Below, piece after piece: positions 1 through 64,000 of a stretch of 64,000 nt of DNA (its first letter is position 1; the number at the start of each line of letters is the position of its first letter). The stretch spans positions 310,001-374,000 of the forward strand of contig WFMF01000127.1 of NCBI GenBank assembly GCA_011033025.1. The letters run 5' to 3'. The position numbers and the translations under genes are program-made. This DNA is from Beroe forskalii (taxonomy: Eukaryota; Ctenophora; Nuda; Beroida; Beroidae). A model generated the notes under the pieces. It saw only the letters and a program-made list of their open reading frames with translations, was not told the origin of the DNA and did not search any database.

Positions 1-63
1 TTTGAGGTCCTCCTCCGTTATAAAGTGTACGATATCTTTGCCCTCTTGGAAACTAAACGACAT
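1..63 (-). CDS. N-terminal end of a gene truncated by the window edge
   Basis: On the minus strand an ATG at 63 opens a frame to the window edge, beginning MSFSFQEGKDIVHFITEEDL. No stop or donor site is seen in these 21 codons, so the first exon continues outside the window. The family is not recognised. The codon mix resembles the neighbouring genes, and the start lies in ordinary AT-rich upstream sequence. Too short for certainty. Confidence 0.4.
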   Translation of the reverse strand, partial: MSFSFQEGKDIVHFITEEDLK

Positions 64-794
64 GGTGTATCCCTATTCCTAAATGCTCAGTTAGTAGGGT
101 TAGGTATTGCTTTATTGCACGAAAAAATAGAACTATTGCAGGGAAAATAATTTAGGTTATTAACCCAGCGCGCGAGAAATAGGCTGGATAAGTAGGGTTA
201 GTACGAAAGAAATAATTTAGTTTTTTTGAATAATATAGTTGTTAAAGGTACTATAGTTAGAGTTTCCAAATCAACACTGGCCAATTTGGTATAATGAATA
301 ATTCATGCCCTTCTTGATTACTAATAGTTCAATAGTTCAATGAGACACGGACATCAATTATCAATAATCCATCTATGTGAATAAAAATATAAAAACTGAA
401 TTAAGCATGATCTGAAAGTCAATTGTCTGTGATATTAAACCAAATGAAACTCCAGCATGAGGTACATTAGAAGCCTAACCACTTCTTGGCACACTTATTA
501 TATGTGGCACAATATCTCTCAAATCTAAAATATTTAACAATAAACGTTACTGTACAAAACAAGCTACAATATTATATGAAATTTAAATGTATTGTAAAAA
601 GCATATTCGAATGTGTTATCTTACTGCAAGACTGCATAATATGCAGACTTGAGCAATTAAAATATTGCATAAATTATAGCTAGAGAAAGAGCTAAAAACT
701 TTACATTGAAAACTTCTATTATAATTAAAAAATAAAATTAAAACAAGCTAAAAATTTCAGAGTCATATATCATCTTCTCTACCCAACATATTTT
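64..794. other. Intergenic stretch, no gene seen
   Basis: AT-rich spacer between the divergent upstream side of the left-edge gene and the 3' end of the rhamnose synthase gene. A fragment at about 168-200 (GCGCGAGAAATAGGCTGG) resembles the end of the TGACGTCA-bearing short inverted-repeat family found elsewhere in the window. The short open frame at 486-683 has no coding character. Confidence 0.5.
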
Positions 795-2496
795 CTAATT
801 ATTTATTGATTTCAAATCATTAGCTTTCATATCATGAAGAGTATCCTTTACAGCATCCTTGATAGGTCTCAACCCCGGATATAACCCCACCAATTTATCC
901 GTGTTCAGCTCATTGTTAGACCTATCAGCAGCTAGGATCTTCAACTGTTCCGCATGAGAGAAGTTCTTCCACGTAAAGGTCGGATCCACGATTACCTTGT
1001 ACATTTGAAGGATCTCGTTATGAGAAATCAGTCCAGGGTTTGTCATGTTGTAGGTCCCTGTGATGCCCCGCGCAGCCATATCAACCATCATCGGCAAGAT
1101 CTCCTCTAACACGGTCATTGAGTTCGGGATACTACAGATCTTCTCGTAAGTTGTGATCTTAGTGATGAAGTTCCGGGGGGAGCGATCGGACGAGATGGGC
1201 ATCCTGATCCGACAGTTGAGGACGGTGTGAGGGTACAACTTGGCGAGTTGGTCAGTGAAACCCTTGACAATGGAATAGGAAGATCCGAAGAAGTTAGGAA
1301 GATCTTCTTCAGTGAAGATTCCTTGTTCATCCGTGAACTTGAAGATGCAACCAGTTCCCATGTAAGTCATCTTGATGCCTCTCTCCTCACATTCCCTCGC
1401 CAATACCATGGGTCCGAACAGGTTGTCTCTAACGTTGTGCTTCAAATGCCCGGGTTGTTCCAGCCAATCGATAGTCCCACAGCCCGGACCATGTGTTCTA
1501 CCGATGATACACACCACGTGGGCGGGTTGGACTCGGTCCAACTCTGCTCTGACTCCTGTGACGTCATCAGCACGTGCACCACCACGTGATACTGTCACGT
1601 GACATGCGGCGTAGGAGCAGTACTTGCTGCCGATCCAGCCCTTGTGACCATATACTAACCACACTGGTTTGTCACCAGAAGGGTTCGCCTTGAACGATGC
1701 GATAGTCTTATGGATGCCAGTATCCCATGTTGTCCATGGCGCCCAGCCAAGATTTTGAAGTGAGGTTACGTCTAAATCAACGATTTGGTTTTTAGGAACT
1801 ACTTCCTGGAGTTCTGACGATGATCCAGTCTGTTCTTTCAAATTTTGGAAAACTTCTTCCATTGTGAAGTCGTCTTCACTTTTGACATCATAGGTGTGCC
1901 CCGAAACACCAGATTGTAAGACAGTGCATACAGCGTCACATAGACCTTTAACATAGACGAAATTGTGCTTTTCTTCTTTTGCCAAAGGGACAAAACAAAC
2001 TTGGTTCTGAATCATAGATCGTAAACAATCAACTATCACATTTCCAGGCAGTAAAAAAGGACCATAAACTTGGTCAAATCTCAAGATCACGTGATCTATG
2101 TTCAGAGTTGCTCCATAAGATTTCAGCATCATTTCCAGTTTTGAAGAGGCGGAATTACCGGAAGAAACCAGAAGAAATCGTTTGATTTTCCCAAACTGAT
2201 GAACAGCTTCAAGCAGATTACAAAACCCAGCCACCACCTGACCTTTCGCCAGATTCTCTGGCGCTGTAAAGATGACTTTCTCAATGTTGAACTTTTCAAG
2301 ATAACTCACAATATCCACATCTTCATCCCACAAGTTCTCCCTCAATAACGTGCTGCCGACTGCTGTTAGAAGATGGGATGGACTTCCTCTGAGAGTCTTT
2401 ATCAAAGATTTCCACAACAGTAAGCTTTCTCTCAAGGAAGGAGCAAGCTAAGTGCAGTCCGAAGGTTCTTGGATCTCCGGTAAGAAGTACAGACAT
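795..2496 (-). CDS. RHM-like nucleotide-rhamnose synthase (UDP-4-keto-6-deoxyglucose epimerase/reductase), single exon, one apparent frameshift
   Basis: Two fused extended-SDR domains as in plant RHM proteins. The C-terminal domain (about residues 260-560) has the Rossmann motif VYGHKGWIG, the blocks GRTHGPGCGTIDWLEQ and NVRDNLFGP, catalytic YSIVK, and RSPRNFITKI and NLTNPGLISHNEIL-type segments. This is the NRS/ER (UER1) 3,5-epimerase/4-reductase that makes NDP-L-rhamnose in the cytosol. The N-terminal half resembles the RHM dehydratase (LRFDQVYGPF, LGWAPWTTWDTGIHKT) but lacks the TDEVYG block, and its YxxxK has become NSASSK, so it is probably inactive as a dehydratase. The start chosen is ATG 2496, giving MSVLLTGDPRTFGLHLACSF with a dinucleotide-binding Gly motif. 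That frame runs into a stop near 2325 unless one G of the GGG at about 2329-2331 is skipped, after which the long frame continues to TAA at 795. ATG 2435 in the long frame would remove the first Rossmann strand. Upstream, TTTGATTCTAG before the ATG could be a 3' splice site. Confidence 0.88.
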
Positions 2497-4458
2497 TGGG
2501 GGGTTTATCTAGAATCAAATTAAAATTAATTAATTCTTGGGATTAATGGAGGTATCCTGACACAAGCCACCTCGACATTTCTCGACTAAATTTGGCGATT
2601 AATGGAGTAATGGTTAAATTTCTTCCATTTGACAATCGGCATAAAGATAAATCTACTCTGAAAGAAAAAAGTCGAGAAAATGTTATAAGGCTATTGGCTA
2701 AATCAATATTAAATGATATAAAACGTCTTAGACATAAATATAGGGAGTTATTCAAAAAGTCACTGTCAAAAGTGACAACATAAACTCATGAAAAATAATG
2801 AAACATAATAAATTATCTTTACGAACTTTGAAGATCTGACGGCCCAAATTCACTAATCACTAAGTTAAATCACCTAATAACTTAATACCATTATCATTTA
2901 TCTCATTACTAATCAAACTCAAACATCTCAACAAATTGGAACTTGACAGATGTCAAGAAAAATCACCAGAAAATAGAAATTTGACACCAAAATTGTTAGT
3001 AACAATTTACGTCCAATCCATACAACAATGAGCATTGGTGAATTAATTTCTACTAGAACGTAAGTTGTACCAAATAAACAACAGTAATACAACTTGAAAT
3101 CACATTTCATGTCCTGTACAGAAACTGTGTGAAGTATTCTCCGACATTTTGGGAATAATGAAACACGAACCCAACTAAATTTCAACCCTTCAAAGTTCAA
3201 ACTTGATGAGTTCATTTCTGCATTTATCAACATCTAGCACAAACTGAGAGGTGCCACAAACCACCTTCATTCTGTGTTGAATATCATTATTCTCCGATTT
3301 ATACACTGGATCTTTCTTTGTACAAGGTACAAAATGTGTATGTACACATGTACACAGATTTAGAATGTAGAGTGTGCATTGTACAAAATGGGGAACGAAC
3401 GTTCATCACAGACAGAAAAGGAGAATAAACACTGGATAATGTTCATACCTACAAAAAACAGCATAAAGCTATAATAAAGAAACAGACGCATTCATAGAAA
3501 TAAACGATACTGGCTTGCAAAGTTACAAACACAATATTATAAATACACGTAATACCTATCGCATAATACTTACCTAGACCTAGAATTATACACAAATTCA
3601 TGTACACACTAAAATACACAAATTAAGTAACTGTGTTACAAGACATAGCAACATACACATCATGTCATATTTAATACATAGACATACACCAACCATAGCC
3701 ATATTTACTGATGCTCAAATGGGGTCTGGGCTTCGGTTTCCTGGACTCTTATCCCAGCTTTGGTTCGGCCTGGTTAACAAAATCAAAATACTATAAAAGA
3801 AACGTAGAACAACTCCGATGGAAGTACACGTATTAAGTGAAGACACCAAAAGCTCACAATACCATGTATGTGATGAATAATGAATATTATGTATACATTA
3901 TTACACGTGTGTCACGGTAATTAATCGTACATTTTATATTTTATATTAATTGTACTAAATCTCAGTCATCGTCACCTACGTCAGCTTCAGTACGTATATA
4001 TACACGAAAAATATAGGCGGTTAATAAACGCTCGTGTCGATATTGTATGACGACTTGTCGTAATTTACAACTTAATCCATACCGTGTTCCAACCATATTA
4101 TGTCAAAAGTCAATTTATAAATATTCTGTATCAAGAGTGGATATATAATGGTCAAAGCAATGGTTTCAACGATAGTCAATATCTAAACATTATTCTCTTA
4201 TTCTGTCATTAAGTTATCAGATATCACAATTAATATTGCGATCAAAATGATTAAGTAATAATTTAACAACATAGATCATAATATTCTGTTAATATTAGAC
4301 AAGAAATTAAATAAAAGCACCATTTCATTCATTGTCCAAAATCGAGAGTCCAATCTTCCCACGATGATCACCATTCTTCCACTTCTAACTGAGATGTTCT
4401 GAAAACCACGTATTATATCCGATTCTAAACTTCATAAAACCTAGTTACAAAACGCGCA
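2497..4458. other. Intergenic stretch, no gene seen
   Basis: About 2 kb of AT-rich sequence between the rhamnose synthase start and the 3' end of the GDPD gene. Open frames here (2543-2755, 2592-2783, 2928-3233) overlap on both strands and match nothing recognised. A run of GTACA-rich sequence at 3320-3390 resembles that at 30620-30790. No RNA gene was recognised. Confidence 0.5.
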
Positions 4459-6863
4459 TTACTTCTCCTTCTTGCCCTCATAGTCCCGTAACCTAGTTGG
4501 AAAGTCGGTGATGATGCCCTCAAATCCCCACCTATCAGCTGTCCTGAACTCAGAGGGGTGGTTTAGGACCCACGCACCCGTTCTTACGCCTCGTCGCTGT
4601 AAGTGCCACAGTAGCACCCTGCAGGAGTTTAATGGGTTTATGAAGGAGCACACTTTGCAGTAATAGTAGAAGAAGGAGCAATTAATAGCACGATATTATC
4701 GAACTTGTTTATTATTGAAGAAGTCACAAACTGGAAAGAGTAATTATACTGGAGTAATGACATGTCCTATTGGTATGAGTTATGAGTAATATTACTCACG
4801 GATTGCACATGAGGGGAGTGATGAGCTGGCAAAACCACTTTGGATACGTGGAAAGGAACCCGGATTTGTTGCTTATGTTAGGGATAGGCACCTGAAACAG
4901 GGCTTTTAATGTTTTAATAACCCATTTAGTCCCGAAAGGCCAGCTGAAATGGCTCAAAAATAATGCGAAGGGGGAGGAGCCCTCTCTGAGCTAATTGGCT
5001 AGGGTTACTCATTGTTCGTCTGATTGTGGGATACATTTCATTATTAAAATTTATGAAATATTATGACTCTGCTCTGATTGGAAAACCACTTCGGATACGT
5101 GAAGGTCCAACAATCATCAGGATAGGCACCTGAAACAAGGTTTTCAATGTTTCAATAACCCATTTAGTTCCGTCAGCCTGGCAAATTTCAAAAATTCGTT
5201 TTTTTGGGCCGGCTTAAACGTTTATAATCTTTCATTGTGGGTAACATTTTTCGTTAAACTCTGCTCTGATTGGAATGAAGGGCAGGAGTCCAACAACCAT
5301 CAGGAGGGGGTACATGGCGCATTCCACCATGCTGCAGAACGTGAGCCTGGGGAAGATATGTCAATGATTCGTTATTTCGTAACTCATTTCATGTCGTAAC
5401 TCATTTCATAATTCATTGAAAAACAGGAAATAACCAGGGAATTATCGCTGAAGGTTACAATTAATGATTATGTGATATAATAAAGTAATAAAACCCACAT
5501 GTTAGGGTTGTGTCTCCTACACTGTACAGTGGTTGTATGACTGAATGCTCCCCAGGCAGTGATATGTTCTCTGTTATACTGCGTAGTGAGAGAGGAGACT
5601 TTCTCAATGAGTCGGGAAGTCCCCGGCTTTACGTCTATCTGCATTGGCACCTAACAATTAACGGGTGTCAGTGTTTATTATTACGATATCCTCGACTTGT
5701 CAAGGATTTAAAGATCGCAACCATGAACCCCGAGTAACAAAACTCTAATTGCAACGAAATTAATGTCAAGGAAAAATAGGATCATAATGTGTTGGGGGGG
5801 GTAACCCCCATAAACCCCCAGGTGGATATCGAAAAATGCAAATAGGGGTTCAAATTTTTGGGGGTTCATGAGGGTTGCCCCCCTGTGTTACCTTAGGAAA
5901 CTCCTTGTATAGATCCTCCAACCGTAGGAGTGGTTCTTGAGTTTCACACCTCATGAACTCTCCTGGCTCACACGCTACCTGGCATTATACGAGAATAGGA
6001 GAAAAGGGGAAGTTGTAAAAAACCTGCATTTTGAAGAGGTTGATCCTTGCACGGATAGAACTTAGGTAATAGGTACTAACTTAGTAATTGAGAACTCAAG
6101 AGATCGAATTGACTGATACGAGAGAATTGACGAATTTCAATCAGAATTCAGAAGCTTTCGAAAATCTTGTGATTATCGTCAACAGCTGATATTAATATAC
6201 TTAAGACAGCTGTAAATCGTGTACCTCCATCTCTGAGAGGCAGCAGGGCAAGGTGTGGAGGGAATGTTCTGATATCTTCTCTGGGACACCACACACTCTG
6301 GAAAGGTCGTCGTCATGACACACCATCACTTCACCGTCATTCGTCATCTGAACACGTTATTTGATAAAACAAATATTTGTGAACCAGGTCTTTGAGTCAC
6401 ACAGGCACACTACCCTTGAGTTGAGCCACCATGCCATCCCGAAGAGAGTTATCTATTATTTATTTATCATTATCATCTCTTACCTGTACATCTAGCTCGA
6501 ACACATCCACCCCTATCTTCACCGCCCCTCTGAACAGTCAGAATATCAAAATATATCATCATTATTGATTCTTATCTATCAGAGCACATCCTTACAAGGG
6601 CAGCACATCGCCAAGAATTTAATAAAATTAAATTTACCTGAATTAAATTTTGTTCACCTGAATTAGATTTTGTTTACCTGAACTAAATACCTTGTTTACC
6701 TGAACGCCGCCATTGTGTTCTCAGGGAACTCTCCCCCACCACCTCTGTGCGCCATGAATCGTGACGGGAAGGGCACATGACGTGTTTTGTGAAGGAGTCG
6801 AGGGAAGATGAGGAGGAGGAGGGAGGATACGAGGTAAGTGGACGCCGCGTACGCGAGCAACAT
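4459..6863 (-). CDS. GDPD1: GDPD1-like glycerophosphodiester phosphodiesterase (lysophospholipase D type), 8 exons
   Basis: Hydrolyses glycerophosphodiesters or lysophospholipids, metal dependent, anchored to a membrane by an N-terminal segment. Exons in order: 6700-6863, 6484-6529, 6225-6347, 5892-5978, 5499-5650, about 5247-5346, 4800-4891, 4459-4618. Most phases agree. The start MLLAYAASTYLVSSLLLLIF is a transmembrane segment, followed by MAHRGGGGEFPENTMAAF (catalytic HRG and ENT), FELDVQ (metal-binding E and D) and VCHDDDLSRV (the HD motif). Later blocks are EPLLRLEDLYKEFP, QIDVKPGTSRLIEKV, YNREHITAWG, VVGLLPFIPIRAEF and WVLNHPSEF...GIITDFPTRLRDY, matching human GDPD1 in order. Assembled length is about 307 residues against 314 for human. 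The 3' end of exon 6 is not resolved: no GT keeps frame with exon 7. The introns nearby hold decayed copies of exons 6 and 7 (5080-5200). Confidence 0.92.
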
Positions 6864-7398
6864 TAGGCTAATAGGAGGGAGATGTTAGATCATGGGGCTA
6901 AATCCAGGGGTGGTTAGAACATGAGGCTAAAGCAAAGGGGAGCAGGAGTTAGATATTAGGCTAAAGGGAGGGAGGGGGAGTTAGACATTAGGCTAATGGG
7001 AAGGAGAGTTAGAGAAACATTAGGCTTAGCGGAAGGGGGAGTTAGATTTGTAGGTAGTATATTTCCTACGTTAATAACATCAGTGTAGAACGAAATTTGA
7101 ATCCCAAATTTATAACTAATAAATTAATTTATCATGGAACAATAACAATTCCAAATTCATTTTGCAAACATTTGAATAAACAGGTAAAACGAAATAACAA
7201 AAATAGAAAAGCAGTTTTTCTTAAATAAATCAAATGAAGACCATGGCAGGAAAGAATTACGAAAATTAAAGAATTTATGGTAAAACCTATAACTCTATAA
7301 AGCTATAGGTAATAAACGTAATAGGTATAAGGTTTTTAAAAATGAATAATTCAATTGGACGTATCAAATTAATCTAAAAATCAACAAAAATCACATAT

Positions 7399-8778
7399 TC
7401 ACGTAATTGGTACACTTTCAGTCCCCTTTTCCTTACAATCTGCAAAGTTATTCATCTCTGCAAAGTTATTCATCTCTGCAGTCAAGATTTTGAGTAGTTC
7501 AGCAGAAAAGAGAGCAAGTCTGAGAAAGATGTTGTCTGATGGGCGCATGTCTTTTCTTTCAGTAGTTGAGGAGGATGACTGAGCAGAGTGATGGGCTTCA
7601 AACGGAGGCTGTGAGGTTGCTAAGGAAGGCTGTTTGGTTGCTAAGGAAGGTTGTGTGGTTGCTAAGGAAGGCTGTGTGGTTGCTAAGGAAGGCTGTGTGG
7701 TTGCTAAGGAAGGCTGTGTGGTTGCTAAGGAAGGCTGTGTGGTTGCTAAGGAAGGTTGTGTGGCTGTTAAGGAAGGCTGTGTGGTTGCTAAGGAAGGCTG
7801 TGTGGTTGCTAAGGAAGGCTGTGTGGTTGCTAAGGAAGGCTGTGTGGTTGCTAAGGAAGGCTGTGTGGTTGCTAAGGAAGGCTGTGTGGTTGCTAAGGAA
7901 GGTTGTGTGGTTGCTAAGGAAGGCTGTGTGGTTGCTAAGGAAGGCTGTGTGGTTGCTAAGGGTGGATAATGAGGAGGAGACTCAGGATGTCTGGGTTCAG
8001 AATTTAGAAGCTTTATCAGGACAGAAAGAGCAGAATTGATTGTAGCCATATCCAGCGGGGAGGGGTATCTGGGAGATAACATTGTAATTCTCTTTTTAAA
8101 CTTAATAACTTAATCACGTATAAAAAGTAATTATAGTCAATCACATTCCAATAATATAATTGATAAACCGCTGATATCATATGTTTCGGGCTGAACTTTT
8201 GAAGATGAGAAAAAGCACAAACCTATTGTTCATGATAACGAGGAATTCACCATAACTTTCCACACAACCAGAGTGCTTGGTTTCTTCAACCCAACATACA
8301 CAAAACTTGGATAGGTAAATGGCAATCTCCCTGTCAATCAATTTATTGTCTCAAAATGAAAATTTCATCAAAAATGTTTATGCCTATTGCCATCTACTTG
8401 TTCCGAAGTAGAGAAGTAGTGATACTAAATTACTAATAGACTAATAGGTACTAATTGAAATAATACTAAAAATGATACAGTAAAAATAATGCAGTGATCC
8501 GTCATCAATAAATCAAATAGAAGGATAGTGATACTGAATCCTTCCTGAAATAGATCAGATCGCCACCAAATTTAGGATTGAAACACGACTTGACACTTGT
8601 GGTAGACTACCTACATGGCAGTATCAATATTATGTAGATAAAAGATCATAGCTGACCTGTCCTTAAGTGAAAGTTTCATGAGTTTTTCATCTTGGTCCTT
8701 TTTAACTGAGTCCATCATAGTGTTTTCTTGAAGTAGCTGAGATGGTATTTTATGTTGCGTTCTTGGCTCGTTTTCCAT
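7399..8778 (-). CDS. Unrecognised small gene with Pro/Thr/Gln-rich 7-residue repeats, 3 exons
   Basis: Exons: 8657-8778 (ATG at 8778, MENEPRTQHKIPSQ), 8223-8330 (REIAIYLSKFCVCWVEETKH), 7399-8089 (RITMLSPRYPSPLDMATINS). Donors AG/GTCAGC and AG/GTTTGT and the phases agree, giving about 306 residues. The last exon carries about 16 copies of a 7-residue unit, LATTQPS, encoded by a 21-bp minisatellite, then a Ser-rich stretch and a helical tail (FLRLALFSAELLKIL; AEMNNFAEMNNFAD, itself a small duplication). No known domain was recognised. The third exon's acceptor (AAAAAGAG/AATTAC) lacks a good pyrimidine tract, so that joint is tentative. The plus-strand frames across the minisatellite are shadows. 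Confidence 0.5.
7606..7963. repeat. 21-bp coding minisatellite
   Basis: About 16-17 head-to-tail copies of a 21-bp unit, plus strand GTTGCTAAGGAAGGCTGTGT and one base, with few substitutions. The period is a multiple of three, so all three frames stay open on both strands; the minus-strand reading is the likely protein (see 7399-8778). Confidence 0.95.
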
Positions 8779-10047
8779 CGGCTTACCTGAAACCTGAGTA
8801 ATATTAAAGTATTAGTGAGACATGAAATTAATGAATATATTATTACAGTATGACAAAAAACAGAATAAATTTATATTACAACTTAACAATTAAAAAAGGC
8901 TCAAATTTATAGTTCAAGCATACATAAAATTATTAATTTTTTCAATTTGTTGAAAGGTGAAGATGTTGTACACTTGTACAGTCCTATAATTACATTATTT
9001 TACAATTTTAAGCCATTAAATGATTTAACCGTTCCCAACAACTAATTACATTCTTGCAAAGCCTATACCAACCTGATCAGGCACTTCTTTGAGAGACCTT
9101 ATTGAGAGAAGGCTGGTTTCCAGTAAGCTAGTGTTGTTGTTTTTCCTGCTTTTGCACGCCCTGTGAGGTGAGCTGTCGATAACTCACCCATGGACTATTA
9201 TACATACTAGTCGGTTCCCGTCCTACGGACGGCGAATTATGGCAGCCGCATGAGCTAACGGCCACATGTCCCTTTGACAGTGATTTGACCGAGCGAGTTT
9301 GGAGGGGAAATTCGAAACTTAAATTTCTACGAAAAAAAGCTTCCCGCGCCCCCAACGGTAACCCAACATTGCCGACAATATTCTCAAAACCTTTACTCAT
9401 CATAAGCAACTCCATAGCGAAGGAATTTTGAAAAAATTCGAAAATCTATTTTTTTCCGAAAAAAGGGCGTGGCCTCCCACGCCCCTTAGGGTGACCCAAT
9501 AATTCGGACAAAATTCTCAAAACTTTTATTCATCATAGTCAACTCAATGGCGAAGGAATTTTGAAAAAATTCGAAAGTTTAATTTTTGCGAAAAAAAAGG
9601 GCGTGGCCCCCCACGCCCCTCAGGGTGACCCAATAATTCGGACAAAATTCTCAAAATTTTTATTCATCATAAGCAACTCGATGGCGAAAGAATTTTGGAA
9701 AAATTCGAAACTTTAATTTTGGCGAAAAAAAGGGCGTGGCCCACACGCCCCTCAAGGTGGCCGAAAAAAAAATCTCATATTATTTTTTCTGATTTATTAT
9801 AAAGTTTTTTGCAACACGATGAAAAAAGAATTTAGTTGCCTACTTGAAAACGAATCGCCATAAATAAATATATATATATTAACAACACGCATTATATATA
9901 GTAAGATGTGCGTCTTCTATGAAAGTACCGTAATTAACTCAAAAACCCTTTTTAAGACGCAAAAGGGGGTGGAAAAATGCAGAAACGATGGGATGGGGAG
10001 TTACAATTTGCTCATTTTTTATTACTGTATCACTGTACTGTAATGAT
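8779..10047. other. Spacer with a tandem repeat, no gene seen
   Basis: Between two minus-strand genes. At about 9290-9770 three to four tandem copies of a unit of about 120-130 bp occur, each with GGCGAAGGAATTTTGAAAAA, then GGGCGTGGC..CACGCCCCT, then GGTGACCCAATAATTCGG. The open frame 9128-9415 is produced by this repeat. A possible non-coding 5' exon of the preceding gene lies near 9074-9120 (donor CAG/GTTGGT), weakly supported. Confidence 0.5.
9290..9770. repeat. Tandem repeat of about 120-130 bp, 3-4 copies
   Basis: Successive copies begin with CGAAGGAATTTTGAAAAAAT at about 9417, 9552 and 9683; each ends in a short inverted pair, GGGCGTGG and CCACGCCC. A degenerate earlier copy starts near 9300. 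No coding sense is apparent. Confidence 0.8.
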
Positions 10048-13000
10048 TTAATCAAACCTTATATATTCATCAAGATCATTAGTACCATTTTCCAAGTCAG
10101 AATCAAACAGCTCCAGTCTCTTGCTCAATTGTGGAGTATCTAAGGTTCCTGAATAAACTAATCTAGTATTCTGTATAAACCTACAAAATAATTCAAATGA
10201 CTGAAAAAAACTACGATTTTTAATATGCTATAATACTGTAATATTCTACAGTTAATTACTTAAATTAAGTAACCTCATTCATGAAGTCAGGTTTACATAT
10301 AATTACCTGAGCGTTTAGAAACCTTTAAAAAGGGATTGAGAGCAGCATTACTCTTGTTCATGTCCCGAAAAAGGCTAAAAAACACAAGTTCTTCTGCCTT
10401 ATAAACTTCCCTAAAATTCAGTTTCCTCTTTCTCTTATTTCCAACAAGCTGAGCTGTATTGGAATCATCTTTCAACAGCAATGAAGCAGATTCATCTGAC
10501 TTAACAGCAATTGGCATGCCTTTCTCACGGGGTAATGTTGCAGCAGCAGACTCCAATGTTTCTGGGTCACCTGTTTTTGGAGTATCATGCACATCACTAG
10601 TTATAGATGCACTCTGAGCAGATACAGAAGCCTGTGAAGATACATCTGCCACTGACTGGTTTCCACATCCGCTGGCCAAATTTTCAGCACTTTCGATCTT
10701 ATTGGCATCAATTATGTCACTTCTGATTTTTGCGACATCTACTTCCTTTTCTGCTTTTCCTGATTTGAGAGGAGCAACTCCACTGTTTTTAGCCTGAGAA
10801 CTACAGCAAAGTTATTAGCATTATAGCATTATGAATTACTGAATGACTATGTGAACAAAATGCTGAACACTTTCTATCACAGGATGGTGGGGAAAATTTT
10901 ATTAATTTGCCACAAGGATCAACCTTGAAGGTATTCTGGTAGCTTAGTTTTGAATTCTAATGAATTTAGGCGTAGTATAAAAAGTCGTATTATGTTAATT
11001 TATTCAAGAATAATCTTCATCGCTTACGAAAACTCAATATACCATAGATGTTATATTATAAAAATATCTAGAATATGATAAAATATATTTAGATACAAAT
11101 AGGGATAAAACATCAATTAAATTTAATCAATAGTCAATATAAAATATTCTGTTCTAAGACGTCATTTGAGCTAAAATTCGAGAAAATAATACAGATTCAT
11201 TTGATAAAGATTTAAGTTAGATAAATAAAAAATTCAGCTGTTTATTATTATAGTTTAAAACCTATAATTATAATTAAAATAGATTCAAAGCAATATATTC
11301 AAAACCCATAATTTAACAGAAACCCATATTTTAGAATGCTGTATAATCTCACAAATGTGAAAGACAAATATAACATTAAATATAGGAATGTGATAGCAGT
11401 GTGAAATATAATTAAAGAAGGGCAGGGTGTATTGAAGTGCATCTTTCATGAAGCACCTTTGTGTACATTTTTAGAAGAAGAGATATTCCCCATTCATTTA
11501 ACCGGACATTATCTTGAAATAGCCCAAAATTCTTACCCCATGCATTGATGAACAAGCAATAAAAATCCAGGTAATAAAGATTCTGAGAAGGGCATGACAG
11601 ACTATAGAACCAGCTGTTTAAGATTGTTATTCCTTGGCGTGTTATATGAGATGAAAAATTGTCCTCAATAGGAAGGACAGAGCAAATATAGAGGGAAGCA
11701 TGCTTAAAAAGGATCTTCAAAGTGCCAATCAAGGCAAGGAACTTTGGCCACAATTGTGTTAAATCAGCATGGGACAAGCATTCAACAGCACCTAATCTAA
11801 TGAAAACTTTTGTGACATTCGTGAGGTTATTCATCTTTACAACAAACTGTCTGACTATAATATCTGCTGAGTTTATGTCACAGTTTGGCATGTTCATTAT
11901 CTGGATGCGACCTAATCCTATATTATCTGTGCTGAGGGTCACACAGTTACTCATCTCATCACTTATCACAAGAGTAGTTTCTTTAGAGTACTTTATTGCA
12001 GGTGAAGATATGAAGATGGGAGATTTATGCACAAGGGATTTCTGTGTGTTGATAACATCTCTATTTGGAATCATTTCAAAATTTCTGGACCATTCTGATT
12101 GAGTATTATCTAAATCTGGCCAAGTATTCTGCCTGGAATGTTGATAGTACTTCATTACACCCATCAACCTTGCATCAGTAAAAAATCAAAATATGAGCAA
12201 ACTACTCTTTAATAAAAGATTAAATGAAAACATTTGATACCTACTTGCCTATACAGCTATACCTATAATTCTATAACACACATACAATAATATATTATAG
12301 TTTATAATAATATATTCAATATTCATACTCATTAGCGGCATTATTACTATTAGGAGGGTTAGAGCTTTCTCCATAGGTGCAACCTAGTAATCAAGCTAAA
12401 ATTTAGCTTGTATATATCATGTAAAATCTATGTAAAATTTAGGCTTAATTGCCAGTAGACTTGTGTGAAGACAGATTAATCAAATGAATGAAGAATTAAT
12501 CAAATAGTTTATGTTAAATGTAATTCACATTTCCAAAGGAAATTTGTAACAAAACTGTAAAATAAGGCAAACTTTTTGTGACATACCCATAAAAAAGTAA
12601 TTTAAACTTACTTGTCATCTGTAGCTATTAATTCAGAATTTGTGTTCTTTGTAAGCACATGATCTGTCTTTGTACTTTGACAAGTTTCTTGAGATAGATA
12701 ACCCAAATTATTGACATCAGCCTTCATGATCTGGGAGCATTTATCATCATCTGAATTATGATTCATTACTGAGCCTTCAAAACTCCTTTCATTCAATTTC
12801 TCAGGCACAATAGTCTCAATTGACCCATTTCCAGAAAGTGGCTGATGATTAGAATTTATTGTATTAGTCTGAGTGGATATGATATCAGCTTCACTTGTAG
12901 AAGTGATTTGAATTGGAGACATGGATCCATCAGTAATAGATTTATCTGCTATCATTTCAGTATCATTATTTTCTTCAACATTTTTGCTTTTCTTGATATC

Positions 13001-15393
13001 CTTAGTTCCATCACAATCAAAATCCTCATTGCAACTTTGAACTTTCTTACACATTGCTTTCATAAAGAATGATTTTGACTTTTTTGTTAACCTCTTCTGA
13101 CCTTGAATACTTTTTGCAATTGGAGTTGATGATGACTTTGGCAATAAGGACCTAAAAAGAAATTGATTTCATCTTGAAATGGTATATTTATGAGTGAAAT
13201 ATATTTATGTTTGATTGAAATGTTTATTAAATATACAGTTATATTTCTTAAAGTACTTGTATAATCACCCATACATACCCTTTGATTTCATCAATAAAGC
13301 TGTTCTCAGGGTCAGTTGCAAGTAATGTAATGATCCCAGTCTTTTTGGGGGAGCCTTTGGTATCACAAATATGAAATGGCTTATTTCCAATCAAACTGAA
13401 AATAAAAGAGAAACTTATAAGGTACCTAAGTAATTTAAAAATGAGATATGATTTTCATTTGCATTGAACAAAAGCAATTATAGACAAAACCATAGAATAG
13501 CATATTACCTTTTTTCTTCAATGAAGCTGTTTGGAGCACTTGCATTACTATTTTCTGATGCCAAACAAGCAGTTTTTCTTATGTCAGATATAATATTTTG
13601 CACCAGTTTAGAAGACTTCAGTGTATTTTTCATTTTAAGTGGATTCTTTGTGAGTAAAACATCAAGGAGGAACTCCCTATAAGAATCATCAGCCAAGGTA
13701 ATTTCAAGAGGAACAATATCATCATCAGCAGTGAATTCTCCAGAGAGACCATCATTATTGCCAGCATTATTTGTTTGAACTTGATCTGGGTAAGAAAGTG
13801 GTAACACATATGCATGTGTGTTCATCAGCTTATTTAAACAAAGGTCTACTAAAGCCAACTAAGTGAGATCCCCAAGGTCCCTGTCATGGGAAAAAAGTTT
13901 CCCACATATCTTGAGTGGTGGGATATCAACATAATATACAACTTCTACTGGCCCTCACCATCCTTTTGACAAGTTGCTTTAGACTCAATAAGCATACATT
14001 ACAGCTTTACAGTAAACAGACAGCAGTTTATTACCCTTTAATATATCCCTGTACCTATCTGCTTTCATGTTTATTGACAACCTTAAGCTCATAAGATTGG
14101 CGGTTTCATAATACAAGTCCAAAAGAAATTCAATTTATCATACCTGGGTAATCAATAGGCAGCAGACTCATAATATCAGGAATCTCAAAGTCAGATAATA
14201 TGTTCTCAAACAGCATATCATTTGTTGAGGGAATTTCTTCATTTATATCAATGAAAGCTTGATTTTGGTATATGGTTTCACCAAGAATGTCTTGAGTTTT
14301 TGTTCTTCTTGGATCAAAATATTTGGCTATGCTATCATAATCAGGTCCATGAAGAGAGAAAAATGGTGTATTTCGAGGGTTGGTAGTCATTTCATAATTA
14401 TGGATGTTACTGAAATTAAATACATTTTATTGAATCACTCAAGAGGTTGAATGATAAAAAAAGGAGTTCAGCAAAAACAACCTGAATGCATTTATGAAAA
14501 TGAATGCAATGAGTAATAAACTTACAACACAACACAACACATATTAAATTAACTAACTGAGAATGTTGTGTCACACTTTGTGGAGTTCCTGAAGAAGAGA
14601 TATTTTATCTCAAAACTGACAGTTGAATAGTGGTACAAAGTGTATGGGTTTGATTTCATATTTGAGAATTTTTGTGTTTCACTGCAATGATCAATCACTT
14701 CAAACATGAATGCAATTCATTAACAAACCTATGGACATGATTGTGGTCCACATTCTGCGAGTCTGACTCAATGAGTTTATGTTTAATGGTTTCTGAAGAT
14801 AAAAATTGCTTTCTTTTCTCATGAAGCTTTAAGCAAAACTGGTGGCTTTTACGAGGATCTTGGATGCTTAAAGTCTGAAAAGGTTAACTATTTTTATATT
14901 GCAATGATAATAATAATAATAATTTAAACTTTTATATTATAGTGGCACATCAACTTAAACTATTGCACAGCTGTGCCACGAAAACAGATTCAACAACAAA
15001 AGCTATGACAGTGCTTTATCAAATAACATTATATACAAATAGTCTAAAATAAAGCTAAAAACAAGATTCATTCTGGAGTTTAAGCACTGTCAGAAATTCA
15101 AAGCTTAACTAAAACAAATAGAAATTATAATAAGTTAAATATTAAATGCAGTATTAAATAAATGAGTTTTAAGGGCTGATTTGAAAGAATCAATAGATAA
15201 GTATGCACATGAATGAAAAGTGCAAGGAATAAGGATGTGGCTTGACAAAATATCTTCATGAAATATATGGAGCAATATATGAAAACTCTAACAAACTCCA
15301 TTCAGAAAAAACAATAGGACTTACCTGTGATGCATCAGCAACAGTAGGGATTTCAAAAACGGCAGACAAGAAATATGCATCATTTTCACTCAT
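10048..15393 (-). CDS. Unrecognised multi-exon gene with two alternative 3' ends (isoform B shown, 8 exons)
   Basis: Shared exons: 15325-15393 (ATG 15393, MSENDAYFLSAVFEIPTVAD), 14729-14874, 14144-14409, 13509-13785, 13279-13395, 12612-13151. All donors and acceptors are GT/AG and phases agree throughout. Isoform B continues with 10307-10800 (starts NSQAKNSGVAPLKSG; contains the basic GNKRKRKLNFREVY) and 10048-10148 (TPQLSKRLELFDSDLENG, stop TAA), total about 669 residues. The protein is polar, Ser/Asn/Asp rich and likely disordered, with short conserved-looking blocks (FFSLHGPDYDSIAKYFDPRR; SYREFLLDVLLTKNPLK; ENSFIDEIKGSLLPK) and Lys-rich possible nuclear localisation signals (KRLTKKSKSFFMKAMCKKV). 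A nuclear or scaffolding role is only a guess. I do not recognise the family. Confidence 0.6.
11412..12168 (-). CDS. Alternative terminal exon coding a degenerate SGNH/GDSL-hydrolase-like domain
   Basis: A single exon of 252 codons (stop TAA at 11412). Its acceptor (TTTTACTGATGCAAG/G) accepts exon 12612-13151 in frame, giving an isoform of about 723 residues that ends here. The domain order looks like an SGNH fold: a strand TTLVISDEMSN, then VTKVFIRLGAVECLSHADL where the GxND block would be, then SLYICSVLPIEDNF, and DNVRLNEWGISLL in the place of the catalytic DxxHLNxxG block, with His replaced by Arg. The nucleophile Ser and GxND Asn are not evident, so no esterase activity is expected. Such domains occur in ORF1 of some CR1/L2-type LINEs, so this exon could be captured mobile DNA. 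Alternatively it is an independent pseudogene. Confidence 0.5.
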
Positions 15394-15716
15394 TTTGGAC
15401 AATCTCAAAGTTATAAATCCTCTTCATATGACATTTTTCATTAAAACCTATCTGCTTACATCTATGGGAGAAAGTTGTGTTTTTCAGTGAAATGAAAGAT
15501 TAGATTCAAATTCATTTACTCCAATTGTGTATTCAAATCAAAAAGAAATCAATATAATAATAATGTAATGTAACAATTTTACTAAAGAGCAACACAATTC
15601 ATCATTTAAATTGAATCATAACACTTAATCACCGTTATTCAAGGCACTCAATGTATGTCATAACAGTATGTTCCTTCCAAATGTACTATTCACAATAAAT
15701 TGCAGTCTCATGTTTT

Positions 15717-18110
15717 TTATGCACTGTTGACTGTTCCATCGCGAATATAGTGCTGCTTGTTTGGTTCTGCAGCCTTCTTCTTCCTCAGGTCATCCACAAC
15801 AGTCAGGTGTTCTGCTCTTTGCTCTAATGATCTGTCAGGAGACAGGAACCGGCAAAATGGTACCACAGGAACACGACAAAAATTAGCCTCCATTAGCCTC
15901 CATTAGCCTCCATGGAGGCTGAGTGGAGGCTGAGTGGAGCCTGAGTGGAGGCTAAGTGGAGGCTAATTTCAAAAATTAGCCTCCACGGAGGCTAGTGGAG
16001 GCATGAGGCTAATTTTCGAAAAAATAGCCTCCACTATGGAGGCTATAGCCTCCACTCCACTAGCCTCCACTAGGCTCCCACTCAGCCTCCACTCAGCCTC
16101 CACTCAGCCTCCATGGAGGCTAAATTTTTAGCCTCCACTAGCCTCCACTAGCCTCCACTCAAGATTTAGCCTCCATTAGCCTCCACGGAAATTTAAAAAG
16201 TCATTTTTTGGATTCTATGGAAGCTATTTTGACAGTGCTAGTGGAGGCTATAGCCTCCAAATGGAGGCTAAAAATCATGAAAAAACACAGATAATATGCT
16301 AGCCTCCACAAAATTAAATTTATGTCATGTTTTACAAAAAGAGTACATTTTGTAACATAGACCAAAAGTCTAGTATTAGGCACCACTAGGCCTCCACTAG
16401 AATCCACTCAGCCTCCACTAGGCTCCACTAGGCTTCACTCAGCCTCCACTAGGCTCCACTCAGCCTCCACTAGGCTCCACTCAGCCTCCACTAGGCTCCA
16501 TTCAGCCTCCACTAGCCTCATGCAGCCTCCACTAGCCTCCACTCAGCCTCCACTAGGCTCCACCACTCAGCCTCCACTAGGCTCCACTGGCCTCCAACCC
16601 ACTGGCCTCCACTAGGCTAGTGGAGCTAAGTGGAGCCTAGTGGAGGCTGGAGGCTGAATGGAGCCTAGTGGAGGCTGAGGGAGGTGGAGCCTAGTGGAGG
16701 CTGAGTGGAGCCTAGTGGAGGCTAAGTGGAGCCTAGTGGAGGCTGAATGGAGCCTAGTGGAGGCTAGTGGAGCCTATTGGATCCTAGTGGAGGCTGAGTG
16801 GCCTAGTGGTGGCCAGTGGAGCCTAGTGGAGGCTGAGTGGAGGCTAGTGGCGCCTGAGTGGAGCCTAGTGGAGGCTGAGTGGAGCCTAGTGGAGGCTAAG
16901 CGGAGGCTGAGTGGAGCCTAGTGGAGGCTGAGTGGAGCCTAGTGGAGGCTGAATGGATCCTAGTGGAGGCTAGTGGAGCCTATTGGATCCTAGTGGAGCC
17001 TAGTGGAGCCTAGTGGAGGCAAGTGGAGCCTAGTGGAGGCAAGTGGAGGCTAGTGGAGGCTGAGTGGAGCCTAGTGGAGGCTGAGTGGAGCCTAGTGGAG
17101 GCTGAGGAGCCTAGTGGAGGCTAGTGGAGGCTGAGTGGAGCCTAGTGGAGGCTGAGTGGAGCCTAGTGGAGGCTGAGTGGAGCCTAGTGGAGGCTGAGTG
17201 GAGCCTAGTGGAGGCTGAGTGGAGCCTAGTGGAGGCTGAGTGTAGGACAGTTGGAGCTGTCTGAAAGTTTGAAGCTATATATTGTTTTTCACATTAGTAC
17301 ACATAAATCACCATTTTCAGCAAGAAATTTGTGTTTTGTAGGCTTATTGATTTAGGCTCCACTCAGCCTCACTTAGCCTCCACTCAGCCTCCATTAGCCT
17401 CCATTAGCCTCCATATAGAGGCTTTAGCCTCCACAAAATGACTTTTTAAATTTCTGTGGAGGCTAATGGAGGCTAATTCTTGAGTGGAGGCTAGTGGAGG
17501 CTAGTGGAGGCTAAACCAAAATTTAGCCTCCATGGAGGCTGAGTGGAGGCTGAGTGGAGGCTGAGTGGAGGCTAGGAGGCTAATGGAGGCTAGTGGAGGC
17601 TAATATAGCCTCCATAGTGGAGGCTATTTTTCAAAAATTAGCCTCATGCCTCCACTAGCCTCCGTGGAGGCTAATTTTTGAAATTAGCCTCCACTTAGGC
17701 TCCACTCAGCCTCCACTCAGCCTCCACTCAGCCTCCATGGAGGCTAATGGAGGCTAATGGAGGCTAATTTTTGTCGTGTTCCTGTGGTACCATTTTGCCC
17801 AGGATCCCTGTCTTATACCTGCTACTGCCCCTGAGCTTCCAAGCCTTTGAAAGTATCTGGGTCACAACCAAAGAGTTTGATTGCTAAACACGTTTACGTT
17901 GTGTACACACACCTATACAGGCTTAGGATGGAGTTTGACGTCATAACCTTGTACTGGCCGAGGTCCATTGTCTGAAACTTTCCCGATCCTACAAACCTCC
18001 ATCTTCGGTTTCTGACAAACAGCTTCCGTAATTCCCCCAACCTTTTCACAGAGCTCCTCATCTTTTTCCTCTATGAAACCAAACACCTTACACCATAATA
18101 TTGTGGCTCC
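15717..18110 (-). pseudogene. LINE ORF1-type remnant interrupted by a palindromic DNA element
   Basis: Reading the minus strand: about 18110-17955 codes FGFIEEKDEELCEKVGGITE...VCRIGKVSDNGPRP, 17887-17808 codes LVVTQILSKAWKLRGSSRYK and 15842-15717 codes LSPDRSLEQRAEHLTVVDDL...NKQHYIRDGTVNSA then TAA. The order RxGK..RPV, KAxxLR, LSPDR, EERAEH, IRxGxI is that of the nucleic-acid-binding ORF1 protein of CR1/L2-like LINEs. The frame reads through once the 1.95-kb element at 15851-17799 is removed with one copy of its 8-bp flanking duplication. A second insert of about 65 bp (17890-17954) belongs to the ACACACCTATnCnGG repeat family and brings a stop. Upstream, 18071-18289 shows ...VMLQLCKENVTPANIVPDMK in another frame, possibly more of the same ORF after a frameshift. 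Confidence 0.6.
15851..17799. mobile_element. Palindromic non-autonomous DNA transposon (fold-back type), 1949 bp, 8-bp target duplication
   Basis: Terminal inverted repeats start GGCAAAATGGTACCACAGGA at 15851 and end with the complement at 17799, continuing through ACACGACAAAAATTAGCCTC into long arms built of the 10-mer TAGTGGAGGC and its complement. Flanks are CAGGAACC (15843-15850) and CAGGATCC (17800-17807), an 8-bp target duplication with one mismatch, and removal restores the LINE ORF1 frame around it. An 8-bp duplication is usual for hAT or Merlin/P-like transposases; no transposase is coded here. The inside is GGAGGC/GCCTCC satellite that gives the frame at 16694-16921 (WSLVEAE repeats), which is not a gene. 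Confidence 0.85.
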
Positions 18111-18299
18111 TGTCCTCTTCCTTTCATATCTGGCACAATGTTGGCTGGTGTAACATTTTCCTTACACAGCTGCAGCATTACTACAGGCGGCATGGTTAAT
18201 GTGGCCATGTTGAAAGTTGGTGTTAGACGTTGTCTGGCCATTATTTTTGCGGGGGCGCGCGCTTTGCCGAAGGCGAAGGGGTCAGACAACGTCTGATAA

Positions 18300-19000
18300 G
18301 GAAGTTGTCGGACAATGTCTGACCCGCTGACTCAAGCGGCGCGCGTCGCGTCGCTTGAAATCTCTTGCCCTCTTGGCTCTATCAACCATCGACAACGTGG
18401 AAAGCGCCATCGCTTAGCAAAACACGTATACCCTACCCCTAACCATGAGGGGCGTCGCTAGACGGCTTGCCGCGCCGCGCATTCCGTCCGCAAAACCAGG
18501 GCGCTGGTTGCTAAACGCGTATATCCCTGTTATTTTCGCGCGGCCCGGCGCGCTTCCTCACACGCGACGGCGCGTACACACACCTATGCGGGTTTAGGAA
18601 GGGCGCTGGTAAGGGCAACTGCAACGTATATATACCCCTGTTTGGCGTTTGCATTGCGCGGCGCGCGCAATTCCGCGCGTCCCATAGCCAGGAAGCGCGC
18701 GACGTGTACACACATCTATGCGGGCTTAGGAAGTCAGCGTTGCGCGCGCGTACACACGTCGTTTATGTATGTATGTAGGCTAACTAGTGACCTATAGCAT
18801 AACACGAAAACCCCTGTTCACGTTGCATGCGAGGCGTGGCGCGCGCGTCCTCAGAAGACTGTAGGAGGCACTGCGCGCGTACGCACACCTATCACTTGCT
18901 AAACACGTATATCCCTGTCGGCGCGTGGCGTCGCGGCGCGTTCCCCAGGAGAGCGCCGCACAGCGCGCGACGCACACCTATGTGGCGTGGGCTTATAAAT
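18300..19000. repeat. CpG-rich repeat patch
   Basis: Base composition shifts to GC- and CpG-rich with many GCGCGC runs. Repeated pieces are (TA)AACACGTATATCCCTGT at about 18421, 18512, 18627 and 18900, and ACACACCTATGCGGGTTTAG at about 18577, 18708, 18885 and 18970, arranged as decayed copies of a unit of about 100-170 bp. The related copy at 17890-17954 sits inside the LINE remnant. The open frames here (18511-18711, 18792-18977, 18827-19009) are artefacts of high GC. Confidence 0.7.
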
Positions 19001-19912
19001 TCAATTTAGTTAAAACCATAAAATTTATTGATCGTCCTTGTACATGATTTTATTTTCCAATGCAAGAATTTCTGTTCTCTGTAAAGACAAATCAGTATTA
19101 AACTGATAACTTCGCTAAACTGCTTTCGCAACCAAACCCGAGGATGTTGCTCATCACCCATGCTTATTACCAATTAATGGAGTATTTCTGAAGATAAGAA
19201 GATATATCTTTGATGTGATCACGCTGCAGTGAAATCACCCAGCTTTCACCCTTTCCTCTTTTCCTTTTTAAAACCTTTGCTCTTCAGATGTTCTAATTGA
19301 TTTTTAAATTTATTCTGCTATTGGGATATACATCCATTATGAATCTCTGGTGCTTTCTCGAAATATGATTCATAATACTTGACTCTCTTTGGAGATTTTT
19401 ACTAACTTTCACACTACACACCACTATTCTAAGGACAGTTTCGAGATTATGAAAATCCCTTCTTCAGGGAATCATATTTTGAAACTACATTCACAACCTT
19501 CTCAAATTTGATTGTGATAAGGAGTCTTTTTACATTTTAACTTTGACCAGAGCCATCTTTTGCACATCATGGGGGCATTTGTTCCATGCCTCAAAAGAAG
19601 AGATGTTATCTCGAAACTGGCAATGAAATATGTGTTGTATTTCATGAAGTAGTTCCAAATTGTAGTCAATTCTTGCATTTTTGATGTATTACTATAGGTG
19701 ATCATATTCAGCACATTTGATTGTATTTTGTGCATATACAGTAATTATTTGTACTTCAATTTATCAATTAAATAGTGTTGAAGAGTTGATAACCAAACTT
19801 TGCTACCATTGGCCATTCAGTTTGATTAAAATATCATCAAATTGTGATTTGCTGACCCAATTAATATCAATAGCTTTACTAAACCATGGAACTTTGCCTC
19901 TGTTGTTTTCAG

Positions 19913-22900
19913 CCACGTGAGGTAAGGTTACATCTCATTTACCTAATAGTTCCATATTAACTATATCCATGTTAAGTTGAACTCAGTCTATGATTAATAC
20001 CAATGCAGATTTGGACCCATGTAATGTGGTGATCTGGGATTAATAATTCCAAGGTTGGCTATAGTCCCCTTCCATCATTTATAAAGTCCTTATTTATCTT
20101 ATTTTCAGAGTTTGAAAGACTCAGATCCCCTTCTTCCACCAGTCAACAATGGAGTGGCCAATGAGGAGCCTCCAATGCAAAGTTCAGATAAGGTGAGAGT
20201 AGATTGATAATATCAATAAACTGATTCCTCTTATTTGAATTGAAAAGAAATCTTTCTTCAAGACATCAATCTGCAAGACTGATTCCTCTTGATTGTTATT
20301 AAATCTGTTTTCTTGGTACAGCTTTGCAATATTCTATGTTGTCACTCTAATGTCAAAGTCTAACGGTGTGCGGCTTGCTGCCTGTAATTAACAGGCAGCG
20401 AGCCGCGCACGATTACACCGCACATGGAAAAGCCGCGCACATATGAGTTCAACACGCCCCTGTAAATTATCATTGTTATCATTAAAATTTGATGACAGTA
20501 CTTATTCATGATTGTTGTACTTCATGATGACTATTATTGTTAGTATTATATCAAATTTCTGTCAGGTAATAACAGAACAGTTCACTGAATATGAACCAGA
20601 CATGAAACCAGTGCCAAACAATGAACCAAACCATGAAACATGTGATACACAGCCACTTCTTCCGCAGGGTAATCTTTCTGTGAAATGAACACAAGAAAGT
20701 AAAAACTTATGAGCAAAACTAACATACCTTATATGTCCAAACCTTTTCGAATTTGATTGGTTCTGCAATCTTTTTTACATCATTTCCAGTTCGTGTAGCT
20801 TTTCATTATATAGCTCTCAAGTCTTATTCAGCTCCCTCAGAGGAAGAGTGCTCTGCTCAGAATGCATCGCCTGATGTGAAGGATGTGGAGCATAAGCTTG
20901 CGGAGATTAGCATGAACAAAGACCCTGTCATGAGAAAGAGTGACAGTAACAAGAATATTGCTGGACTAAGGTTGGTTTTAATTGGTTACTCTTAATGAGA
21001 TCTATCATGAGATCAATGATCCAAGGTTTTTAAATGTCAATTCATCAATTTTATGGTGCATAGGGATTATGATATTTCTAAATTTCCCCCTATACAGAGA
21101 TTCCATCTGTGAACCCACTGCTCCCCGGCTCTATCCAGATGTACCTGCTACCCCAGAACCAGTGAGAATTGTACCAGTTGTCTTGCCAGCTGAAGAGGCT
21201 ATGGATCTTCCTGGGCAACCAATTGAGGTAGCTATATGACCTGAGTCAAGATTCTTAAGTGGTTTTTGCGACTGTTCCATTTGAGAAGTAACCAGTCACC
21301 CAGATCATTTAATTTGCGTTATTTTATGCATAGATGTTGCTGCTTTCATAACAATTTCGCATGCCAACATTTATTATTAAAACATGCATTGGTCGTTCAA
21401 ATGTCATAAATCTGATTCTGGCTCAGCGACACTGGCTTAGCATTAATTATACTATAAGTGGTTGTAACCAAGTCGTTTATGTAGAATCTTTTCAATCCCT
21501 TGTGAATGACTGTTTGGCAAGAATGACATTAAAGAATATTCAATATATTAGTGTAAAGATACCTTAAAGGTATAATAATGCACGTATGGGATTGAAATTT
21601 CATGATTTTTTGGTCTATGATCCGATAATGTATAGATACTCTTCCATTACCCATGGAGAACATGTTTTCCAAACACTACACAATTTTGTACATTCAATGC
21701 TTTTGAGAAAGTATTTAATATGTCTTATCCGTCCCTACCAGATTCCTGCTGAAGAAGCTCCTCTCATGCCCGTTGAAACACTACCAATTGCTGAGACACC
21801 CGTTGTAGAACTTGAGGTTGAGAAACACGTGGAAAGTGCTCCGGAGTACGTTGAACCAGTTGTCACTGAGGAGCTAGTTGCAGTGGTTAAGGATGAAGTG
21901 CCAGTGGTTGAAGAGGTTTCACCTACTGAGGAAGAAGTTTCTGCTGCTGAAGAAGAGTTCTACCCTGCTGAGGAGGAAATTTCACCTGCCGAGGAAGAGG
22001 AAGAGGTCCCCGTGGAAGAAAGTCCTGAGGAGGAAGAGGCGCAGATTGAAGAAACCCCAGAAGAGGATGCTGTGGAAGAGGAAGCGCCTGCTGAGATTAC
22101 AAGTGAAATCGGTTGGTTGAATAAAACTAGTCGCATGATGTTAATCCTCTATTCATTAGCATGATATTATATTCATGTGATAGAACAAATACAGATTCCT
22201 ACTTTCTGGGTGATGAAAAGCTGATGAATAACATTTTATTTTTTCAAAATATCATACTAAAAGGGATGGTTGTTTTTTCAATTATTTACGTAATTGAGTA
22301 CCACGTTACTGTTGACCCAAAGATTGAAACGCTAAAGCTTATATTTATTTCAGAAGTAGCCAAGCCCCCTGAAAGTTATGTCTTCGTCAAGGAACCTGCT
22401 GAGGTGAGACAATTGATATTCTACATTGTGACATTGGATATACTGATGTAAGCGTCTGAACATTGATAGAAGTGTTTCAAACATTGTTCTGAAATCTTCA
22501 AATATCTATTGTATTGAAATCATACCAAAAAGAGCTTTGAGTATTATGTACCAGCAAGATTCTTTGACGAAATTATTCTCACTTCATCTTCCTTCGTTCG
22601 CTAGCCACAAACAAAAAAGGCCCCTTTAAATCGTCAACATACATTCAAAATCACGTTATTACGTTACTTTCACCCGCCCGTATTGTACCCATGATATTCT
22701 GCCACACGGGAATTTTCATTGGATATTCTGTCATTGTCTTTTAACGGACTTTATAATAATACTGCGGCACTTCAATATGTAATTATGCTTTATTTGGAGT
22801 GTGAATGTCTCTCTTTTGATGGGAACTTATCTTTCTTCTTAACTTCAAAATCATGGGATGAAAACCTTCTCATAGTACTTTAAAAACTTGAATCTTTACA

Positions 22901-25900
22901 ACGAGTTTAGCATATGAATATGATTTATTACTTTGTTATTAGAAATACAAAATCCTTTAAAATTGAGGATGTTAATTCCTGTTTTATTGAATTGTCGCTT
23001 AAATATTAAATGGCCTTATGCTCATATTATCCTACTTAACCTTGACAAATACACGAATACACCCCGTGCGCAAAATAGTCATAAGGCAATTCCACTCCAT
23101 AAACTGACACTGTAAGCCTTTAAAAATGACACTGCCTTAATAATAACTATGATTGAAATGATACAGCAACAGATTTTATAGCCAACAGTGTCTAGCCTCC
23201 AAGAAAATGTGTCACAGAGCACATCTATATTTTGACAGTTGACACGAATCTCTATGATTTGACTGACATGACTTTCTATTTTGAGAGTTATTAATGTCAC
23301 ATTTAAGAGCTTCTTCACGTCTGATTCAGTGCATGTTAGACGCATTCCTAAGCCTTACAAGTGCCCAGAATTATATGTGCAATATACGATGAAATTTATA
23401 GGTTATATTTTACATGTTTTACATGACAGTAACTAGATAATTCCATGTGTGACATAAAGTGACATAATTCCATAATCTGCTGTAATTATACTTGAGATAT
23501 TGGATGGGTTGTAGCAGTCGGAAATGTAGGGAGGTCAGACCGTGAGTTACATAGAATTCATCGTTGAAGTGTCCTGAGTAGGAGACCGCTAGTTGACAAA
23601 TGTCCCTCAAATGGTACCTTGTTTCTCATATATGCTGAGGAACTAAAGAAATTAGTCTAGTAGGAATACTAGGTTTATTTCAACTCTAAACCATACACAA
23701 CGTTTTATTTACAAAAACCACCGACAAAGAGTTAAGTTTTCACCGTAAAAAGGAAACTTCGTTTTAAACTCAATATTCAAAACTTCGCTTTAAAGTTAAA
23801 CGTGAAATATCTAAACTACAAATTATTTAATGATTTGTTCTATTAAATGATAAGTTGAACGGAACTTTGTCATGGTTGGTAAAGTGGTGAAGACCGACTG
23901 TCATCATGGTGCGTACTCATCTCTAGTCTACAACTCTACAGTTGCCCTAGAATCATTGTAACTTCCTACAAGTTTGCAAAATATTCCCACGTCACGAAAC
24001 TTTTGCATATGTTTTCGAGAATTTTCCCAAAATATGTTAATAAACATATTCTTTTTAAACTCAAATATCCATTTTAATTCCAATTAACAGTAATTGATGT
24101 AAGTACTAATTAAATTTGAAACACCGATAATTCACACTTGTATACGTCACAGAAACGTATGCGGTTTCCCCAGTAGGTTCGAGAAGAGAAAGTGTGTTAA
24201 TGTAATTTCATCGAAATTGTAATTCGATATATTTGAACGGATGAACCCATTTCTTATTATATGTGTTGAATGGATTATAATATCACCTTTCATTTAAAAC
24301 GCAATAGCACTGATAAATTGTGATAAGATAAGAAATGTATACGCAAACTTAATTCATGCTAGGCAGGCTTTGTCAGCAAATGAAATAATACATTACAGTA
24401 ATAGGAGTTTTCAAAAGCGAAATTAGTAAAAATTCTATCAACTTTTACATTTACTGTGAATGTAAAACCTTTTGAAAAACGATTTCTGTTAAAATTCTGA
24501 ACTTCTTGAACCGTGGGAACTCCATTCTACCAAGTCATTATTGACATATAAATAAAATAACAGGAAATTAAACACGGTTGTACATAGCTTTATATATTTC
24601 CCATTCAATTGTACAGTGTAAATTAGTTGAACAATGTTTTAAACATTCAGCATCTTCCTTAGTATCTTCAGGATTCATTATATATTAATTATTGTAATTT
24701 AATAATTGTCATTGTGTGGGCTGTCAAGCGTGTTCTTTATTCCATTATACATTGAACTTATGTTTAAATTTTGCTATTATAATTCTTTCTGAATGTTATT
24801 ATGTCTGATATTACACGGGAGCAGCTTATAGGCTCCTTGGTTTCCTTTATCTTATGGTACATTTCGAGGAAACTCGCCATGGTGTAGCTCCAGGGTAAAC
24901 AGACGGTTAGGCTATGTTTAGGTTATGTTTTTCCTTACGGGACACGCTTAATTAAAGTCACCTCAAGATACTAAACGAGTTTGCTGTACATTGCCATCAT
25001 TGAAACACATAATTTATTGCTATACTGGATTTTACAACAGCAGTCCGTGAGATTTTCATTTCAAATGCTCGGTTTTCTCTCACGGAACGGAAATGTGTAA
25101 TTCGAAACCCTCTCCGCTTTTTTTAAATTCTCTTCCTTGTCAAATTTTACTCCAATTTACGTTATGTCATGGCTAATTTTACTAGATATCAATGTACACC
25201 AGCAAGGGGAAGCCCAACACTATCCTTAATTACATGGTACAAATTCTACGTGGACAAAATGACATATGGTGTAAACTCATTTACCCGTTCAAATTCTCAG
25301 GGTCATGTATTCGCGATAATATGCTAACTGGCTCATTTCAAATGGATTAAAGTTTGTTGTGAAAGAGTTTCAAATCCACAAAATTCATAGCATTCCGATC
25401 AGATAGACATTTTATCATCCTTAAGCATTGTCTAACACTTTGAAAACATGCACTTACTCAAGCTCCCTAGATCATAAAGTCAAATCGTTTTGACGTTTTA
25501 CTCACAAAATCTATTCACTTTCAGGACACCAGTTTTCCGCCAGAAGAAGACTCTCTTCCGGTTGTAGAAACTGAAGTGGTAACAGCTGTAGAATCTGCTC
25601 CAACAGAACCCGAACCAGTTGCGTTCTCCACCCCCGTGGCTAAAGAAGAAGTGGTCGCTGAACCCGAAGAGGAACCCGAAGAAGAACCCGTCACAGAACA
25701 AGAAGCTCCAGTACCAGATGAAATCTCTGCCCCAGAACCGGTAATTCCAGATGCTGAACTCGAAATCACTGCCCCTGAACCAATTGTCTCTGAAACAGCA
25801 GCTGCTGTTGAAGAGTCTGAGGAGGAGGAGGAAGCAGTTGAGGAAGCCGAACCAGAAATCGAAGCTGCTTTGCAGGAGGCTGTCGAGGAGACACCTTCAC

Positions 25901-28900
25901 AGGAAGTGGCTGTCGATGAGGTGTCAGTTGAAGTTGAGAGTCCTGTGGAAGAAGAAACTCCTGTTGAAGAAGTGCCAGCTGAAGAAGAAAGTCTTGTGGA
26001 AGAGGAAAGTGCTGTGGAAGAGGAATCTCCGGAAGAGGATGAGGAGGTTTCTGTTGAAACCCCTGAAGAGGAACCTGAGTCCAGCATCCAAGTCATGCCA
26101 GAATCTCTGCTTAATGTTAGTTCGGAAAATGCAGGAATTGATATATTGAGGATATCATGATGACTGAATATGCGGAAAATTTGAAGTGATATCCCTGTTT
26201 ATTACTTATTGTACGAAACTCATTCAGTTATTTTCTTTTCTTGAAAATATTCAAGCATTTGTACATAAATGTGTAATATTCTTCATTTTCAGGAGGAGTC
26301 AATGTCCATCATCTCTAAGTCAGAAGTTGAACGGATTTCAGAAATCTCTCCCACTGGAGGTAGGAAGCAATGTCTACAAGTTACAAGTTTCAAAGTGCCA
26401 TAAAAGTTGGCGCTATTTTATTTATTTCATTTATCATGGCGTCTGTCTAAAATTCAAATCTCATTCACTTACTTGCCATAACTCATATCTAATCAATGTG
26501 AATCTACTATGTTTTTTTGATCATGGTGAATTTACTCAACACAGCGTTCATTTCAGTTGCCCTCGTTGAGGAGCCAGAAGAAAGTGTTGATGTTATCTCT
26601 GAGCCGGAAACTGCCCCTGAAGATGATGAAGTTACTGAAGTTGCTGCCGAAGTTGTCACTGAAGTTGTAACTGAGGTTGCTGCCGCAGTTGTAACTGAGG
26701 TTGCTGCTGAAGTTGCCGCACCAGAAGACATTGCCCCAGAAGTTCCTGTAGAGGAAGCAACGCCCGTTGAGACACCAGAGGCAACTGTTCCGGAAGTTAC
26801 ACCAGAAGAGGTTGTTCCAGAGCCAGTCATTGAAGAATCAGTTGTTGAAGAACCAGTTGTTGAGCCAGTGGTTGAAGAACCAGTTGTTGAAGAACCAGTA
26901 GTTGAAGAACCAGTAGTTGAAGAGGCAGTGGTTGAAGAACCAGTTGCCGAAGAACCAGTAGTTCCCGAAGTTACTCCTACACCAGAGATTTCATCGCCAG
27001 TGGAAGCCAGTCCCGTTGAAGAAACCCCAGAAATCGTTGCTCCCGTTGTCCCAGAATCAGAGGTCCCGGAAGCCGAGACTCCTACCCAAGGTTTAAATCA
27101 CTTTTAATTAGCTAGGGGACTACAATAGGACAGTCTAAATTTTTTTCTTTTTTTTTCATTGACCTACTAGATTTATATCGATTATGTTTGGTTATTGATT
27201 ATAAGCTTTGCACTTCTCTCAGCCCCAGAAGAAGCCACACCCACTCCCGAAGAAGCCACACCCACTCCCGCCGCCCTAACAAACGGAGACTTGCCAGACT
27301 CACTCGACACCTCCACCCCAAACGTCGCTGACCTGTCCACAGAAACCGAAACCTCCGTGGTGGAGAATAATGATAACATTGCCATCAATAAGGGTACGTG
27401 ATATTGCTATTGCCACTGCTATTGCGAAGAAGGTGATAATAAAGCCAAGACTTAGATTATAAATACTGAGCTTGTCGTTTTCGGTGGTAGGCGTTTGATA
27501 AAGTGACGTCATTGTCATGGTTTAATGTGGTGTATTGATAACGACAAACCGCCTTTTTTCCATTTGACGATTCTGTGTGGACCTCATAGAAAATTGGGAA
27601 TAAGAGTTATTGTTACTGAAACATTAGGTATTTATTTGCACTCTTGAAAGTATTTATGGAACGGAATGGTCATGGTTGAGTTTGTCTCCAGAGGCTTCAT
27701 CCGTTAAACTGGAAATTTATGGAAGCCATTGATCAACTAATAAAGTAAACAAGCATTGGATGTATGGTTATTTACCTAGGAATCTTTTAACCATGTTTTG
27801 CAATATAATAAATCATGAAAGTCTTTTCATACAGCGCATGAGATGTAGCTTCAAAGAATCATCTAAAAATGGAACTCTAATCCGAATTAGCCTTTAATAA
27901 TAATGCTTGATTTTGTGATGAAACCCTCTCAACACAACATACTACTTTGTAATTATAATCGCCACAATTCTCCATAGTATTACTATCATTCAGCGTTAAT
28001 ATTAATGCCGCATGATATCATACTGTAGTATGTTGATGAAAATACAATAACTGACATCAAATATATGAACGTTTTGAGCTGTAGTAATTTCGTCAAATTT
28101 ACCACCTATTACTTTTATGCGACTCATGTGATACCATTATTCAAAATTATACTCGAAGTTCTGTAATATATTGAATTTGTCATGAGATGGCGTTGATAAT
28201 TTAAAATGGTAAAATGGTTGATATATATGGGCAAGATGTAGTAAAATACTTATGAAATATTGAATGTAAGAAGTAATGTAAGCGGTGAGTAATGAGTATT
28301 ATGCAATGGATTTTATGTGGTGGACTCTTGTAAGAATACAAGAGTTTTTCATAGAAAGTAATAGCCTCCAACAGAGGTTTCGATGGATTGTAATGCTTTT
28401 TCTAGCTAGTCGAGAAAGCTAAGTTTAGAATTATCCTGGCTTTTATATTACAATTTTGATTGGTTCGTTGAAATAATTTCTAGTCTCTAATTGGTTTTTA
28501 AGTTATATCTAATTTCACCCCGTAACAGCTGCTGGACACCCAGAGAAACCTGAACTAGACAAACAGCTGTCTTTTGAACGTGGACCTGATAATGTTGGTG
28601 AAGGAGCAAGTATTGCCGAGTTAGATGATATGAGTGAGATAGAAGCTGCTCTGAACAGGATTAACACGGCATTGGATTACACTGATGAACTTGGCAATGA
28701 GGTGGATAATACTGGAATACAAAGACAGTCAGGAATCAAGGATTCTGGGCCTTCTTATTCTTCATGTTCCTCTACTTCTTCATCTTCCTCTTCTGTCTCT
28801 TCCAAGGAGTCAGACAACGGAGAATCCGGCTCAGAATCAGACAACGAAGGTAAAGACCCTGAACCTCACGGTCACTTTGAAACACAAAACTACGGGCTTT

Positions 28901-31900
28901 TGACCCGCTTTGGCAACAATAAGACCGAGTCTTCTTTCACCGAGACAAAGACAGAAAACTTGGGAAGCAAAACGACCGAGGTTGTGATTAATAAGTCAGA
29001 AAACACGTCGAGTGTGAAAGAAACCCGTACAATTTACACAAGAACAGAGTCGTATCAGGAAGAAGAACAAAGGGTGGTGTTCAGTCAGGGGAGAATAGTT
29101 TATGAAGGAGCATACCGAGATTACGAGGGTAATGTGTGATGACGTCAAGATAATATAATTTTATACCTGACGAACTGTGACATCGCTAATGACAAGTACC
29201 AAATTTGGGAGTATTCGGGTAAATTTCATCCCTTTTTGAAAATATTTGGAAAGTTTAAAGATATTTGATGGCATTTTAAACCAAATGACTTAGTTGATTA
29301 CTGATTTTGATCACCGGGTTTTTGGTACGAATCTTTCTGTGACGTCACAGTCGTCAAGGTTTTGAGGTGCATGACCTATACACACACCATAATGGCTACC
29401 TTGCTCTAGACAAGGGTTAGTGCATGTAAAAAGTAGGCGCTATGACGTCATCAATTCCACGATTTGCCCTCTGATAACCACGCAAATCTCTATTATAATG
29501 GAATACAATGTATCAATACAATGACTGCATGCTAAAACTTACACTCTATTACCTTCATCTAATTGTGATTAGAAATGGACAACAGGATGGATACAAACGA
29601 CCTAAAATACGCGGAAATTATCGGATAACCATGGACAAAATGCCAATCTTTTATCAAATAAAACTATGATTTCTTTGCATGTTTGAAAATTACAAATATA
29701 CAAATATTTCGTTGATCATGCTTGATTGCTTGAATAGGATCTGATATATTACAAATCATGCGATTTGACCATCTACAATTCTACTTCTGCTTCTGCTTCT
29801 GCTTACAAGATTAATCCAAAATCAGGGCAAATTAAATCCCAATAGGATTGATCCAATATGTCACCCTTCACCATTAGAAGCTAGAATCTTGACTTTTTCA
29901 TCACCCAACGCTTCGCTTATGAGCTGAAATTTGGATTCTACCCAAGAATATTTAACCTTTTTACCACTAAACGTAGTTCATTTTATGATTGAATAATCTG
30001 ATGTGTATGTTCATGTAAAAGGCCTCTGTGTGATTTATTATACACACATATTATGTTCGGTGCAAATTACATTATCCTCTAGGTAGTAAGTCTGTGTTAT
30101 GTGTGTATGATACTTTACATCATGCATGATTCTCCATCCTCATGTACTATAATTATATTTAGTACTCACATCAGACTCCATCAACCAATAGGAGTTCGTG
30201 CTGCAATCCATCAGCCAATAGGAGTTCGTGTACGTTCTAATCACGAATCTCACATTGGGGCCATCTAGGAATTTTCAATCAACTTTCAATGGTGTTTTTG
30301 ATCATTCATCTATCGATCATGAACGTTCTAATCAAGGGCTCCCTGAATATTAATCTACTATTGGGGCCATCTGAGCGAAGTTTTCAATCAACTTTCAATG
30401 GTGTTTATGATCATTCATCTATATCTCCTCCCTCCCTCCCTCCCGATGTGTGCTGTATTCAGCCAGTGTATGGTGTGATGGTAATGAAGTTTTGTCATTA
30501 CTCATTGGTATCCGGGGTGAGCTTTCTATAAAGATAGTTGTGTGACTTCATTGACAAACGTCAGACTTACAGATATACACTCGATATCTTATCAGGATTG
30601 TTGCTGTGACCATATCAATGGAATGTGATACATGTACGATTTATACAGTGTAACCCGTACATTGTACAATTCATGTACATTTTAGATTGTACATTATATA
30701 TTGAAGCATTTTGATACATTTTACATTGTACATTGTACATTGAAGCATTGAAGCTTGTAATACATTTTACATTGTACATTGCAGTATGATAGAAGGCGAA
30801 CACTGGCAACTGTCAGTGCCATGTGGTGTACAGATCTAATTAACACCATTCAAACACAGCCCTTAGTGGCCCTTGCTTACCAATAATATTGGTACACGGT
30901 GAGGGTGTCAGTACTCAGTACAATAGTACATAGCTGGTACAAAGATACAAAGATTGATAAGTTTACAGCACTTCTGTACTGTGGTTTGCAGATAAAAATA
31001 CTATGAGAGCACGGCACGCAACGCGCTCCCTTAGTGCGCGCGCTACGTGCCTGACTCTCAAAGTGCGAAGGTATGATTGTGTTTAAATTAGAACACCACT
31101 CATGTATACATTACACTCCAATGTCTTATCTATAGAGGTGTATGGGTATACTACAAACATAACAAAAAACTGCATATCGATTTTCTAATTCAAGGATTGA
31201 AATGAGAGGCGGAAGAGACTAAACAGTATGAATGATAGCGATTAGCGGCCTTTTGTTCACCAATGTGCACAGTGAGTGAGTGAGAACACGGGGAATTTAA
31301 GCCTAGAAATACTCCTCTGTACTGTGGTGAAAATACACACGGGAAATTCAATTGCCAGGTTTGAGTATGGCACTGCGCAAGTAGGTTGCTTGGTGGATGG
31401 AATATGATGCCATGATCTCGCATGTGTTAAATGCATGGAAAATAGGGATAATTTTAAAATATACGATCGTTTCAACCAAATTCTGATTTTAATGAACAGA
31501 ATCGCAATCCCTTAACATATTTCCTATCTGCTATTCTTTCTTCAGCTAAACCAGACGTTTTGACTGGGGAATCCCTCGAAAATATTTAAAATTTAAAACA
31601 TATATCCAAATAAGCCTTCCTAACATCCGTATCATATTTCAGTGTCAGAGACATCACCTATCCCAGAGCAGACCGACATCTCGGACAATCTCAATAACGT
31701 CGCCGAGGTAAGAACATATAAAATGTAGCAGTGTTTTCCAGGTGTCTCGACCTTTTGAGGCGCGGCGTATTATGCCTCGCCTGGGTGCTTTTTTGCTGCG
31801 CGCAAAGTACTTTCAATGCAACGAGCATTAAAAATGCACTCAAGCGCGGCGTAATACACCGCGCCTCAAAAGGTCGAGACATCACGGTTTAACGTGTGAA

Positions 31901-34900
31901 AACATATGCAGAATATTTTGATATTTATTGCATAATATAATTTAAACATTTTCATAGCAGGTAATGATAAAAAGTATAGAATTCAAAAAATTTAAATGCG
32001 ACGATAATGATGATTATCACAATTTGTGTCGTAGCGAGGAATTGAATAAGTTCGGGAACCAGAAAGCCATGAAATTTTATCTATTTTTTCCCTCAAAAGC
32101 CCTGAACCCGACATAACTTTGACTCAAACCGACTTTGACTTTATCAGTTTGAAGTACCATTATTCGGGAGTCCTATCCTGACTGATGCTTCACGCAAGTA
32201 TATATTAAATTTCATACTCAGCTTACATACAGAAATATTAGGTCACATTCGATGAATAGGCGGTTTAGAGTGACGTCATTATCATAGTTTACCATGGTGA
32301 ATTGATGACGTCACACCGCCTATTTCTCCTGTGTGACTAGCAGAGCTGCGCGTTGCATGTGTGTAGGGCAGGTGGGGTATCTTTCTTTCAACACTGTAAT
32401 AGTCCACTTGCGGGCGGTCACGTTACGATATGACCATATTTGGTAATATTCGGGGTATTTTTAACCCAAATATGGAGTTTCGTGACGTCATAAGCTACGC
32501 CTGCTGCTGCTGGCACGCGTAGTAGATAGTTACTGGAGACTCTGAAAATAATTTGTATAATTTTGAGAATTGTTAAGTTACGGAAGGGTAAATGCTTGGA
32601 GTCTTCGGCCCGAGTAAACTTGTAACAAAATGCTGAAATGTGCTGGCATTATTTTAGAAATGATTTAGACTGTAAATCTAAGGATTATAGTATAATCATC
32701 GAATTGTTCTTTACATTGACAAATCAGCGCGCGAGTTTTCTGTGAAGTCGCTCGCTGATTAGGCAATGTCCGAGGGACCTATAATAGGTACCTATCTAGG
32801 TCAGCTTATACGCCGTCAATGCCCAATAATTGTTGTAGAACCGGGTAGAACTGTAGCAAACAATTCCTTCGATGAAATGCAGCTTGAAAACTGAATACAG
32901 CTTTTACTTTTACATCTTCAATCGTAGAAATTTCTACCAACACATGTACACACATTCTTTTAACATATTGACTGTCCGTTGAAAACAATACCTAAACTAA
33001 ATAATTTAACATAATATTCAAATAAGAATTTATCATCTTATGAGTTTGACAACAAAAGCCCAGTAATAATTTGTAGTGTTTGACTGAATCCAATTAGCAC
33101 GTACACTAGCTTTAGCTACCGCTGTAACCACGCTGTATAACATAGAATAACATAATATTCAAATTCTGTACAATATTCACATTCATTGAACTTAACACTA
33201 TAAATTTCAGGTGGTTTCCGAGAATTAATCCTTTTAACTTGAAATCAATTGTTCAGGGGTGTCAGCACGGAAATATTTATTGATTGTTTGAGATTTTAAA
33301 TTCCCTGCCTTGTATTATTTACCCTCCCTTATTTTTCTACCGTGCTATTTCCAGCAATTAGGTATTATCTTGTGTCGCGTCCACATCACGAGCAATAGGC
33401 TTGTCTGACATCATCAATCACCCACTTTAACCCCAGATAATGACGCCACTCTCAACCATCTACTAAACGCCGCGCATGAGAAATAGGCGATTCAACGTCA
33501 TCAACTCACTACATTACGCTATGATAATGACGTCATCCTACCCGCTTATTTCACCCTCGCGACGTATACTCTCACAGTCCCCTTGTGTTATTAATTAAGC
33601 GAGCTGAGTTTGGCGTGTAGTGTGTGTAAGCCATCTGGGGGTGCCTCAGCTCCCTGTGTGAATTTGATATGCATTAGAATAATATGTAGATACATAAATA
33701 CACCCCTTTTCTATGCTCAAGTATTCAGTACAGAGAATTTTTTGAAGTACATAGGGGTCCCGTTAATACATCGCTTTATCACCGGTCAATTTTTGGCGTA
33801 TAATAAAAACCTGTTTAGGTGCCATCTGTGTGCCCACATACACACAGTGTGAATTTGATATGCCTAACACGATCATACATACACATGGTCCCTAAATAAT
33901 GAGAGATGTTTAAATACGGTCACCTGTTATCATGTAAACATCGGAAAATTTCTCATTTTTAGAAAATAAGAAATTTTCACAAAAATGTTTTTTTGTGAAA
34001 TAATTGTCCGAATTGAAATTTACCATAAAAGTTAATATTAATCACAATTTCCACGAGATTTTATTTAACCATGTAGGACCACCGGCTATAAAATTATCCT
34101 TATTCGTATTCCACTTTTCTTTTCAAAGTAGGTATACCAACTTCCGTGATTTTCAAACCAGGACGCTGTGAATGTAATATCAAATTTCTTTTTACCTTCT
34201 TATCTTCTGATATTATATCGATAAAAATGCTTAATTTGTTTTATATAAAACAGTTTTTTGAAATATATTATGCCGTTTGGTGCTAGGTTACACGAAATTA
34301 CACGTTGCAGTTTTGAGTGAAGTCACTATTACGGTTTTTAGAGATAACTAGATGACACTGGAACGCTAATTTACACGTGTATTGGTATACATTTCTAGAA
34401 TGGAGTACGCTGTTTTAGAATGAAATATTCTGAACAGTTTGATAAAGTGGTTTTACAATATACACTTCGGGAATATACTATTCAATATTTGAATTTTGAA
34501 AAATAAAATCAGATTGTGTGTGAGATAAGAGATATTAAATCTTATCGCAAGTTTAGATAAGACGTGTGTAAGTGCGATAGTAAAAGTGATTTATTTGCTG
34601 AGGTGGCAGAGAGATATATAGCTGATATATAATTTGATTTACAGAATTAGAAATTGTGATGTAGAATTATTATGATTCAGAATTAGAAATTGTGAAAATA
34701 CGAGAAAAGTTTCAATAAATAATGTGTATATTACCTTGAAATGACGTCAGAAGAGGATCTGAAATCAACCCGGAACCCCATAGAACAACCCTTAGACAAT
34801 TCTCAGCCTCGTATTTCTAATACAATGATTTTATCACCAAACCTTTCTAAAACTACTGTTTTTCAGAGCGAAGTGATCAGTACGAATAACGCAAACGCAG

Positions 34901-34905
34901 TTTGA
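19913..34905 (+). CDS. Gene for a long acidic Glu/Pro/Val-rich disordered protein, at least 13 exons (5' end not found)
   Basis: Exons: possible 9-nt microexon 19913-19921 (PRE), 20109-20192, 20566-20668, 20832-20970, 21098-21227, 21742-22111, 22354-22403, 25525-26115, 26293-26359, 26557-27090, 27223-27393, 28529-29128, 31643-31707, 34867-34905 (ends ...STNNANAV, TGA). Every joint is GT/AG and in phase, giving about 980 residues from 20109 on. The protein begins SLKDSDPLLPPVNNGVANEE. Three large exons code low-complexity Glu/Pro/Val sequence: EEEFYPAEEEISPAEEEEE; VEEESAVEEESPEEDEEVS; then five-residue repeats VVEEP near 26840-26950. Exon 28529-29128 differs: Ser-rich (SSTSSSSSSVSSKESDNGES), then NYGLLTRFGNNKTESSFTET, RTIYTRTESYQEEEQ and VYEGAYRDYEG. 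There is no signal peptide or membrane segment in the part seen. It resembles PEVK-like or neurofilament-tail composition only in bulk; no family recognised. A cytoskeletal or scaffold role is a guess. The first coding exon was not found; the introns of 3.1, 2.5 and 3.2 kb hold no exons I can see. Confidence 0.72.
20365..20460. mobile_element. MITE-like inverted repeat, GCGCACGATTAC family
   Basis: An intronic element with the core GCCGCGCACGATTACACCGC and AAAAGCCGCGCAC, starting near TAACGGTG and ending near CACGCCCCTGTAA. Related copies lie at 40130-40195, 50226-50306 and 56045-56215, with TAACGGTGGCG and CGCCACCGTTA as the shared ends. Confidence 0.6.
22404..25524. other. Long intron of the acidic-protein gene, nothing recognised
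   Basis: A 3.1-kb AT-rich intron between a 50-nt exon and the first large acidic exon. Open frames inside (22933-23115, 23079-23345 and 23419-23610) lack splice or family support. No inverted-repeat element was clearly seen. Confidence 0.4.
27487..27557. mobile_element. MITE-like inverted repeat, TGACGTCA family
   Basis: Ends GTAGGCGTTT and AAACCGCCTTTT with GTGACGTCATTGTCATGG inside. It lies in the intron after exon 27223-27393 of the acidic-protein gene. Same family as 32255-32325, 33470-33555, 42778-42952, 58012-58073 and (degenerate) 59636-59685. Confidence 0.6.
31741..31885. mobile_element. MITE-like element with 29-bp terminal inverted repeats
   Basis: Starts GGTGTCTCGACCTTTTGAGG, CGCGGCGTATTA, and ends TAATACACCGCGCCTCAAAA, GGTCGAGACATC, a near-perfect inverted pair around about 80 bp of spacer. 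It lies 33 bp downstream of exon 31643-31707, in its intron. The minus-strand frame 31691-31885 is produced by it and is not a gene. Confidence 0.8.
32255..32325. mobile_element. MITE-like inverted repeat, TGACGTCA family
   Basis: AATAGGCGGTTTAGAGTGAC at the left and GATGACGTCACACCGCCTAT at the right form a 70-bp inverted repeat containing two full CRE-type palindromes (TGACGTCA). It is intronic in the acidic-protein gene. Confidence 0.75.
32713..32769. mobile_element. Short inverted repeat, CCAATCAG/CGCGAG family
   Basis: ACATTGACAAATCAGCGCGC then GAGTTTTCTGTGAAGTCGCT then CGCTGATTAGGCAATGT, a 57-bp hairpin. Related copies are at 52329-52384, 54170-54221 and 54292-54349, all in introns of the secreted-protein gene. 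Confidence 0.7.
33470..33555. mobile_element. MITE-like inverted repeat, TGACGTCA family
   Basis: GAGAAATAGGCGATTCAACG at the left and ATAATGACGTCATCCTACCC, GCTTATTTCA at the right. The closest relative in this window is the copy at 42850-42952, which shares CAACGTCATCA..CTCACTACAT inside. Confidence 0.65.
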
Positions 34906-37082
34906 CTTCCCCTACGACACAACATCTTCACCCTTTGAACTGATTTGATTTCCACAACGTTTTCTTTTCATATTTTTCGTGCCTGACACTATATTAATAT
35001 ATCAGAGAACAATATATAATTGGGTAGCATCCAAGTAGCGCGCCGCACTTAGAAGACTCAACTATCTCAAGATAGTGACCGTCTACTTCTAACTTTACCC
35101 TATATGGCTAATACCTTATATAGTCAATGCCTTTATTAACCGTATCACTGTTTCCCTGACCCTAACTGAGTTTTGATAGGGACATAGTTGAAGTCTACTG
35201 AGTGTATCGGGCTGCTTGGATGACACCAATAATTGCATGGTTATAATGATAATAACAACGTTGAAGCTGTTCCTGAAAATTGGTGGTTATTAAGCGTCAT
35301 CAATATATGCGACTGTTTTGTTAACGGCTACGTATCGTCATGTCATCGACCAATCCGCGTACAAGTTGAAATCTCGCGCCCGTTGATTGGTTGGTGTCCT
35401 TTGAATCTAAGGTCGAATTAACAATCATGACGTCACCAGAATCATAACCACTTTTCATTCATACGCAGTATAATGTGAAATGAAATGTGTGAACCGCTTT
35501 CAGTACATTTCATGCGAATATTGAAGTTTCCAGATTTTATTCCAGACTTCTTTAAAATTCTAAGTTTAAAGGTTAATTTTTATTGAATATATAATATTTT
35601 TAAATATACGTACGGACCTTATATATAATATACGAAATGCATAATTTGTATCTACTTTTCCAGATACACCAAGTAATATAAAATCAAGTTATCAGAGTCT
35701 AAAATAACACAATGAAGGTTCCACTCGAAGAATAGACGTTTGAGTATGACATCATGCTTAGGGCTTAAAGTTGCCAATTTGCTGACATCTATCGTCTATT
35801 TTTGGAGTAGTGCCAAGAGAAATTCTGTAAAATACCAGACGTAATTATGCAAATTGTACGATAATTCATAGCAGGGCAATTCTTCGACGCCTGGAAGCAA
35901 TTAGTCGGGAATTAGTCACGTGACATTTTCACGGGATTTCATTGGTTCCCTCTATTTTCTAAGGCCTGTGATTGGCTCTGGTGAGAGGTGTAGTTATAAC
36001 TTCAGGGCTATGGGAGGTGTATAGTGTATACATATGAGTGTATGCAGAGAGGAACCTTGATTCGGAAGCGATAAAATGTCATCAAAATAGTTTGTGGTAA
36101 ACGGTCACATTATTTCCAGTGCAATATTTTATATTAAGTGAAGAATACGCTGCAGTTTTCGAATTTCGGAATTTTCGAAATAAATTGTTTCTGTAAGATA
36201 ATTCGGAATTATACGTGACAATGCGACAAATCCCGAAATTATTGCTTCTTCGCTGATTTAGAATTCCAAGCAAAATAAGTAGTACTCAAAAGCGGTCAAT
36301 ATTATAAACGTTGGTTAGCATTTCAGGGGTTTTCTTCTTTTTCAAATATTAAAAAAAAACTTTATTGATATTTTGAATATTGCTGGTCAATCAGCCTTGA
36401 TAAATGCTTGCCAACTTGGACCAAGAAGAACTAAGATCTGCTGGATACAACTAGCTGGTTCATGTTCATATGTGTTTAAACAATTCTATACTATGTACTG
36501 GATTAATAGAAGACTTGGAGAAATCATCATTTTGTCCGTTCGGCATCAAAATTTGGATTTCAAACTCCCGGGCCTCTGAATAAATCTCGGTTTTCTATTA
36601 TTCAAGTACGACTTACTTGAGACTATAGTATGGGCTAGGAGCGTAGCTTGCCCATACCAAGTAGGGAAAATGGCCACATCAAAATCGCCGATCAGCGCCT
36701 TCAAGACGCAAATTGGCGATAACACCAAACCCAGTGACAGAACACTGCTGATCTGCCACGCTCAGCGTGGCGACATGTCGGCCTTCTCCAGACGTGATTT
36801 AGACGAAAAATGAACGATGATCATAATCACTATATAATAGTTTTGGACGCAAAAGGGGGATTTACCATTCATGACATAGGCAATTTCACCAAATTTCGTC
36901 GTTGCATAAATACACCATTTCGAACAGCACGTTATCATAGCTTAACGTAGGCTCGGCCATTGAATCGATATTTGTCAGAAAATGTCGTTATTATAGCTCC
37001 CGCAATGACTGAAATCGTTATGAGAGTGTAGATGTGATTTCAGATCACGTCTGCACTCTCAGATCAGCGTTTTACCACTCTC

Positions 37083-37492
37083 AGCATTTTCCTTGTGTTT
37101 GAATAATGTGTGTAATTAAGCAAAGAATTGTGAACTGATGACATCAAAAAACCGTTGAAATGTCATAGTCCATCGCAACAAAAAGTTTTGCAGCTATCAG
37201 ATAATGTCTTCACACTCAGATCAGTGTTTTGCCACTTTCAGAGCGGAGACGTGATTTGAAAATCACGTCTCCGCGCTGAGCGTGGCAAAATGCTGATCTG
37301 AGCGTGCAGACGTGATCTGAAATCACGTCTCCGCTCTGAAAGTGGTAAAACACTGATCTGAGTGTGAAGACATTATCTGATAGCTGTAAAACTTTTCGTT
37401 GCGATGGAATATGACATTTTGACGGTATTTTGATGTCATTAGTTCACAATTCTTTGCGTAATTACGCTTATTATTCAAACACAAGGAAAATT
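37083..37492. repeat. 410-bp palindrome (fold-back element)
   Basis: The left arm starts TTTTCCTTGTGTTTGAATAA and the right arm ends TTATTCAAACACAAGGAAAA. The arms stay paired through CAAAGAATTGTGAAC, AATGTCATAGTCCATCGCAA, AGATAATGTCTTCACACTCA and GAGCGGAGACGTGAT to a centre near 37265-37290. Short pieces (ACGTGATTTCAGATCACG, CTCAGATCAG) recur at 37020-37080, and related words occur at 36700-36800, suggesting a larger decayed element. Confidence 0.8.
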
Positions 37493-39374
37493 TTTATAAC
37501 TGCATTTTAAACTATAATATCTTACTTTTGTTAGTGCCGCAACTAAGTGTCAAATACTTGGCTGGTCTTCCGTCAGCCACTCAGCAAGGCTGTCACCATG
37601 AATACGTCGCCTTTTTATTTTGGGGCATGTACTTCATACCCAGCGCACAGTGATGTCTTATCACTGATCACACCTTAAACAAATCAATGAACGAAACAAA
37701 CTCGCTAAGTAGATTTAGACGATACAAAATTGCGATAAGGTATAGTTTCGGGAAAAATTATGCCGCTGATGGAAGACGTGATTTGGTACTCCTGAAATTT
37801 GGGATCGGCGAGGTGCTGACTGTGTTCTGTCACTGGGACACCAAACAGCGCCGGTTGGCGATTTTGCAATTTGCTCATTTGCCCAGAGTAGACAGATTAG
37901 CCCCACACATACTACCATACTCAGTCACATCATGTGGAATCGTATATCACCAAATAAACCGGTTCATATTTGATTGTGTGAAAACGCCATTTTGACCTGT
38001 TTCTGGTCAAAAGCCTGAATACCATGCCGGTCACTTTTTTTTCGTGATAACACAAGATACACATTCACAAAGTAGTGTAGTGTTTTACCACTTTTATATT
38101 ATGAATGTAATTGTTTTGTATTAAAATATACGACGACTTTTTCTTTCCAAATTTTTGTTTTCGGGATGTGAATTATAGTAATTTTTGAGTGAAGGAAGGG
38201 AACAATTAATTAATTAATTGATTAATTAATTAATTAATTGTTACCAAATATAGTTATAAATTCGCTATGTTAACTGTCGCTTCTATATTGACTTAAATAT
38301 TCGTCATATTGACGAAATATTTCGTCTTAAACGAAAATTCCGACTGAATTTTGACAGTGCGATATTTACAACTTTTTAAAGTTTTTATTTCAATATAATA
38401 TGACAAACATATATAAATGAATGACTGTGGTGAGATTGATTTGACCTCTAAAATGATTCGTGTACTTTGACCCAATGTGTATTGTGCTATGTTATAACGC
38501 AGAGTTATATTTCCCCTTAAAATTGAATGTGTTGGTATAATGATTATTAAACATATTTGATAAAATATCTCGTATCATTTCCAATGCACTTATTTTCAAA
38601 ATCTCAAACAGAAGTTCGAATCAAATTTCAAACTACTAAATTAATATCATGAAGTTCTGTCACAGATAGAATTTTATCCCAATTAATAGAAATAGAATTG
38701 AATATCGTTTACATTCCATTCAAACTCCATTCTCTTTCCATACTGTATGGCAATGTCTTGAAACCTTATTTCATCTCACTAAAATAATAGGTCATGTCAC
38801 TGTCAAGCCATTGCCATGAATTGGAAGGGATGAAAAAGATCGCAGGATTGAGGATTGCAACTGGAACCTGATGAAATCATCAATGGTAAGTCTTGGTGAG
38901 TTTCCTAAATAGCAGATATCATCATTTTAATGATGGTAAATTAGAAATGATTATTGTTAAATTGAGCGATCAGCTTGCTGATTACTCGCCAGTTTCACCT
39001 TTCAGCAAGGAATAAAAAATCAGCGTTCAAACTAACATACTTCTAGACTTCAGCTGACCTAGTGGGCCCTATCAACCCCGCTAATATCTCTCCTACAGGG
39101 TGCATTCTACCCTAATCAACCACCTTCATTCAGATCATTCTCATTGTTTCAGAAAGCGCACATTGAATGACACGCCCTTTAGAATTCTTATTATTCCAGG
39201 GAAAATATAGGCAAATTTTGGGTGTGTTTAGAAAATTAAGGGCCGTATATTTTAATGAGGATAAGATAATTGGGGGGGGACTCTTTGAAGGTAAGCCCAA
39301 AGCTTGAAGCCGGGTTTCTCGATAAGGATTCTGTCCCTAAATGTCCCCTAAAGTGTAAATTCCGACACTTTCAT

Positions 39375-39492
39375 GGAAGGCGCGGAGCGTGATATGTTGC
39401 TAGTTGCGCGCATACTTCCTTATTATGCGCGCGCGCGCGGTGGAGCGCGCTTACTTCCTTATTACGCGCCGCGCGCGCGGTGGAGCGCGCGA
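39375..39492. repeat. GC-rich tandem duplication
   Basis: Two adjacent copies of (A/T)TACTTCCTTATTANGCGC followed by GCGCGCGGTGGAGCGCGC, in otherwise AT-rich DNA. No coding sense seen. Confidence 0.75.
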
Positions 39493-40129
39493 TTCGAATA
39501 GGATCCTATCATTGATCAAAATTTAATCTCCGCGGTTTGCGGTCAGGTTTCCGAAACAATTGAAGGCAACCCGCAACATGAAGTTGTGTCTATTGAAGAT
39601 AATTTCATGGTTGGTGGAACGATCTGATAATTGTCCCAGTAAATTTCATAGCCCAATCGGGATGTCATAGTTATAAAATGTTATAGAATTGCATCGAGAT
39701 ACAGCAAATAGCAATGCAGTTTCAGTTGTTGGGGCCCAGCAACTTAAACTTTATGCTGGGTACGTTAATAGAGCAGATTTCTCAATTAACGGATAAATTT
39801 TAACCTTCTCGTAAAATATGGTCCGTCTCTCATTCTCTATGATAATGATACAACTTTTAGGTCACAATTGGGGATTATATTAAGCGGTTATATGGTATGG
39901 TGAATGTTATTTTGGGTCGATGTTAGGTTCTTGGTTTAGAACGAACAAAAGGATTGAGGTTTTGAGTTTTGACGACACTCAATGCCGATACTATTTAAGA
40001 CAAACGTAGCTATCTGATTTTGCGCACTTACTTCCTGTTCCGAATTTGTCCCAAGACCCTATTCATTACACACCCAGCCTATGCAATTTGCATCCCTTTT
40101 ATGCTCAGCCTTTGCTATTTGCATGCGAT

Positions 40130-40195
40130 ATTGCGGTGCGCGGCTTTTTCATGCGTTGCGCGGCGTAATCATGAGCGGCTCATTGCCTTAATTAT
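40130..40195. mobile_element. MITE-like fragment, GCGCACGATTAC family (reverse)
   Basis: GGTGCGCGGCTTTTTCATGC and GCGCGGCGTAATCATGAGCG match the complement of the core seen at 20365-20460 and 56045-56215. Confidence 0.55.
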
Positions 40196-41473
40196 TAACA
40201 GCCAGTTTTTTTTTTGTTTCAAAACCCCAGAGGGGCACCGCTAAGGGCTTCAAAATATAAGTTATATGAAACAATATAATCATTTACCAAATAGAAACAA
40301 AATATTAAGTCTTCCCCTGCTCATGTCAGGTTAAAATGACTAAAATCGCGAAAACAGTGAGCAGCGCAAAAAACGCCGTGCACGTGGGAATTCGACAGTC
40401 GAAATGCAAGTCCTCCGTAGTCCGTATGGTATTCCTGGATGGCTGTGACGCGAGGAATAGAGAGAATTATGAAACATTGACTTAAACGCATGTCAAGTTG
40501 ACGTCAAAACTTGATGTTGAAGAATGAACTATGAACATTGGCATCATTTCTGACATCACTCGTCTGTATTTGGTAATTGCGTGGCGCCAACAAGATTATG
40601 GGTGCGGGTCACTGAAATTAGGAGAATTTGCCATGTCATCCCATCAAATGTCGCCCTGTTTTCCTAGAATCCTACGTGTCTCTTTTGGAGCGGGCTGCTC
40701 AATGTAAACCCAGCCTCAATTGTCAATACACACTCTCTTATTGCACCTCATCGGAGCAAGATTCCTGATTGTTTGACTTCGGAACAAAGCTTTCTTATAA
40801 TTCGAAGACTGTTAGGAGTCACCAGCAGGCTTTCCAATCCACATGTCCCACTGAAAGTAGATCGGAAGCTATTCGTCACTGATTAACTACTCTAATTCCT
40901 GATAATTACGTCACTTCAAACCGCCCATTTGTTGGGAAAGTTCTGCTTGTGCGGAGTGGCAACATGGACCAATGTCCGTCTAGATTGCTTCGCACAGCTG
41001 CAATTCCCCTTCTAAGTTTTATAATGGCATTGTGATTGCAATCGCTTCGTTAATCCTCATGGCGTTGCGACGCCAGGATTGATTGGGGTTATTATAGGTG
41101 GTCACCTTTTATTTCATTTATTTTGTCTCATTCGCAGTTTTATCGAAGGGTCGTGTTTTATTTGCAGTGAGTGTCCAAGCGTTACTTATCTTGCTGCTTG
41201 GAGATTGAAATATTGTCCTTCTCTATAATTTTATCGATAGCTATTTTCTTGCTTTAATTTCAGAGTTTCAGTATGCGGATTACGTATAACTCATGCGGAT
41301 TATAACTTCATTTCTTTACGTTCTCACTCGAATTCTCGAATGAAAAGCACCCTCAATTACCTTTGATACGAACAAATTACTGAATGCCCCATCTAAATTT
41401 CCAATATTAATCCTGATAGTTGGCGTTGATATTGAAATATTTGATATAAAATTCCCAATTTGAGTGACTACGA

Positions 41474-43749
41474 ATGTTGCTCACTGCTACTTTGTTGGCT
41501 TTGTAAGTATATCACAAAATTCATTAAAATATTTTTACTGATTGCCATCGATATACACCAAATATTCCCTTATTCCCTCTAATTATTCTTCATCATTCCC
41601 AGATTGCCAGCTCCAGGCTAATTCCCCCTACCCCCAGATTGCCAGCTCCCTTATTCCCGCAGCTCCCTAATTCCCCTCCCCCCAGATTTCCAACTCCCTA
41701 ATTTCCCCTTCCCTCAGATTACCAGCTCCTTATTCCACCTAATAAAGTAATTCCCCCCCCAGATTGCCGGCTCTTTAATTCCCCCAGCTCTTTGATTCCC
41801 CAGCTCCCTAATTCCCTCTCCCCTCCCAGATTGCTAGCCTTCTAATCCCCCTCCCCCAGATTGCTAGCTCCTAATCCCCCAACTCCCTAATCCCCCAACT
41901 CCCTAATCCCCCAACTCCCTAATCCCCCAACTCTCTAATCCCCCCAACTCCCTAACCCCCCTCCCCCAGATTGCCAGCGGTAGTCCTCTCCGGACAGCAC
42001 ACTCCCGCAGGATGGGCCTGTGCTCCGCTCACCGTGATCGAGTCATCCCACGAGGATTGTCTGGGTTCCGCTACCCTCAGCGGAGGAACCTGGTCCGTCA
42101 GCACCAAGAAGGTAAGGGGTTGTGACGTCATTGTCAGGGGTTAGAGTGGGGGAGTTGATGACGTCATTATCAGGGGTTAGAGTGGGGAGTTGATGACGTC
42201 ATTATCATGGTTTATTTTCAAATAATATTTTCAAATAATATTTTCAAATAATATTTTCAAATAATATTTTCAAATAATATTTTGAAATAATATTTTGAAA
42301 TAATATTTTGAAACAATATTTTCAAATAACATTTAAAATGATATCAAGCACATCTCTTTTTCAGGTTGATGGAGGTATCAACCGGTTCTGTGTAGTCACA
42401 CTTTCTGGTGTGGGTATCAAGGAAAACCAAGACTTCTACGTCAAGGGAACCTTTACCACCTCCGAAAACATTGGACCTTACGGGGGTATCTCCTTCAATA
42501 TGGAGGATGCTGATAATGGCAACTACGTCATGATGAGGTATGCAATTAGTGCTAATTAGATCTCATGATGAGGTATGAAATTAGTGCTAATTAGATCTCA
42601 TGATGAGGTATTTTTATCTACATACTACAGTACAGAAGTGCTGCAATATGACCAACTATGTCTCTATAATTAATGATTCCAATTAGCTCTGGAAATTGAT
42701 TTGAAATTTTCGGAGTGATTCTCATTTCGGAACTCATTTTAGCACCTGTGTTACAACGATTAAATCTCAATAATGGGAAGAATTAGCGGTTCACGAAGTT
42801 GTTTATGAAGTTTTGACATTGAACCGCCTATTTTTCTTAAGCGGCGTTTAAAGTCCACGCACGAGAAAAAGACGGTTCAACGTCATCATCTCACTACATC
42901 ATGATATGATCATGACGTCATCCTACCCGCCTATTTTTCTTACGCGGCGTTTAATATAATATGTATTTGATGCTTCTCAGGTTGAAGAACACCGGTGCTT
43001 CCAACGTTGAGACTGGACGACTCATCAACAAGTTCAAGTCCCAGTCGGAAGCCAAGACTTCATCCAAGGCAAACGCAGCCGTGGCCTCAGGGTCAGCTAA
43101 CTCTGGGTGAGTTGAATATATTGATTGGAAAGGATATCGGAGGGAATATTAAGCTATCTTTTTTCGAAAGTAATCGAAACAAACAATACTTTGGCAGGAC
43201 ATAATTGAAAATGAGTTTCCTCGTCTAGAAGGCATTATTAGATCAAATAATAAAAATGGGTCGTCTGAAATTGATTATAATGACCCCTGTTCTGACCCCC
43301 TGCTAACCCCCATTACTGACCCCCTGCTATTTTCATATCCCCTATTATTAGGTCATATAATAACAGCCATATTCCCCTCAGAAATCCTTGTAAACGAAGG
43401 AGAGGAGTCTGTTTATATCAACGGAGTTCTGCAGACCGACATTTCCGGATACCAGCCTTTCTACGTACAGCCTGGTTAGTAGAAAAGTTGCAAAAACTGT
43501 CCGTAAAATATTGATATAAAATGAGCTTTTGTCTTAGTTTTGGAAAATAACATGATACTTCACAATTTTTCATTTCTTCGCTGTACACTTAAAAAGTCGT
43601 ATCTTTTAAAAAAATTAAAATTTGTTTTTTATTTATCATTTTTAGGTGCGGTCGGGTTCGCTTTCCAGAACGCAAAGGACTGGGGACTGAAGGTGTCCGG
43701 AGCTGAAGTGTGCTCGTATTGTGTGGGAGCCAACGGCAACAAATACATG
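41474..43749 (+). CDS. Module 1 of the secreted protein: signal peptide and LamG-like region (exons 1-6)
   Basis: Exon 1 codes MLLTATLLA and joins exon 2 at LLPAVVLSGQHTPAGWACAP, a typical signal peptide with likely cleavage near VLSGQ. Exons 3-6 code FYVKGTFTTSENIGPYGGIS, FNMEDADNGNYVMMR and, later, GAVGFAFQNAKDWGLKVSG, resembling the jelly-roll (LamG/ConA-like) fold in which a GGI/GIVF strand is followed by DxxNYYxxR and a GxVGF strand. It ends in VCSYCVGANGNKYM, starting the Cys-rich part. Exon 4 (42981-43106) ends in phase 2 while exon 5 (43382-43474) needs phase 1. All other joints are consistent, so a one-base error, an unusual splice or a real frameshift lies there. Confidence 0.75.
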
Positions 43750-46700
43750 GTAAGATTTTAATTCTGTTTCCAATTGATGGGACAAGTAAGCAATAATACT
43801 GGACAGGAAAACCACGGCAGTATCGTATTTTTTGCCGTATATTTTCCTAAAAAATACGTATTTTTACAACATTGGTCTCAGATCGGTGAATCGTACACTG
43901 ACGGTCTCCAGACCTGTACCTGCGACGCTGCAGGAGGCATGTCTTGCAAATGTGGAGCTACTCTTACCTGTCCTGCTGGACAGTCAGTCTGGACTGATCA
44001 GGAGACGTGCGAGTCCAAGTGCATCAGACGTGAGTTAAACGCAAGGAAATATTCTTTTATTTACTTTTTATCACTAGGAGGATTGCGGGTTGCGTGTTTA
44101 AGTGTATCAGAAGTAAGTTAATTTGATTTTATTTCGCGTAAAATCATTACGCGCGCATTTCGCGCGCGCTGCAGTCTCTTTCACTGCGTTGGACCAAATG
44201 TGAAACACAAGGAAACATTTTGTATTTTTCCCTAGATATCCTTTGATTTCAGCCCCGGCGTACTGCATCAGCTCTGGTGATCCCCATTACAAATCATTTG
44301 ATGGAAAGTACTTTGATTTCCATGGACAATGTACCTACCAGGCTGCTAGCTGTGACGACTTCAAGGTACGCAATTCATTCCCCGCGCATGATATAATGAA
44401 CTTGTTGAGATATATTTGGAAAATGTCTAACCAAATATCGAGGAATTTATCTCTTCCGTTCAACAAATTTTCCTCAAATCCCGCTTATTTCTCTCTAATA
44501 ATCCCACTAACTTCTCCCAAATCCCACTAATATCCTCCAAATCCCTGCAGGTGTTCTTCAAGAACATTGACCGACACAACAGAGCACCCCGGTACACCTA
44601 CCGTATTGAGCTGGAGTTTGAAGGGAGTGTCTTCAGCATCGCTGCAGGATACCAAGCTCATGTAGATGGAGCTGCAGTCCAGGTATGAATATTTAGCTCA
44701 ATTTCTGGTGGAAGCTGAATTTCAGGTGAGTTTTTGGTGAAATTTAAATCCGGTAGGTAACATTTTATCCCCTACCATCTTATCCCCTACCACCTGATCC
44801 CCTAACATTTTATCCTCTAAGTATAACATGTTATCCCCCATGGCCGTTTTGACAAAAATCTTGTGGCATCTGCAAGATCTGTGCATCGAGAAACACAATT
44901 TGTATAGAAATTTTATTGCAAAGTGGCGACTAAAATTCACCGAAACTTGCACTTCTCCCAGGTTCCGTACATCAATCTTCACTAAAACGTGCACTTCTCC
45001 CAAGGTTCCATACATCAAGCACTACGTCAACGGAGACAGAGTTGAAATCATCAACAACGGACAGCTGGAAATCAGACTGTACAGCAAGGGACGAGAGCCT
45101 TCCGTAAGACTGAGGGCTACCAACGGAGGGTTCTACATCAACGCAGGTACTGTCACTGGTCAAAACAAGTGATGTTGCTTTTTTGACACTTTGAAGCTTA
45201 GAAGACCATCCTAGTCAAAGAATAATTTATAAATCACTTCACTCTGGTACTACTTCACTCTACATCAACTGACTCTGACACCACTTCACCCTGACACCAC
45301 TCTGACACCACTTCACTCTGACACCACTTCACCCTGACACCACTTCACCCTGACACCACTTCACTCTGACACCACTTCACCCTGACACCACTTCACCCTG
45401 ACACCACTACTCTGACACCACTTCACCCTGACACCACTTCACCTTGACACCACTTCACTCTGACACCACTCCACTCCACCTAACTCTGACACCATTTCAC
45501 TCTGACACCAATTCACTCTGACACCACTTTTTGATACCACTTCACCCTGACACCACTTCACTCTGACATCACTTTTTGACACCACTTCACCCTGACACCA
45601 CTTCACTCTGACACCACTTGACTTTTCACAACGCAGAGATGTGGCTGCATGGATCCTGTGCGGACATCACTGAGGGACTTTGCGGTAACTGGAATGGAAA
45701 TGCTGGGGATGAGTTCATGCCAACAAATAACATCAACAGCTGGGGAGACAGCTACAAGCAGGTCCTTATTATTAATTTTTTTTTATTATAATTTTTTTTT
45801 ATTATAATTTTTTTTATTATAAATAGTCAGGGGGTTTATTCCTAAACGGAACTTAGGTCAATAATATGCCCTTGGCTGAGAGTATTGTGACACCTTATAT
45901 TTCATATGATTTATATTTATTGCTTGAAATGTGATTAAATGTAAGTTTCTTGTCTGTAAAAGTTTCTTGACCACAGTACGACGAGCATTGCCCTGCTCCC
46001 CCCGAGCCATGGGATCCCTGCAAGGATATCAGCGAAACTGCCAGGGCTGAAGCTATGGAACTTTGCTCACCTATGCTAAGTAAGTTGGCAAGTTGCCCAG
46101 CAGAACCCCTTTTGCTCACCTATGCTAAGTAAGACCCTTGTTTCTACCTTCTACATCCTGTTTTATCATGAACCCTTTAACCCTATAAAATATTGCGAAA
46201 GCAGAAGCTATGGTTCCTGCTCTCCTAACATCGGAACTTATAAGAGCATTTTATATTATCAAAGAGAAACGCAGAGCTTTCATCTAAGCAGACAGAACAT
46301 CAATGGTGAAGCCCGGAAACGTTTTGAGCACTTCGTGCCCCTAGGAAACCGCCAATTAAACCATTGATTTATTATCGCAGATTTCAAGAACCCTCGGTTT
46401 AAAATACAGTAGGAATTAATGTTTCCTCCCTCCTTCAGAGGCTCCATTTGCGGCCTGTAACGGAGTCGTGGATCCTGGTAACGAGAAGGAAGGTATCATG
46501 AACCAGTGTGCAACTGATGTCTGTAACTGCTTCATTGACGAGGTATGTATAATTTTAGAACTTAGAATTGTAATTCTGAAATTAAGAAATTTCAAAACAA
46601 GTAACCACGACATGTTAATTGCAGCGAATTTTCATCATACCATATCATGCATATGACATCATTTCGAATTTTCGAATAATACATCGGCGCATTCAAATCT

Positions 46701-49700
46701 TTTTTTGCAATTTTATAATTTTGTATCTGCTACTTATCCCTATTTCTTTCAGAGTTGTGCTTGCTCCCAATTCGACGTGTACGCTTCTTCTTGTATTAAC
46801 AATGGAATTGACTTGGCTAACTGGCGTGAGAGTGTCGCGTTTTGCCGTAAGTTATCGAAATAATCACTTTTTGTCCTGTCGTTGATCATGTATTGAACAG
46901 CCTAACACTTTTTTCATATATACATTTAAAGTCACTGCCACCGCGAGCTTTGTTTCTTTAAATAACGCACGCATTTCGTGCGTTATTTTCAAATAATCAC
47001 GAGCTCAATGACCGCTCTGCTACAATTTGAGTAAAATGACCACTCGCCTACTACAATCTAAGTGAAAATTAGATTAAAAAAAGAAAAACCAAACAAAAAA
47101 CTAACGCTCCCTCTCTTCTGCAGCGTACGAATGCCCTGAAGGACAGGTCTACAACGCTAAGGGCCCTACTCCCGTCCCCACCTGTCTGGAAAGGTAGGAC
47201 CTTATTCATAGTAATGTATCTGATTTTCTCGTCACCAGCTGCCATCCACTTGACACGGTCTACCCTCCAAACTCCCCTATTATTTGCTTGTAATGAATGA
47301 CCCCTTAACCCGATAACCCTAGAAACTGATTATACATCCAAGATAAAGATTTATCTTATAAAACAACCCACAGGAACCCGACCCCCACTGGAACAGTTCG
47401 TGGTTGTTTCTGTCCCAACGGACAGTTCCTACAGGACGGTGTCTGTGTGGGAGCTAACCAGTGCAAGTGTCTCTACGAGGGAGTCTTCTATAACGTGAGT
47501 ACTTTATGTATTTGTATTTTTTTGTTATTTTTGGTATTTTCTATATTTGGTATTTTCTATATTTTGTATTTTCTGTATTGATATTTTCTATATTTGGTAT
47601 TTTCTATATTTGGTATTTTCTATGTTAGGTATTTTCTATATTTGATGTTTTCTATATTTGATGTTTTCTATATGTGATGTTTTCTATATTTTGTATTTTC
47701 TGTATTGATATTTTCTATATTTGGTATTTTCTATATTTGGTATTTTCTATGTTAGGTGTTTTCTATATTTGGTATTTTCTATAACGTGAGTATTTTCAAT
47801 GTTTAGTATTTTCTATGTTTGGTATTTTATATATTTGGTGGAAGATTTAACTAAACTTGGTGGAAGATTTTTAAATTATTCCTTACTTTATCTAAAATTG
47901 AACAAAATTTTTAGTTTGAGTTTGAAAAACGTATGTGTTTGTGTTAAAACGTGCACTTGTGTTGAAATGTTGAAGGCATTCAGAAACTTAGAATTATTCT
48001 GCAAATCGTCGCATTACTCGTAGTGTTTATGATTGCAGATCATTCGAAGATACCTCAATTCTATCCTTGTTTAAATAATGCTGCATTAAAACTGACCTAA
48101 CTTGACATTTTACGGATCGAAAAGCTAGAATTTAAGAATATTGAACCGTGAATGCTAGTTACTGCAATTGCTGATTTGCAGTACTAAAGAAGAAGTAACT
48201 GAAAATCAGAATCTACCATGACCAATTCTAATTTCTGAAATTCCTCACAGGATTATTTTCCCTTAGAAGAGGCAAACCATCCGAAAAAATGCATATTATT
48301 TCATTAATTTCCAATAATTACCCGGTTTATTTCCTCAGAACGGACAAACCATCCGGAAGGATGCTGAATGTGAGGAATGCGTATGCAAGGATGGAGGTGA
48401 GATGACCTGCTCACCATTCGAGTGTCCTGCTCTGAACTGTGCTAGTGATGAACTGGAGGCTCAGGAAGCTGATGAGTGCTGTCCTAAGTGTCTCGCTGGA
48501 TGGGTCGAGGTACGTGACAATATTCGATTTTCAGAGTTGCTAAATACGTACTTTTTAAAAATAATTTCCCGCAGGCCTTCAGTTTTGTTTCTTTTCTCAC
48601 AATTTCTCTCTTTTTCCCAGTCTCTGATTGGCTGATTTGGTGTCGGTTTTTTCTCACAATTTCTCTCTTTTCCCCAGGCCCTGAACCCTGAAGTGACAGT
48701 GAAGCAAGGACAGAACATTGAGTTGACGTGCTCTGTCAAAGTGGACGGAGTGATGAAGGATGATATCAAGTGGTATAAGGATGGAGAGGAAATTACCAAG
48801 GGAATCTCCAAGGACAAGTGGGTATTATTGCGCGCTCATTCCAAAGATATATCCGTTTAAAAGTGAAAAAAAAACTATAATTTGCACCTTTCGTTTGAGA
48901 ATTTATGACACTTCTGAGCTGCGGGTGGGTGACGATTCCCCTATTTTTGTCCTCAATAAATCATCCCCCAAACTTGTCCTGAAAGTGAAGAAGTCCGAGG
49001 TTGACGATGACGGAACCTACACCTGTGAAGCCACCAAGGGTGACGTAACAGCTAGTGATGATTTTGATGTGACGGTGGTGGGCCCTAAGATCTGTGAGCA
49101 TGAGGATGGGACAACGTGGGAGGAGGGAGAGGAGTACAAACCAACTGAGGTATTATTAAAAAAAGAATGAGGTAGGGAAACTAGGTTCTAAATTGACAGA
49201 AGTTAGTGCCACCGGTTGCTCTGATTCATTTCAGAAATACGAAGCTTCATCCTTCATACATTTCTCCAACATTGTCTTACCATTTCTAGAAAATTCTGAA
49301 ATTTTCTAACAACTCTGACATATTTTCTAACATTTCCTAACATTAGTTAACATCTCCCCACTCCCTGCAGACCGTGGTATGCACATGTGACCAAACCGGA
49401 GAGCACGAATGCCAATGTGCTGATGATGGTGAGGAATGTGAGGACCCTAACCCCGTCGCTTGGTTCAATGACGAGTGTGTCAAGACTTGCGTTCCTGAAC
49501 CCGGTCTATGTTCCGCTGCAGGTAACAATTCGAGTTTTATTAAATTTATAATACTACCCGAGAGTTATGATTTCTCACCGATTTTATCCAATTTCAAAGT
49601 TCTTATGGGTGCCCCACCGTGGTTTTATACAAACAAACAAATTTCCCATTGACGCCATTTATCATTTATACCACCGACACCTTTTGTCATTTGCAGCTGA

Positions 49701-52700
49701 TCCGTTCTACGTTACATTCGATGGGTCTGAATTCGAATTCAAGGGTGACTGTAAGTACAACTTCTTCAACTGCGATGAGATAAAGATGTACGCTGATCAT
49801 GAGAAGGATAAGGCTAGCAGCAAGACAAAGTCTATCGATGTGAGTTGACATCTTTTTATCATTTATTTATTTAGTCTTTTTTTATAATTTTCATCGATTT
49901 TTAACTTTTCAGCCTGATTGTCTTGACCCCTTGATTCAAGGAATATTCTTGGAAGTTCAAACACCAGGAGAGATATATTATTTCGATTCTGTTGAAAATT
50001 CCTGTAATTATTACCAATTTATAACTTCCTTTCCGTAGATTCTCTTCAAGACCGATACTTTCGTTATGGACGGTGGTAAAGTAACTCTGAACGGAGCCAC
50101 AATAACCGTGCCCATGCACAAGACTTACGGGGATGGTGCCAAACTCTCCGTTGAGAATCTCGGTGTGTAAAAATTCCCTGGAATGTGATGAGAATCAAAT
50201 GCAAAGAATTCTATTAATTCTTATTTTCGCCGAACTCCTACGTGAGCTGCGCACGATTACGCCGCGCACGAAAAATCCGTAGGAGTTTGACGCGCCACCG
50301 TTAGAATGTGAGAATTTGGAAAGGAGAGACCCTTACTAACGTTTATTAACAAAGTAAATATATTCCAGGAAACAAGTACGTGCTTAAGATCGTCCACGAC
50401 GGAAAGGACCCTATGATAGAGTTGGAATGGAACAAGGTGTCCGCCTACTCCGTCACAGCTCACGGAACCTGCAAGGGATTCTCCGGTGGAATGTGTGGAT
50501 CGTGGGATGATAATAAGAAGAATGATTTCACTGGACCTGATGGAAAGGTCCTCAAGACGTGAGTATAAAACTTAGGTCTCGATTTTCTGAGGAATTGCCT
50601 GAACTAAACCCAATTCTCAGCTTTAAACAGAAATTTCTGCAGTCTAGATAGTCATTATCACGCACCATTTAACCATGAATTCGAAGTCCTCTGCTTCTCT
50701 TAAAATAATTCTCTCCTCTCAAGACTGCTGAAGAGTTCGGAACTGCCTGGGCTGTTGACGACGAAGCTGACTGCCCTGAACCTCCCCCACCTGAGGATGT
50801 CTGTACAGACTTCGGACTGGAGGCAGACAAACCAGGATATGTCAAATATGTGGAGGATGTCCTCGGAGGTACGCGGATTATTGATATATCAAAGGAAGTT
50901 GGTTTGCCGTTTGAAGATTTGAAAAAGTGAACAGCGAAACAATAAAATTGTCCAAATATAACACTCACAATTTCGCGTCCACATAAATTCATATTTTGAA
51001 TCCTCGGAGCTAAACCGTTCAAGAACTGCGACGGAAAAGTCGACATGGCTGGTCGAGTTGAGGAGATAGTTCAGAATATCTGCAACTGTTTGGGAGATTT
51101 GGGTTGTGCTTGTGATATGTTCGATCAGATTGCTAAGGAGTGCACTGCTAAAGGGAGTAACGCTGAGGGATGGGAGAACAAGAACAAGGAACATTCGTGC
51201 AGTGAGTGCTAAGTATATTACCAGGGTTGATTATAAATTATTTCCTTGAGATTTACCACGAAGAATATGCAATTTATATTCCCTGAATTTGCAATTAATA
51301 TTGCCTGAATTTGCAGTTTTCCTATGAAAGTATATCCCCTGACCATATAATCCTACCTCAGAGCCGCAGTGTCCCGATGGATCCAACTACCAGACCGGAC
51401 CTAAACCCGTACCGTCGTGCGGTAACCCAGACGGAGGTGGCAAGACCCAGACCGCCTGCTTCTGTCCTGAAGGACAGGTAATGTGAACAATTCATTAGTT
51501 GCTTGCGCTATGATGAATACATGGAGGGGAATATTATCTCGCCTAACGCCTTGTGGACGTTGGAGAATCATCGTTTTTCAGCAATTTGATTAGAGAATTG
51601 CCCTACATCCTGTGTTCAATGTATCAGAACGATATTCGAACAAAATTGCTTCGCTTCACTCGTCTGTTAGTTTTAATAAGATGATCTCTGACAGGTCCTC
51701 GAGGATGAGAAGTGTGTGGATGTTGGGGAGTGTGGCTGCGAGTACGGTGGCAAGCTCTTCGAGGTGAGCAGCAATATGATTCTACGACGGAAGTTCGAAC
51801 TTAATGAGCAGTTCTGACTTCCGTCGCCAAAAATTATAGAAATGTTCCAACGACGGAAGGAAGTTCGACTTACCCTTCCACTTGTTGTTCACTTTTTACT
51901 TATAGCTACTGTTTTACATAATATTCTTAACATACTTTTTCTTCGCTTTTTAATTACTTTCTCAACCTTTTTACTTTCATGGAAGTCTGACATTACATGT
52001 TGTAACTTGACTCGATATTATATTTCTATTTTCTTAACCTTGTCTGCTCCAGATTGGAGCTAAGTTTGACAAGCCCGAGGAGTGCCTGTCATGTAGGTGC
52101 AAGGATGACGGAGAAGACTGCGAGGAAATCACTTGCAAAACCAAGTGCAAGGATGTGAGTTCTTCCAATTAGATATTTCATTGACAAATTGTATTGATTA
52201 TATCAATTGGCTCATCTTGAATTTTTGGATTCATCAGTACGCCTACTAAGAATCCTAAGGCCTCTCATACAATATTTTTTCGCCTAATAGATTCCTTTGC
52301 TCATATTTCCCTTCCCTAGGATCACGAAATGTATCCAATCAGCGAACGAGTTTGCCGTCAACTCGCTCGCTGATTGGCCAATGTCAAATGGACCTATGGG
52401 TAAACTAACATGCTGTCCCCAGGATGAGATTGAAGTGGATGTGGAAGGTGAATGCTGCCCCGAATGTCTGGCTGACTGGGTGGAGGCTGTTAACCCTGAT
52501 GCTGAGGGAGAGCAAGGAGAGCCTCTTGAACTGACGTGTAAGGTGGAAGGTGTGGATGTAGCTGCTGGGGATGTCACATGGTGAGATATTTTATATTCTA
52601 CCTTAGTACACGAAATTAAGTAAGCAGAAAATTAAGCACTCCAGCCGCCAAAAATGCTTAATTTGATGTAACTTAGTAATGTGCTTTCTTAATTAATTGG

Positions 52701-55700
52701 TCCGACATTATATGCGTTCTTAATTTAGTTCAGAATCAAATCAAAATTTGCGATAATCAAGCAAGGAAAAACTGATGCAGAAGTAATACACCTGATATCG
52801 ATTATATTAAGGATATTCAGCTTGCTTCATCACTTACTGTAATATCGTGATAGTCGAAATCTCAAAGAATTTTGCTTAGCCTCTAGATCTGAACAAATCT
52901 TCTATGTTTTCTGAGCAAAAGGAATTTTCGGCATATTTTCCAAGTTCTCCTGCAAAAATATTCCTACCAGTACCATAGATATTGCAGATGCTTAAGTAGA
53001 TGTAACGCTTAAGTAAGCTCAAGCCCTTACACGCACGACCAATCTCCAAGTCTTTTGGTTTCTTGGAAACAGAAGAAGCAAGGAAGATAATAATCAATGG
53101 GTGAAAGGAAGCTGGTATTCTCAGAGCGATTCAGGAGTGTAGAAATCCATCAGTTGACCACTGACCAGCTACTAGATCCGTTCTCAAAAATTCAAATTTG
53201 TGATTAAAGACGCCCAATGGATCGTTGATATTTACTTAATGACAAAATTTGGTCACTTAAATGAAAATGGTCTCATTCTTGCTGCCGAAATTTAACTCGA
53301 ATAAAATAATTAGGTGCAGGAAATTAAGAAAGCATTAAATTAAGTAGCATAAAATTAAGCACTGAGGTCACAAAAAATGCTTAATTTGGTGCTGCGTAAT
53401 ATTGTGCCTTCTTAATTTTCGGAGTTCTTAATTTCCTGTACTAAGGTAGTTAAAATCAATAACAAGATTAATGAATAATTAGGACTTTCTTGTTTTGTTT
53501 ACAACTTTTTCGTTTTGTCCCTCACGCACCCTCTAAAAACCATGGCAGTTCTCGTCCCATTTTCCTGGCTGATTTTCCTCTCCGTGAATTCATTAAACCG
53601 TCTCCGTGAATTCATTAAAAAACCGTCCCTCCTCCCACAGTGAGAAGGTCAAATTGAACAATTAATTACCTAATCAAAAGTTCCCACGGTATCAGAGCCG
53701 CGCGCGCGATCCGACAACTTTGTCACATAATTTGTTCCGCGCCCGACGCAAATGTTCCGAAATTTCGAAATGTCCCAAATTTTGGCAAGTTGAGTGGTCA
53801 TATAAATGACCCAATTAAATGGCCATTTGATTAACCCAATTACCTCCAGGATTCGAAACCCTGGCAACGAAGACGTTACCAACGTAAAGAAACAGTACAC
53901 GGTCTCCGGGGATGGACTTACTCTTACCATCAAGAAGATGGATGCTAAACGTACCGGTAATTGCGATCAGATTCCAACCTATTTGAAAGGGACATGTTTT
54001 TGTATTTTAATCACGTATTCAACTTCTTACTTCAGCATCACCGCTTGATGTTGATTTAATCGACTCAGATTTTTGGAATGAAGTGGAAATCAGGAAATGA
54101 AACTTCACACATGTATTTGATTCAAAACTTACTTGTAACAGCGTTTTAGCTTACCCATAGGTTCATTTGGCATTGACCAATCAGGGCGCGAGTTAACAGT
54201 CAACTCGCGCCATGATTGGCCGTCCTAACAACCCCCTATCTTGACAGGAGAGTACAAGTGTGTGGTAACTAAGGACGGCAAGTCCTCTGAAGACATTGAC
54301 CAATCAGGGCGCGAGTTGACTTTAAACTAGCGCTCTGATTGGTCAATATCTGAGTTTACAATGTCCTATCTTTTCAGGAGAGTACAAGTGTGTGGTTACT
54401 AAGGACGGCAAGTCGTCAGAAGGTGTGTTCGACGTGACTCTACCGCCTGTAGAGGAGGATCTTATTGAGGCTGTAGAGAAGAAGATAGACTTCACTGCTG
54501 GACAAGCCATCAAGGCAGAGGTGAGGGGATATTAGATTTTATAGATAGACTTCACTGCTGGACAAGCCATCAAGGCAGAGGTGAGAGGGGAAAATTAGAT
54601 CTCGTTACATGAGCAATCAAAGCAGAGATGGGGGGATATTAGATTTAATGAGAACGGCACAGTTGTAGAATTTGGAAGCAATGGAAGAATGAAAGGACCG
54701 CTTGTTTCTTGAATATTTGTACTTTTTCTCTGCCACTTTAAATATTTTCAAATTTTCGTCTGTCACTCTCAATAACAATCTGATAATTATTTCAGTGCAA
54801 GATCCTTGCTCCAGTTACCGAGATCACATGGAAATGCAACGGAAAGACGATGAAGTCTAAAGGCAACGTCAATATTGTTGTCAAAAGTGAGTCCTGATTT
54901 GGAATTGTCCTGATTTGGAATTGTGCCAAAAGTAGCCGACTTGTACCCCTCTATCGATAACCAATGGGCTCATTATTAGAAAGATAATCACTAAGTGATC
55001 TTTATAAATGCTTATGTCAATTTGATAAGTTCCAAATTGTGAGAAAATATGAGTTCTAATTTATTTCATTTTTCCATTTTCCTCAGAGTCTCTCACCAGA
55101 CTGGTAATTGATCCCGCTTCTACTGACGATGCCGGAACTTGCGAGTGTTCGGCTAAGGGAACTGGAACAGAAGATTCAGATGAAATCGAAATCTCTGGTG
55201 AAGAGAGCGATTCATATCTTCTGTCAATTTGCATTGCAATTGTAACTCAAATTGTTGTAACTTCCGATTGGTCCATTTATGAATTTACCATTTCTTCAAG
55301 TTTTAAGTTTCCACAATTCCATCTAAATTTTCTGATCCAATTATTCCTTGGCACTCCTCCAACTTTACCCATCTTCAGAGAGTGAGGTTATCTTCACTCC
55401 TGTAAACGACCCCGTGGAGTGCATGGAGAAGACGAAGAAGAGCTGCTTCTTGGAGTGGAAGATCGAGGATACTTCTGGAAATGTTAGTCACACCATTGCA
55501 TTTTTTGATTCATTCGAGTATGACACCAGCATAAATTTTATTAGCATTTTCTTCCCTTCTGCATGGCTCCCTGCAATACTCTTTCCACTCCTTTCAGTTC
55601 CTTTATATCTCTCCTTTACCCTCGATTTGACCACTGTCATATCTTCAGAAAATCAAGGACAACGACGTAGCAATCTGCAAGTGGAATAACGGCAAGACCA

Positions 55701-56774
55701 GCGGCTGCAAGACCAGCAAGCTGAAGGGAGACAAGTATCAGAGGAAGTTCGGAAAGAAGAGGAAGGTCGCAATGAGCGGGCAATACGTGTAAGTTTAATA
55801 ACAACTTGGCTATTGATTTATTTGCCAATAGGTGTAAGTAAAAGCTATTGATTAAGTGGCCGATGGGTGTAAATTTGGATAAAAAATGCTGTTGATTTGG
55901 TGCATGTTATTCTGCTATCGCGGTATAAGCGGATCCAATTTAGCCTCTTTCCCACTTTAGACTTTAGTCAGCATGTTTCGTGACCGGTGACCAAATAAGG
56001 CAAACTCTTGCTTGTTTGGAGCCCTTGTGGTACGTTCTGCACATATTCCTAGACGTAACGGTGGCGTGTCCAACTCATATGTGCGCGGATTATTCTTGAA
56101 CGGCGTGATCATGCACGGCTCACTGGCAATAAATGACAGGCAGAGAGACGCGCACGATTACGCCGCGCATGAAAAAGCCCCGCACGAAGTATTTCGACAA
56201 GCCCCTGTAATATCTAACTGCTGAACAGGGGCAGAACTGTCAAATCGCAACGTCGAATAATTGTATTTGTTGCATCTTGAGTCGTGTGCCAATTGACAGG
56301 CTGACCATGACACGTATCTGTGCGTACATGACACTGATTTTATAGACTTCAGGTATATAATCATCACGTTCATGTACACGAATCGTGCGACTTAGAAATT
56401 TCACAATTTTTCTCCTCTCCCGATGTCTTCACAGTGGCTTGATGCATGACCTATCATTGTGGTGGGACGCTAATTATGAATTTCCAGAAACTATAAAACG
56501 CCTTGTGGATCTATATGCTGAAGCTGTGCATGTGCTGCAAAAGTTTCCTTGTAATAAGTTTCCTGTAACTATATGTTTGCAATACAGTGCTGTGTTTACG
56601 AAGGACGGTGAAGAGATTGTCTCTGATCCCATCGATCTTCTCGTGGTGAAGAACCCAGACAAGGGAAAAGGCAAGGAAGACAAGGGAGACAAGAAGGATA
56701 AGGAGGACAAGGGAGATAAGAAAGACAAAGGTGATAAGAAAGACAAAGGCGATAAGAAGAAAAACAAGGATTAA
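41474..56774 (+). CDS. Secreted multidomain protein with LamG-like, VWD-C8-TIL-VWC and Ig domains, 36 exons
   Basis: Exons: 41474-41502, 41970-42111, 42365-42537, 42981-43106, 43382-43474, 43646-43749, 43882-44029, 44253-44365, 44551-44682, 45005-45146, 45637-45761, 45977-46079, 46439-46542, 46753-46846, 47124-47193, 47374-47494, 48339-48509, 48678-48817, 48900-49149, 49371-49521, 49697-49839, 50039-50162, 50369-50547 (or 50558), 50724-50868, 51010-51201, 51362-51477, 51695-51763, 52053-52154, 52423-52580, 53850-53956, 54378-54520, 54796-54886, 55087-55197, 55379-55482, 55649-55788, 56588-56774. About 1545 residues. Phases agree at all but two joints: 43106/43382 is off by one, and 50547/50724 works only with a weak donor. 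The two VWD units suggest a gel-forming or matrix protein, and the Ig domains protein binding in the extracellular matrix. VWD-Ig proteins of this mix are not standard vertebrate mucins. The module entries below give the detail. Confidence 0.9.
41590..41980 (+). repeat. Array of tandem 3' splice acceptor copies
   Basis: The true acceptor of exon 2 is CCCCCAG/ATTGCCAGC at 41963-41978. The 370 bp upstream contain about eight more copies or near copies of CCCAGATTGCCAGCTCCCTA, e.g. at about 41602, 41636, 41685, 41718, 41760, 41827 and 41866, with CTCCCTAATCCCCCAA filler. Confidence 0.85.
42214..42336. repeat. 13-bp intronic minisatellite
   Basis: About nine copies of CAAATAATATTTT (with CAAATA/GAAATA variants), ending about 29 bp before the acceptor of exon 42365-42537. 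Confidence 0.9.
42778..42952. mobile_element. Pair of MITE-like inverted repeats, TGACGTCA family
   Basis: Left copy AATTAGCGGTTCACGAAG...TTGAACCGCCTATTTTTCTT and right copy GAAAAAGACGGTTCAACGTC...ATGACGTCATCCTACCCGCC share GCGGCGTTTA at 42841 and 42944. They end 29 bp before exon 42981-43106. Confidence 0.65.
43882..48509 (+). CDS. Module 2 of the secreted protein: first Cys-rich, VWD, C8, TIL and VWC unit (exons 7-17)
   Basis: Exon 7 is a Cys-rich linker (TCTCDAAGGMSCKCGATLTC). The VWD domain starts CISSGDPHYKSFDGKYFDFH, runs through GQCTYQAASCDDFK, and ends with the diagnostic CADITEGLCGNWNGNAGDEF (45637-45761). C8 follows in exons 12-14 (WDPCKDISETARAEAMELCS; CATDVCNCFIDE; SCACSQFDVYASSCINNGID). 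TIL is in exons 15-16 (CPEGQVYNAKGPTPVPTC; GCFCPNGQFLQDGVCVGANQ). The VWC-like exon 17 has ECEECVCKDGGEMTCSPFEC and ends ECCPKCLAGWVE. These units form disulfide-linked polymers in von Willebrand factor, mucins and otogelin-like proteins; polymerisation here is inferred. Confidence 0.9.
45238..45622. repeat. 16-bp intronic minisatellite
   Basis: About 23 copies of CACTCTGACACCACTT, with CACCCTGACACCACTT variants, filling the intron before exon 45637-45761. Confidence 0.95.
47515..47845. repeat. 16-bp intronic minisatellite containing a copied donor site
   Basis: About 18 copies of GGTATTTTCTATATTT. One copy at 47773-47792 reads TTTTCTATAACGTGAGTATT, matching the exon 16 donor (TCTTCTATAAC/GTGAGTAC at 47484-47501). 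Confidence 0.85.
48678..49149 (+). CDS. Module 3 of the secreted protein: first Ig domain (exons 18-19)
   Basis: An I-set-like Ig domain: VTVKQGQNIELTCSV (B-strand Cys), IKWYKDGEEI (C-strand Trp), then VLKVKKSEVDDDGTYTCEAT (F strand with D.G.Y.C). The two exons split the domain between the C and E strands, the usual place for an Ig intron. The exon 19 acceptor (CGTTTGAG/A) is unusual in ending GAG but keeps the domain intact. Confidence 0.85.
49371..52580 (+). CDS. Module 4 of the secreted protein: second VWD, C8, TIL and VWC unit (exons 20-29)
   Basis: Exon 20 is Cys-rich (CTCDQTGEHECQCADDGEEC). The second VWD reads DPFYVTFDGSEFEFKGDCKY, then GMCGSWDDNKKNDFTGPDGK in place of GLCGNxNGxxxDDF. 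C8 is CNCLGDLGCACDMFDQIAKE, TIL is CPDGSNYQTGPKPVPSC..ACFCPEGQVLEDEKCVDVGEC, and VWC-like is CLSCRCKDDGEDCEEITC then ECCPECLADWVEAVNPD, which leads straight into the second Ig domain as ECCPKCLAGWVEALNP does into the first. The two units have the same order and boundary wording, so they arose by internal duplication. Confidence 0.88.
50226..50306. mobile_element. MITE-like inverted repeat, GCGCACGATTAC family
   Basis: CGAACTCCTACGTGAGCTGC, GCACGATTACGCCGCGCACG, AAAAATCCGTAGGAGTTTGA, CGCGCCACCGTTA. The inverted pair AACTCCTACG/CGTAGGAGTT frames the core. Intronic, 60 bp before exon 50369. Confidence 0.65.
52329..52384. mobile_element. Short inverted repeat, CCAATCAG/CGCGAG family
   Basis: ATGTATCCAATCAGCGAACG, AGTTTGCCGTCAACTCGCTC, GCTGATTGGCCAATGT. 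A hairpin ending 39 bp before exon 52423-52580. Confidence 0.7.
52423..56774 (+). CDS. Module 5 of the secreted protein: further Ig domains and Lys/Asp tail (exons 29-36)
   Basis: Ig 2 (exons 29-31): GEPLELTCKVEGVDVAAGDV, TWIRNPG, MDAKRTGEYKCVVTKDG. Ig 3 (exons 31-33): KIDFTAGQAIKAECKILAP, ITWKCNGKTMKSKGNV, STDDAGTCECSAKGTG. A more divergent Ig-like part (exons 34-36): VECMEKTKKSCFLEWKIED, SGQYVAVFTKDGEEIVSDPI. The C-terminus is a charged repeat of DKGDKKDKGDKK type ending KKNKD and TAA at 56774. The first ATG-initiated frame listed at 56385 is not the exon start; the exon begins at the acceptor at 56587 (TTTGCAATACAG). Confidence 0.85.
54170..54421. repeat. Tandem duplication of hairpin, acceptor and exon start
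   Basis: Two units of about 120 bp: each has a CATTGACCAATCAGGGCGCG hairpin (54170-54221; 54292-54349), then CCTATCTT..CAG/GAGAGTACAAG and GTGTGGTTACTAAGGACGGC. The second is the exon used (54378-54520). The first copy (acceptor at about 54247) reads into the second hairpin and has no usable donor. Confidence 0.9.
56045..56215. mobile_element. MITE-like element, GCGCACGATTAC family
   Basis: Starts TAACGGTGGCGTGTCCAACT, core GACGCGCACGATTACGCCGC then GCATGAAAAAGCCCCGCACG, ends GACAAGCCCCTGTAATATC. The longest copy seen. In the last intron of the secreted-protein gene. Confidence 0.65.
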
Positions 56775-57758
56775 GAAGATTGATTTTTTGAATATACGAA
56801 AATAAGAACGCTAAGAGTCGATTAAATTACAGAATGACTATTGAGAAATTTTAATCTGAATTTCATTTTAAATCTGGCTGGGTGGCTAAAGATTTAAGTT
56901 AACTTTTCATTTTGTTGTAATTTTCTGGGGAATATATTTTCACTTTAACTTTTAAGCAAGTTGAAATTAAAACAATGAAAGATTTTCTAACATAATATTG
57001 AAGATTGTTAATGTTATGAAGTCAAATCAAAACCAAATTCTTGTTATAATGCTGTCAATTTTGTAACTATAAAACTCTGAAGAATCAATCAATACGAATT
57101 GATGTGAGGGGATAAGATGTTAGAGGGTATATGATGTTAGAAATAGAATGTAAAATGTGAGGGGATGAGATGTTAGAAGGGAAAATGTTACTGTCAGAGG
57201 ATAAAAGTTTACTGTTAGAGAGTTAGAAGGTGAAATGTTACTTCTGCAGAAAGGCTTTGCAGTTCACGTGGCGCTAGAATTAGAAATTAGAAATTGAAAT
57301 TTGCATGGTCAAATTTCATTTGAAACGACAGACCCTGAATTAAAAGTTTGAAAAGTATGAATTTAAAAGTTAAATAAGAAACATATGGTGGGGCCAGCAA
57401 ATCTCATAATTATGCCCCACAAAATGTCCCATGCTGATTTAAAATGCTCGTGGCATCGCAGACTTCCCATTCTCCTCTGAAGACTTCCCATTCTCTACTG
57501 AAGACAGGAACTCACCACAAGGAAAATTACTCCTTTTTATCATCCTACCACCCCTCAAACAACCATTACACTGGCATAACCATTTCACTGGCATTTTATC
57601 GTGACGTCACTGTCCTTGTTAACAATACGAATATTTGTGACCACCGAACGCCTACTTTTGGCCCACACCCGCACCAACTGCATCTCATCTAAATATTGTA
57701 ATATAATAGCACAGAGAGAATGATCCTTCCCAGCCCATCATATACCCCTACCTGCCTC

Positions 57759-58235
57759 TCACGTGACCTTCAAAGTAACCTGTCACATGACCATAAATGG
57801 GCATCACGTGACCTCCAAATTCCACCACGTGACCTCCAAATATGGTCACGTGACCCTAAAATCTCCCCACGTGACAGTGTAATACAATATCTCCCTACCT
57901 GATGCCTCGCTATGATTGCACTATTATTACTGCACTTCAAGCAGTTGTTTTAATTAATATATTACATACACCAAGTATATATGAGCTCGCCGGATATAAA
58001 TAGATATAAAGATAAAGACGTCATTATCATAGGATAACATGGGGTGTTACTGACGTTTTCCCGCCTATTTTTCCACTTTTGCGCGAGTGAGAGCTGCTAG
58101 TGCGATGCCTGAGCCGGGAGAGACAACTATCATATTACAAAATAACAGTCACGTGACATAGCTTAGCTCAGATCACGTGACTAGATGCTACACGTTATAT
58201 ATATGATGGTGACGTCACGTGATGTGTCACGTGAC
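57759..58235. promoter_or_regulatory. Cluster of CACGTGAC (E-box/CLEAR-like) sites
   Basis: TCACGTGAC or GTCACGTGAC occurs at about 57759, 57804, 57826 (CACGTGAC), 57845, 57868 (CACGTGAC), 58149, 58173, 58214 (GTCACGTGA, overlapping GACGTC) and 58226. GTCACGTGAC is the known binding sequence of MiT/TFE-type bHLH-ZIP factors in vertebrates. The first five lie in a loose repeat CACGTGACCTCCAAAT of irregular spacing, so part of the cluster came from local duplication. Confidence 0.5.
58012..58073. mobile_element. MITE-like inverted repeat, TGACGTCA family
   Basis: AAAGACGTCATTATCATAGG, ATAACATGGGGTGTTACTGA, CGTTTTCCCGCCTATTTTTC. Same internal wording (CATTATCATNGNNTAACATG) as the copies at 32255 and 59636. 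Confidence 0.6.
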
Positions 58236-58369
58236 TGCGCAAGCGTTCCCCAAGCGAGCTCGGAGCTATCTCTCTCTGCTCTCGCGGAGTATATAGCTAT
58301 ATGAGCATGTACAATGCACACAGTTCACGTTATGTATAGATTGCTTGTGTGATGATATAAGCTTGACTC

Positions 58370-58470
58370 GTCGAGTATAGATATCACTGATATAAGCTTG
58401 ACTTGTCGAGTATAAGCTTGACTTGTCGAGTATAAGCTTGACTTGTCGAGTATAAGCTTGACTAGTCGAG
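58370..58470. repeat. 20-bp tandem repeat
   Basis: Five copies of ATAAGCTTGACTTGTCGAGT, the outer ones with CTAGTCGAGT or followed by ATAGATATC. Confidence 0.9.
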
Positions 58471-59364
58471 TATAGATATCCGAAACCCAATACGCTGTTG
58501 CTTGAAGTGGAAGCTGCAACCCCGACACGGACATCTGTCCGAAGAACTAATTTCAGGTTTCGGACAAATGTCCTAGAAGATTGCTTGTGTGGTCGAGTAT
58601 AGATATATTGGTGTGGTGCAGAATTAACGTCAGCAATTCGAGATGATAAAGGCGTCACATAAGCGCAATATAAATATTATTTTCGTACGTAGGTACCTCT
58701 CTATGCGGTAGCTAGAATATTCTATTCCTACCATTTTGAAAAACTCGATTTTTACCATATTTGGAGTCCAGACCCCAATCTTCGCTGAGATTCTCTCTAC
58801 ACAATGACGTCATTCTCTCATAAAGTTGTGGACAGGTTAAATAGGCTTATAGAATATAGTTCTCAGTGCCCTGTACGTTAATGTACATGGGTTGTTCTAA
58901 ATATACATTGTTTGTTGACCTTGTGTACAACGTACCTATAGTTAGGTTGGTTGGTACCTTGCATAGTTCGTAAAATGCAGAGACGCGCACATTTTGCACA
59001 ATCTGTCCAATCCGTGGGACCGCGCCCGTAGGGCGAGGGTTAAAACCAATATGAAGTATGAACCCGATCAGTCAAATATCTATGTATTATGGAAACCGAT
59101 GACAACGTCTGAGGGTTCTAAACTAGGTAAAGGTAGGTACATGTGCACCTTGCACTGCTAGTGCTCAGGTACAATGGTAGAATGCCCCATTCTCAAAAGT
59201 CCCATTCTGATCCTCTGGGGAAATCACACTGCGATTTATGATCGCTTTCATTCCTCTACGCTTCTCCGCTTTCAGTCCTGCACTTCTCTCTGCGCGCCTG
59301 TAAGCATGTACAGATGTCAGCAGAATATACATCCCTTGTAGTTGTACTCTTGTATTCAAGTCGC

Positions 59365-59485
59365 AGTTCGAGCTGCAGTTTTGTGTGTGCGGCGTAAGTT
59401 TGCGCGGCGTAAAGACATTCCATTTATATGTTTTTACGCCGCGCACACATACGCCGCGCACACAAAACTGCAGTACGAACTGTCA
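59365..59485. mobile_element. Inverted repeat with GCGCGGCGTA ends
   Basis: AGTTCGAGCTGCAGTTTTGT, GTGTGCGGCGTAAG at the left and ATACGCCGCGCACACAAAAC, TGCAGTACGAACT at the right, with an inner pair GCGGCGTAAA/TTTACGCCGC. A nearly closed hairpin of about 115 bp. Confidence 0.75.
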
Positions 59486-62400
59486 CTATTATACACTATA
59501 GAGATGTCAGCAATAGGTATACCTATATATATCCCTTGTATACACTATACACAGCATGTTTTGTAGTATGCAGCAGCTATATAGGTAGGATTGTATTCTC
59601 ACCCGAATATACTGCAAGATATTCTAGGCAGTTGAAAGTGACGTCATTATCAGGCGTTAACATGGTGTTTCGATGACATGGAATATATATCGCTTATATT
59701 TTGACGGGTGTTTTATATATGATATAGTTGAGAGTTCTTGCCATGTGGGCTTATTATTAGAGTGCTGTGTAGTTAGATTTTGTATAGTTCGTTGTACTAT
59801 GTAAGTATACTTGAGTAGCATAGAAACTGTAGAATTATAGAAACTTTTGAAACTTAGCTGTACTTCTGTCTGTTTCCGTTTCATAGTTTCATGCAGGTCG
59901 CACGTGCACTATTTTCATTATCCCATTTGGGGGTGTTCTGATCTTACCTGAACTCCTAAATAGATCGAAAAATTGACAATCAATTGATCGCAAAACTAGT
60001 TGATCGCAAAATCATAAAATTAACTGAAAACCTTTTGAAAAACATGAAAATTTGTGCTTCATCTGGCGATGTTCGTTGCCATAAGAAACCACTTACATGC
60101 CTGAACGTAAGTGCGTTCTCACCTGCAAACACGTACTTATCAGCACGTACTCACCTGTACGTATACTTGTCGAACACACGTACTTTCCGGCTTTAAACCA
60201 ATCAGCACGCAGTCTTACCTTCATTCTGCCCTGTGATTGGCTGAGCCATTAGCACACATCACGTGACACGAACGAGTCTGCACATGCAAGCAGAAACTTG
60301 CGACAAATACCTGTCTTGTGGTAATTTGATAGCTTCCTGTAACCCATTATAGTTATTAATTGCCGCCCACTAAACATGAAATACCCGACTTTTCCTATTA
60401 TAATTCACCATTCTAAACCCTGATAATGACGCCATTCTTAATAGCCTAAAATTCGTTAGCGATCCTTGCGATTGAGTCTCTCAGTTGCTAGACCAGAGTA
60501 AGAGTAGGTACTGGTGTTTCCTTGTTTCGTCGTATGGTCACATTAATTCATAGGTTGAAAGTTGACGAGTTATATTCGCTCAAACTTGTCAAATAATTAT
60601 CGCTGTATTGTACTTGAGTACTTGTACTTTGTTTCTATTGTGAGTCCTGAGGTCCTTCTTTCTTCCTTTACTGTTTCTAACGAGTAGTCAAATTTTAGTG
60701 CTGCAAAGTATAATGAAATACTGAAACAGGTGTCACGAATCAGAGCAATGAGGATCATTCTAAAATTTCTGAGTCGCACGGCACCATTTTCGAACGTGGA
60801 TACGCTGTTTAATCAGTATCACGTACTTATAAATGATGGTCGTGAGGAAGGGCGTTTTCAGAACTCGCCTCACATTTATTATCGTCCCTCTGAAACGACA
60901 AAAAGAGACTTGACAGGGACTCAGCTTCACTCGTTTCTGCCCTCTAGTTAATTGTTAAGTAGTAAAAGGCTATTTATTGATTGAGGTTTACAAACTTAAG
61001 TAGAAGGGTCCCCTGTTGCCGTGTTTCACCCTAAGGGGCGGATGACAGATGTATCATTATTAAGAGTAACGGTCCTTTGATCCCATTGTTAATTTGTAAC
61101 ATTACGTTTATTTTTTCATTAAAGTATCAACAAGCATTGGCTTGTATAGTGCCAGTCGTATGCTGCAAGGTATGTTGTTAAATCAATGGACAATCATGTA
61201 GCCACGTGTTTAAAATTATTGTGAAGGTTTTTCCTAAATATAATGGATTTATAGTTTCCTGAACAATTGTTTCGTCATCCTCATTGATAAACTGGTCATT
61301 ATTATTGGCCCTATTATTGGTCCCAAGTTGAGCGCCAACGCGCACGCTGACGATTCCGACATGCTTAACCCATATTCTCCCATTGTCCTATATATAGGAC
61401 AGGTACTATATAGAAGCCTCATTTTGCAGAGAAACGTTATTTTTACTCAATTTCTTTTGCACTGCATGCCTGAAGGATGTATTGGGTCGTAGAAACAAAC
61501 CTGAATGCATGGTTATTTTTTGAATGCATGATATATGCATAGAAAGTGGTACAATTTTCATGATTTCCAATTAACATGACCTAGCGTGATATTTCCCAAA
61601 ATTTGGACCAGCATGAATCTCGTTTTTACCTGTTATCGATAGCCAAGGCATGTGCAAATAATTATGGGCGGTTAAATTTTGTATATAAGAAATGCATAAT
61701 TGCATAAAATTCATGCATAATTGAGTGTACTATATATAGTACGTTATTTGAAAATAGACGTACTATATCTGGTACGTCCTATAGTAGGACATTATATGAA
61801 AATTTATGTCCTAAATATAGCACGTACTATATGTAGGACATTAATTTTTGAATAATGCTCTACATATAGCACGTATCTCGACATATAAGCCTCAACAGAC
61901 TCGGCTAAAGCTCACTTAAATATGTTTGGTGGACTTGATTGGGCCTTTAGCACCAAAAAAAGTTTGCTGCAGAGTAAAAAACCACCATGGAGTAAAGCCT
62001 GTAGTGGAGTTTTAGTCCGTCAATCAATTCTACTGATGGAAGTTGCTAGCAGAATTTGCTCCGCAAGTGAACTCTGCTCCTATATCATGCATGTGTTCTA
62101 CATTAGCGAAAAATAGTTCATAACGAACTCCTCAGTCCACCAGCGGAGTCTATTTTGCCGAGGAATCAACATGTATGAAAAACAGTTTACATTGTACCAA
62201 GTGGTGTCTACATCTATCATATTGTGGTAATATTCGCATTGATTGAGCCTCGTTTCAATGGATAAGGACACTGCCAATTGCCAGCACAGGGGCCACTGGA
62301 CATCACCTCACCAAATGCCTGGCGTCTATTTGAACTGCATTTTACAGGAAATTATATCAACTTCCCTCCTCCAAGTTAAAAGTTACTGAATGATTAATTT

Positions 62401-62544
62401 AAATGCCGTGCAAACATGAACTAGTACGTGTATACAAACCCCCAACTGATCCCTCTTGACCACCGTCTGATCACTATTTAAACTGACCATTTTCAATCGC
62501 TTATCAACACGTCTTGTCCATTTATTTAGCCATTGGTACACTTT

Positions 62545-63540
62545 CATAGGTCAGGAGAGGTTAACCAAGGGGTCAGGAGAGGTTAACCAAGGGGCAAGGG
62601 ATCAGGAGAGGTCAACCAAGGGGTCAGGAGAGGTTAACCAAGGGGTCAGGAGAGGTTAACCAAGGGGTCAGGAGAGGTCAACCAAGGGGCAAGGGATCAG
62701 GAGAGGTCAACCAAGGGGTCAGGAGAGGTCAACCAAGGGGTCAGGAGAGGTCAACCAAGGGATCAGGAGAGGTTAACCAAGGGATCAGGAGAGGTCAACC
62801 AAGGGGTCAGGAGAGGTCAACCAAGGGGTCAGGAGAGGTCAACCAAGGGGTCAGGAGAGGTCAACCAAGGGGTCAGGAGAGGTCAACCAAGGGGTCAGGA
62901 GAGGTCAACCAAGGGGTCAGGAGAGGTCAACCAAGGGATCAAGAGAGGTTAACCAAGGGGTCAGGAGTGGTTATTGGTTAACCAAGGGATCAAGAGAGGT
63001 TAACCAAGGGGTCAGGAGAGGTCAACCAAGGGGCAAGGGATCAGGAGAGGTCAACCAAGGGGTCAGTAGAGGTCAACCAAGGGGCAAGGGGTCAGGAGAG
63101 GTTAACCAAGGGGTCAGGAGAGGTCAACCAAGGGATCAGGATAGGTCAACCAAGGGGTCAGGAGAGGTCAACCAAGGGGTCAGGAGAGGTTAACCAAGGG
63201 GCAAGGGATCAGGAGAGGTCAACCAAGGGGTCAGGAGAGGTCAACCAAGGGGTCAGGAGAGGTTAACCAAGGGGTCAGGAGAGGTCAACCAAGGGGTCAG
63301 GAGAGGTTAACCAAGGGGTCAGGAGAGGTCAACCAAGGGGTCAGGAGAGGTCAACCAAGGGGTCAGGAGAGGTTAACCAAGGGGTCAGGAGAGGTCAACC
63401 AAGGGGTCAGGAGAGGTCAACCAAGGGATCAGGAGAGGTCAACCAAGGGATCAAGAGAGGTTAACCAAGGGGTCAGGAGTGGTTATTGGTTAACCAAGGG
63501 ATCAAGAGAGGTTAACCAAGGGGTCAGGAGAGGTTCATCA
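62545..63540. repeat. 1-kb minisatellite, unit 22 bp
   Basis: About 43 copies of GGTCAGGAGAGGTCAACCAAG and one base, with C/T at GGT(C/T)AACC and GGTCAGG/GATCAGG variants, and an inserted GGGGCAAGGGATCAG form recurring about six times. A longer variant block, GGTCAGGAGTGGTTATTGGT then TAACCAAGGGATCAAGAGAG, occurs twice (about 62955 and 63470). Confidence 0.95.
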
Positions 63541-64000
63541 GGGGTCAGTAGAGGGTTGCCAGGAGTCAGAGAGTCATTTGTACACTTTCATAGGACCAAA
63601 ATAAGTTTTTGCTCCAGTTTTTCCTTCAATATGTTTGAAAACATCTGTAAATTTCGCCGGATTGTCCACTTATTGACTCCCTACTACGTTTTATGAGACC
63701 CGTACTATATATAGTACATCATTTTTGAAATGATGTCCTTTATATAGTACAGCTAACGGTATATTTCAAATAACGTCCTATATATAGTACGGGCCGCCGC
63801 GCACGTGCAGAAGATGGTTGGGGCTCAAAACTTTCCTCAAACCTTAGTTAGGGTTATACTAGTCTTCAGACAAAAAATCAGCTCAAAAGATTGACGTTTT
63901 CGCGGGGGGGGATCAGGGACTAAGTGCAAGACACGAGGCCGGGGTGGGTGGTGTTTGGCGCTTGGCGAAATCACTTAGTCCACTGTACTAACTGAGGTGG

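Follow-up and report, generated by a model that had tools for sequence, protein, structure and literature searches.

Why does the acceptor of exon 2 in this predicted gene recur in the intron that it closes, and which of the copies would be joined to exon 1? In the window (the whole 64-kb stretch of DNA analyzed), positions 41565-41976 of the plus strand could be tiled by 16 units, namely eight long units of 30-45 bp, three short units of 16-17 bp with CAG, and five short units of 15-17 bp with CAA, the unit borders being our own cut. The sequence-only reading had placed about nine tandem copies, about eight of them upstream, at 41590-41980. Unit tiling, copy matches, and shuffles confirmed the array there, but its limits differed, and the copies numbered eight in all, with seven upstream of the exon edge. 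The ends of the long units resembled CAG/ATTGCCAGC or CAG/ATTNCC (the slash marks the splice junction) and comprised seven upstream decoys and the exon-2 edge. With up to two mismatches allowed in 12 positions, CAGATTGCCAGC had eight plus-strand matches in the array, at 41600, 41635, 41683, 41715, 41760, 41827, 41857, and 41967, and an extra match with two mismatches and without an AG was located at 41538. Outside the array, the rest of the 64-kb window contained two such matches on the plus strand and one on the minus strand. When the region 41560-41978 was shuffled 2000 times with its dinucleotides preserved, the mean number of CAGATTGCCAGC-type copies was 0.03 and the maximum was 1, compared with the eight real copies. 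The exact 16-mer CCCCCAGATTGCCAGC occurred twice in the 216-Mb assembly, both times inside the array, and by this genome-wide search for exact matches we rejected dispersed repeat DNA as an explanation of the array.

The array also contained 13 branchpoint-like CTRAY motifs (shuffle mean 1.9, maximum 8), of which 12 were CTAAT and one was CTAAC (41952), with a single motif per unit in 13 of the 16 units. CTAAY was present in all eight long units and CTRAY in five short units. The presence of CTAAY in every long unit indicated that the duplicated item was a whole 3' splice site together with 8-9 exon bases, and the description of the copies in the sequence-only reading as acceptors, each with its own pyrimidine tract and AG, was borne out by the sequence. 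The array thus consisted of head-to-tail units of 15-45 bp across 41565-41976, within the range of approximately 10-60 bp that defines a minisatellite, and the periods detected inside it by TRF were 16-32. The CAG/ATTGCCAGC-like edge was found in eight units, the last of which formed the predicted exon edge, as in a tandem duplication that crosses an exon boundary. On the minus strand, the array showed three stretches of repeated G runs, which may help explain its instability. The 16-bp units at 41870-41961 contained CCCTAA, the complement of the animal telomere hexamer; this likeness to telomeres is probably due to chance.

The gene models were predictions of a small custom gene finder whose training set was 264 kb of this genome, with a donor cut-off of 2.0; a first version over-predicted (3709 exons in the last round) and was discarded for a stricter version. 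For the focal gene, two chains of exons were predicted, 40531-50562 and 51045-56774; they were taken as one gene because the prediction for a paralog spans both. In the Pfam comparison, the product of the first chain had VWD, C8, VWC, and Ig V-set domains above the cut-off, and its N-terminal 157 amino acids showed no family match. The first exon of the gene finder (40531-40601) was disbelieved, and 41474-41502 on the plus strand was taken as exon 1 in line with the sequence-only reading, from its sequence and its in-frame join. This proposed exon carries an ATG and the first half of a signal peptide, ends in phase 2, and has the donor TTT/GTAAGT. Joined to 41970, it reads MLLTATLLALLPAVVLSGQ... 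in frame, which is plausible as a signal peptide when judged by eye. Because the donor score (1.91) was just below the cut-off and the gene finder preferred a different first exon, exon 1 itself is a proposal. Exon 2 (41970-42111, plus strand, 142 nt) was identified both from the sequence and by the gene finder, and the exonic portion of the repeat corresponds to the first 8-9 nt of this exon, ATTGCCAGC. The predicted models had the acceptor at 41970 and no exon within the array, from which the upstream junctions hit stops. Farther downstream, exons 4 and 5 were out of phase (43106 to 43382), for which a micro-exon, an odd donor, or an error in the sequence may be responsible.

To compare the candidate acceptors, we used the genome's own matrix, derived from 163 predicted sites with the real site included. 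The decoys on the plus strand were CAG/ATTGCCAGC at 41600-41611 (score 6.97) and at 41635-41646 (8.63), CAGATTTCCAAC at 41683-41694 (9.43), CAGATTACCAGC at 41715-41726 (9.11), CAGATTGCCGGC at 41760-41771 (6.39), and CAGATTGCTAGC at 41827-41838 (8.32) and at 41857-41868 (9.26), all seven of which led to a stop. The CAG of the last copy (41967-41969, plus strand) had the top score of the array, 9.71, and is the probable functional acceptor; it was also the choice of the gene finder, and CTAAC was found approximately 14 nt upstream of it. Five of the seven decoys were at least at the 92nd percentile of the 163 predicted acceptors, and since these five score nearly as high as the real site, it is plausible that decoys compete with it. 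All 17 AGs of the array upstream of 41969 reached a stop when joined to exon 1, and 41969 was the only junction that kept the frame of exon 2; the two AGs downstream of 41969 were open through exon 2 in the wrong frame. The earlier claim that the last copy alone joins the signal-peptide exon agreed with the sequence, and the suggestion that use of the upstream copies could add residues or stops was supported as to stops but not as to residues. The 17 stops in 17 junctions were unremarkable and were rejected as a signal in themselves, because 342 of the 369 positions in this TAA-rich array would likewise give a stop.

The nearest AG upstream of the real one was 102 nt away, the sixth longest such spacing among 151 predicted acceptors (median 26). 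According to the lists of AG and CTRAY motifs, this AG-free zone (41868-41967, plus strand) was made up of five short CAA units and the intronic portion of the last long unit, and included six CTAAY motifs. Under the scanning model of AG choice, as set out in the available part of the source (PMC1431707), a branchpoint inside the AG-free zone would direct splicing to the real AG. The length of this zone could have been selected and need not be incidental.

A paralog of the focal gene, 51% identical over 683 aligned positions, was found on contig C345, and it bears on where exon 2 begins. The exon-2 edge of the paralog was, by eye, approximately 40 nt further 3' than 41970 and in a different phase, and it matched 42011. 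If exon 2 of the focal gene started at 42011 (CGCAG/GATGG), the array would be an intronic minisatellite with strong cryptic acceptors. We regard this start as unlikely. The paralog acceptor TTTTCAG/AGGGCTGG is at the matching place and phase, as judged by eye, and the site at 42011 scored 6.03, compared with a median of 6.00 for the 163 predicted acceptors; however, 41969 scored 9.71, the in-frame LPAVVLSGQ right after 41969 completes the signal peptide with exon 1, and the phase of exon 1 does not fit 42011. In approximately 600 nt upstream of exon 2 of this distant paralog, no array was seen by eye.

The paralog had a separate acceptor array (L022, C345:158001-168000), at about C345:159364-158996 on the minus strand, in which a 92-bp unit consisted of an acceptor and approximately 71 nt of exon. 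There were three near-identical copies, the exon edge included, and one decayed copy. The gene finder read the 92-bp copies as 36-nt exons, and for this reason the array was absent from the hits of the edge test described below. On that prediction, these copies could be nascent intron or exon gain. The window exon at 48339, which is homologous to the exon of the 92-bp array, had a single decayed copy 74 bp upstream.

Other splice edges of the window were also duplicated. The donor of exon 3 was found in tandem 35-bp copies of TCATGATGAG/GTATG (42528-42611, plus strand, 2.4 periods by TRF, and an offset of 35 in the edge test); by eye, the edge ATGATGAG/GTAT formed three GT edges at a spacing of 35 bp, the last copy being partial. 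The second copy of this donor, if used, would add an in-frame stop, as judged by eye. The acceptor of the exon starting at 45005 had a 42-bp tandem copy upstream (44936-45018, plus strand, TRF and edge test). Both edges of the exon at 54378-54520 were copied according to the edge test (54235-54586, plus strand), with the acceptor and exon bases recurring 130 bp upstream and the donor and exon bases 60 bp downstream. At 54170-54370, a gaccaatcagggcgcgagtt-type sequence, each time with an inverted partner, immediately preceded either copy of the duplicated acceptor, and it is possibly a small mobile element. At 46059-46133, the donor edge TTTGCTCACCTATGCTAA/GTAAG (donor at 46079) recurred 47 bp downstream by eye; this copy was left out of the counts since it misses the span rule by one base. 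A 22-bp minisatellite of approximately 43 copies was present at 62549-63554. Outside the window, two open frames of 1815 amino acids with closely similar starts were observed approximately 7 kb apart on the minus strand of contig C167 (at ~223192 and ~230070, L008-L009). Contig C1134 (L027) encoded a divergent COX1, confirmed by PDB comparison, in which TGA codes for tryptophan, and a tRNA was absent from the 2.8 kb examined; we take these COX1 features to be reminiscent of ctenophore mitochondria.

How common copied splice edges are was examined in a sample of 264 kb on two contigs, in which a near copy of each predicted edge was sought in its own intron within 600 bp. In the main edge test, a local alignment was required to span the junction. 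A near copy in the adjacent intron was found for 13 of 144 donors and 10 of 151 acceptors, and in the intronic control windows for 135 of 2626 (donor test) and 157 of 2623 (acceptor test). With a larger control, 23 of 295 edges (7.8%) had a copy, compared with 1051 of 17535 intronic windows (6.0%; Fisher p=0.215). In an ungapped version, copies were detected at 9 of 146 donor and 7 of 154 acceptor edges and in 4.1-4.2% of 4620 intronic windows. In the sampled part of the genome, splice edges were thus copied about as often as intronic sequence, the edge rate being slightly but not significantly above the intronic rate; a modest real excess is possible. Eight of the 23 copied edges belonged to the focal gene, with the focal acceptor not counted. 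For the focal gene itself, where a hand-corrected exon list was used, a copy was present at 9 of 70 edges and in 103 of 1008 intronic windows; the 70 include approximately 10 borders that are off by at least one base or doubtful (43647, 43883, 48818, 48977, 50559, 50723, 50869, 52144, 52424, and 56589). By a stricter rule, the focal acceptor had six extra copies rather than seven, the most of all edges tested (the next had three), and at least five extra copies were found for 1 of 295 edges and 11 of 1756 intronic windows. In the exonic control the frequency was higher still (191 of 1546), probably due to repetitive coding and transposon-like open reading frames among the predicted exons, and with a control that was both contaminated and higher the proposal that exons purge such duplications was not upheld.

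The copies retained AG in 10 of 10 acceptors, the focal one included (control, 388 of 480), and GT in 11 of 13 donors (control, 484 of 571). There was no sign that decoys were visibly purged, and a weak hint that they were perhaps kept. On this basis one could propose that this genome freely duplicates splice edges into the adjacent introns (approximately 8% of the sampled predicted edges), the copies mostly keeping AG or GT, that a sizeable share of sites therefore face near-identical decoys, and that the eight-copy array is an extreme case, a length-dependent brake on a secreted VWD protein; we consider this whole chain unlikely. Also unlikely is a ladder of poison acceptors under selection, in which decoys would divert transcripts to stop-containing mRNA and the copy number would tune the dose of the secreted protein. 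The five decoys at or above the 92nd percentile, the stops behind all 17 upstream AGs, and the AG kept in all ten acceptor copies speak for such a ladder, but a stop is expected anyway at 342 of the 369 array positions, edges are duplicated at the intronic background, and the approximately 600 nt upstream of exon 2 of the paralog had no array by eye. The sequence gave no good reason to see splice edges as favored for duplication, or decoys as selected. That repeat mis-assembly added or collapsed copies is very improbable: tandem C-rich arrays are hard to assemble and a single assembly was used, but the copies differ from one another, their unit lengths vary, and TRF reported numerous further arrays across the window (79 rows, with some overlap), although the exact copy number in the assembly may be wrong.

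We consider it likely that a tandem duplication across the boundary of intron 1 and exon 2 seeded the array as an intronic minisatellite, and that the decoys of the array are neutral. The array is most likely an extreme yet ordinary product of local DNA duplication. The founding duplication would have crossed the boundary with its right breakpoint 8-9 nt inside exon 2, so that each long unit would carry the whole 3' splice site, that is, the CTAAY branchpoint-like motif, the C/T tract, the CAG, and the first exon bases. Subsequent slippage or unequal exchange would have generated the eight long units and the 15-17-bp derivatives; the unit structure was consistent with the earlier suggestion of slippage or tandem duplication at the boundary. 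Since the exon-proximal copy alone keeps the frame, that copy would be maintained by selection, and use of an upstream decoy would yield a truncated and probably decayed mRNA. The real AG is probably favored by its closeness to exon 2 and the donor of that exon, and probably also by the AG-free stretch with its six branchpoint-like motifs, from which scanning would reach the real AG first. The order of the duplications, the AG used, the decay of wrong products, and the neutrality of the decoys are what we infer from these data.

The eight near-identical acceptors differ mainly in their distance from the donor and from the exon, and they form a natural ladder for 3' splice site choice in which closeness to the exon, the AG-free zone, and scanning can be set against one another. 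If the array is neutral, as we believe, its value is that of a test system rather than a new mechanism. The copying of sampled edges at about the intronic rate points to local duplication as a regular source of decoys and of material for shifted borders and gained introns. We make no claim that acceptor arrays are unreported, the literature search having been partial on subscription journals.

Among known systems, the human ABCA7 VNTR in intron 18 is similar in that an intronic minisatellite adjoins an exon and has a splice site in its unit. In the available part of that report (PMC5954066), the 25-bp unit begins with two bases that are described as a splice donor site, and use of such a donor retains one unit and shifts the frame. 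The ABCA7 VNTR is, on the same partial source, a length-polymorphic donor array of 25-bp units with RNA evidence, whereas the present acceptor array is known from sequence; its units, of which 11 of 16 have CAG and the other five CAA, also differ from those of ABCA7, as described there, in containing a branchpoint-like motif and exon bases. A tandem duplication that crosses an intron-exon boundary is also described for potato RdRp in the accessible text (PMC4974935), where the putative branch site, polypyrimidine tract, 3' splice site, and exon bases at intron 1/exon 2 were copied. As far as that text goes, the potato gene has two copies and a new intron made through a cryptic donor recruited from exon sequence; unlike it, the present array comprises eight copies that include just 8-9 exon bases, and its sequence gave no indication of a new intron. 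The Drosophila cases, in which novel intron positions arose by sliding or tandem duplication (PMC2891723, seen in part), share with the array a tandem duplication near splice motifs, there as a source of altered intron positions; the part available describes duplication of coding sequence with proto-splice sites, and no acceptor arrays among those cases. As in NAGNAG and other tandem acceptors, several AGs near one exon edge could compete. CAGs 8 nt apart also occur within array units, and another CAG 8 nt past the real acceptor would shift the frame if used. Whereas the AGs of the NAGNAG class are 2-12 nt apart in the descriptions available, the eight CAG/ATT acceptors of the array are spaced 30-110 nt apart, each with its own pyrimidine tract and branchpoint-like motif, and the upstream ones lead to stops.
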